From positions 1-39,512 of the IMG/VR virus record IMGVR_UViG_3300010151_000035: DNA of 39,512 bases; one strand, given 5' to 3'. How positions within the stretch are numbered: position 1 is the first letter of the stretch; each line of letters starts with the position of its first letter. Source of the DNA: a virus. Positions 1 through 39,512 of the stretch are shown here, piece after piece. Below the pieces are notes generated by a model, which had not been told where the DNA came from, made no database searches, and saw nothing but the letters and a program-made list of their open reading frames with translations. Made by a program: the position numbers and the translations under genes.

Positions 1-21
1 CAAAGAAACCAGGGCTTTTTT
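1..21. terminator. Edge-truncated terminator-like arm downstream of the capsid gene
   Basis: The plus strand shows CCAGGGC at 9-15 followed by six T at 16-21, that is, one stem arm with a T tract. On the minus strand this reads A-rich, then GCCCTGG, then a TTTCTTTG loop running off the window. The design resembles the complete hairpin at 15266-15298. It lies just after the major capsid protein stop codon, where a terminator would be expected. The partner arm is outside the window, so this is a guess from half a structure. Confidence 0.35.
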
Positions 22-40
22 CTAGGCTTAGCTTAAACTA

Positions 41-1771
41 TTAGCCGCCGCCGCTCTGACCGAGCAAGCCTTCGACGACAACCAGACCATACATATCAGG
101 TCTAACCATCTTCTTGGCATAGCGGGTCATGACGCCTTTGCGTGGCACAAAGTCTTCCGTACCAAAGATGGTAGGAGTGACCTGTAGTGGCACGTAAGGA
201 GCGTATACGTAGCCGCTTTCGAGGAAGCTGCCTCCTTTGCGTCCTACAAGCACCAAATTACGTGGGAAGTAGGGATCGACCCAGAGATCAAATTTCTTCG
301 AAAGTGAACCAACGTTAACGGCACCAACAGTACCTCTATCACTATCAGCCGTAACATTAGCGCGGAATCCAGCGGTAAACTCAAGGATGTTCGCAACCTC
401 TGGGGATGTAACCACAAAGTTTGCTCCACCACGGAGAGTCTTACGATGAATCTGAGCACTCACATCATTCATGGTCTCGACAAGAGTCTCATACCATTCG
501 CTGACCGTACCGGTGAAATCCGGTGCTGCAGCAGATGCGCCAATTTCTTGACCGGTTGTGCGATTCACGAATAAACCAGGTGAACGTGACCAATAATACG
601 TACCAGCAGTTGCTTCCTGAATGAGATCGTTGAGAATCTCGCGATCAATTTCAAGAGCGATTTGCTCAGAAAGGATCTGCGTAAGCTCAACTTCCGCATC
701 AAGGTTGTGGTAAGCATTGAGATCTTGTCCCAATTCTGGGGTCCACTTTGCTTTCAGCTTTTTGGTCTTCGCCGTGACAGCAACCGAATCAACTTTGATA
801 TCGAGTTCGGGAATAACGTCGCGCGCTGAACCATCAAAAGCTCCAGCAGTGTTGCTTGCGCCCTCAAGTCCCCATAAAGCAGTACCTGTAACAGAACCAA
901 CAGCGTTACCTGCTACCAAATTATCAACAATCGGCCACTCAAAAGTAACTTGATCTGACTCCATGTCAATTACATTAGCGCTCTTATAGGTAAAAACAAT
1001 CTTGTCTGTACCAGAGACGTCCTTGATTTGCGTCAAGCGACGAACTAACGTAGCACTTCCGGAAACGTTCGAACCAGAAATTGCAATTAAGTTATCTCGA
1101 TTAAGTTGGCTAAAGCTACTTACAGATTGTGTTAATTGCAAAACATAAGCACTTGTGTCAGCTAAAACGTCGGGATCCCAACGAATCATTGCTGAACCAG
1201 AATAATCTAATGCAGAAACTTGCATCTTACCATTAATTAGTCCTGAAATATCTCCCGCCGCACCGGATACTTCAACCACCAAAGGAAGCGAAGCAGATGG
1301 TGAGGAATAACCACTTTGGAGGTTATAGAACCCGCCGCCGTCTTCGGTAATATTAGAGACACCACCAGTAAGTTGGCTAGCCACAACACCACCACCATAC
1401 ACAGATTCACCAGCGGTCACTCCAAAACGAGAATTGTTGTATGTGAAGTCCATAAAGAAAATGAGACCCGAAGGTAAACTCATCGGCTGTACAGAAACCA
1501 GATCATTGGCTAACAATGAACCGAAGACACGACGAACTAGTGGGAATGCCACTGCGGCAAAACCCTGAACGTCTCCTGCAGCCATCGAGGAAGCTTCCTT
1601 CAACAACTGAGCTGCTTGGTTTTCCAACAGGCGAGCCATACCATTTTTTGCGGTATCTTGTTCGATACCTTCGAGAAGACCAGTTGATTCCCATTTTTCA
1701 ATTAGGGCATCTCCTTCTCGTGAGAGTGACCTTTCAGCAATACCCTCAGTTAATTTATCTAAAACAGACAT
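41..1771 (-). CDS. 23: Major capsid protein, T4 gp23-like
   Basis: 576 aa, against about 521 for T4 gp23. Two blocks match the gp23 family: residues around 85-110 (LLANDLVSVQPM, then SGLIFF), and the central stretch from IPELDIKVDSVAVTAK through LGQDLNAYHNLDAEVEL to ALEIDREIL. The C-terminal part carries RKGVMTRYAKKMVRPDMYG, also typical. The N-terminal 59 residues look like a propeptide: an LKE|A motif at 57-60 fits the (I/L)xE specificity of the T4-type prohead protease, just before a segment equivalent to the mature gp23 start. Residues of about 130-310 hold a serine/glycine/valine-rich beta-type insertion that probably decorates the capsomer. The start is set by AGGAGG about 9 bases upstream. 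It follows the scaffold candidate gene by 24 bases, the T4 gene order. Call is secure; the exact cleavage point is inferred. Confidence 0.93.
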   Translation of the reverse strand: MSVLDKLTEGIAERSLSREGDALIEKWESTGLLEGIEQDTAKNGMARLLENQAAQLLKEASSMAAGDVQGFAAVAFPLVRRVFGSLLANDLVSVQPMSLPSGLIFFMDFTYNNSRFGVTAGESVYGGGVVASQLTGGVSNITEDGGGFYNLQSGYSSPSASLPLVVEVSGAAGDISGLINGKMQVSALDYSGSAMIRWDPDVLADTSAYVLQLTQSVSSFSQLNRDNLIAISGSNVSGSATLVRRLTQIKDVSGTDKIVFTYKSANVIDMESDQVTFEWPIVDNLVAGNAVGSVTGTALWGLEGASNTAGAFDGSARDVIPELDIKVDSVAVTAKTKKLKAKWTPELGQDLNAYHNLDAEVELTQILSEQIALEIDREILNDLIQEATAGTYYWSRSPGLFVNRTTGQEIGASAAAPDFTGTVSEWYETLVETMNDVSAQIHRKTLRGGANFVVTSPEVANILEFTAGFRANVTADSDRGTVGAVNVGSLSKKFDLWVDPYFPRNLVLVGRKGGSFLESGYVYAPYVPLQVTPTIFGTEDFVPRKGVMTRYAKKMVRPDMYGLVVVEGLLGQSGGG

Positions 1772-1795
1772 TTTTAAATCCTCCTAAAAATTTTT

Positions 1796-2986
1796 CTATC
1801 TAGTCGTTTTATTTAAGCCTGCTAGAGCTTTCCATCTATCTAAGGATGACTCATTCAGACTTTCTTCTCCACCACTTTGTTTCTTGTGGCGAGAAATTAT
1901 CATTGTTGAAGTAGTGTTATTTACAGCCTCGCTCAACGATTGTGGCTTTCTGTTTTTAACAGTGCTGCCCGTTGCGCTTTGAAGAGTCTCAAAAATAACT
2001 TTTGCTTCTTCAACAGAAACGGCATTTGATAGAGCTTCGACAATTTTTGATTTCTGTCGCTCATTTAAGGAGTCACTCATCAATACCTTATTGGTGTAAA
2101 GCAACTTGGAGTTTACCAAATTGCTTTCCTGTAATTTGTCTTTCATTTGTATAGAAAGAGAAAGTACCTCTTTCTTATCATTTAATGCTTTGTTTAGGCG
2201 TCCCTCAAGTTTACTATGAGATTCTTGAAGTGCTTTGAGGGCTTTGACTATGGTTTCATGTTCTTCTCTCTTCTCCGAATCTTGGAGCATTGCCAGTAAT
2301 TCTTCTTCAGCTAGCTCGATCATCGCATGTGGAGTTCCAGACCACCCAGATTTAACTGGTTTGATATCTACTGCCAGCGCCTCTTCTACTACATCTTCTG
2401 ACTCGCTCTCACTAATTTCAAGTGTTTCTGTTTTAATCTCACCCTGGTCGTAAGGGGCAGCATCTGCGGTCTCTGCAGCTTCTTCTTCTGCCTCGGCAGT
2501 TTCTTCTTTAGCACTATCGCTAAAGAAATCTTCTTCTAATTCTTCCGCCACTTCAGCTAGTTGCTTAAGTGTGGTTTCGTCTAGCTCAACAGTGTCTTGA
2601 ACGGTTTCTGCTAAGCTCCGTAGTACTTCTTCCTCCAATTCAAGCTCGTCGGACATCTCATCGGCAACTTCTCCAGAATCTAGTTCATCAGCATCGATTT
2701 CGCCAACTTGCTTTTCTAGTTCATCAAAATCAATCTCATATTTTTCTTCGGCAGCAGGACATGCACACATTTCAGTATCTGCATGGTTGGCCAATGGTAT
2801 TTCGGGGGTGCTATCTTCTTCTTCGTCCTCAAGAGGGTCCTCTAGATCATCTTGTTCTAAAATTGTTTCAACAGCGCCTTTGATTTGGTCAGAAAACTTC
2901 TCCAAAAGGACTGCTTCGGCGTTCTTTAGCGCAGTTTCGCGTAATGCTTCCGCATCGATTAACGCTTCATCAAGCAAGTTTGACAT
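1796..2986 (-). CDS. 22: Prohead core scaffold protein candidate, gp22-like by position
   Basis: 396 aa, strongly acidic and predicted helical, with long Glu/Asp runs between about residues 45 and 200 and a coiled-coil-like segment at about 235-330. The C-terminus is short and basic (DRWKALAGLN). It lies directly upstream of the gp23-like gene with its own GGAG ribosome binding site, as gene 22 does in T4. T4 gp22 (about 269 aa) is likewise acidic and helical and is degraded by the gp21 protease; several (L/I)xE tripeptides are present here. Sequence identity to gp22 is not something I can see, so the call rests on composition, position and C-terminal style. The extra length is mostly the acidic region, which could be a fused gp67-like function. 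Confidence 0.72.
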   Translation of the reverse strand: MSNLLDEALIDAEALRETALKNAEAVLLEKFSDQIKGAVETILEQDDLEDPLEDEEEDSTPEIPLANHADTEMCACPAAEEKYEIDFDELEKQVGEIDADELDSGEVADEMSDELELEEEVLRSLAETVQDTVELDETTLKQLAEVAEELEEDFFSDSAKEETAEAEEEAAETADAAPYDQGEIKTETLEISESESEDVVEEALAVDIKPVKSGWSGTPHAMIELAEEELLAMLQDSEKREEHETIVKALKALQESHSKLEGRLNKALNDKKEVLSLSIQMKDKLQESNLVNSKLLYTNKVLMSDSLNERQKSKIVEALSNAVSVEEAKVIFETLQSATGSTVKNRKPQSLSEAVNNTTSTMIISRHKKQSGGEESLNESSLDRWKALAGLNKTTR

Positions 2987-3030
2987 CTAAATTCTCCTAT
3001 TCTCAAGCTTAAGTATGGTTTAGAGTAGAA

Positions 3031-3053
3031 TACTACTGTAATAAGTAGTAGTA
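3031..3053. other. Small hairpin in the leader of the scaffold gene
   Basis: A 7-bp perfect inverted repeat, TACTACT and AGTAGTA, is separated by 9 bases in the 117-base gap between the 112-aa protein gene and the scaffold gene. No T tract follows on the minus strand, so it is a poor terminator. It could be an RNA processing or stability element. I see no clear promoter in the same gap. Confidence 0.3.
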
Positions 3054-3103
3054 ATCTTTGCTAAATTACCATTTTATGTTAATTGTGAAAAGTGTTAAAC
3101 GTC

Positions 3104-3442
3104 TTATGCGTTGATTTCTGACACCAGATTATCGATCTTGGCTTGGATTTCGGAGATTTCCTCGGAATAATCTAATCCTGAATCTTCTTGAGCTTGGAGT
3201 AACCCGGCTTTTTCTTTGGAGAGCCCAACGATTGAGCGTTTTTTACCAACTTTTTGGCTTGCTTCATAAGCTTCTTCATCTGTTGAAAGTGTTTTTGTTT
3301 CGGGATCATAAAGATAAGGACCATTTCGTGGTGTTTGTCCTTCGATCTCAACACGCCGATATTCAGGAGTTGGGGGATTAAACGGCATATCTGTTATTGA
3401 TACTACATGAGGAGTACCATCTTTTATAAATCCATATCTCAT
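3104..3442 (-). CDS. Small protein downstream of the fibre genes, unknown function
   Basis: 112 aa with AAGGA upstream of the ATG, so translation is well supported. The N-terminal half (MRYGFIKDGTPHVVSI, then PPTPEYRRVEIEG and GPYLYDPETKTL) looks beta-rich. The C-terminal third (SEEISEIQAKIDNLVSEIN) is a short coiled coil. It follows the 487-aa fibre gene after 13 bases. Small proteins with a coiled coil placed directly after a phage fibre gene are often fibre assembly chaperones or distal fibre subunits, but nothing here proves that. No membrane segment or signal peptide is visible. Confidence 0.7.
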   Translation of the reverse strand: MRYGFIKDGTPHVVSITDMPFNPPTPEYRRVEIEGQTPRNGPYLYDPETKTLSTDEEAYEASQKVGKKRSIVGLSKEKAGLLQAQEDSGLDYSEEISEIQAKIDNLVSEINA

Positions 3443-3455
3443 AATATTTTCCTTT

Positions 3456-4919
3456 TTAAAAACGCCATCCTCTTACCCAAAAATAACCATCTTGATCACC
3501 GACGCGCTGCTGAAAACGATACATTAATGTCCCAGTTAACGCTGGTGTTGAAGGGTTGAAGTAGGCGTCTGTTGTTGCGTCTCTAGTAGTACTAGTGTCG
3601 GCTGAACCCATTTTATATATTAGGTTACCAACGGGATACGTATCATCATAAGTACCAGACAAAGCGAAATGCAAAAGAGAAGCGCCGTCATTATCAAACC
3701 ATGCGCCGGTATCTATATATCTTGCATTAACGGGAACTTGCGAATCAAAACTAAATTCAGTCCATGCATCTTTAGCTGCGTCGGATACCAAGAAAGTGCC
3801 CGCATCATAAGCACTGCTGTTACCAGCATCTAAGGTACCAGGACCCCAACCTCCATAAGTACACACCCGACCAGTATCTATGAAATTAGCAATATTTCCA
3901 TCAGATTTATTATATACGAACCAAACAATATCACTTGCATAATCATATCCGCTTGGTTTCGTGAATGAGCTAGATGCATCAGTCATTATAAGACCTTGGC
4001 CCGAGGTTCCGCTTACAAATCTAACTTCATAACCCATGTTCGTAGCTTCGGATAGTCCGGATTGAAGCCCTCCCACACCAGAAGTCGTTATATCACAAGT
4101 TAAATTTCCCGTGAGTGTCCCCATATCCAATACGCTTCCACTGGCAACAGGGATCCTTGCCAAGCCATCGACGCCATCTGGCGTTAGAGTAATAGTCTGA
4201 GCATCTGTATATGAAAATTTGAGCCCTTGTGGTTCATATGTTATAGAACCTGTCACTGTGATGGCTTGAGAAATGCTAGAAACATCAGCCCAGCCCATAG
4301 TAAGGGTAGTCATACCCCCACCGCCGCCTACACTGGAAACGGTCATAACTTGATCGGCAGCGCCGGCTGCTGCAGGAAAATACATTGTTTGGTTATCTGT
4401 GACTGAGCTTGGTGCAGATAAACCAAATTGATTTTGGCCGTTGGTACTGTCTTCCGATAAGAAAACTGCGCCGGGACCGGCGCTGGCGGCCTCATTCTTG
4501 ACAAGAATACCGGTCTGGCTTCCGGAATGCTGCAGTGTTAAAGTACCATCTCTCATTAGTCCGCCGCCGTAGACAGTAGCGATGCCTTGACTTGAGGTGA
4601 CCGCCAGTGAACCTGTCATCACGTGTTGGGCATTAGCAAATGTGGACTGACCACCCATTTCTAATGTGCTTGAGCCTGAAATAGTACCGCCAATATTATA
4701 AAAATCACCATAATTATAAATGGTATTGCCAGTTACATAAAGGGTTCCGGTTATAAAAGCACTTCCAGATACAATGAAAGAGCCCGTAACCACGCTCTCG
4801 CCGGTAGAACCCGAAATCGAGTCCGAGCCATACGTCATCGATCCCGCAGAACCGCTAGAGGTGGTACCACTCCCACTGATGATTGTTGCTCCTTCTGACC
4901 CGCTAACTATAATCGGCAT
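3456..4919 (-). CDS. Tail fibre-like protein with Ser-Gly-rich N-terminus
   Basis: 487 aa. The first 80 or so residues are a low-complexity series of short beta units built on (V/I/T)-x-GS (for example FIVSGSAFITGTLYVTG), typical of the trimeric beta-structured shafts of phage fibres. The central part keeps the GSSTLEMGG element seen as GSSTLDIGG in the neighbouring 608-aa protein, so the two are related. The C-terminal 200 residues are less repetitive, rich in Trp, Tyr and Asp (VWFVYN, TYGGWGPG, YFWVRGWRF), and may form the receptor-binding head. GAGG precedes the ATG, and only 3 bases separate it from the upstream fibre gene, so the two are co-translated. No S74 chaperone domain is present. 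A role in host adsorption is inferred. Confidence 0.78.
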   Translation of the reverse strand: MPIIVSGSEGATIISGSGTTSSGSAGSMTYGSDSISGSTGESVVTGSFIVSGSAFITGTLYVTGNTIYNYGDFYNIGGTISGSSTLEMGGQSTFANAQHVMTGSLAVTSSQGIATVYGGGLMRDGTLTLQHSGSQTGILVKNEAASAGPGAVFLSEDSTNGQNQFGLSAPSSVTDNQTMYFPAAAGAADQVMTVSSVGGGGGMTTLTMGWADVSSISQAITVTGSITYEPQGLKFSYTDAQTITLTPDGVDGLARIPVASGSVLDMGTLTGNLTCDITTSGVGGLQSGLSEATNMGYEVRFVSGTSGQGLIMTDASSSFTKPSGYDYASDIVWFVYNKSDGNIANFIDTGRVCTYGGWGPGTLDAGNSSAYDAGTFLVSDAAKDAWTEFSFDSQVPVNARYIDTGAWFDNDGASLLHFALSGTYDDTYPVGNLIYKMGSADTSTTRDATTDAYFNPSTPALTGTLMYRFQQRVGDQDGYFWVRGWRF

Positions 4920-4922
4920 AAC

Positions 4923-6749
4923 TTAATCCTCTATCTCTTGTAACATCATTTTGAACTTCTTTCCTGTCTTATTATTAATTACACATAAGTACTCTTCTTC
5001 TTCAAGAATTGTCCAATCGCCTTTATCATTTTTAAGATGAAGGTCTCCCGTATATACGTTTGCGAAGCGCTTTGAAGCTGAGCCTATATCGTATGAATTA
5101 TCAACATCTGGCAATACGTTTCCGGCAACGGTGGTAACACCTCCAATATCTAATGTACTTGAGCCTGATATTGCTCCGATAGTAGATTGTCCCGCTGAAG
5201 TAATCGACACAATGGCTGTGGTGTTGGTTGATGTGGTGTCTGCTGCTGCGTGAAGCTGCAAATCCGTGCAGGTATTAAAGTCGCCTGTAGGTCCAAGCCC
5301 ACCACCAATAGCAACAATGGCTTGACTTGCGTCAGTATATGAGCCAATTAGTAATTGATCTTCTTGTGCACTGGTATAATGTTTTGTAAAAATGGCAGTT
5401 CGTTGAGCTGTTGTGTCCGTTTCGAATTGAGCCAGCCGGATGGAGCTGTAATTCTGGACATTTCGAACGTCCAGCGCTCCCTGGTGGGTTTCTCCGGATT
5501 TCGCAGCATCTGCTACGATAGTTACATTTTCACCACCGCTTCCGGAAACAAGAGCACCGACTGAAGCAGTTAATTGACCAACAACAGTTGTTACGTCAGT
5601 AGCTGCATCGCCTAAAGTAACGCTGCCACTGCATCCAAAGGTTCCATCGACGGTTAGAGTTTTGTCGGGGGTCGTCGTTCCGATGCCGACGTTGCCGTCT
5701 TCATCGATGGTCATCTGATACGCCACGCCGGCTGATTTCTGTGTTCCAAATCTCAATTCGCCTGCGCCGGCAGAACTTCCCCTAACCGCGTTTATCATTG
5801 CAACACTATCGGTGTTATTCTCAAACAAAATTGTTGACAGTATACTGTCGTTCGAACCTTGCAATGAATTTATCGTAATTGTATCCACTGCAGTTCCGTC
5901 GCCAATTTCCAATATCGTACCCGGCGATGTGTTACCGATGCCGACATCGCCGGCAAAATAAGCGTTGCTCTTAAACGTTGCGCTTCCGGTGCATCCGAAA
6001 GTGCCATCAACAGCTAGAGTTTTGTCGGGGGTCGTCGTTCCGATGCCGACGTTGCCAGCATCATCAATTCTAAATTTTTCAGTTATTAGCCAAGGATCCA
6101 CGCCGTCTCTTGTTTCAATAGCAAAATATGGATCGTCACCACTAATAACACCGGCAACTAAATTAACCCTAGCACTAACAACATTTGCCATTTGACTTAT
6201 TCGGATTTTTTGGCTTGCATCGGTGCCGACCGCTGTTTCATCAGTACCAACATGCAATATTTCATCAGGTGAAGGAATTCCTATGCCAACGTTACCAGAA
6301 AAATAGCTGTCTGCTGAAGCAGTTAATTGTCCTGTGACCGTTGTTACGTCAGTAACTGCAGCACCGAGTGTAACGTTATCTCCAGCGGTGAAAGTGGTGC
6401 CATCATAAGTAACGTTTGCTTCTGCAGTTAATGTTCCATCATTATCAGAAGTGAGCATTCGGTTTGCGCCGTCGCTAGCAATGACAGCAGCCAAATCTAA
6501 AGTTACAGTTACATCACCAGAACTACCTCCTCCGGATATTCCCGTACCAGCCGTTACACCAGTAATGTCTCCGCTGCCGCCGCCGCCGCCTCCTCCTGAA
6601 CCAGTTATAGCTACGCCATTGACAGTTAAACTGCCCGTAATATCAACACTGCCAGTAAACTGGTGTGTCTGGTCTAGTTCACTACCAGTCTTAGTTGAAG
6701 CATTTGTTTCTGTATTGGATGGATTGAAGCCATCGCCACCGAAGCCCAT
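4923..6749 (-). CDS. Repetitive tail fibre-like protein
   Basis: 608 aa. It is built from repeats of the NVGIGTTTPDKTL type found in phage fibre shafts: two nearly identical copies (each followed by VDGTFGC) and two diverged ones (VGIGIPSPDEIL, VGIGNTSPGTIL). Near residues 48-60 there is a Gly-rich hinge encoded by repeated CCGCCG. Repeated GDAATDVTTVVGQLTAS-like units add to the modular build. The C-terminal 80 residues (YDIGSASKRFANVYTGDLHLKND) resemble the segment that often precedes an S74 domain, but no S74 catalytic part follows; the end is short and acidic (MMLQEIED). AAGGAG lies before the ATG. Probably a tail or side fibre subunit that acts with the next gene. Confidence 0.82.
   Translation of the reverse strand: MGFGGDGFNPSNTETNASTKTGSELDQTHQFTGSVDITGSLTVNGVAITGSGGGGGGGSGDITGVTAGTGISGGGSSGDVTVTLDLAAVIASDGANRMLTSDNDGTLTAEANVTYDGTTFTAGDNVTLGAAVTDVTTVTGQLTASADSYFSGNVGIGIPSPDEILHVGTDETAVGTDASQKIRISQMANVVSARVNLVAGVISGDDPYFAIETRDGVDPWLITEKFRIDDAGNVGIGTTTPDKTLAVDGTFGCTGSATFKSNAYFAGDVGIGNTSPGTILEIGDGTAVDTITINSLQGSNDSILSTILFENNTDSVAMINAVRGSSAGAGELRFGTQKSAGVAYQMTIDEDGNVGIGTTTPDKTLTVDGTFGCSGSVTLGDAATDVTTVVGQLTASVGALVSGSGGENVTIVADAAKSGETHQGALDVRNVQNYSSIRLAQFETDTTAQRTAIFTKHYTSAQEDQLLIGSYTDASQAIVAIGGGLGPTGDFNTCTDLQLHAAADTTSTNTTAIVSITSAGQSTIGAISGSSTLDIGGVTTVAGNVLPDVDNSYDIGSASKRFANVYTGDLHLKNDKGDWTILEEEEYLCVINNKTGKKFKMMLQEIED
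5656..5696. repeat. Direct repeat copy 1 within the 608-aa fibre gene
   Basis: 41 bases identical to 6016-6056, in the same frame and 360 bases away. They encode the VGIGTTTPDKTL shaft unit. Identity at silent positions argues for recent duplication or gene conversion rather than protein-level selection alone. Confidence 0.85.
6016..6056. repeat. Direct repeat copy 2 within the 608-aa fibre gene
   Basis: Second copy of the 41-base repeat that also occurs at 5656-5696. The flanks have diverged by several bases, so only the shaft-unit core is identical. Confidence 0.85.
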
Positions 6750-6763
6750 TAACTAATATCTCC

Positions 6764-7195
6764 TTAATCTGTTAAACCTGACCCTGTTAAAGCATACATA
6801 CTACTAGTTGGGATGCCAGTCAAGCTAGCCATAAGCTGAAATCCTTTATCGCCTCCACCGTTAATTGAAGATATATATATTTCCCTACATTTGACACCAA
6901 GAGATAATGAATCTTCGTCGTTGTCCAGAGAAATATAGTGATTTCCGGCGATGACGCGAGCAGAAGTATCCGAAATGGAGTTAAAGTGTACTCTAATATT
7001 TGATTCGCTACCAGATGCGATCACGGTCACACTCTTCGCCACAGTCGGGAATTCAATCTTGATTTCCGTATCAGTAGCTAACTTAGAGCCGGTTATAAAA
7101 GGATGTCCTGCTACTTGGTAGTTGCCTACGCTTCGCAATCCAACACTAGTTGCGCCCCCAAATATCGGCTGTCCTGTTTTTAAATCTACTGCCAT
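6764..7195 (-). CDS. Small virion protein candidate, unknown
   Basis: 143 aa, beta-rich and without charge bias (TEIKIEFPTVAKSVTVIASG, IRVHFNSIS), ending in SMYALTGSGLTD. GAGGTAG precedes the ATG. It lies between the bS21-like gene and the fibre genes, 14 bases upstream of the 608-aa fibre gene. The compact beta-sandwich look and location suggest a virion subunit such as a decoration, fibre-attachment or tail protein. No recognised catalytic motif, signal peptide or membrane segment is visible. Confidence 0.72.
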   Translation of the reverse strand: MAVDLKTGQPIFGGATSVGLRSVGNYQVAGHPFITGSKLATDTEIKIEFPTVAKSVTVIASGSESNIRVHFNSISDTSARVIAGNHYISLDNDEDSLSLGVKCREIYISSINGGGDKGFQLMASLTGIPTSSMYALTGSGLTD

Positions 7196-7203
7196 TTTCT
7201 ACC

Positions 7204-7434
7204 TCACTTAATATCGAGTTTTTTGTTTCTCTTTTGCTCTGCTTTTTGGGCATTGCATATTTTTCTAGCCTTTTCTCTTCTTCTCTTTTGCGAAGGTTTC
7301 TCGTGAAATCTTCTAGATAAATAGTCCTCAAGTATGCGTTCTTTTTTAACTTTCTTCATAAATCTCTTAATAAGGCGATATTCATCACCTCGCACGTCGT
7401 TTAAGCTTACGCTAACGTTTACATTTTTAGCCAT
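7204..7434 (-). CDS. rpsU-like: Phage-encoded ribosomal protein bS21 homologue
   Basis: 76 aa, against about 71 for bacterial bS21. The diagnostic block RRFHEKPSQKRRREKARK at about 41-58 aligns with the bS21 signature (REFYEKPTTERKRAKA in E. coli), preceded by LIKRFMKKVKKERIL in place of the bS21 helix ALRRFKRSCEKAGVL, with a similar short beta-type N-terminus. The protein is strongly basic, as expected for rRNA binding. In bacteria bS21 sits on the 30S platform near the anti-Shine-Dalgarno end of 16S rRNA and assists initiation. Phage bS21 genes are known from aquatic phages. AAGGA precedes the ATG. The location inside a head and fibre gene run implies late expression. Family call is strong; replacing host bS21 is inference. 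Confidence 0.9.
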   Translation of the reverse strand: MAKNVNVSVSLNDVRGDEYRLIKRFMKKVKKERILEDYLSRRFHEKPSQKRRREKARKICNAQKAEQKRNKKLDIK

Positions 7435-7444
7435 TTTGTGTCCT

Positions 7445-7861
7445 TTACATTAAATGTTTCCACTTGCCCTCCGCAAGATTTAGAATTCCTCCGATATCTA
7501 CTCCAGAATCATCAGAAGCAATTCCGGATAATGCCCCGGTGGCGTTTTCAGTTTCTGGAGCTATGCTTTTGGTGCCGGCAAAAACATCCACGTCGCCTAA
7601 TTTGGCTGACTCATTTAATCTTTTGATTCTTTCTTGGCGTTGTTCTTCGGCTGCATTGGCCTGACGGGCAAGTTCTTCTTGATCTGGTCCAGTTGATTTC
7701 TTGCTTTCGACTGTTAATCCTCCAACAACAACTCGTTGGTCGCTTAAGCCATTGGCTACTTCTGTGATGATTCCAGATAATACACCATCTTCAAAAATAC
7801 ATTCTTTGATACATTCTTTTATAAGAGGCTTCAACATTTTCTTGAGTTCACTCTTTTTCAT
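7445..7861 (-). CDS. Conserved-type small phage protein with amphipathic N-terminus
   Basis: 138 aa. Residues 1-40 form an amphipathic helix (MKKSELKKMLKPLIKECIKE, then FEDGVLSGIITEV), reminiscent of the targeting-like N-termini of the neighbouring tiny proteins. The middle (about 60-85) is a charged helix (EELARQANAAEEQRQERIKR) and the C-terminal 50 residues are Gly/Ser/Asp-rich. It overlaps the 40-aa gene upstream by 14 bases and ends 10 bases before the bS21 gene, so it belongs to the same unit. A head-associated or internal virion protein is plausible because it is in the protease-linked cluster. No known fold recognised. Confidence 0.75.
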   Translation of the reverse strand: MKKSELKKMLKPLIKECIKECIFEDGVLSGIITEVANGLSDQRVVVGGLTVESKKSTGPDQEELARQANAAEEQRQERIKRLNESAKLGDVDVFAGTKSIAPETENATGALSGIASDDSGVDIGGILNLAEGKWKHLM

Positions 7862-7970
7862 TTTCTACCTTTTTATCTGTTGGATATTCTAAAAGAATAG
7901 ATTTCTCTTTGTCCTCATTGAGTTTCTCCATCTGTTCTTTGATCATTTGTTTAAGTTCTTTAATATTCAT
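7848..7970 (-). CDS. 40-aa protein, targeting-sequence-like
   Basis: Tiny gene read directly: ATG at 7970-7968 and TGA at 7850-7848. The product starts MNIKELKQMIKEQMEKLNED and ends in a highly charged tail. The ATG is one base after the stop of the 85-aa gene and the end overlaps the start of the 138-aa gene by 14 bases, so it fits tightly in the series and is probably translated by coupling. The sequence is a single amphipathic helix containing IKE and LNE tripeptides of the (I/L)xE type. It could be a peptide cleaved during head maturation. No clear Shine-Dalgarno sequence is seen. Confidence 0.55.
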   Translation of the reverse strand: MNIKELKQMIKEQMEKLNEDKEKSILLEYPTDKKVENEKE

Positions 7971-7971
7971 T

Positions 7972-8229
7972 TTATACTTTTCCCTGCCAACCGGTGCCGC
8001 CCTGTTTTTCTTTCTTCTTGGCTGCTTTCTTGAAGCGTTTTGCTAATGCTTTGCGCTCTGGAGTACATGTTTTCTTGGTCATCGGAGTACAATATCCTTT
8101 ATGTTTGGGATCAACAGCTTTTTGAATCCAATCATCTTCTTCCTCAAAGACAGATCTATCCCCCTCTTCTAAGACACTCCCCAACTCTTCATAAATGATT
8201 TTGTTTAGTTCTTCTCTCGTGATCTTCAT
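7972..8229 (-). CDS. Small MKIT-type protein with basic tail (putative internal head protein)
   Basis: 85 aa. The N-terminus MKITREELNKIIYEELGSVL belongs to a three-member family in this window (also the 58-aa and 81-aa proteins). After an acidic linker, residues 40-60 contain DPKHKGYCTPMTKKTCTPER, with two cysteines, and the C-terminus is very basic (ALAKRFKKAAKKKEKQGG), suggesting nucleic-acid binding. The IYE and VLE tripeptides fit the (I/L)xE cleavage rule of T4-type prohead proteases. Its ATG overlaps the stop codon of the 58-aa gene (ATGA). Proposed role: packaged DNA-associated protein whose N-terminal targeting peptide is removed by the gp21-like protease encoded two genes upstream. 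The role is inference; the gene is well supported. Confidence 0.75.
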   Translation of the reverse strand: MKITREELNKIIYEELGSVLEEGDRSVFEEEDDWIQKAVDPKHKGYCTPMTKKTCTPERKALAKRFKKAAKKKEKQGGTGWQGKV

Positions 8230-8402
8230 TTTTCTTCCTCGAAAACAGGCTCATAATCTTTTACGCCCTCAAGGTCTCCGTATTCGGGATCTTCGGAACG
8301 ATGCACATCGCCCTTATTGCCCCCCCACTTGTCTCTTTCATTTAAGACACTCGTTAGTTCTTCATGAATGATCTTGTTTAATTTTTCTTGTGTGATTTTC
8401 AA
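8226..8402 (-). CDS. 58-aa MKIT-type protein with TTG start
   Basis: Read directly from the minus strand: TTG at 8402-8400, stop TGA at 8228-8226. The start is supported by AGGAGAT, which itself ends the protease gene, and by the resulting N-terminus MKITQEKLNKIIHEELTSVL, nearly identical to that of the next gene. The remainder is hydrophilic and acidic (GGNKGDVHRSEDPEYGDLEG). It begins 2 bases after the prohead protease stop codon and overlaps the next ATG. The match to the paralogue confirms that TTG is the initiator. Probably a protease substrate or internal head peptide. Confidence 0.75.
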   Translation of the reverse strand: MKITQEKLNKIIHEELTSVLNERDKWGGNKGDVHRSEDPEYGDLEGVKDYEPVFEEEK

Positions 8403-8404
8403 TT

Positions 8405-9043
8405 TTAATCTCCTAGTATATCTTGAATAAGATCGTTTAAATTTGATTTCTCTTTATTTTCGTTTAGATAAACACCAATCTCTGCATCCATTGGAGGCGA
8501 AGACATTGATTTTTGGGGTTTCATATAAGCGCCGGGTGTCGAAGGCTCTGAAACGATATCAAAGCAAATCAATTGAAAATCATCTTCAACGATTGTGACG
8601 CCATTGGCTTCGCTTACGGAACCCAAGCCTCGCGATGAGATCCCAAGTTTAACGCCTGCTTTTAATAAATCTTTTAGAATGCGACCGGAGGGAGTATCGA
8701 GAACTTCAATTTTTCCCATCACGCTATCACCATCCCACCACATCTTTGATACAAGATGCGAAGCATTTTTAAGATTAACAACACTCTCATCGGGATGATC
8801 TAACTCTCCCAAAGAACGTCTTTCTTTAATTGATTTCTGATATCCTTCTACTTCTCTCGCCAATGTCGGCTTCTGATAAACTCTTCCATTGCCGTTCTTA
8901 GTGCCGGCTTTTTGGCAGACACCAACTAAATATACCGCGCCTTCATTAACGACGCGCTTTCGCTCAGATTCAGAAAGAATATCGATGGCGCATTGCCCAT
9001 CTGGGCAAAGCTCAAAATATTCTTGTAAAAGTTTCTTCGACAT
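8405..9043 (-). CDS. 21: Prohead core protease, T4 gp21-like (herpesvirus-type serine protease fold)
   Basis: 212 aa, matching T4 gp21 (about 212). Visible motifs are NGNGRVYQKPTL at about 50-61, the histidine motif GELDHPDE with His83, and the serine motif LGISSRGLGSV with Ser136/Ser137, followed by FDIVSEPSTPGAYM. These are the hallmarks of phage prohead proteases with a His/Ser active site. It processes scaffold, capsid protein and internal proteins after (I/L)xE. The C-terminal 35 residues may be a self-cleaved tail. The leader is unusual: the ATG has only a weak GGAAA, and a hairpin lies at 9067-9083. It is separated from the scaffold and capsid genes by about 5.4 kb, unlike in T4. Confidence 0.92.
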   Translation of the reverse strand: MSKKLLQEYFELCPDGQCAIDILSESERKRVVNEGAVYLVGVCQKAGTKNGNGRVYQKPTLAREVEGYQKSIKERRSLGELDHPDESVVNLKNASHLVSKMWWDGDSVMGKIEVLDTPSGRILKDLLKAGVKLGISSRGLGSVSEANGVTIVEDDFQLICFDIVSEPSTPGAYMKPQKSMSSPPMDAEIGVYLNENKEKSNLNDLIQDILGD

Positions 9044-9066
9044 ATATCTATATTTCCAAATTTCAG

Positions 9067-9083
9067 GCAGGACTCACTCCTGC
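9067..9083 (-). promoter_or_regulatory. 21 leader: Hairpin in the leader of the prohead protease gene
   Basis: GCAGGA and TCCTGC pair as a perfect 6-bp stem with a 5-base loop, about 25 bases before the protease ATG in a 79-base gap. On the transcript the loop side includes GGAGUGAG, an SD-like sequence held in the stem. No T tract follows, so it is not a terminator. It may be a processing or translation-control structure. Short stems arise by chance, so confidence is low. Confidence 0.3.
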
Positions 9084-9122
9084 ATGATTAAACTACCCGA
9101 ACAGCATCTTCTTACTTCTGGT

Positions 9123-9440
9123 TTATTCTGTTTCCTCATTTTCCAACCTCATGTTTAAGTTTAATCCATAATCTTTTACTAACATACTGAAAAAGTACGA
9201 CGTGCCGGCTGAAAGACAGCCACACAAAAATGCTGTAAATGGTTTGTAATCAAAACTAAATAGTTCTGTCTGACCATTCAAAGCCCATAAAAATATGCCA
9301 ACCCAAAAGCCCAAACAAAGGGGACAATGAAATAATTTCTCTAACTTACCACGTGTTGGACGAAGTGAATCAAAAATGGAGCCATAAACCAAAAGAAAAG
9401 TTAGCCCATAAGAACAAAGAATAAAATGCAGAGTATTCAC
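9123..9440 (-). CDS. Small membrane protein with CPLC motif
   Basis: 105 aa, GTG start overlapping the previous stop (TAGTG) with GGAGGAG just upstream. Predicted membrane segments lie at about 4-24 (LHFILCSYGLTFLLVYGSIF), 42-56 (LGFWVGIFLWAL) and 68-86 (FTAFLCGCLSAGTSYFFSML). Between the first two is HCPLCLGFW, a cysteine pair in a pattern seen in small phage and bacterial inner-membrane proteins. It lies between the portal-associated genes and the prohead protease. A membrane anchor for prohead initiation is conceivable, since T4 proheads assemble on the inner membrane, but that is speculation. Confidence 0.75.
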   Translation of the reverse strand: MNTLHFILCSYGLTFLLVYGSIFDSLRPTRGKLEKLFHCPLCLGFWVGIFLWALNGQTELFSFDYKPFTAFLCGCLSAGTSYFFSMLVKDYGLNLNMRLENEETE

Positions 9441-10006
9441 TACTCCTCCATTCGATAAACGGCGGCGTTTTGGAGTCCGTATGGGAAATGACCGGGATTG
9501 ATTGAACCCTTCCTTTCCTCGTGTCTGTCTAGATCCAGTTCTGTGTATTCTCCTGGTGGTGGCTCATTCAAGCGCTCTTCCTCTTGTTCTTCGAATGCCT
9601 TATCAAATTCCATCTGTGGTTTCTCTAGAATTAAAAAGCGTGAGACGGCTAGCAAAGCATGCTGAACTGTATTATATTCTTCAGATTCTTGTAGTGTCGC
9701 TTGCATAGAGTAGTATATGTTCCCTCCTGCGATACTATCGTATTGTATGACGCCCCTTTTCCTTAAAAAATTAAAGAGACGATTCTGTGCCTCGTAGACG
9801 TCATCACCATAATATTCTTTCGCGAAAGTCAAAATCTTCTTCTTTTTAGGCATGATCACGATATCCATCTCGTTATGATCATAAATCATGATATCGCCAG
9901 AGAGACTCTTGCGGGCCTTAAGACTTACTGTTTCGTCTGGCTCTTCTTTCTCGCTCAGCTTGACTGTAATCTGATCTGGTTCATTTATTTTAACTTTAAT
10001 CGCCAT
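9440..10006 (-). CDS. Head-cluster protein, unknown function
   Basis: 188 aa. The N-terminal 45 residues alternate charged and beta residues (MAIKVKINEPDQITVKLSEK). Residues 60-110 look helical (ILTFAKEYYGDDVYEAQNRLFNFLRKRGVI), then comes a tyrosine-rich stretch and an acidic tail with EEQEEERLNEPPPG. It overlaps the upstream gene by 11 bases and shares one base with the downstream start. Position between portal and protease corresponds to the T4 genes 67/68 interval, but I cannot match it to gp67 or gp68. Coupled translation with the head genes suggests a role in prohead assembly. Confidence 0.7.
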   Translation of the reverse strand: MAIKVKINEPDQITVKLSEKEEPDETVSLKARKSLSGDIMIYDHNEMDIVIMPKKKKILTFAKEYYGDDVYEAQNRLFNFLRKRGVIQYDSIAGGNIYYSMQATLQESEEYNTVQHALLAVSRFLILEKPQMEFDKAFEEQEEERLNEPPPGEYTELDLDRHEERKGSINPGHFPYGLQNAAVYRMEE

Positions 10007-10805
10007 TATCGATCTCTCTTGTTAATTTCTGGATCTTAAGAACTTTTTCCAACATTCCCTTACTGATGGGGGAGGAGGAAAACGATTCTAAAAGACCTAT
10101 TAGTTGTTTTTTGTGTACCTCTTCCAACGTGGCATGTTGAATTCCCTCTATCGAGCCCCGGAGCCTGTCTATTTCCTCGTTAAGAAATATTTTTAGCTCT
10201 AAGTCGTTCTTATTGAAACTTGCTGCATATAGGGAGAGTAATTCTTTCTGCTCTTTCATGAGTTTATTATTGTATTTGTCGTTAAATTTCTCCAAGAAAG
10301 TTTTAAAGGCAAGATTATTAATAGCTTTATACTTTTCTTCCTTTAAAAAAGGTTCTTTCGTCATCTTCTCGACGATTTGCCCCTCTAGGAGAACTTTTTG
10401 TTTGGCATTCGCCGTGTCATAGAAAACCTGATAAATGGATGCGAAATCTTTAAAATTAGGAACATAATTTTCCCACAGCGTGCGACCCAGATCATAGTTG
10501 ATAACTTTGATGAGCTTGGATTGCTCTTTTGAGATATCTTTTTGGTTTAGCTTGGTGTGTTTGTCTTTAGCTTCCTTCAGTACCTTTTCAGCGATTGGGG
10601 AACTGAAGCCACTACTTTCATTCAGAATCTTGTATAATTCCAGCTCTTTCGCCAGAACAGAGCTTTTCTTAAAGTACTCTCTCAACATGCGCATGATCTT
10701 ATTTTTGCGACTCTTATTTTCGCGAGCGCTTGCACGAGTCAATTCTCGAATAAGAGTTTCATATAATATTGCGGTATTTCTCTTTTTATTGTGTCTGTGT
10801 TTCAT
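9996..10805 (-). CDS. Helical basic protein following the portal gene
   Basis: 269 aa from the preferred ATG at 10805-10803; a start 27 bases further upstream is possible, but the chosen one has GGAG about 12 bases upstream and opens with MKHRHNKKRNTAILYETLIR. It is almost wholly alpha-helical and Lys/Glu-rich, with conserved-looking segments GRTLWENYVPNF and KVLLEGQIVEKMTKEPF. It overlaps the portal gene end by 20 bases. No membrane segments or catalytic motifs. Its position after gene 20 suggests a prohead initiation or core protein; I do not recognise the family. Confidence 0.72.
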   Translation of the reverse strand: MKHRHNKKRNTAILYETLIRELTRASARENKSRKNKIMRMLREYFKKSSVLAKELELYKILNESSGFSSPIAEKVLKEAKDKHTKLNQKDISKEQSKLIKVINYDLGRTLWENYVPNFKDFASIYQVFYDTANAKQKVLLEGQIVEKMTKEPFLKEEKYKAINNLAFKTFLEKFNDKYNNKLMKEQKELLSLYAASFNKNDLELKIFLNEEIDRLRGSIEGIQHATLEEVHKKQLIGLLESFSSSPISKGMLEKVLKIQKLTREIDNGD

Positions 10806-12783
10806 TTTTATACTTTGACTCCAAAATCTCAATCAGATTTTTAACCTCTGAGTTGGTTTGCCATATCTCTTCTTCGATATTATAATTAGGTTCCTTATTC
10901 TCAGTTATCCCATTTGATACTGCTAACATATCAACTGAGCCTGGAAATATCTTTCTTTTTGTGGGTACTCCAACCTCATTTGCGTATGCGCCCTTCATCT
11001 TTTTTCTCTTTCCAGCTTTCTTTCTTTTATCACCTTGGTTTCTGGTTTTCACGTCATAATATCCTTTCGAATTGGATGTTTTTGCCTTAAGCTTTCCATC
11101 CTCTTTTTTATATTCTTTTGGTACATCGCGGTTACCAGGAGCTGCAAGCAAAGTAGGCTCTTCAACTGGTGCTTCCTCTCCTCCGAGATCCTCCTCCCCT
11201 CCGAGACCTTCTTCGCCTCCAAGTTCTTCACCTCCAAACTCTTCTCCTCCAAGTTCTTCACCTCCAAAGTCGCCCCCACCTAGGTCGCCGCCAAAATCAC
11301 CTCCTCCAGCGCCAGTACCTGCGGTTGCTACTTCTTCAGATGCTCTCTCAAGCATTGCAGCGACTTTTCTATCAGAGAACAGTTCGCGCTCATTCCTCAA
11401 GATCTCTTCATTGGAAAGATTGAATATGTTTTTAGACACCCATCGTTTACTAAAAAATCCCTCTGTGGCACCAGAAGCGATTTCAAACTTAGTTCTCCAG
11501 GTTTCTAATTCTTGGAGTTGTGCCAATTTCGAGGGATTATTTAGAGAGATCTTAAAGGAAGTTAGATCTCTTCCTCTGTAGCCTCTGGTAAATAAATGTA
11601 CGATAGCGATTTTCTCTAGTTCTGCTGTAATAGATCTCTGCAAGCGTTGAACTGTTCTAGCAAAACGAATATCTTTTTGTGCCAAGGTGGTCTTGTCTTC
11701 ATCTGATCCCTCGCCTTGGGTCAAATACGATTGTGGAACCTTAAGAGCGCTAAATAATTTATCACGAAGATATTTTACGTCATCAATGTCCCCAGTAAAC
11801 TGACCTCCTGAAAGACTTTCTACTCTTGTGGATTGTTGACCACCCCGAACAGGAATAAAATAGTCTTCTTCTACAGACATTGGATTGTACCTTAGATCTA
11901 CTCGACCGGTATCGGCATCAACCACTTGGTTTCTTTTCATCTGAGTCATGACACGTTGGATGTATTGCTCCACATCTTGTGGTGGAATATTACCAACATC
12001 GATATAGAAGATTCTTCTTTCTGGTGATCGCACAATACGATAGGCCATCATTGCATCTTCTAATAGAATTAATTGACGCCAAATGCGGCGAGCCGGCTCT
12101 AAGACAGAGGTTCCATATGGAGTATATTTGTCATTACCTAAAACTCTGAAATGTGCGACTTGCCAATTCTCTAAAGTTAAGCCGGCTGAATTCCACTGAT
12201 ATTGAACATAGTTTGGATTATCCGGGTCTTCGCCCTCCATCCTCTCGACCTCTTGAGCCGGTAAGCCGATAGCATACTTAATCCCCTCTTTCTCGTCAAT
12301 ATCCAAATAAAGAAAGAAATCTCCAAACTTGCAGAGAGAGCGTGCCCAACCAAAAATATTAAATTCTATATTCAGGATTTTATGAAACAAATAATCAAGC
12401 TCAAGTTTGATCTCTTCGTCGTGTGTTTTTATGTTCAGTAAGGGAGTTATCTCAGTAGAAGTAGTGATCTCGTCTGCATAAATATCCATTGCTGATGCTA
12501 TTTCTGGAGTGTATTCCATCTGATCAAAATCCATGTACCTTTCGGCTCGATTTTGATTCGACATATAGTTAGCGGTATAATTACCCTTCTGCCCATATTC
12601 GGTTTTTTTAAACGACTGCCCACTAGCAGACTTAAATCTTGTAGAATAATTATCTAATTGCAATCTGCGCATAGATCTGGGGTTTTGTTGTTTTGCGCCG
12701 CTGAGAGGACCGGATAACAACTTAGTCAACTTTTTGAAAAGCTGATGTTGTGGATTATTCGGATTTGAATTACGTCTTGCCAT
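10786..12783 (-). CDS. 20: Portal vertex protein, T4 gp20-like
   Basis: 665 aa (T4 gp20 is 524). The portal signature is clear: YMDFDQMEYTPEIASAMDIYADEITT at about 80-107, then GWARSLCKFGDFFLYLDID, and later APARRIWRQLILLEDAMMAYRIVRSPERRIFYIDVGN with PQDVEQYIQRVM, all typical of T4-type portals. The protein forms the dodecameric DNA channel and docks the terminase. Residues of about 484-541 are a Gly/Glu/Leu low-complexity run (GGDFGGEELGGEEFGGEEL style), absent from T4 gp20, followed by a Lys-rich region. An AGGAT-type SD precedes the ATG, 8 bases after the terminase stop. Confidence 0.93.
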   Translation of the reverse strand: MARRNSNPNNPQHQLFKKLTKLLSGPLSGAKQQNPRSMRRLQLDNYSTRFKSASGQSFKKTEYGQKGNYTANYMSNQNRAERYMDFDQMEYTPEIASAMDIYADEITTSTEITPLLNIKTHDEEIKLELDYLFHKILNIEFNIFGWARSLCKFGDFFLYLDIDEKEGIKYAIGLPAQEVERMEGEDPDNPNYVQYQWNSAGLTLENWQVAHFRVLGNDKYTPYGTSVLEPARRIWRQLILLEDAMMAYRIVRSPERRIFYIDVGNIPPQDVEQYIQRVMTQMKRNQVVDADTGRVDLRYNPMSVEEDYFIPVRGGQQSTRVESLSGGQFTGDIDDVKYLRDKLFSALKVPQSYLTQGEGSDEDKTTLAQKDIRFARTVQRLQRSITAELEKIAIVHLFTRGYRGRDLTSFKISLNNPSKLAQLQELETWRTKFEIASGATEGFFSKRWVSKNIFNLSNEEILRNERELFSDRKVAAMLERASEEVATAGTGAGGGDFGGDLGGGDFGGEELGGEEFGGEELGGEEGLGGEEDLGGEEAPVEEPTLLAAPGNRDVPKEYKKEDGKLKAKTSNSKGYYDVKTRNQGDKRKKAGKRKKMKGAYANEVGVPTKRKIFPGSVDMLAVSNGITENKEPNYNIEEEIWQTNSEVKNLIEILESKYKNETQTQ

Positions 12784-12791
12784 TTATATAT

Positions 12792-14366
12792 TCATCCTTT
12801 TAGAAGCCAAATAAGATCTTTATATTTCTCTTTCTGGTGCGCTTCTTTGTTGTGTTCATAGCCTTGCATGCCTGGAATGCTGGTGTTTATTATTGTATCA
12901 CTTTTTGACATACAATTTAAGAAAGCTTTTTTATATTCTACGTCTCTTTGTGATACCTCAAAGGCAATATCCTTAACCCAGCATCCAATTGCTAGCGCCA
13001 TTGTTAGATCATCGTTATAGCCTTTCATCGCTTGAGGTTTACCATATTGCCACACAAAAGTCTTCATTTCGTTGAGAGTCCTTCTGGAATATATCGTAAC
13101 TAGTTTATTTCTAACGAATTCTTCCAACTTAGCCAATACTAAAGGGCGAGTTTTTGAGGTCATTGAGAAACCCATGACAGCGTTGTTGGCTTGTTCTCCC
13201 GTCGCTGGGTCGACATATTCGTGAGTAGATTTATAAGAATAAAATAAATTAGGATATCCAATCTCTTGCAGTTTGCTTAAAACTGTCCACCCAACTGTAT
13301 TATTTTCGACTACTATCATGCACTTACCATATTCTTTTCCAATTTCATTTAACATATTGGCAAATAAATCTGGCGTTGCTTTGCCTACGTATTCTCCTAT
13401 GATCTCCATCGTCTCTATTTTGAAGATATGAAAGGTAGAATAATCTTTTCCGTCGCCTCGTGCAACATCTGCAGATAGTAAATATGTTGAGCCTTCTTGA
13501 TACTCTTCCCAAATCCAGAAATTTCGGTCAAAGCCGGTTTTGTATTTAGGGTCAACCAAGCCGCTCTCTATAATACTTAAATCATCTGAGTGGAATACTG
13601 TTTCTCCAGACATATTGAAATTACATTCAAGTTCTTGGGCAATTTGACGTCGCGACATATTTTTGGTTTCATTCTCGAACCATTCTTGATCGCGGTCGGG
13701 ATGTGCGTCCCATAATAGGGTCGTTAGATTGAAATCATTGTCTTCTTGTTCGGCATCGGTACAGGTTTGATGGAACCAGTTTCCAACGCCGTTTGGCGTC
13801 GATAGAGCGATGCATCTACCACCGGTTGATAGGGTGGGGTACAAACCGGTCCAAAGTTCGTCTAAGCCCTCAATATGCGCTGCCTCGTCGATCACTAATA
13901 AAGATAGAGCTTCTGAACGTCCGGCGTCTCCGGAAGTAGAAGAAGCTTTAATTTGAGAACCATTAGTTAGCTCAAAAGATGTCCTGTTGTCAATTGATAT
14001 CTCAGCAATTCTCATCCACTGAGGAAGATTTTTATGGATTGCTTTCACCTTCTTAACTAAGTTTGATGCAGTTTTAAACTGTGTAGCAATGACAAGGACG
14101 TTCTTTTCTTTGTGAAACATCATCATCCAAGCAACATAAGCTGCTGTTATCGTTGAGATTCCAAGCTGACGCGCTTTTAGAATTACATTAAAGCGGTAGT
14201 CGTTAAAGTCGTTTAATAAGACAGACTGGAAATCGTAAGTTTTAAAAGGAATGAGCCCGTATTGAGGATGGGAAATCCTGGCATAGTTATTAATAAAATA
14301 AACGGGATCCTTACCAGATTTCACTATTTCCTTTAGAATCTGTTCTCTGGAAAGCTTGTAGGACAT
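12792..14366 (-). CDS. 17: Large terminase subunit, T4 gp17-like
   Basis: 524 aa, shorter than T4 gp17 (610). The ATPase has a deviant Walker A at 64-72 (KARQLGIST, no lysine at the usual position), Walker B LLVIDE at 156-161 and the coupling motif ALSTPNG at 187-193. The RNase H-like nuclease shows Asp300 (LLSADVARGDGKDYST), Glu354 (IVVENNTVGW) and Asp452/453 (YNDDLTMALA). It pumps and cuts DNA at the portal during headful packaging. The ATG overlaps the AAGGGTAA end of the preceding gene region, and the portal gene follows after 8 bases. Confidence 0.95.
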   Translation of the reverse strand: MSYKLSREQILKEIVKSGKDPVYFINNYARISHPQYGLIPFKTYDFQSVLLNDFNDYRFNVILKARQLGISTITAAYVAWMMMFHKEKNVLVIATQFKTASNLVKKVKAIHKNLPQWMRIAEISIDNRTSFELTNGSQIKASSTSGDAGRSEALSLLVIDEAAHIEGLDELWTGLYPTLSTGGRCIALSTPNGVGNWFHQTCTDAEQEDNDFNLTTLLWDAHPDRDQEWFENETKNMSRRQIAQELECNFNMSGETVFHSDDLSIIESGLVDPKYKTGFDRNFWIWEEYQEGSTYLLSADVARGDGKDYSTFHIFKIETMEIIGEYVGKATPDLFANMLNEIGKEYGKCMIVVENNTVGWTVLSKLQEIGYPNLFYSYKSTHEYVDPATGEQANNAVMGFSMTSKTRPLVLAKLEEFVRNKLVTIYSRRTLNEMKTFVWQYGKPQAMKGYNDDLTMALAIGCWVKDIAFEVSQRDVEYKKAFLNCMSKSDTIINTSIPGMQGYEHNKEAHQKEKYKDLIWLLKG

Positions 14367-14861
14367 TTACCCTTCGCCAAGAAAGCGTTTAAATTTAGCA
14401 TCCATTGTATCTTCACTAGGCTGTAGGCGATCTTTTATATCAGAGACGCCGCCAATCTTATAAGTTTTCTTGGCAACTACCCAAACTCGGGCCCGGTTAG
14501 TTGATTGAACGTGTGCATCACATTCAGCGACAGGAGTCAAGGATATATTTTTGCCGGTTATCTGCTTATATCTTTTCCTCAAATATTTAATGATATCCCC
14601 AAAAGTCAGTTCCAGATTACCTTCGAAATCTGTACCATATACCTCTTTTAAGGTTGTACCAGATTCATATGTTACAAGTAAGTGCGCTCCATCTGTTCTC
14701 ACTTTAAAACCATCTATCGTTCTTGAATCGACGATAGGGTTTCCGTCTTCTCTTTTGAGTCCAACTTGAATTGGATTGCCTTTTTCGTCAAGAGCACCGT
14801 CATAACAGTCGGCAGCTGCTTGCATTATTCCTCTGATAACATCTAGATCTTTTTGTGACAT
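14367..14861 (-). CDS. Protein upstream of the terminase, possible small-terminase position
   Basis: 164 aa from the ATG at 14861-14859, chosen over an upstream TTG because AGGAG lies about 7 bases before it. The N-terminal helix (MSQKDLDVIRGIMQAAADCY) is followed by a beta-rich core (DGFKVRTDGAHLLVTYESG), then FGDIIKYLRKRYKQITGK and a C-terminal DAKFKRFLGEG. It overlaps the upstream gene by 19 bases and abuts the terminase start. Gene 16 (small terminase) sits here in T4, but this sequence lacks the long coiled coil of gp16, so I do not assign it. The ATG-to-terminase arrangement implies translational coupling. Confidence 0.72.
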   Translation of the reverse strand: MSQKDLDVIRGIMQAAADCYDGALDEKGNPIQVGLKREDGNPIVDSRTIDGFKVRTDGAHLLVTYESGTTLKEVYGTDFEGNLELTFGDIIKYLRKRYKQITGKNISLTPVAECDAHVQSTNRARVWVVAKKTYKIGGVSDIKDRLQPSEDTMDAKFKRFLGEG

Positions 14862-15241
14862 TTGGTATCTCCTGGTCTCCAACCTTGAAGCCAACGTTCT
14901 TCGCGGGATTCAACGTAGTTTATGTAGCACTTGTGACAACACTCATATTTATTAAAACAAGTATCGTCTTTAATTGTATTCAATCTTATTTTACAAACTG
15001 GGCAGTTTGTTTTTATTTCTCTAGTAAGTAGTTTTTTATTTATGAAAAAACCATCCACTTCAACTTTCTCTTGTTGTTCGTCTAAAGAATCTTGTTTGGC
15101 TAAAACTTCCTTTAATTGTTGAAGATATTCTTTTTCTTTGTCCTCGGACCAACTTGAAGCAGGATTTATAATAGCATCATCGCCATATTTCTTTCGAATA
15201 GCTTTCTCAATTTTAGCGATATGATCCCAATCTTTTTCCAT
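14843..15241 (-). CDS. Zinc-ribbon protein at the head of the packaging operon
   Basis: 132 aa from the ATG at 15241-15239 (a GTG 18 bases upstream is possible; neither has a good ribosome binding site). The N-terminus is helical (MEKDWDHIAKIEKAIRKKYG). The C-terminal half holds four cysteines in a CPVC and CCHKC arrangement separated by about 18 residues, followed by YINYVESREERWLQGWRPGD: a probable zinc ribbon. It is the first gene after the terminator at 15266-15298 and stands upstream of the terminase. A nucleic-acid-binding packaging accessory or transcription-related factor is possible, but no function is demonstrated. Confidence 0.72.
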   Translation of the reverse strand: MEKDWDHIAKIEKAIRKKYGDDAIINPASSWSEDKEKEYLQQLKEVLAKQDSLDEQQEKVEVDGFFINKKLLTREIKTNCPVCKIRLNTIKDDTCFNKYECCHKCYINYVESREERWLQGWRPGDTKCHKKI

Positions 15242-15244
15242 ATT

Positions 15245-15252
15245 ATAAATAG
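15245..15252. promoter_or_regulatory. ATAAATAG/CTATTTAT element before the packaging unit
   Basis: The octamer lies between the terminator at 15266-15298 and the ATG at 15241; read on the minus strand it continues as CTATTTATAATATG. If it is a minus-strand -10 element, the first gene of the packaging unit would have almost no leader. Proximity to a terminator makes this a sensible promoter location. Confidence 0.4.
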
Positions 15253-15265
15253 ATCTCACAAGCAG

Positions 15266-15298
15266 AAGGCTCCTGGGATCAGAAACCCCAGGAGCCTT
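15266..15298 (-). terminator. Intrinsic terminator downstream of the 851-aa fibre gene
   Basis: A 12-bp perfect GC-rich stem (AAGGCTCCTGGG paired with CCCAGGAGCCTT) with a 9-base loop, 42 bases beyond the fibre stop codon. On the minus strand it is followed by a moderately T-rich CTGCTTGT; on the plus strand by TTATCTTA, so it may work both ways. It cleanly separates the fibre unit from the packaging/head unit that starts at 15241. Confidence 0.8.
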
Positions 15299-15340
15299 TA
15301 TCTTACATCATTAAATGTAAATTGTTAACATTTTACAACC

Positions 15341-17896
15341 TTACGATTGTAGTTTTTCAATAATAGCTTTAAGTTCGCTAATTTGACCTTGCTGTGATTT
15401 GACAGCACCTACAAGAAGTGAAGTTATTCTTGAGTAATCAAGACCGCGTGAGACGCCGCCTTCAAAAGCACAAATTTCCGGAACAACTTCAGCGACTTGC
15501 TGAGCGATGAAACCAACTTCTTTCTTACCGGTAGTTTTCTTATCATATGTAACAGCTTCGAGAGCCATGACTTTATCCAACGCACCATTCATTGGCTGAA
15601 TGTTGGTTTTCAATTCACGATCCGAATAAGTTACGAATTCATCAGCTTTAACACCACCTTGACCAGACGCAAGCTGCAAAGGGTAAGTACCGGATTTGCC
15701 GGAAATATAAATACCCGCTGAAGAAGTCACATTACCAGTAAGGACCACGCTGTCGGCCGCCGCGTTACCGAGAGTAACGTTACCGGTGCACGTAAATCCA
15801 ACTGAACTTACGACCTGTGCAGCGATAGTACTACCACCAGCCATGGTCATAGTATCACTAGTGAGAGCGACAAGATCGGTATCACCAGCAGCGCCGAATC
15901 CACCAACAGCCAAAGTAGTAATTGTGGCACTTGTGGATCCCAAAGTAGCAATTGTGCCATTTGTAGATACGACATTGGATAGACCAGAAAGGCTGCCGGC
16001 GTTCAACGTTGCAGTTCCATCTGTTAAAGAACCAACGTTGGCAGCTCCGGCAAGATAAAAATCTTTCCATTTTGCGCCGCCGTCGCCTAAATCATGAGTA
16101 TTATTAATAACGGGCTGTATTTTACCATTGTGATAAGAGATACCGCCAACTTGCATTATGCCAGAACCGGAAATGGTTGTGAACTTACTAGCGCGTGGAG
16201 TGTCATAGCCAATAATACCATCAACATTGGTACCAACTAAATCGGTAGCAGTTATTGATGTTGCGGCAGATACAGTACCAAGATTGGCGCAGGTCATACC
16301 GGCAACTGTCCAAGAGCTATCAGCCGCGATGGTAAGAGCTTTAGAAGCTTCGGCAGTACCGAGAGTGGTAATGTCAACATAGTTGAGTTCAGTAGCAGTC
16401 GCAGTAACTGCGGTACCATTAATTTGCAAACCGCCAGCTTTAGCAACGTTGAAATCAACATCGTTAGCAAGAACCAAAGAAGTGCTAGCAAGTGTCATGA
16501 TGTCGGTATCAGCGTCACAACCGATGGTTGAGCTATTGTCAACAGCAAGGGATTTGAGCGCAGTGTCGCCATCTGCGTCGACAGCAAAACCAGTCATCGT
16601 CAAAGTAGCTGCCGCAAGGTCACCAGAGACATCTAAGTCACCTGTGACGTCTAAGTCACCTGTGACGTCCATACCAGCCGCATCTACCGAAGCATATGCC
16701 GTACCAGCAATTTTCAACTCAAGTTTCGCACCCGTGTGCTCATAAAGCACAGAAGCTACAGAATCGGTGCCACTGGTGCCACCGAACTGGAGACCAGAGC
16801 CATCTGCAGCTGCAGATGCTGATCCAGAAGCAGCGAGAATAAGCTTGTCAACAACTTCAAGAGTTGTTTCAGTTCTGCTAACGCTGTTGATTTCCTCTAC
16901 GTCAAGGTAACCGATCTTTGCATACGAAGCTGTTAATTGGTTAATTGTACCAATATTTTTACTAGCATCCAAAACAAGTGCCTTGTTAGCTGCAGCACTA
17001 CCAGCTGAAACGCTTTCTAAGAACCCAAGCTCAGTTGCGTCAACAGTAACAGCATCCAGAGTGAAAGAAGTATCACAATCAAGTGCACCAGCAAACGAAC
17101 CTGCGCCGGTTGAGGTGACTGCACCACAACCAACTGTGCCCAAGCCGGCGGCGTTTCCGGAAGGGTAAAAAGTATAGCTGCCGTTAGTAAAAGTACCATC
17201 AATGGTAAGATTATTAATTGTAGCAATATTTCTACTGCCGTCTAAAACAAGTGCCTTGTTAGCTGCAGCAGTACCGGCTGAAACGCCGTCTAAGAACCCA
17301 AGCTCAGTTGCGTCAACAGTAACAGCATCCAGAGTGAAAGAAGTATCACAATCAAGTGCACCAGCAAACGAACCTGCGCCAGTTGAAGTAACTGCGCCAC
17401 AACCAACTGTGCCCATACCTGTAACGTTACCGTTTGTGGCAAGTGTCGTGACACCATTAGTAAAAGCGCCATCAATAGTAAGAGCGCCAATCGTAGCAAT
17501 TTCTCTGCTAGCCCCCAAAACAACTGCCTTAGAAGCAGCTGCAGTGCCGGCAGCAACGCCGTCAAGAAATGCCATCTCGGTTGAATTGATTGTTGTCGCA
17601 CCAATCGTTAACGAGTTGGCCGAAAGGGTAAGATCGGTAAACTGAGCCGAAGTCCCGCTTATATACGAAGCGGTTAATTGATTAATATTGTTAATATCTC
17701 TGGTCGCGCTAACCACAAGCGCTTTGCTTGCTGTTGCTACACCAGCTGTCAAGTCGTCAAGTTGTTCCAGATCCTGTTCGCTCAGTACGGCGGAGCCAAC
17801 CGTTATACTTGTGGTGCACTCGAATGCACCTGTGGATGTGATTGCTCCACACCCAAGAGTCTCGATGCCTGAAGCGGCATCTCCATAAATAGCCAT
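15341..17896 (-). CDS. Long tail fibre with C-terminal peptidase S74 chaperone domain
   Basis: 851 aa. From the N-terminus to about residue 300 it is a set of repeated units ending in ELGFLDGVSAGTAAANKALVL and GTVGCGAVTSTGAGSFAGAL; the middle is beta-rich and alanine/threonine-rich. Residues from about 755 contain the canonical S74 motif YSDRELKTNI, then GFIAQQVAEVVPE, LDYSRITSLLVGAVKSQQ and a terminal coiled coil (ISELKAIIEKLQS). S74 domains act as intramolecular chaperones for trimeric fibres and cut themselves off at the Ser of SDRxLK. AGGAGGA lies before the ATG, and the 100-base leader contains a CTATTTAT element. A terminator follows the gene. It is probably the main adhesin. Confidence 0.9.
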   Translation of the reverse strand: MAIYGDAASGIETLGCGAITSTGAFECTTSITVGSAVLSEQDLEQLDDLTAGVATASKALVVSATRDINNINQLTASYISGTSAQFTDLTLSANSLTIGATTINSTEMAFLDGVAAGTAAASKAVVLGASREIATIGALTIDGAFTNGVTTLATNGNVTGMGTVGCGAVTSTGAGSFAGALDCDTSFTLDAVTVDATELGFLDGVSAGTAAANKALVLDGSRNIATINNLTIDGTFTNGSYTFYPSGNAAGLGTVGCGAVTSTGAGSFAGALDCDTSFTLDAVTVDATELGFLESVSAGSAAANKALVLDASKNIGTINQLTASYAKIGYLDVEEINSVSRTETTLEVVDKLILAASGSASAAADGSGLQFGGTSGTDSVASVLYEHTGAKLELKIAGTAYASVDAAGMDVTGDLDVTGDLDVSGDLAAATLTMTGFAVDADGDTALKSLAVDNSSTIGCDADTDIMTLASTSLVLANDVDFNVAKAGGLQINGTAVTATATELNYVDITTLGTAEASKALTIAADSSWTVAGMTCANLGTVSAATSITATDLVGTNVDGIIGYDTPRASKFTTISGSGIMQVGGISYHNGKIQPVINNTHDLGDGGAKWKDFYLAGAANVGSLTDGTATLNAGSLSGLSNVVSTNGTIATLGSTSATITTLAVGGFGAAGDTDLVALTSDTMTMAGGSTIAAQVVSSVGFTCTGNVTLGNAAADSVVLTGNVTSSAGIYISGKSGTYPLQLASGQGGVKADEFVTYSDRELKTNIQPMNGALDKVMALEAVTYDKKTTGKKEVGFIAQQVAEVVPEICAFEGGVSRGLDYSRITSLLVGAVKSQQGQISELKAIIEKLQS
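16971..17142. repeat. 172-base direct repeat, copy 1, in the long fibre gene
   Basis: Nearly identical to 17244-17415, exactly 273 bases (91 codons) away and in frame. It encodes one complete fibre unit with AVTVDATELGFL. Silent positions are also conserved, which points to a recent duplication or ongoing gene conversion. Confidence 0.88.
17244..17415. repeat. 172-base direct repeat, copy 2, in the long fibre gene
   Basis: Partner of 16971-17142. A third, more diverged unit precedes it in the protein (MAFLDGVAAGTAAASKAVV, around 17500-17600), showing stepwise growth of the shaft. Confidence 0.88.
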
Positions 17897-17947
17897 ATAA
17901 AATTCCTCCTAGAATTATAGTTTAAGCGAGATATAAAATCCCGTGCC

Positions 17948-17955
17948 ATAAATAG
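17948..17955. promoter_or_regulatory. ATAAATAG/CTATTTAT element before the long fibre gene
   Basis: Same octamer as at 19649-19656, in the 100-base gap before the 851-aa fibre gene, about 52 bases from the ATG. On the minus strand it is flanked by GCC and GGC, giving GCCTATTTATGGC, a small self-complementary arrangement. Confidence 0.35.
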
Positions 17956-17996
17956 GCTAGCGGAAGAGACGGATTGCGTTTAATACAACAAAATAC

Positions 17997-18587
17997 TTAT
18001 TTCTTTTTGCAACAAGGAGAGCAACTGTTCTTAACCAAATGTTTTAGTTCGCTTATTTGCTCTTGTTGTTCTTTTACAGCCTCAACAAGAAATGATATTA
18101 TTTTTGTGTAGTCCATTCCATGGGCGTCATCCCCATTGTCTTCCCATTGTACTACCCCCGGCAACGTTTTCCCGACATCTTCGGCAATAAAACCATAGTC
18201 CAATTTATTGCTATCTTTCCAGCGGAATTCCACACCTTGAAGATTTGTAACGATATTCAATGAATTCTCCAAAGGCTTGATATCTTTTTTCAAGCGGCGT
18301 GTTGAATAGGTGATATAAGCATTTGCTTTGATTTGACCACCTGCATCAGATGTATTGGGTAATGTTATTCTATGTGTAATATTTGGCTCTGTGACACCTG
18401 TGCCCATATATCCGGTTGATTTTTGGTAAATTATGTCTGTTGCGCCTGCATGAGAACCGCTGCTGTTCCATTGTAATTGAAAATTTGAGCCCGCAGCTGC
18501 AGCTGAAGATACACCAGCTGATTCTTCGGAAATTATCTTGGTAAGCTTGGCATAGCTATAATTGGCAATCGTTCCTCTTCTAGCCAT
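17997..18587 (-). CDS. Small fibre/head-fibre-like protein with peptidase S74 domain
   Basis: 196 aa from the ATG at 18587-18585, which overlaps the preceding stop as TGATG; the reading frame extends further upstream but lacks a better start. The first 90 residues are a short beta segment (GSNFQLQWNSSG, TDIIYQKSTGYMGTG). Residues 93-105 give TYSTRRLKKDI, an S74 motif with Ser95 and Lys100 in the right spacing but Thr in place of the usual Asp after Ser. Then come DYGFIAEDVGKTLPGV, MDYTKIISFLVEAVKEQQEQISELK and a Cys/Lys-rich tail. It is a compact paralogue of the end of the 851-aa fibre. It sits between the lysis-like genes and the long fibre. Confidence 0.85.
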   Translation of the reverse strand: MARRGTIANYSYAKLTKIISEESAGVSSAAAAGSNFQLQWNSSGSHAGATDIIYQKSTGYMGTGVTEPNITHRITLPNTSDAGGQIKANAYITYSTRRLKKDIKPLENSLNIVTNLQGVEFRWKDSNKLDYGFIAEDVGKTLPGVVQWEDNGDDAHGMDYTKIISFLVEAVKEQQEQISELKHLVKNSCSPCCKKK

Positions 18588-19051
18588 CAGTCTTGTATCT
18601 CCACTGCTGCAAAGAAGATTCCAATTGAAAGCAATATTCCTAAAGCTGTTCCAGTGGCAAACCAAATATGTGAATGATCATCAATCTCGTCTTTAATGAT
18701 CTCGTTAAGTTGAGATATCTCTTCTTCTTTCTGAATTAGGAATCCATTATGTGTTTTTTTGAGAGAATCATACTGCGCCTGTAAAACATCGATGGTAAGT
18801 TGTTTGTCGGCCAATTGAATCTGAAATTCTTTTCGGAGCTTAAGTTCCATTTCCTCAGAGCAATATTTGTTTTTTGCTATGAACTTTGCCCCCGCAATAG
18901 AGTCTAAGAGGATTCCTGAAAACGGGGCTGCTTCATTTTTGGAAATAGAGGTAACGCGACCTTCTTGCTCTTCTAATTCTTGAGAAGCTGCGTTTGTCGT
19001 TGAACATAGAAAACAAACAGTCAAAAATGCTATAAAAATCTTCTTAATCAT
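18587..19051 (-). CDS. Exported protein with signal peptide and C-terminal membrane segment, lysis-linked
   Basis: 154 aa. N-terminal signal peptide (MIKKIFIAFLTVCFLC, cleavage likely after TNA at about 21). Then a short motif APFSGILLDSIAGAKFI, a coiled-coil region (about 70-125), and a membrane segment near the end (WFATGTALGILLSIGIFFAAV). GGGAG is 6 bases before the ATG, which overlaps the upstream gene by 8 bases. Its place behind a holin-like and a spanin-like gene suggests a role at the envelope in lysis; it is not a classic lipoprotein o-spanin, because no lipobox is seen. Confidence 0.75.
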   Translation of the reverse strand: MIKKIFIAFLTVCFLCSTTNAASQELEEQEGRVTSISKNEAAPFSGILLDSIAGAKFIAKNKYCSEEMELKLRKEFQIQLADKQLTIDVLQAQYDSLKKTHNGFLIQKEEEISQLNEIIKDEIDDHSHIWFATGTALGILLSIGIFFAAVEIQD

Positions 19052-19427
19052 TTCTTGCTCCCAATATATTAGCTATCTCTTTTGCCATGGCATCTGTATC
19101 ATCTTCGTACTTTTCAATGATTTTATCAACTTCTTTCTTTTGTTTCTTTGGTAGTTCTTCCATTTTAACATTGAAATCTTTTTCAATGGCAGAAACGTTT
19201 TCTTGATATTTTTTGATGGCATTTTGAGTTTTCTGCTTTTCCTCGGCGTGGTTTTTCTCAATGATTTCAACCTCTTTCCTATGGTTTTCTTTTGCTTTCA
19301 AAAGAATATCAAAATATTTGTTTTTGATTCCACTGCCCGAGAAGGCAGCAACCAAAATTAAAACAAGAATAATTGGGATATACCAATAATTCTTCAACCA
19401 AACCCAAGCTTTGTGAAGACCTACCAA
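19044..19427 (-). CDS. Inner-membrane coiled-coil protein, i-spanin-like
   Basis: 127 aa from a TTG at 19427-19425, chosen because GGGAG lies about 9 bases before it and it follows the holin-like stop closely; longer upstream starts would read through that gene. A single membrane anchor (NYWYIPIILVLILVAAF) is followed by about 90 residues of charged coiled coil (KAKENHRKEVEIIEKNHAEE and on). This layout, with N-terminal TM and periplasmic helix, is that of Rz-type i-spanins. No partner o-spanin lipoprotein is evident, though the next gene product is exported. Function inferred from topology and position. Confidence 0.68.
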   Translation of the reverse strand: MVGLHKAWVWLKNYWYIPIILVLILVAAFSGSGIKNKYFDILLKAKENHRKEVEIIEKNHAEEKQKTQNAIKKYQENVSAIEKDFNVKMEELPKKQKKEVDKIIEKYEDDTDAMAKEIANILGARND

Positions 19428-19432
19428 TTTTA

Positions 19433-19630
19433 TCAGCTCCCGTGTTTCCACCTGGCAGCGATGTCGACCAACGCTTCGGAACCAATATATACCAAAGTAA
19501 CAGCAACCCAATCGTCACTGGTAACCCCACCCAGGATAACCAAATACGTTGCGGTACCCCATGCCAAAAACTTGCGAGATATGAATCTCTCTAAATGTTT
19601 ATCTAAGAATGCTTTTGCAGCTCTAGCCAT
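19433..19630 (-). CDS. Small two-helix membrane protein, holin-like
   Basis: 65 aa with CGGAGGAT ahead of the ATG. A basic N-terminus (MARAAKAFLDKHLERFISRK) is followed by two hydrophobic segments, FLAWGTATYLVILGGV and WVAVTLVYIGSEALVDIAA, with a short charged C-terminus. Size and topology fit class II holins. It starts the cluster that continues with the i-spanin-like gene. A CTATTTAT element lies in the leader at 19649-19656. The lytic transglycosylase-like gene at 23173-23682 could provide the endolysin activity. Confidence 0.65.
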   Translation of the reverse strand: MARAAKAFLDKHLERFISRKFLAWGTATYLVILGGVTSDDWVAVTLVYIGSEALVDIAARWKHGS

Positions 19631-19648
19631 TTTATAATCCTCCGAGTA

Positions 19649-19656
19649 ATAAATAG
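19649..19656. promoter_or_regulatory. ATAAATAG/CTATTTAT element before the holin-like gene
   Basis: ATAAATAG on the plus strand, CTATTTAT on the minus strand, about 20 bases before the ATG at 19630. The same octamer recurs in other intergenic gaps (15245-15252, 17948-17955, 29169-29176, and variants at 23157-23164 and 29187-29194). It resembles a T4 late promoter, but in the plus orientation, opposite to the genes; see findings. Confidence 0.4.
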
Positions 19657-19682
19657 TATCTCAGAGAGGGTTTAGTATTGAC

Positions 19683-22600
19683 TTACTGTTTAACGAAAGC
19701 ATATCCTTTTTTCTTCTCAATCATTATTTGGGTATCTACTGTATCTTTTAAAGAATCTAAATGAGACACAAGAAGTACCGTCTTAAACTGTGTCTTAATC
19801 ATGTCTAAAATACGTATAAAACCTTCCATGTTGTCTTCGTCTAGAGACGTTCCTGGTTCATCGAGAACAAATATATCCCCCTTCGGTAACGTAGAAACAT
19901 TGAGTAATGCCAAGCGAATAGCCATGGCAGCAATAGTCTTTTCTGCTCCGGATCCCATTTCAATAGGTCGCGGATCGTATCCAGGGTGTTTTATTAATAT
20001 ATCCAAGCGGTTATCGTCATTTTCAAAGAAAATTTCAAAATCAACAATGTTTGCAAGAACTTTAGCTACTTCGGAGTTAATCAGAGGAAGGCGCTTCTTA
20101 ATAATATCATAGGAGATTCCATTCGAATGCATACAACGCATATAAAGATCATAAGCAGAGAAGTCATCTTGGAAAGATAAATATTCTTCTTTGTCTCGTT
20201 TAATCTTTTCGGTTCTCTCCTCTAATGTACCATTCTCCTTATAAAGTTCTAAAATTTCCTTTTGGCAGATATCGTGACGCTTTGTCTTTTTGTTTACTTC
20301 TGATTGGATTTTTTTCTGACGTGTGCAAAGTTTGTCATAGTTCTCAATAAGATCCTTGTTTTCATCATAATACTCTTCTTGTCTTTGTAGCGTACTAAGA
20401 TCGTTTTTCGTTTTAAATATCTCATTTTTATTTTTTTCGAGTTCCAGTTGAATGAGATTTAAACCATTCTTGGCCTCAGTTAATTTCTGCCAAAGATTTT
20501 CATATTCCTGAATATGATTCGAAACTTCACCAGGGTTAAGCTCTTCTATATTATCAGTAATATTGGATCTATCGATCTTTAAATTATCAATTTCAACTCT
20601 TGCTATTTTAGTGCTATTTTTGGCAGTATGTGCATCTTCAATAAACCTACAATTTGGAAATTTGTCTCCGCAAGGAACCTCGCTCAATAAGCTAGTTTTT
20701 TTATTCTTTCGTTCCAAATCTTCCAAAAGCTTCTCTAATTCTTCTTCAAAACTTCTCAGTTCTAAGGTCTTATCTTCAATCTCTTTTTGTTTTTCTTTGG
20801 CTTCTTCTATATTAAGCTTACTTATAAACTTTTCAGTCATTGTTATATATTCTTCTTTGCCTTCCATTTGGCTGGAAACACCTCTTCGAAAGTTCTCGCA
20901 AGATTTTAACTTATTTTTTAAATCTTTGATATTGCTAGTAACTTGTACGATATCAATAACTTCATCGGGAAGTTCTTTCAAGTTTTCTGTTATTTCTCGC
21001 AAGGATTCTTGCCTCTGCTCTAACTCGACTTTTAGACCTTGACATTCTTCCTCCTTTGAAGCTAAACAAATTTCGTTTTCATTATATTTTAATTGTGCTT
21101 CTTGGAGTTCTTCATCAAATATACGAGATTCATCTCTCTTTAATAGAGCCTTAGCATCAGAAGCATCTTCTTTCGCCATTCTGAACTTACGTTCAAATAC
21201 TTCAAGATCCAAAAACTTGGCAAGAATCTCCTTTCTTCGCGTTGAGCCTTCGCCAATATAAGAAAGAGAACCAAGTTGGGAAGCCATTGAAGTTAAAAGG
21301 AAATCTTCCAAGCTTCCAAAAATCTTTTTAATATTCTTATCTGTTTCATTGCGAGAAGTACCGTTCAAACTCTCTTCTTCGCAAAGAGCATTATCATACA
21401 CGGTAAAATTAAGGTCGGTCTTGGCTTCGATTGTAATATTGCCGTGAAGCTTCTTTTGATATTTTGTGCTTATTCTCTCAATTTTATAAGTCTTTTCTGC
21501 AATATCAATCTCAACATATCCGCGACAATGATCGCGATTCTGATTTATGATATTGAGATTCTTGCGATTGTTCTTTGAAGTCGTGTTAAACAAAGTATAG
21601 AGCAACGAATCAATGATGCTAGACTTTCCAGAAAAGTTTTTTCCGAAGATGCCAACAATGCCATTCAAATTCTCGAAATCAATGGAGTTTTTCTCTCCGT
21701 AGTTGAAGAGATTATCCCATTCAACTTTCTTCAGACGCCAATTGACGTTTCGTGATATCTCTTCCTGTTCTTCAACCTTTGTTTTATATACTCTATTAAT
21801 ACCAAATATCTTTTCAACCGTTTTTTCATCGACCTGATATTCTTGTAGATATTTTCCAATTAAATCCTCCTGGACAGTGATATCTCGTAGGTCTTCTTTA
21901 ATTAGAGATTTGGTGAGTTCATCGATGTCGACGCGGTTGCCACTTGCTCGATTTAAATAAGTTATAGCTTCTGGCTTAAAACGTGTTTTAGTAACATCGA
22001 TTGCGCGGCGGATAACGTCCAAAGATAAGTGATTTTCTGAAAGGAGGCGGACCCTTGCGGCGGTTGGGATATCAATATTTTTTGGCAGCCTGCCGGCAGG
22101 AGTGAGCCTTATCGTGATAAAAGGTTTAGGATTATCTAAAATAAAGTGTTCGCAAGCAAAGCTCTCCTTATCTTCTATATCCCAAAGCAAATATCCTTTA
22201 TCATTCGTTTCTCCATGGTTCTGTTGTACAGTCGAACCAGGATAGCGAATTTTTCCTCTCTCATCTAGAATTTGGTTGGTCTTGTGGATATCTCCAAGAA
22301 AACCATAATCAAAATTGTCAAAGACACCAATATCATTTTCACCTCTCTCCATTGTCCAGCCAAGATCAGTTTGGCAACGCGAAATAGAGCCATGATATAA
22401 AGCAATATTAATACGTTTTTCGTCAGTTGGTTGAACCCAATTATCTTCATCAAATACAGATAAGACGTTAAGCGTAAAACCGCCCTCTAAGCGCGTTTCT
22501 CCCGCATTCCGCATCAAGTGTAGGGACGGGTGCTCCAAAGCCTTTACAATGGGTGTTAAGGCGTCTTGACGGCTAGAATTACGCAAGTTTCCATCGTGGT

Positions 22601-22835
22601 TACCAAGAATCACATAAGTTGGCGCAATATCTGCCAAACTTTTAAGAAAATCAGAACACATTTCCACATATTCGGGACTGATCTGAGTCTTCGTATGTGC
22701 TATGTCACCACAGTGAACAATATAGTCGGGTTTTTGCTCTCGAAGGTTTTCGTATAGTTGGCTAAAAACTGCTCTATATTCTTTGTGGTATTTTAAATTA
22801 CGGATATGGGTATCCGCAATATGCGCGAATCGCAT
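19683..22835 (-). CDS. 47/46 fusion: Fused recombination nuclease-ATPase, gp47 (SbcD/Mre11) plus gp46 (SbcC/Rad50)
   Basis: 1050 aa in one frame. Residues 1-330 are a calcineurin-type phosphoesterase: DTH (Asp8, His10), CGD (Asp44), GNHD (Asn79-Asp81), His148 and GDIH (His184). From about 365 an SMC/Rad50 half begins: Walker A GKNFSGKS at 398-405, long coiled coils 560-710 and 740-885, signature MGSGAEKT at 960-967, Walker B FVLDEPGTSLDE from 989 and a switch histidine near 1025. At the coiled-coil apex is PCGDKFPNC, with Cys722 and Cys729, a C-x6-C in place of the usual CxxC zinc hook. In T4 these activities are separate proteins that process ends for recombination-dependent replication. A strong sigma70-like promoter and a TGGAG precede the ATG. 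Confidence 0.94.
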   Translation of the reverse strand: MRFAHIADTHIRNLKYHKEYRAVFSQLYENLREQKPDYIVHCGDIAHTKTQISPEYVEMCSDFLKSLADIAPTYVILGNHDGNLRNSSRQDALTPIVKALEHPSLHLMRNAGETRLEGGFTLNVLSVFDEDNWVQPTDEKRINIALYHGSISRCQTDLGWTMERGENDIGVFDNFDYGFLGDIHKTNQILDERGKIRYPGSTVQQNHGETNDKGYLLWDIEDKESFACEHFILDNPKPFITIRLTPAGRLPKNIDIPTAARVRLLSENHLSLDVIRRAIDVTKTRFKPEAITYLNRASGNRVDIDELTKSLIKEDLRDITVQEDLIGKYLQEYQVDEKTVEKIFGINRVYKTKVEEQEEISRNVNWRLKKVEWDNLFNYGEKNSIDFENLNGIVGIFGKNFSGKSSIIDSLLYTLFNTTSKNNRKNLNIINQNRDHCRGYVEIDIAEKTYKIERISTKYQKKLHGNITIEAKTDLNFTVYDNALCEEESLNGTSRNETDKNIKKIFGSLEDFLLTSMASQLGSLSYIGEGSTRRKEILAKFLDLEVFERKFRMAKEDASDAKALLKRDESRIFDEELQEAQLKYNENEICLASKEEECQGLKVELEQRQESLREITENLKELPDEVIDIVQVTSNIKDLKNKLKSCENFRRGVSSQMEGKEEYITMTEKFISKLNIEEAKEKQKEIEDKTLELRSFEEELEKLLEDLERKNKKTSLLSEVPCGDKFPNCRFIEDAHTAKNSTKIARVEIDNLKIDRSNITDNIEELNPGEVSNHIQEYENLWQKLTEAKNGLNLIQLELEKNKNEIFKTKNDLSTLQRQEEYYDENKDLIENYDKLCTRQKKIQSEVNKKTKRHDICQKEILELYKENGTLEERTEKIKRDKEEYLSFQDDFSAYDLYMRCMHSNGISYDIIKKRLPLINSEVAKVLANIVDFEIFFENDDNRLDILIKHPGYDPRPIEMGSGAEKTIAAMAIRLALLNVSTLPKGDIFVLDEPGTSLDEDNMEGFIRILDMIKTQFKTVLLVSHLDSLKDTVDTQIMIEKKKGYAFVKQ

Positions 22836-22856
22836 ACAAACTCCAGGATAGACTAT

Positions 22857-22885
22857 AGTATAACAACACTATCTAAGAAAGTCAA
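22857..22885 (-). promoter_or_regulatory. Strong sigma70-like promoter for the gp47/46 fusion gene
   Basis: Minus strand: TTGACT (-35, 22885-22880), 17-base spacer, TATACT (-10, 22862-22857). The predicted transcription start is near 22850, leaving a leader of about 15 bases with TGGAG before the ATG at 22835. Near-consensus elements at ideal spacing suggest early transcription by unmodified host polymerase. Confidence 0.8.
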
Positions 22886-22892
22886 GACTTTT

Positions 22893-23138
22893 TTATGCTT
22901 TTAAATCATCGAAGATTTTATTCAATTCTTCTTTTAAGGTTAAAGCCAATTCTTCATCTTTCTCTTGAAGTGCTTCGAAATAGTTAGCACCCAACTTTTC
23001 AAATCTCTCTTTCATGAGTTGTAGAAGTTGTGGGCTCTTGCCTTCAACCAACGAAGTCTTTTTGACCTCCTCAAGAACCTGATGTCTCTTGATTTCCTCA
23101 TTGATGATCTGATTAAGTTTTTGTTTGGTGATTTTCAT
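22893..23138 (-). CDS. 81-aa MKIT-type small protein
   Basis: N-terminus MKITKQKLNQIINEEIKRHQ shares MKIT-x3-LN-x-II-x-EE with the 58- and 85-aa proteins of the head cluster. The rest is a charged helix (QLLQLMKERFEKLGANYFEA, ending EELNKIFDDLKA). GAGGGG precedes the ATG. INE and VLE tripeptides fit prohead-protease specificity. It lies away from the head genes, between the transglycosylase and the gp47/46 fusion gene, as T4 internal-protein genes are also dispersed. Internal virion protein is the inferred role. Confidence 0.72.
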   Translation of the reverse strand: MKITKQKLNQIINEEIKRHQVLEEVKKTSLVEGKSPQLLQLMKERFEKLGANYFEALQEKDEELALTLKEELNKIFDDLKA

Positions 23139-23156
23139 TAAATACCCCTCTAAATA

Positions 23157-23164
23157 TTAAATAG
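23157..23164. promoter_or_regulatory. TTAAATAG variant of the intergenic element
   Basis: One-base variant of the octamer, in the gap before the 81-aa MKIT-type gene; on the minus strand CTATTTAA, about 19 bases from the ATG at 23138. Confidence 0.3.
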
Positions 23165-23172
23165 TTTGATAA

Positions 23173-23682
23173 CTACTGGTTATCCATTTTACTTTTCTGT
23201 ATTATCTTAATCTTTCGTCGTATTTTGCGTGCTAATTTCATCACTTTCTGTGCATAGCGCATGCCGACTTTGCGTGGTTTTCCTTCTTGTTTGCAGCGAA
23301 AACCTTTGCTATAACCGCAGAGGGCGTGCTTGAGGTTTCGTCGAGCGTATTTGTGATACCAGAAATTAAGAACACGTGCGCCTCGATGGATACTTACATT
23401 AGGATCTTTGAGGTCGCGACATGTGAGCTTTTTCCCGAAACGATTGTTGCGTCCAGCAGAATAGCGAGGAAGCACTTGGGTTAGTCCGCAAGCGTTCGAT
23501 TTACTTGTGGCGGCCGGAGTCCATCGGCTTTCCACATATATTAGAGAAACTAGAACTGTGGGATCTATATAATTTTGATCGCTAGCCTCAATGACTATTT
23601 CCATATGCTCACAAGCTATATCAGCATTTGGAAGCATTAATGAAACGTAGGCTGCGCAAATAAGGTTCGCCATATTCACCAT
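23173..23682 (-). CDS. Lytic transglycosylase-like murein hydrolase (SLT/GH23 family)
   Basis: 169 aa (166 if the second ATG at 23673 is used). The SLT core is visible: LIYVESRWTPAA with catalytic Glu51, NACGLTQVLP at 63-72, IHRGARVLNFWYHKY and the aromatic motif ALCGYSKGF. The enzyme cleaves the glycan backbone of peptidoglycan. The first 20 residues (MANLICAAYVSLMLPNADIA) are hydrophobic and could be a weak signal or SAR-like anchor. The C-terminus is very basic (KLARKIRRKIKIIQKSK), as in wall- or LPS-binding tails. The promoter at 23689-23717 would give an almost leaderless transcript. It may be the endolysin or a virion-associated muralytic enzyme. Confidence 0.88.
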   Translation of the reverse strand: MVNMANLICAAYVSLMLPNADIACEHMEIVIEASDQNYIDPTVLVSLIYVESRWTPAATSKSNACGLTQVLPRYSAGRNNRFGKKLTCRDLKDPNVSIHRGARVLNFWYHKYARRNLKHALCGYSKGFRCKQEGKPRKVGMRYAQKVMKLARKIRRKIKIIQKSKMDNQ

Positions 23683-23688
23683 AGTTGT

Positions 23689-23717
23689 AGTATATCAGCT
23701 TCTTTTATATTTGTAAA
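23689..23717 (-). promoter_or_regulatory. Sigma70-like promoter for the transglycosylase gene
   Basis: Minus strand: TTTACA (-35, 23717-23712), 17-base spacer, TATACT (-10, 23694-23689). The start would fall at about the A of the ATG at 23682, suggesting a leaderless or very short-leader mRNA. The -35 lies 8 bases beyond the tmRNA 3' CCA. Confidence 0.65.
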
Positions 23718-23724
23718 GTTGTTT

Positions 23725-24071
23725 TGGTGGAGGTGTCGGGAGTCGAACCCGAGTCCTAAATATTTCCAATATAACGTCATTCACAAGGTTAGTCAGTTTG
23801 CGAACTCTGACAAACTCACACCGCGCACTATCAAGTTTGTCCTATGGGTCCTACTTGAAAAAACCACTTGACCGTCTACCCTTCGAAAAGGACCATCAAC
23901 GGAACAGTCTTTGGATAACAAGGCTCTCATTATTCCCCGTGATTATGCCGCTAGGGCGTAATCAAAAGTAACGTTATCGTTAGCAGTTAAAGTTTTGAAT
24001 GTTTTTACTGTGCCACTCACACACCCTTGCACGTTATATTTTTAATACTCAGTCGATACCAGTTCACCCCC
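23725..24071 (-). ncRNA. ssrA: tmRNA (one-piece) encoded by the phage
   Basis: 347 nt. The 5' end GGGGGTGAACTGGTATCGAC and the 3' end form the tRNA-like domain: a 7-bp acceptor stem (GGGGGTG with CACCTCC, one G-U pair), discriminator A and an encoded CCA at 23727-23725. The T arm is TCGGG-TTCGACT-CCCGA. ATATAACGT near the 5' end pairs with ACGTTATAT near the 3' end (helix 2). The tag frame (23984-23943) reads GCT to TAA, encoding ANDNVTFDYALAA, ending in the protease-recognised ALAA. tmRNA with SmpB frees stalled ribosomes and tags the product. The 5' end overlaps the primase stop codon by 8 bases. One-piece form, no permuted break. Confidence 0.95.
23943..23984 (-). other. ssrA tag: tmRNA tag-peptide reading frame
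   Basis: Fourteen codons including TAA, starting with the resume codon GCT. With the tRNA-borne alanine the tag would be A-ANDNVTFDYALAA. It keeps the AND start and YALAA end of the E. coli-type tag (ANDENYALAA) with extra residues between them. Confidence 0.88.
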
Positions 24072-25008
24072 GTAAATTAATTAATTCGTCTATTAAATAG
24101 TCATAAGATTTGATAAAGACAGCCTCTTTCTTCCTCTTTAAAAAGGCTTCCTGGGACATGTCTCCTACGTCCGCGTATGGCGAAATATCAATCTTGTGAA
24201 CTTCTATATCATACTCCAAAAGAGACTTGATTATCTTCAGAGCCTTTGTCTGGGCATCTAAATCCAAAGCAATATAAATTGGCGTATCACTCTTTACAAT
24301 CTCTTGAAATAATCTTGAATTTTCCCTCAAGGTAGATCCTAACAATGGAACTGCGTTTTCTCCTGCTTTGATGGCATCAAATACGCCCTCAACTAAAACC
24401 ATATCCTCATCAAAATCCAGGTATAACTCATTGAAAATAATGTCTTTTGAGACTTGTGGATTTTGATATTTCTTCCAATCTCTCGAATAGCTTCTAGCTA
24501 TGAAGTAATTTGCTTTTCCTGTCATTCCAAACGAGGGAATAATAATGCGCCCCTCATATTCTCCGTCCAAACAATATCCCATCTTCCACCTGATAACATC
24601 TCGTTTTGTGATGCCGCGACTTTCCAAGTAATTCAAAGGATAGAGAGAAGTTTTAGGGAGGCTTCTGTTCGCGAGAGACATGAAATCATCTGGAAGATCA
24701 AGTATCTGTTCTTCTTCGATCTCTTCCTTCTCAAAAAGAACCTCAGATAATGATTTTGTTTCCACTTCTTCTGTGAACGAAGACCACTCTCTGCGTTGAT
24801 CATATGACCCGTAACGTCTGACAAGACGATAAATGGAACGTCCTGAGTATTCACAAACCCAACACTTGAAGACGTCTTTTTCCACATTGATGGAGAGCTT
24901 GTTTTTATGGTGCTGGCACTTCGGACACTCAAATAATATTTCGTCTCCGGAGCGAAAGGAATAGCCCAATATGTTTTTTAAAATACTTAGCTTTTTTCCA
25001 CTTGACAC
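24064..25008 (-). CDS. 61: DnaG-type primase, T4 gp61-like
   Basis: 314 aa, close to T4 gp61 (342). The N-terminal zinc-binding domain shows CPKC (28-31), HH (33-34) and CWVC (49-52). A TOPRIM core follows: DMVLVEGVFDAIKAG with Glu207 and IALDLDAQ with Asp249 and Asp251. Such primases make RNA primers on the lagging strand together with a gp41-type helicase, which is not in this window. The start is GTG with GCGGGG nearby, overlapping the RuvC-like gene by 22 bases. Its stop codon TGA lies inside the 5' end of the tmRNA gene. Confidence 0.88.
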   Translation of the reverse strand: MSSGKKLSILKNILGYSFRSGDEILFECPKCQHHKNKLSINVEKDVFKCWVCEYSGRSIYRLVRRYGSYDQRREWSSFTEEVETKSLSEVLFEKEEIEEEQILDLPDDFMSLANRSLPKTSLYPLNYLESRGITKRDVIRWKMGYCLDGEYEGRIIIPSFGMTGKANYFIARSYSRDWKKYQNPQVSKDIIFNELYLDFDEDMVLVEGVFDAIKAGENAVPLLGSTLRENSRLFQEIVKSDTPIYIALDLDAQTKALKIIKSLLEYDIEVHKIDISPYADVGDMSQEAFLKRKKEAVFIKSYDYLIDELINLRG

Positions 25009-25508
25009 AAATACCCCGCATTGGCAATAACCCAGCTGTCTGCTTTATCAAAGCATTCAGGGCGAGGATTGCCGTGCTTGGTGTACATTATATCAACATC
25101 TGGCACGTTGTCAAGAACAAATTTTATAACTTCTTGTTTAGCCTTAGTACCTTTTGGAATAGTGATTCCGCATTTCTTGCGAGCAGACGTTGCAGCAATA
25201 TATTCAGGCTCAATATTAAAAAAACTATAACACATCCAAGAAACAATGCCATTAAACCTAGAGAGTGTTGAAAGAGTCTTGGCAGAGGAAAAACCGGAGC
25301 GAAATGATTGGAGTGATTGTTCGATATAGATATGCGTTAACTTGTATTTATATACCATATCCTCAAGCTTTCCATGTATGACGCAGGCTTTTTTGAAAAA
25401 GTTCTTATATTTTCTAGTATCCCAAGCCTCATTATAGACTATTCTGCCGGCATCATCAATGATGGTTGCGCCTGTAATACTAGTACTTATATCTAAACCC
25501 AAGATCAT
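24987..25508 (-). CDS. RuvC-like Holliday junction resolvase
   Basis: 173 aa. RNase H-fold acidic residues are in place: Asp6 (LGLDIST), Glu63 (IYIEQSL), and Asp154/Asp157 (CFDKADSWVIA), the last pair in the family's C-terminal helix motif. It would resolve branched DNA before packaging, the job done in T4 by the unrelated endonuclease VII (gp49). It overlaps the primase gene by 22 bases. The leader has no Shine-Dalgarno sequence but contains a 14-base palindrome at 25513-25526. Family call is firm; substrate is inferred. Confidence 0.83.
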   Translation of the reverse strand: MILGLDISTSITGATIIDDAGRIVYNEAWDTRKYKNFFKKACVIHGKLEDMVYKYKLTHIYIEQSLQSFRSGFSSAKTLSTLSRFNGIVSWMCYSFFNIEPEYIAATSARKKCGITIPKGTKAKQEVIKFVLDNVPDVDIMYTKHGNPRPECFDKADSWVIANAGYLCQVEKS

Positions 25509-25512
25509 TTTA

Positions 25513-25526
25513 ATATGATATCATAT
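25513..25526. promoter_or_regulatory. 14-base palindrome in the resolvase leader
   Basis: ATATGATATCATAT is perfectly self-complementary and spans the stop codon of the 507-aa virion gene (25521-25523), 5 bases before the resolvase ATG. It could be an operator or simply an AT-rich coincidence at a gene junction. It takes the place where a ribosome binding site would be. Confidence 0.3.
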
Positions 25527-27044
25527 ATCGAGCTTGAGTTTAAACGTTAAATCTCGTGCCACTGTTTTCTTTACGGGACGAGCCAAATTGGCAATTGCAA
25601 TCAAGTTATTGTTGGCATCATATATACCAATTTTAGTCAGAAAGGTCTGACTTTCAAAACCTTCATTATAACATTCATAAGACGAAGAAACAGTATTCTT
25701 GATTTTCCTCTCTGTTGTTTCATAAAATTGTGTAGAAGACGTTACAAACAGGGAATGCGGGTTTTCTGTATTGGCCACTGTATTATAATCCACATATGTG
25801 GGATTTTTACTAAAATTTAGTTCGCCGCCTGGTGCATGACACATCATGGTCAAAACAGAAGTGGTTTGTGATCCACTAAAATTAACTGAATAAGAAGATG
25901 AGGGAGTCGATTCAGTCAGCCGACCGTATGCATTCCAAGACGGGTTAGTGTCTGTAGAATCATCAATATATTTAGCGGTGTGCTGGTCGTTAAGAGCCCA
26001 CGATCCCGTCAAAAGGAATATTCCCTCCTCGTATAATACAACACCAGCTACTTTCCCATCATTATCAGAAATAGTGCCAGATACCTGATACAAAGCACCG
26101 TCTCTATCTTTATCAACCAATTGACCCAGAGATGATCCTGATAAAAAGAATCCTAAATTAACAGTACCTTTTTTGATTTTAGAACCATAGAAAATTGAAG
26201 GTATATCGATCAGTGTCACCTGTTGAGTAGCCTTGTTCCAACTAAAATCAGCGTAAGAAGCACTATAAGCATAGTGGGGAGATAAAATAGTCTTGTTATT
26301 GAGCACATTTTTCAATGCTTCAACATATTTTCTATCAACATCGGCACTAGCTGTATAAATATAGGTATTCATATTAGCTGTCATGGGATAAGAGCCAGTC
26401 ATCTTGGTGCCATAATCCAAGGATGCGAAACTGGAAGTTGTTATCAAGTTTTTGAATGCTGTAAGTGAAGCATCTTTGGGCATAAAAGGATATATTAATC
26501 CAGAGTTAGGTCCTCCTCCTCCAGCGAAACCAGAGGCTACAGCGGCGTTTATGGTCGTCGACAGTGTGGTATTACCACCTGAGCCACCGATAAGCTGGGT
26601 AAAATACATAGTGGTGGGGACAGGATTAAAGGGATCATAAGAAACAGCAATTTTATCTTTGTGCCAAGGTCCCTTTGTGATGCATCTCTTTAAAGAAGGC
26701 ATCATGTTTGATAGACCAGATCTCTCGAATATTCCCGCACTTATCTCTTCTTGATTCCCAGCGTAATATGTCATGGTGGTTCCGTCAGTAGATGTTAGCG
26801 TAACGTTTTGCCAGAAGGCGGCATCAGGGAGCGTCAGTTTTAACGTTGCCGTAGCAGCTGATACAGCCCTGTTGACGTTTAATTCGTACAGATTGAGATA
26901 CCCGGTAGGATTATTGGGATTAACCATGGTCCTATCTTGATTCTGGTAATAAACTTTCTCGCCATATATGTCGAAACTTACTTCCGGAAAAGTTGTTATG
27001 ACATTTCTGAATAAATCGTTTTTACCAAATTTGTAATAGGGCAT
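25521..27044 (-). CDS. Virion protein candidate, paralogue of the upstream gene
   Basis: 507 aa. The C-terminal region shares a module with the adjacent 354-aa protein: KKGTVNLGFFLSG, VVLYEEGIFLLTG, GELNFSKNPTY and the end IGIYDANNNLIAIANLARPVKK...LKLDI. The N-terminus (MPYYKFGKNDLFRNVITTFP, then DIYGEKVYYQNQ) is different and probably an attachment domain; the centre is Ser/Thr/Gly-rich. The end motif, with a statement-like IYDANN and a final beta strand, looks like a conserved structural domain of tail or neck proteins in large phages. No catalytic residues seen. Sits last in the block of large virion genes. Confidence 0.75.
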   Translation of the reverse strand: MPYYKFGKNDLFRNVITTFPEVSFDIYGEKVYYQNQDRTMVNPNNPTGYLNLYELNVNRAVSAATATLKLTLPDAAFWQNVTLTSTDGTTMTYYAGNQEEISAGIFERSGLSNMMPSLKRCITKGPWHKDKIAVSYDPFNPVPTTMYFTQLIGGSGGNTTLSTTINAAVASGFAGGGGPNSGLIYPFMPKDASLTAFKNLITTSSFASLDYGTKMTGSYPMTANMNTYIYTASADVDRKYVEALKNVLNNKTILSPHYAYSASYADFSWNKATQQVTLIDIPSIFYGSKIKKGTVNLGFFLSGSSLGQLVDKDRDGALYQVSGTISDNDGKVAGVVLYEEGIFLLTGSWALNDQHTAKYIDDSTDTNPSWNAYGRLTESTPSSSYSVNFSGSQTTSVLTMMCHAPGGELNFSKNPTYVDYNTVANTENPHSLFVTSSTQFYETTERKIKNTVSSSYECYNEGFESQTFLTKIGIYDANNNLIAIANLARPVKKTVARDLTFKLKLDI

Positions 27045-27054
27045 TTCATGAAAC

Positions 27055-28119
27055 CTAATAATCCAAGCGAACGCGTAATGTCAATTCTGTTGCGGGATCT
27101 TTTCTTAATGGTTCCGATAATTTAGCAACCGCCAACAATTCATTATCTGCAGAATATAAGCCAACTGTAGTCAAGTAACTAACAGGCATATCTATTGCGT
27201 CATTCTTAACCACCATTCTGCTAGCAGAGGTATAGGTGGGATTAGAACTGTAATTGAATTCGTTGTTATTGAAGCGACAAAAATAAATGGTCGAGTTCAA
27301 CTCGGTTGTGTTGTTGTATTGAACATTGTAAATCCTGTGGCGAAACTCATCACATATAGAAGTGACGGTCGAACCAGTAAGAATAGCATCAATTGTTTCC
27401 CCGGCGCTGTTCATCTCACAGCTGGAGGATAAGAGAGAGCCAAATACTGATGCCGTTATCGCTGCAATGCCTGCTTGATAAAAGATCAAGCCTCCCATCG
27501 CATCGGTATCGGATCCGTTCAGGGGTGAGCCGGCTGTATTTGTACAGAATAGTGTACCATATTGCCCAATGGCACCATTAACAAAATAACCATTAGAACC
27601 AGATGTATCTGTCAGTTTGATTCTCTTCAGGCAGGGGGAAGCATAAGTTCCACTAACGCCTAGCTCAAGTGTAACAGACCCCTTTTTAACCTCATCTTTA
27701 GTTAATAATCTAGCAAAATTAACAAATATAACCTCATTCATTTTGCCTACGGCATCAACTAAATTTCCATCAATATCGAACCTTTCTATACTTCCGTTTC
27801 TGTCATGACCCATTAAAATCTGTGCCAGCTGGTTATACATATTAATCTTGTTCTTACGCTGTGTTGCATTTTGAGTAGAAGAAGAAAGACTAGATGATGA
27901 GTGATATCCGACAGTTAAATCAAAGATATGATTTGCCGAAGAACTCAAATAAGGATAATCGTAAACCGATTGGAACATGCCATGAGCATAATTTTTAATG
28001 TTTGCAGATGATGCATATGTTCCCGAAGCTATTGAGCCAGTGACCGGTATCGATTCGTGCAATAAAGATCGAGTGGTTGTTTTATCACTATTTAAAAACG
28101 TTTTAAAGAAGCTTGCCAT
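27055..28119 (-). CDS. Virion protein candidate with shared C-terminal domain
   Basis: 354 aa with AGGAA before the ATG. N-terminus: MASFFKTFLNSDKTTTRSLL, then a Ser/Tyr-rich segment (SVYDYPYLSSSANHIFDLTVG) and KINMYNQLAQILMG. From about residue 145 it aligns with the downstream 507-aa protein: KKGSVTLELGVSG, LIFYQAGIAAITA, EFNYSSNPTY and VGLYSADNELLAVAKLSEPLRK with a final LRVRLDY. The two genes are a tandem duplication with swapped N-termini. Probably structural, in tail or baseplate. Confidence 0.75.
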   Translation of the reverse strand: MASFFKTFLNSDKTTTRSLLHESIPVTGSIASGTYASSANIKNYAHGMFQSVYDYPYLSSSANHIFDLTVGYHSSSSLSSSTQNATQRKNKINMYNQLAQILMGHDRNGSIERFDIDGNLVDAVGKMNEVIFVNFARLLTKDEVKKGSVTLELGVSGTYASPCLKRIKLTDTSGSNGYFVNGAIGQYGTLFCTNTAGSPLNGSDTDAMGGLIFYQAGIAAITASVFGSLLSSSCEMNSAGETIDAILTGSTVTSICDEFRHRIYNVQYNNTTELNSTIYFCRFNNNEFNYSSNPTYTSASRMVVKNDAIDMPVSYLTTVGLYSADNELLAVAKLSEPLRKDPATELTLRVRLDY

Positions 28120-28133
28120 TTTTCATTCCTATT

Positions 28134-29138
28134 TTAAGACTTTTTAATAAATCTGATCGGTATATCCAAACGATATCCAGTAGTTACGCCAGTTACTCTA
28201 ACTGTTGTGTCAATGTACCTGAAAGTATCACTATAAGTAATACCGTCTAAGGTCAAGCCAGATTTCGAAGAACCTAGCTTATCAAAAAGCGAATTAGACG
28301 ACCTCAATTCGGTCGAAGCACGTAGTGCATATAGTAGACGCGTCCCAACCGGCCCAGCAATCACGGAAGTTTTCGCAGTAGCGTCGACTGCGGCGTTTGG
28401 TTTCTTGATATTCTTCACAAAATTAGCATTTGTGGTCAAAGAAACATAATAGCTAGCAATCCTGTCATCATCAACGAAATTGATATCTAACAATTGATTG
28501 CTATTACTGGTGGGAGGACTCTGAATTTTTCCTAATCTATCATCCACTTCTAGGATATATTGTGTCTCTTTTAAATCTAAATCTAGATCGGAACTCTGCG
28601 GGAGGTCAACAGTATTCAAGCCCTGATCGATAACGATCATTGAGGTGTTTTTGTTTGTACTTATAATCCCATCACCGCGAATGACGCCCTTTCTAGTATA
28701 TAAATCCTTTGTAGCAGAAGCTGCGCCTCCAGTACCCTTTACAGTCGATGTATCCAAATCAACAGTAACGTACATAATGTTGTCATCACTTAGCGTGGCG
28801 TTCTCGCTAGTAATCTCCCCGTCGTTTAACTCTCCGTTAACAAGCTTCAAAATCGGCAAATATAGGAGATTATTCCTAGGAATTGTTATCAACTTCGATT
28901 TCAATTGTCCGGCATTATCAGTAAACGCTTCAAGAATTGGTGTCTTGAGAATCTCTAAATCGTAGTAAGGCGAACCGTTGAGATTGTTCCTTTCGTATTT
29001 CCCGTAATCAATCTCGTCGTCGCCTGCGGCATACTTGGCAATCTTAAAAGATCCGTCGCCACGTGCCATTCGTTCGCGACCTAAATCGGTCAATACAGCG
29101 TCTAAAATTATATCGCCAGAATTATCTAAAAAACCCAT
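28134..29138 (-). CDS. Virion protein candidate with LTxxGRxxM N-terminal module
   Basis: 334 aa, TGGAG before the ATG. N-terminus: MGFLDNSGDIILDAVLTDLG, then RERMARGDGSFKIAKYAAGDDEIDYG. The same pattern (a D-x-x-LT-x-x-G, a G-x-F-K turn, then DD-x-I-x-Y) opens the 388-aa protein at 36926-38092, so the two share a domain. The rest is beta-rich with several DDR/DDN patches and ends TGYRLDIPIRFIKKS. Its leader carries two ATAAATAG elements. Possibly a neck or tail tube-associated subunit; no T4 protein is recognised. Confidence 0.75.
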   Translation of the reverse strand: MGFLDNSGDIILDAVLTDLGRERMARGDGSFKIAKYAAGDDEIDYGKYERNNLNGSPYYDLEILKTPILEAFTDNAGQLKSKLITIPRNNLLYLPILKLVNGELNDGEITSENATLSDDNIMYVTVDLDTSTVKGTGGAASATKDLYTRKGVIRGDGIISTNKNTSMIVIDQGLNTVDLPQSSDLDLDLKETQYILEVDDRLGKIQSPPTSNSNQLLDINFVDDDRIASYYVSLTTNANFVKNIKKPNAAVDATAKTSVIAGPVGTRLLYALRASTELRSSNSLFDKLGSSKSGLTLDGITYSDTFRYIDTTVRVTGVTTGYRLDIPIRFIKKS

Positions 29139-29168
29139 TTGAGTACTCCATTATGTATAGATTTTAAT

Positions 29169-29194
29169 ATAAATAGTGCATACTATCTAAATAG
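29169..29194. promoter_or_regulatory. Two ATAAATAG-type elements before the 334-aa virion gene
   Basis: ATAAATAG at 29169-29176 and CTAAATAG at 29187-29194, both in the 102-base gap between the 1403-aa and 334-aa genes. On the minus strand they read CTATTTAT and CTATTTAG, 31 and 49 bases from the ATG at 29138. Confidence 0.4.
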
Positions 29195-29240
29195 TTAGTT
29201 ACATTTGTTTTGTTCAGCATCTTTGTGTGTTCATCGTGTA

Positions 29241-32200
29241 TTAATCATCATCATCGGCGGGTCCCCAGTCGGTAGTAGCTTGCAAGCATGCGGGTCCATT
29301 GCAAGTTTCTACGATAAAAACCTCATCGGAATCAGCAGTGAAGCCTTGGGCGAATGCTTCCTCCGTGATACCCTCCCAAACATCTCCCGCCTGTGCGGCT
29401 GCGGCTTCCTTGAATGTTAAGTTCGAACCCTGCATGGTGGCAGTATTGTCTTTCACCATTGGATTTTTTATTCCCATCAGAATATCCACTTTTTTGCCGG
29501 TACTCTTGGATTTGATTCGAATCCTGAACTTCCCTGCGTTCTGTGTACCAGTCGATTGATATCCGGAGCCCCAAATACTCTTCTTCTTTATACCCAAGGG
29601 GACAGCTGTTGGGTTTCCCTCATTTTCAATGAGAAAATAGTTCTTAATCGAGGCATAAATTTCATCACTCCAGTAATCAACGCCGCCCTTAGCTGTATCT
29701 GTGTTAAAAACCGTCTGCTCCAGCGTCGGCTTTATAAGCAAGAATTTCTTAAACGGCTTCGAAGGAATATGGTCTTTTATTTTTGCCTGTATGTTAAAAT
29801 ATTCTTTTGATCTAACTTCCATATCCATAAAAACATTATCTCTATTTTTAACCAATTTTATACGATAAACATCTGTAGGATTAGACCAGCCGGTGCCCTC
29901 GTCGGAGCCTGGTGCCGTCACTTTAGATCTAAAAATATAATAATAATTAATATTTGGCTTTATGGTGTCAATAAAGGTAGTTTGTATTTCTTTGACCAAA
30001 GTAGTACGCTTAGAAATATCAGAGTTCCCGAAATCTAGATAATTTCTCGGACCATATGGCATATCTTCTTCAGAAATTCTGTAAATCTCAAAAGCATATA
30101 CATCGCTAGTATTACTATTAAAATTAACTTTTGCCGGTAAATAGTTAGGCACATCTATTTGACTAAACCATCCCCATAATCCTGATTTATAGACGTTTTC
30201 TTGGATACTCGATACGTCACTCCATTGGGCATGGGAAGCCATTTTTTGAATCTCGTCCAGATTAAGTCCGTATGCCCAATCATGATAATTATCAGACCCT
30301 GGATTCAAAGATATATATATCTTATTGGGATTTGCTCGATAAGGAACTATGTTAACATCCGGTGTGACTGGGGGAGTCTGCTGTATCATTAGGGGCTTCT
30401 CTACTGTTGGAGGAAGAATCGGTATTTTAAATAATTTATGAGAAGGAAGATTTAAAATTCGAAGATTCACAAACGCCTCGTCTTTCATCGTGGGCACTGT
30501 TGCATCTAGGTCATGACCTCCAGCATTCTTTGGATCGCTCTTTTTTATCAGCTTGTTTTCACTAACATCTCCGAAAATAATATCGGTCTTGTATGGGCTA
30601 TAAGCAGATTCATAAAGATACTGCTCTATATCTCCATAATCGTTTGAAGTGGTCCATTCGGAGAAACCTTTGGTGCTAGAACCGAATAGTGCGAAGAGAT
30701 CACCTACCTGATCAGGGGCTATTCCTGCCGACGCTCCAGTACCTTTTATCTCATTCATGAAGGATGATGCCGACTTCGATGGCGCGTCTTTGGTCGTCGG
30801 CGCGTCTTTGGTCGTCGGCGCGCCATCGTTGTGTTGTGATCTCAGCTCATAAGCATATTGATTCCCCATAACATATGTATAAGCATTGATCTCATAGGTA
30901 TAATTTACATATGGCATTACCTGAGTATCAATAAATTTTAAATTAGTTGATGGCGAGGTTACATCACCCGTATAACTGTTGGGGAGAATGAATGTCTGAA
31001 CAAGGACTTTATCGGCTTTCGAAATAAAATCTAAGGGTGCACCAAGGGGAGCGTTAAATTTATACTTCTTAATTTCATAAAAAAGAATCTCGCTATACGC
31101 GGGGCGTCCGTTGTAAATTTGTCTATAATCACGCATATGTTCATCCACTAGAGAATAGACCGATGCCCTAAAATCAATTACGGAGTAATCATAGGTAGCA
31201 TTAGTGGATATGCCTCCTGTAAATATGGACGTTTTGTTATAGGTGGATAATCCCTTATCAGTTTTCTGTGAGCTGTCGGTCATATGGTCATCTGCATCTT
31301 CTGCAATAGTAGATAAGTAAATCCACTCATCGTCGAATGACCCAATAAAATCGATTAATTGCGCGGTGGAGGCTGCACCAGTGCCGGAATCCAGATGGTT
31401 CAGAAACTCATTCACATTCAATGCTGGGATCCAGAAATCATCTTCTGAACTAGGGGTAATAATAGCACCGTTGGTATATCTCTGGAATGGTAGTGATAAA
31501 GAGGCGTCATCATCAGTAAAATCATTTGGCGTAGGTACTGATTCTTTGTTATCAAAGTTCTCTTTGTTGATCGGTGTTTTGCCGGCTGCAGCAGCATCAT
31601 AGTCGATATTGTGGACGGCATTCACAATAAATGCAGGCATAAGCCCAGCGGTATCTAACATATCCCCAAACTCAGAAGAAGGTAGTGGTGTGTTAATTTC
31701 GATCTCAACATAGAAAGGAAAAGCCTGCTTATGTTCTTCAATTTCAACAGAATTCCTTAAAATTTCTGGTGATAAGATAACTCTTTTGTATTTCTTAGAT
31801 GCTAAAGCCATGGATTCATTAAGAAACGTACTGGTAGTATCCTCTTTGAATTTCTCAATCCAAGCTCGAAAATAATCGTTTCCTTGCGGCTCTTTGCCGT
31901 CCCAAACACCGTTATTTGACGTATCAAGCTTTCTCAGGAAGGGGTCTCCATCAGAATCGAGCAGTTTACCACCTAATGTAGTGTGATTATATTGTATGCC
32001 CGCGCCGCCCTCTTGCGTGGTCCCGGTGGCTGAAGAGTAAGTGAGGATACTAGATTTTCTCTCTTCCAAGAGGGCATGAAAATTTGGCAAGAATAACTCA
32101 AACTGCATGTCGGAAGGATAAACTTCTGATGTCCCCTCATTTGCTTTAAACTTGTTAAAAGCTGTGTTTAAATCCGGTAGGCCAGTTTCCCAGTAATTCA

Positions 32201-33452
32201 TATAATAGTTGTAGGACGAATTAATATTAAAATAGTATCCCCCATCTGTAGAATCATCCATCGTCCTCAAGTCAACGGGAGTATTGCACCAAAAAGTGTG
32301 ATCTAGAAACATCCTTTTCTCTTCTACATCCTCATCCTTCTGTTGGTATGTGCGATTTACATTAAAAGCACACTTTAAAGGAGAAAAATTAGCAAAAGCA
32401 AATGAATGAGGGGTGGCTAGCCAGTATGGCGTTCCTTTTTCCTTAGTTTTATAAGGATCTATGGCTCCCAGCTTAAAATCCCACGGCATCGCAGATGCTT
32501 GTACAGTGAATTCGGACGCGGCAAGGGTCATTCCGCTGCTCTCGGTGGTATCAAGCCAGCTGCCTTCAGTATAATCGGCCGGACACGAGTAGCTGGTTTC
32601 CCATTGCATCCCCATTGATCCTATTAGGCTGAAGCCCGCTGACCAATCCTCGAAGCCGTAATTCGCCAAGCTTAATTCAAGTGCAACATTCTGAAAGCCA
32701 ACAACAGTGTTGTTAAATAAGTAATTTATTATAAACTTTCTAAAAGCAGCAGATGTCGAGGAGAGAGAATCGGGAAACCAATTTTCCGTCATCATATTAG
32801 GAAAGAGCATCGAACAAGGAGTTATAATCAAATCAGAATAATAACTAATATTAGTATTCTTAGTAAATTTATCAACGGAAGCGGCGTCGGCATGTAACCA
32901 TACTCTCTCTACGCTTCCTTTTCCAAAAGGCGTTTCGTAATCAATTGAAGATTCGTGTTCCTTCCCCAGATACAACATATCCTTCCATGGTACCCATTTG
33001 TACGACCCCCCAGCCGATGGTGGTTCAACTCCTTTACCTAGGTTAAAATTCAGGAAGAACTGCATGGGCGAGAGATTTTTTAACTTGCTTACATCCTGAG
33101 TGTAAGCACCTCCCTGAAAACGGAACAAATCGATACCACCATAAAACAGATCTTTGAAGAAATCAGTGGGCTGGTCCGTGGCTAAATTACCTATATGAGG
33201 AATACTAGCTATATAGGGATTATGCTCCCCAGCGTAGTTACTAGACATTCCTGCGGACCACCAGTACCTATAGTCCCAACCAGCCGTAGAATTCGAGACG
33301 TTATCCCACGGTGACAACGGTGCGCCTTTGGCGGAATCTTCTATTATACTTTTGGGATAACTCCCAAGAAGATAGGGCATAAACTGAGTTGTGAACAAAT
33401 CAGTGTATAAAGTCGTATTTTTGTTGTACTGGTACCAGTATGCATTAGCCAT
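29241..33452 (-). CDS. Giant virion protein, 1403 aa, with fibronectin III-like segments
   Basis: The product opens MANAYWYQYNKNTTLYTDLF and is rich in Trp, Tyr and Asp. At least two regions have the look of fibronectin III-like beta sandwiches: one around residue 825-860 (NYTYEINAYTYVMGNQYAYE) and one around 1110-1190 (AFEIYRISEEDMPYGPRN, then INYYYIFRSKV and SNPTDVYRIKLV). Residues near 875-890 carry a six-residue tandem repeat, APTTKD. The C-terminal 60 residues are acidic, ending in WGPADDDD. GGAAG at the end of the upstream gene serves as ribosome binding site, 3 bases after its stop. Size, composition and neighbours suggest a baseplate or tail-tip component. Confidence 0.78.
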   Translation of the reverse strand: MANAYWYQYNKNTTLYTDLFTTQFMPYLLGSYPKSIIEDSAKGAPLSPWDNVSNSTAGWDYRYWWSAGMSSNYAGEHNPYIASIPHIGNLATDQPTDFFKDLFYGGIDLFRFQGGAYTQDVSKLKNLSPMQFFLNFNLGKGVEPPSAGGSYKWVPWKDMLYLGKEHESSIDYETPFGKGSVERVWLHADAASVDKFTKNTNISYYSDLIITPCSMLFPNMMTENWFPDSLSSTSAAFRKFIINYLFNNTVVGFQNVALELSLANYGFEDWSAGFSLIGSMGMQWETSYSCPADYTEGSWLDTTESSGMTLAASEFTVQASAMPWDFKLGAIDPYKTKEKGTPYWLATPHSFAFANFSPLKCAFNVNRTYQQKDEDVEEKRMFLDHTFWCNTPVDLRTMDDSTDGGYYFNINSSYNYYMNYWETGLPDLNTAFNKFKANEGTSEVYPSDMQFELFLPNFHALLEERKSSILTYSSATGTTQEGGAGIQYNHTTLGGKLLDSDGDPFLRKLDTSNNGVWDGKEPQGNDYFRAWIEKFKEDTTSTFLNESMALASKKYKRVILSPEILRNSVEIEEHKQAFPFYVEIEINTPLPSSEFGDMLDTAGLMPAFIVNAVHNIDYDAAAAGKTPINKENFDNKESVPTPNDFTDDDASLSLPFQRYTNGAIITPSSEDDFWIPALNVNEFLNHLDSGTGAASTAQLIDFIGSFDDEWIYLSTIAEDADDHMTDSSQKTDKGLSTYNKTSIFTGGISTNATYDYSVIDFRASVYSLVDEHMRDYRQIYNGRPAYSEILFYEIKKYKFNAPLGAPLDFISKADKVLVQTFILPNSYTGDVTSPSTNLKFIDTQVMPYVNYTYEINAYTYVMGNQYAYELRSQHNDGAPTTKDAPTTKDAPSKSASSFMNEIKGTGASAGIAPDQVGDLFALFGSSTKGFSEWTTSNDYGDIEQYLYESAYSPYKTDIIFGDVSENKLIKKSDPKNAGGHDLDATVPTMKDEAFVNLRILNLPSHKLFKIPILPPTVEKPLMIQQTPPVTPDVNIVPYRANPNKIYISLNPGSDNYHDWAYGLNLDEIQKMASHAQWSDVSSIQENVYKSGLWGWFSQIDVPNYLPAKVNFNSNTSDVYAFEIYRISEEDMPYGPRNYLDFGNSDISKRTTLVKEIQTTFIDTIKPNINYYYIFRSKVTAPGSDEGTGWSNPTDVYRIKLVKNRDNVFMDMEVRSKEYFNIQAKIKDHIPSKPFKKFLLIKPTLEQTVFNTDTAKGGVDYWSDEIYASIKNYFLIENEGNPTAVPLGIKKKSIWGSGYQSTGTQNAGKFRIRIKSKSTGKKVDILMGIKNPMVKDNTATMQGSNLTFKEAAAAQAGDVWEGITEEAFAQGFTADSDEVFIVETCNGPACLQATTDWGPADDDD
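30784..30819. repeat. 18-base tandem duplication in the 1403-aa gene
   Basis: Two perfect head-to-tail copies of GCGTCTTTGGTCGTCGGC at 30784-30801 and 30802-30819, in frame, adding six residues (the APTTKD repeat) to a Ser/Ala/Asp linker. The GC content is above that of the surroundings. Confidence 0.85.
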
Positions 33453-33455
33453 ATT

Positions 33456-36400
33456 CTAGTATCTTCCTTTTTTTGAAGGTTTCGTAGTCTTAGATTTCTT
33501 TCCCCTCGCTAATGTTTTTGGCTGTCTCGACACTTTGAGATTGCCCATATTATCTTGTAAGAGAGTATCCAGTGCTCCGGTAGTATTCGCCGCAGTAAGA
33601 CTCAGGATAGCATTCTGATCTGGTGTTCCCAGTAATTCATCTACATTCGGTTGTATGAAGTTGTAGAAATCATCAGAGTACTTTGTAGTTAAGTCAGTGA
33701 TTTTAAAAAGCTTTTCTTGTAATTTGGTTTTCCCTTTCTTTCCTGCGGTGACTTTCCCGCTAGGGCTCAAAGACCTGATTATAAACAAATCGTTAAAAAT
33801 TGGTAACTCTAAAAACTTATTATGGATTTGATTAAGGCTGGGATCAGTCTTTTTCACTAGTCTGCAAAAAAGTGAATCACCATTTGCCATCGAGGTCTGA
33901 AAGACCTCGAATTGAAGAGGAGCCCAAGCAGGTTCGCGAGCTGCAGAAAAGTTTGTACAATACTGTATTTCTACCAGGTTATCGTAATTAAACCACCACA
34001 AACCATAATCATCCAAAGATTTCACATTTAAGCTTACAATATCGATATCATTCTGCTTAAGTAATTGTGGGAGTGTGTTACTTTTCTGATCCTTTTTTAA
34101 AGGACTTGATAGGAGCTGAGTTGGTGCTAATTGCATAAGAACACTAATTTGTTGTGGAGGGGCGGAATTATTCTGAGCTTTTTGCTTGACAAAGTTTGTT
34201 GTCTTGGAATAAGAATTCTTCAATTCCACCTTATCGGATAATACTTTCCCACTTAAAATATAGTTTAATATATAACTAGTTGTTGTGTCACTGTTCTGTG
34301 GGAGTGTGTTTTCGTATTCTTTATCTCCGACTATCTTATCGACAGAAACACCCTGACTCGCTTCGGCATCTTTCCAGTTCGCGCGTCCTAAAATAGAGAC
34401 ACCAACCTTACTGTCAGATCCCCCGGTATCAGCCATATTCTTGCTTTTTATAGGTCTTCCGGCATTGATTGTGGATTTTTCAATATCGATAAAAGTTAAA
34501 TTAGATGTCAAAAAATCAAGTTTATAGGCATTATTGTCACTAAAGTTTAGCCCTTCCTTATAATATAGTATATCTAGTAAACTTCTGAATGTTAAAGATT
34601 TTGAACTATTGTTGAAAGAAGACGGCAACTGAAATTGTTTTTTATTAAGCTGGAAAGAAACCGGAGTGAAAAACCTAGTCTGATTTTTTTGTATAGGGTA
34701 TCCGCTTTTCCCAAAAAGAGCTGTATCTTTAATTGCATTCAGATCATAATATTTTCCTAGTTCCCTATTAAAACGCGTTATAAATTCATCTTCTGCTACA
34801 GTCTTGAGCCCAGCTGCTGTATTGTTTCTCTCCAACAAGTATTCATATCCTGCCATGCTGGTGTTATCCAAGACAGATTGGAAATCTTCCACGTGAGTAA
34901 AGGTATTCTTTAGCTGCATGCTCTGCGATTTTTGAGATACTTTGCTTCTACCGCTCTGATCCTTTCCGGATGTTGTTTGGACTTTTTGCATAGAAACTTT
35001 GTTCTCTTCATTGGCCTGCAAGCGTAATTTATTCCTAGTGGCTAAGTTCAGATTGGTTATTTTTCCCAGTTCCTCGATTAAGTTCTCTATCGTTTTCGTA
35101 AAGACTTCTATTCCCTTAATATCTCCAGTGATAAGGTTCGTTCTCATGAAAAACGCAGTTTTAAGATCTCCAGTGTCGACAGCTTTGGAGGAGAAAAATT
35201 GTATATTGTGTATCATTGAGTCTAACAGTGGGGGTAAAACATGTTCGTTGAAACTCTTAACAAAATTAGCTCCAAATTTTGATTTCAGGGAAGACGTCGA
35301 TATCTCGCCCCCCTTGTTTGATTCTAGGACTCTCTGCACGTTATGAGCGAAGATAGCATGTGCTGAGATAAGCTGCAATACGAGATCTCTTGCATAGAGT
35401 AAGACCCCATCTTTCATTATCATCTTTAGCCTATATTGATATTTAGAATTATAAGAATCGCGGGTGCTGATTCCTTCCTTGAAAGTAAAAATCCTTAAAA
35501 AATTACTTAAATCATTCTTCTGGAATGAGAAATCGGTAATCTCTTCAACGATTTTCTTATCTCTATCTGAAAATGTCAGGACGCTCTTAGGCGAATTACG
35601 AGAGTTTGCATATGCCGGATTATTCGTTAGAACATATTCATCTATATCTTCCAAAGTCGTACTTCCAATAGTTAACTTAGAATTACCCGATTTCTTTTCT
35701 CTCACCTCTCTTCTGATAATTTCACAATTCTCGATTGTACTCTTATTGATAATCTCTTTCAAAGTAGCGCGAGAATTATCGGTATTATCCTCTAGAAGGC
35801 TCTTGACAACTGCCGGGAGCGCAGTGTTTGCCATCAATAGTTTTGGAACATCAAGAACAAACATGGTATTAAAAGAATATTCTTTGTCTAAAGTCGTGAA
35901 ATCAGTAATAAAATTCTTCTGAGAATCTACTTTTAATGCAAAGCTATTTCTCTTATTATTTGTCTGTTCTTGTAGCTCAGTAATCACATCTTTTATATTG
36001 AAGATATCGCCCAAGTCGGTCCACCCTAGACTAGTAGTTTTCGTGGTCCTTCTGAAATCTTGAATTTTCCCGTAAGGTATAGAAACCTTTGTCAGCGAGA
36101 CGTCACGGTCAATCGCGGCTAGTTGCGTGTCTCCATGGTAACGACCGGTCATATAAGAACCATCAGGCATCACATGATAGGTTCCAGTCCATAGTGCTTT
36201 GTTGTCGCGCCTTTTCAGTAGAATTCCCTGGTTGACAACTCGACCGTCGCTAACCGCTATTGCGTAATCGAAGCTATAATAATCATATAATTTTACCTTT
36301 GTGCTGCCAGGTGTTTCTGGAGCAGCTCCAGCAACTTTTCTTACCGAAGACATTTTGCCCTTAATGGAGGTTCTTTTCTTGCCGCCGCGCAAAGGGGGGT

Positions 36401-36929
36401 CGTCCGATAAACTAACATACGGAATCACACAGAAAGATGCATGATTTAAATCTTGTTTTTCACTATAGAATTCCAGTCCTCGAACAGATATCTTCCAGAA
36501 ATCTGTAGCATTCTCCGGAGTTACTCTTTCCAACTTATAGCCACCGACCAATTCGGACATGGAAAAAACTTTTATCTTAGATTTGTTTTTGCCTTTGGAA
36601 AAAGATTTATTCGGGTCAGGCTGTAATACGAGGTCTCTAGCTATGGGAAGGAAATTTGTGGCGCGCACATTTTTTAGAAATTCCTTTACTTTTCGGCTTG
36701 TATTGCCCCCCATTTCAAACATAATGAATGCAAATTTTAAATTTGGATTTCCTGCCATGTTCGTCAAAGCTCTTGTGCCGCTGGATGGAAGATAGGTGCC
36801 CTCAATCTCAACATCCAAAGTAAATTTAAGGTTCCCCATTAAAGTATCTTTATCAATAGAAATCTTGCCTATCCTGGCAGAAGGGATATTGCCGGAGGAC
36901 ATATTAGAATATGCGTTTAAAGTGCTCAT
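33456..36929 (-). CDS. Large virion protein, 1157 aa, unknown
   Basis: The ATG overlaps the previous stop (ATGA). N-terminal 130 residues are beta-rich (ARIGKISIDKDTLMGNLKFTLDVEIEG), followed by a basic linker, a globular central region with many Asn/Lys/Ser, and a strongly basic end (LARGKKSKTTKPSKKG). Coiled-coil potential occurs around residues 600-660. No enzyme motif is visible. It shares translational coupling with both neighbours, implying fixed stoichiometry with the 388- and 1403-aa proteins. I infer a tail, baseplate or neck structural protein; no T4 homologue is recognised. Confidence 0.75.
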   Translation of the reverse strand: MSTLNAYSNMSSGNIPSARIGKISIDKDTLMGNLKFTLDVEIEGTYLPSSGTRALTNMAGNPNLKFAFIMFEMGGNTSRKVKEFLKNVRATNFLPIARDLVLQPDPNKSFSKGKNKSKIKVFSMSELVGGYKLERVTPENATDFWKISVRGLEFYSEKQDLNHASFCVIPYVSLSDDPPLRGGKKRTSIKGKMSSVRKVAGAAPETPGSTKVKLYDYYSFDYAIAVSDGRVVNQGILLKRRDNKALWTGTYHVMPDGSYMTGRYHGDTQLAAIDRDVSLTKVSIPYGKIQDFRRTTKTTSLGWTDLGDIFNIKDVITELQEQTNNKRNSFALKVDSQKNFITDFTTLDKEYSFNTMFVLDVPKLLMANTALPAVVKSLLEDNTDNSRATLKEIINKSTIENCEIIRREVREKKSGNSKLTIGSTTLEDIDEYVLTNNPAYANSRNSPKSVLTFSDRDKKIVEEITDFSFQKNDLSNFLRIFTFKEGISTRDSYNSKYQYRLKMIMKDGVLLYARDLVLQLISAHAIFAHNVQRVLESNKGGEISTSSLKSKFGANFVKSFNEHVLPPLLDSMIHNIQFFSSKAVDTGDLKTAFFMRTNLITGDIKGIEVFTKTIENLIEELGKITNLNLATRNKLRLQANEENKVSMQKVQTTSGKDQSGRSKVSQKSQSMQLKNTFTHVEDFQSVLDNTSMAGYEYLLERNNTAAGLKTVAEDEFITRFNRELGKYYDLNAIKDTALFGKSGYPIQKNQTRFFTPVSFQLNKKQFQLPSSFNNSSKSLTFRSLLDILYYKEGLNFSDNNAYKLDFLTSNLTFIDIEKSTINAGRPIKSKNMADTGGSDSKVGVSILGRANWKDAEASQGVSVDKIVGDKEYENTLPQNSDTTTSYILNYILSGKVLSDKVELKNSYSKTTNFVKQKAQNNSAPPQQISVLMQLAPTQLLSSPLKKDQKSNTLPQLLKQNDIDIVSLNVKSLDDYGLWWFNYDNLVEIQYCTNFSAAREPAWAPLQFEVFQTSMANGDSLFCRLVKKTDPSLNQIHNKFLELPIFNDLFIIRSLSPSGKVTAGKKGKTKLQEKLFKITDLTTKYSDDFYNFIQPNVDELLGTPDQNAILSLTAANTTGALDTLLQDNMGNLKVSRQPKTLARGKKSKTTKPSKKGRY

Positions 36930-38092
36930 TCACAAATCTCCGTCGTTTTGTCTGGCATACCATAGGGATCGCTTCCAATCTTCTTGCCGGTAGTGCCTTT
37001 ACATGTAAACATTTGTTTGTCTAGATATCCGAATGTTGTAACATCTTCTTCTAGTGCTCTACAATAAATCTCATTTGGTATTTGTTCGTCAACCAGGACG
37101 TCCAAATAATACCCCACAAAGGTTTGTGATATTGATTCTTCTTGAGATTCGCCAACAGCAGCATGAGTATTCAACTTCGGTGCTTTTACATCAGTCATAT
37201 GTATAGATGTATTATCAAAAAATAATCTTCTCTCATTCGAAAGGTCATTAGTATCAGTATTGTCTTCTATATAATAAACTTCTATTTCAAAATTTTCATT
37301 AAAATATCTAGTATTTTCTTCCTGAATCTTTAAAAATAAGTAATCATCAACAACCTGTATATACGTACCATCTAAACTAATAGTGGTAGCATTTAAATCT
37401 TCTAATGAGGTTCCAACTCTTTCTTGGGGTATTGAATGAAGGGGATCTCCAGGTTCGAAATCCGCTTCAACGACATTATCTGTTTCCGCCACCTCCACAC
37501 TAAGTCTATATTGTAAATCAGTTCTTAATTCATAAATATTTTCCCCCACTGAGCCGGTAACAGCCACTGATCCCGTCAGACGAGATTTTAAGAACTCTAT
37601 GTTCCACGTGGGAAGAGAATTCCCGGCTTCATATCCCATATTGCCCACTGGTCCGTCAAGCGAATAAAGACGATTTCTTTCATTTTGCGTCAAAGTCGGC
37701 GTGTTGTTAGGAAAGCCGGCACCGCCGCCTAGCATATTTGTAAAATATGAAGAATCAGATAATATTTGAGTTTCATTAAAGGAGGAGAGAAAATCCCAAG
37801 CTTGAAACATGTCGTATTCGGCAATTGAATTATTCACTCCATCATCTGCAAAGATCTTATCTTCAACAGAATATTTAGCCCCTATCGCTTGCAAGCGCGG
37901 CATGTCTTGTATTCTTTCCTCGATCTGACTTTGAACTTCGCTAGGCATGCCAGCCCAACGGCTATCGTAAATCACATCATCATCGAAAAAACAATAAGAC
38001 GCAGGTTTAAAACTACCAAGCTGAAGTAGTCTAATTCCGGTGGGTGTTAGTTCTAAATCGATAACTTCTTCTTTTTGATCTAAAAATTTCAT
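36926..38092 (-). CDS. Virion protein candidate, paralogous N-terminus with the 334-aa protein
   Basis: 388 aa. It begins MKFLDQKEEVIDLELTPTGI, then RLLQLGSFKPASYCFFDDDVIYDSRW, the same module as in the 334-aa protein (D-x-x-LT, G-x-F-K, DD-x-I-x-Y). Then comes an acidic helix (QSQIEERIQDMPRLQAIGAK) and a beta-rich body with VEVAETDNVVEADFEPGD and YYIEDNTDTNDL. It overlaps the upstream gene by 4 bases and the downstream gene by 4 bases. A structural adaptor is likely; no T4 counterpart is recognised. Confidence 0.77.
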   Translation of the reverse strand: MKFLDQKEEVIDLELTPTGIRLLQLGSFKPASYCFFDDDVIYDSRWAGMPSEVQSQIEERIQDMPRLQAIGAKYSVEDKIFADDGVNNSIAEYDMFQAWDFLSSFNETQILSDSSYFTNMLGGGAGFPNNTPTLTQNERNRLYSLDGPVGNMGYEAGNSLPTWNIEFLKSRLTGSVAVTGSVGENIYELRTDLQYRLSVEVAETDNVVEADFEPGDPLHSIPQERVGTSLEDLNATTISLDGTYIQVVDDYLFLKIQEENTRYFNENFEIEVYYIEDNTDTNDLSNERRLFFDNTSIHMTDVKAPKLNTHAAVGESQEESISQTFVGYYLDVLVDEQIPNEIYCRALEEDVTTFGYLDKQMFTCKGTTGKKIGSDPYGMPDKTTEICE

Positions 38093-39512
38093 TTCTTTTT
38101 GTCTTCTGTTGTGGGAGTCTTGTGGACTATGTTTTCACTCTTAATTCCTATATTGACTTCAGTTGCTACATTAGCTAACTCAACCAAAGAACAGTAATCA
38201 TAGGGCCAATTATAAGAGAATGGGAGATCTTTACCGATGCCTCCTTGTTTCTGGAGTAAACGCTGATCGTCACTAGCATCCTCGGTAATGGCACTATAAT
38301 TATTTTTTGCGCGTTTCTTCACCTTAAAGACCATCCATTTTAAGTTGTTAAATGTATTAGTAATTATGCTATTATCTGAAATGTTGCCGGCACACTGAGC
38401 AAGGAACTCTCCCAAAATTTGGTTAGTTGTCGCAGGTATATTCATAGAAGATTCTTGTTTAGTGACCTGTCTTGCGCAAGTAGGCATAAGTCCTTGCCAT
38501 ATATCTTGTAAATCTTGGCGTGTCAGTTTTTGTTCAAATTCAAAAACAAACATCGCGTAAGGGCTAGCGGTATTATTGTTAACAAAATCCATCTTAGGTG
38601 GAAAAACGTATTTATTCATCTTCTCTTTGAGGTCTTTTACGCTGCTGCCTGCAGAATCCCCAGTTTCGAGAATCTTGAAGAACCATCTAGAGTCTGAATC
38701 CAGAGGAGATGCAGTCACATATTCTAAAATCTCCTCCGAAGGCTTTGTGTCTAAAAAGGGTATTGCAACGATTGCTTCTGAAATCGTTTTCTCGTAATCC
38801 ATGGGAAGCTTACCAATTTTCTTGCCCCCTGAGCTGTCCTCTACGCCGCTGGAGCCAAACATTAGATTTTTTAAATCTTCAACTCCGTCAGTAGCCATTT
38901 CTTTATCACTGGGTCCACTTAATTTCATTACCAAACCCTCTGAGGGCTTGGGAATGACTCCATAGTTATTCCACATGCCTCGTGATTTATATTCGTTGTC
39001 GTAAGTCTTAAATTCTAAAACAGGACACTCATATTTTGTTGAAATAACCATTTGTTCAAATTGTGAAATATCTTCGGCGTCTTCCATACCAACCAAATTA
39101 CCACCTTTATCATATTGGGATTTCTCTAAAATCCTCTTCCCGAATAAGCTAACCGATGCGCTTAATTGCATCCTGTTTGTTATAGCTGGCATAGTATTAT
39201 CAATAAGTGAGCGAAAGGAAATGCTAGCAGTAGTAAAATTGGGAATATTTGTGTCCAAAGATGAGCTATATGAAGCCGTAATCGCATTAATAACCATATC
39301 CAAGGTGGGTGTTGTGGTGTCACTAACTGTATTTGTATATTCTAAAATAGCATTAGCTTTTCCATAATAATAAGGGGGAGTGTATGGGGCATATGCCGGA
39401 TCGCATTGGGTGAAACCTCGGAACTCGCCACTTCCGGTTAATGTTGCAGTAGTAAATTGAGAAGGGGGACCGAAGACGCGACCATGAGAAGATGAAATTA
39501 TAGTATTTGTAG
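38089..39512 (-). CDS. Virion protein candidate, 5' end beyond the window
   Basis: The frame stays open from the stop at 38089 to the window edge (39512), so the true start lies outside; a TTG at 39303 is only an internal codon. The edge segment reads TNTIISSSHGRVFGPPSQFT, then FRGFTQCDPAYAPYTPPYYYGKANAILEY, followed by MVINAITASYSSSLDTNIPN. Later parts contain GGKKIGKLPMDYEKTISEAI and VFEFEQKLTRQDLQDIWQGL. At least 474 residues are visible. It belongs to the same overlapping series of large structural genes. No domain is recognised. Confidence 0.78.
   Translation of the reverse strand, partial: TNTIISSSHGRVFGPPSQFTTATLTGSGEFRGFTQCDPAYAPYTPPYYYGKANAILEYTNTVSDTTTPTLDMVINAITASYSSSLDTNIPNFTTASISFRSLIDNTMPAITNRMQLSASVSLFGKRILEKSQYDKGGNLVGMEDAEDISQFEQMVISTKYECPVLEFKTYDNEYKSRGMWNNYGVIPKPSEGLVMKLSGPSDKEMATDGVEDLKNLMFGSSGVEDSSGGKKIGKLPMDYEKTISEAIVAIPFLDTKPSEEILEYVTASPLDSDSRWFFKILETGDSAGSSVKDLKEKMNKYVFPPKMDFVNNNTASPYAMFVFEFEQKLTRQDLQDIWQGLMPTCARQVTKQESSMNIPATTNQILGEFLAQCAGNISDNSIITNTFNNLKWMVFKVKKRAKNNYSAITEDASDDQRLLQKQGGIGKDLPFSYNWPYDYCSLVELANVATEVNIGIKSENIVHKTPTTEDKKK

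Follow-up and report, generated by a model that had tools for sequence, protein, structure and literature searches.

A complete, probably functional one-piece tmRNA gene in an uncultured marine T4-like phage

We found that a 39.5-kb virus record from IMG/VR, analyzed here over its whole length and called the window, bears a complete one-piece tmRNA (ssrA) gene on its minus strand. The gene is best read as a genuine and functional tmRNA, maintained in a clade of uncultured marine T4-like phages, with a tag lineage of its own and a dependence on host SmpB, that would carry out ordinary trans-translation with host proteins during infection; we put this reading at a probability of roughly 0.86. 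Phage tmRNAs as such are already known, and what is particular here is the phage-lineage tag together with an unusual overlap between the tmRNA and the primase gene.

Identity and structure of the tmRNA gene

The gene occupies 347 nt (positions 23725–24071, minus strand) and was returned both by ARAGORN and by cmscan with the Rfam tmRNA model RF00023 (120.1 bits, E = 1.5e-46; gathering score 47), whose alignment spans the whole model (1–374) and exactly the bases called by ARAGORN. A first-pass annotation of this DNA had proposed a tmRNA here, with these two programs as checks; both reproduce its coordinates to the base and add the strand, which it had not given. It is the sole RNA gene that ARAGORN reports in the window, and likewise the sole Rfam match above the gathering score. 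Both programs place its parts in unpermuted order, and neither finds in it the intervening segment of a permuted two-piece gene.

Every part of the proposed one-piece architecture (7-bp acceptor stem, T arm, helix 2, and encoded CCA) was recovered, all on the minus strand. The acceptor stem pairs GGGGGUG (tmRNA nt 1–7; 24065–24071) with CACCUCC (23729–23735), followed by an encoded discriminator A and CCA end (ACCA; 23725–23728). The T arm has a 5-bp stem and a UUCGACU loop (23736–23752), and helix 2 is an interrupted helix with its 5' strand at 24025–24051 and its 3' strand at 23757–23788. Directly upstream of the tag frame lies pseudoknot PK1 (23996–24024), with the conserved stems UGUG/CACA and UGAGUG/CAYUCA. 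The tag frame itself, as called by ARAGORN, reads ANDNVTFDYALAA and ends in a UAA stop (23943–23984), with the alanine resume codon GCU at 23982–23984; a compact 3' pseudoknot with stems UUUG/CAAA and UCAG/CUGA is found at 23793–23814.

In a structural alignment of 16 phage tmRNA genes, that of the window and those of 15 relatives, all seven acceptor pairs are retained in all 16 sequences, with a G-C to A-U change at one pair, and the T arm is 100% paired, with a C-G/U-A/G-C exchange at one pair. The three segments of helix 2 are 93.8–100% paired and contain seven double-changed pairs; the PK1 stems are 91.7–92.5% paired, with one double change and a G-U/G-C exchange. Two pairs of the UCAG/CUGA stem in the 3' pseudoknot are double-changed, and the UUUG/CAAA stem, which has no double change, is the weaker evidence. 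Quantification of a hand-written structure that comprises the acceptor stem, T arm, helix 2, PK1, and the compact 3' pseudoknot revealed pairing in 95.8% of cells, 12 pairs with both partners altered, and 29 double-changed cells. None of 500 shuffles matched these scores, and when partners were slid by 1–3 columns pairing went down to 36–51%. RNAalifold, run on the same alignment, returned 61 pairs, 17 of which have at least one compensatory change. Since compensatory changes are spread across the 16 phage genes and no shuffle equals them, the structure reflects selection on an RNA, and chance is excluded. The acceptor and helix 2 pairing of related phages, singled out in the first-pass annotation as the place where the call might fail, is undisrupted, with compensatory changes instead.

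The acceptor stem also has a G3-U70 wobble, an identity element for alanine, in all 16 sequences. Alanylation through the G-U pair is established for bacterial tmRNA (PMC3985003), and the wobble of the window tmRNA is consistent with it. Almost no variation is seen in the T arm, the 3' strand of helix 2, or the resume region when 65 distinct related sequences are compared. The region between the tag and the 3' pseudoknot varies in length, with whole genes of 305–425 nt, which fits the report that the later pseudoknots of bacterial tmRNA are variable and dispensable in vitro (PMC3985003). The tmRNA of the window is complete, one-piece, phage-borne, and probably functional.

The virus and the maintenance of the gene in its clade

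The window encodes a terminase, a portal, a major head protein, a prohead protease, an SbcC-like nuclease, a primase, and a RuvC-like resolvase, and from these families we infer a T4-like myovirus. Its closest relatives are uncultured contigs. The nearest isolates, Flavobacterium immuto phages and Microcystis phage Mel-JY01, are only 31–42% identical to it in terminase, portal, and primase, and a host assignment through them failed at this low identity. These isolates have no tmRNA above the RF00023 cut-off; in Mel-JY01 there is no more than a match of 17 nt below the threshold, within what ARAGORN calls a tRNA-Leu. A DNA-level search with the window tmRNA gave no match in 50,697 phage records, and isolates sought through the relatives yielded only distant phage tmRNAs, mostly via the T arm.

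Eight of the 44 clade records collected by terminase or primase carry a tmRNA above the cut-off; the many records of the wider clade without one count against the main reading, though most are short fragments and one of them (the contig of L085 and L233) has a tmRNA cut by the contig end. Within this marine T4-like clade the gene has been maintained down to primase identities of about 70%, and this conservation marks it as an evolutionarily maintained gene. The first-pass annotation had described tmRNA genes as rare in phages. With tmRNAs in 402 of 18,146 phage genomes (2.3%) in a 2022 survey (PMC9004378), and others annotated or predicted in Streptomyces, Cellulophaga, Stenotrophomonas, Alcaligenes, and Xanthomonas phages, they are less exceptional than was claimed. 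ARAGORN calls with implausible tags (Cellulophaga Calle_1, the unpermuted call in Xanthomonas Rb1, and LR756508) were left out as evidence.

Elsewhere in the window, we observed that otherwise different small proteins start with MKITKxxLxxIIxEEL (7972–8229 and 22893–23138, with a looser copy at 7445–7861). Many small proteins share this start, including proteins behind the primase in L083–L088; a second leader, MKLIFExWRKYL, occurs in L086 and L087. By analogy with T4, MKITKxxLxxIIxEEL may serve as a shared leader, for capsid targeting or another purpose, which the prohead protease (8405–9043) might cleave.

The tag marks a phage lineage

The tag frame ending in ALAA that the first-pass annotation had read is the one called by ARAGORN, and its YALAA end is retained in relatives. 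At 13 residues the tag is indeed longer than that of E. coli, but the length carries no special significance and is uninformative: tags in the tmRNA database are most often 10 residues long and can be as short as 2 (PMC11915505). Relatives keep the ANDNV start and the YALAA end, with synonymous codon changes, and vary in the middle (T/S/G/D, F, D/E). The eight tmRNA-bearing relatives gathered via terminase or primase, and hence unselected for their tags, have ANDNV[T/S/G/D]F[D/E]YALAA in seven cases and ANTDTYSEYALAA in one. Relatives sought by the tmRNA 5' end alone show mostly the ANDNVxxxYALAA form, plus ANNNVAFDYALAA and ANDNSVNFDYALAA, and the same search also yielded unrelated tags such as ANEQSFALAA.

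The ANDNVxxxYALAA pattern was found in 97 IMG/VR stretches, whereas a search of 84,980 bacterial and archaeal genomes (contigs of 3 kb or more) turned up a single contig. This lone match is a Hyphomonadaceae MAG with a permuted gene and the tag ANDNVAEGYALAA; no one-piece gene with the pattern occurs in the 84,980 genomes, a set from which the hosts may be missing, and a search of one bacterial phylum (398 genomes) yielded nothing beyond the same MAG. The viral matches are mostly one-piece genes, and an ANDNVxxxYALAA-like form is common to phages of very different hosts (marine contigs, Streptomyces phages). Because the pattern is this frequent in IMG/VR against one permuted bacterial gene, and is shared by phages of such different hosts, we regard it as a phage-lineage tag rather than one recently copied from a known host gene. 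The argument of the first-pass annotation that a one-piece gene implies a non-alphaproteobacterial source presupposes a recent capture from a host and is weak, as no bacterial one-piece gene in these genomes has this tag form; nor does a comparison of tags, suggested there for naming the nearest host lineage, identify the host, since the tag form marks a phage lineage.

We also observed that permuted phage tmRNAs, namely the four among the viral matches (L109, L120, L127, L189) and that of XacN1 (L226), carry one-piece-like tags (AANDNVPFDYALAA, ANDNVAPRYALAA, ANANTFDYALAA), a likeness that suggests convergence or exchange between the gene forms.

Overlap with the primase gene

The DNA primase gene (24064–25008, minus strand; phrog_47, E = 2.2e-41) has no stop codon of its own in the window. 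Its UGA (24064–24066, minus strand) is supplied by nt 6–8 of the tmRNA, in the acceptor region. In tmRNA precursors the 5' end is formed by RNase P cleavage (PMC3985003); here the cut would fall at the 5' side of 24071 and should strip the primase mRNA of its stop codon, making it a nonstop message. We found no convincing sigma-70-like promoter just upstream of the tmRNA, in a scan blind to phage-specific promoters, and hence co-transcription with the primase would be the simplest reading; the tmRNA has no clear terminator of its own.

This layout bears on a rival explanation, in which control is coupled to maturation: release of the tmRNA by RNase P would remove the primase stop, and the nonstop mRNA would then be tagged and the primase destroyed. 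Since RNase P cuts at the tmRNA 5' end, a transcript that yields the tmRNA could not also give an intact, stop-bearing primase message. We consider such control unlikely, and it would supplement the main explanation more than replace it. It has a precedent in the E. coli ArfA mRNA, which is cut by RNase III and then undergoes trans-translation (PMC3985003), and the identical junction in L082 and L088, where the tmRNA also lies directly behind the primase (69% identical between L088 and the window), speaks for it. So do the relatives without an adjacent tmRNA, in which the primase has its own stop: in L083–L087 this stop comes a few nt earlier and another gene then follows. The tmRNAs of L083, L084, L086, and L087, however, are not overlapped at all.

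The overlap recurs with a second gene. In around twelve other phages (L107, L117, L130, L134, L135, L137, L138, L141, L150, L157, L169, L179), an unrelated gene of about 128 aa extends 30–36 nt into the start of the tmRNA; its product has a conserved core, LEDLIAIKLEL...KTKKEAARFLGIDY, and a weak helix-turn-helix similarity, with no family assigned. Overall, an ORF runs from upstream into 16 of 58 phage tmRNAs, against 2 of 32 phage tRNAs, which again favors coupling, but the 16 cases amount to only about three arrangements and may reflect mere genome compaction, and in L208 the ~128-aa gene has its own stop, with two tRNAs between it and the tmRNA. With so few independent arrangements and the separate stop in L208, we rejected the overlap as proof of regulation. 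A targeted literature search found no description of a protein gene overlapping the 5' end of a tmRNA, which is weak evidence of novelty.

If coupling were true, the output of the tmRNA would be wired to the fate of the neighboring mRNA, and other phages would have reached the same layout with an unrelated gene. The sharing of a stop codon or 5' end with two unrelated upstream genes offers a concrete test case for nonstop mRNAs made by maturation in phages, and the primase-tmRNA layout could help decide between ribosome rescue and redirected proteolysis as the role of phage tmRNAs.

As to expression signals in other phages, a TCTTTnA motif lies within 25 nt upstream of 18 of 65 other phage tmRNAs, vs. 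1.5% of control windows; the window tmRNA has no motif of this type upstream. A fuller form is G[T/A]TCTTTnAnAAT (e.g., L119, L146, L170, L177, L182, L198), and several of the motifs, which we take to resemble boxA of rRNA leaders, sit below a TTGACA/TATACT-like promoter. The tmRNAs that bear the motif probably have their own promoter. On the other side of the window tmRNA, between it and an SLT transglycosylase gene (23173–23682), we noted an extended -10 promoter-like site (TTTACA-17-TATACT with TG; 23689–23717, minus strand), whose expected transcription start falls at or after the first ATG.

Host partners and proposed mode of action

A self-contained phage trans-translation module would have to encode SmpB (PF01668); none of the 29 phage records searched, which may be fragments, contains it, and the same search was positive in 10 bacterial controls and in the Hyphomonadaceae MAG. 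The phage tmRNA must therefore use host SmpB, and it would likewise rely on host AlaRS, EF-Tu, and proteases. Under ordinary trans-translation, the tmRNA would come from a transcript shared with the upstream primase gene, in which host RNase P would form the tmRNA 5' end; host AlaRS would load it with alanine via G3-U70, and host SmpB and EF-Tu would then bind the charged RNA. During infection it would rescue ribosomes that had stalled on broken or stopless mRNAs, and the stalled proteins would receive the tag (A)ANDNVTFDYALAA and be destroyed by host proteases recognizing the C-terminal LAA. Lytic infection can be expected to yield many broken mRNAs, and added rescue capacity would be a reasonable benefit. 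Rescue on degraded mRNA and redirected proteolysis, the two roles offered in the first-pass annotation, are both plausible candidates.

The lack of SmpB in the phage records would also suit a decoy that competes for host SmpB and titrates it, a role suggested for the gene of mycobacteriophage DS6A, which consists of the tRNA-like domain alone and, on expression in E. coli, inhibits the cell's own tmRNA (PMC11915505, PMC4131195). The DS6A gene is without a tag domain, whereas the window gene retains the tag frame, PK1, the resume region, and a degron-like YALAA; its tag half is conserved with covariation, so that the mRNA half appears to be under constraint, and we hold a decoy to be highly improbable. 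Hardly credible is a passenger or scar left by integration into a host ssrA, for although tmRNA genes often serve as integration sites of mobile elements (PMC11915505), this gene is complete, not a 3' fragment, and structurally constrained, with compensatory changes throughout the clade, T4-like virion genes around it, a tag form found in no bacterial one-piece gene of the 84,980 genomes, and no integrase in ten window proteins scanned.

Comparison with known systems

The window tmRNA resembles the bacterial one-piece tmRNA described by RF00023 in its tRNA-like domain with a G3-U70 wobble, helix 2, PK1, resume codon, YALAA-ending frame, and CCA end. It differs in being phage-borne, in the overlap of its 5' end with a protein gene, in its variable pseudoknot region between the tag and the 3' end, and in a tag, ANDNVTFDYALAA, whose one-piece ANDNVxxxYALAA form did not turn up in the 84,980 genomes. 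The Bxz1-type tmRNA of mycobacteriophages and the DS6A gene are, as here, phage-encoded ssrA genes, from a different host group; the DS6A gene is unlike that of the window in lacking the tag half and inhibiting the host system (PMC4131195). Marine methylophage Melnitz and the pelagimyophages are likewise marine T4-like phages with a tmRNA, but theirs is permuted, two-piece, and of the alphaproteobacterial type, and is reported to lie under a glutamine riboswitch (PMC9004378). The Streptomyces phages of the Karimac group (Boydwoodruffvirinae) share with the window a one-piece gene and a 13-residue tag, ANSNVASAYALAA, of the AN-x-NV-xxx-YALAA form, and their tmRNA is locally similar in DNA, around the tag and at the 3' end, to that of a related marine phage (L136); it differs in its length of 279 nt, its actinobacterial host, its phage family, and its position, which is not behind a primase.
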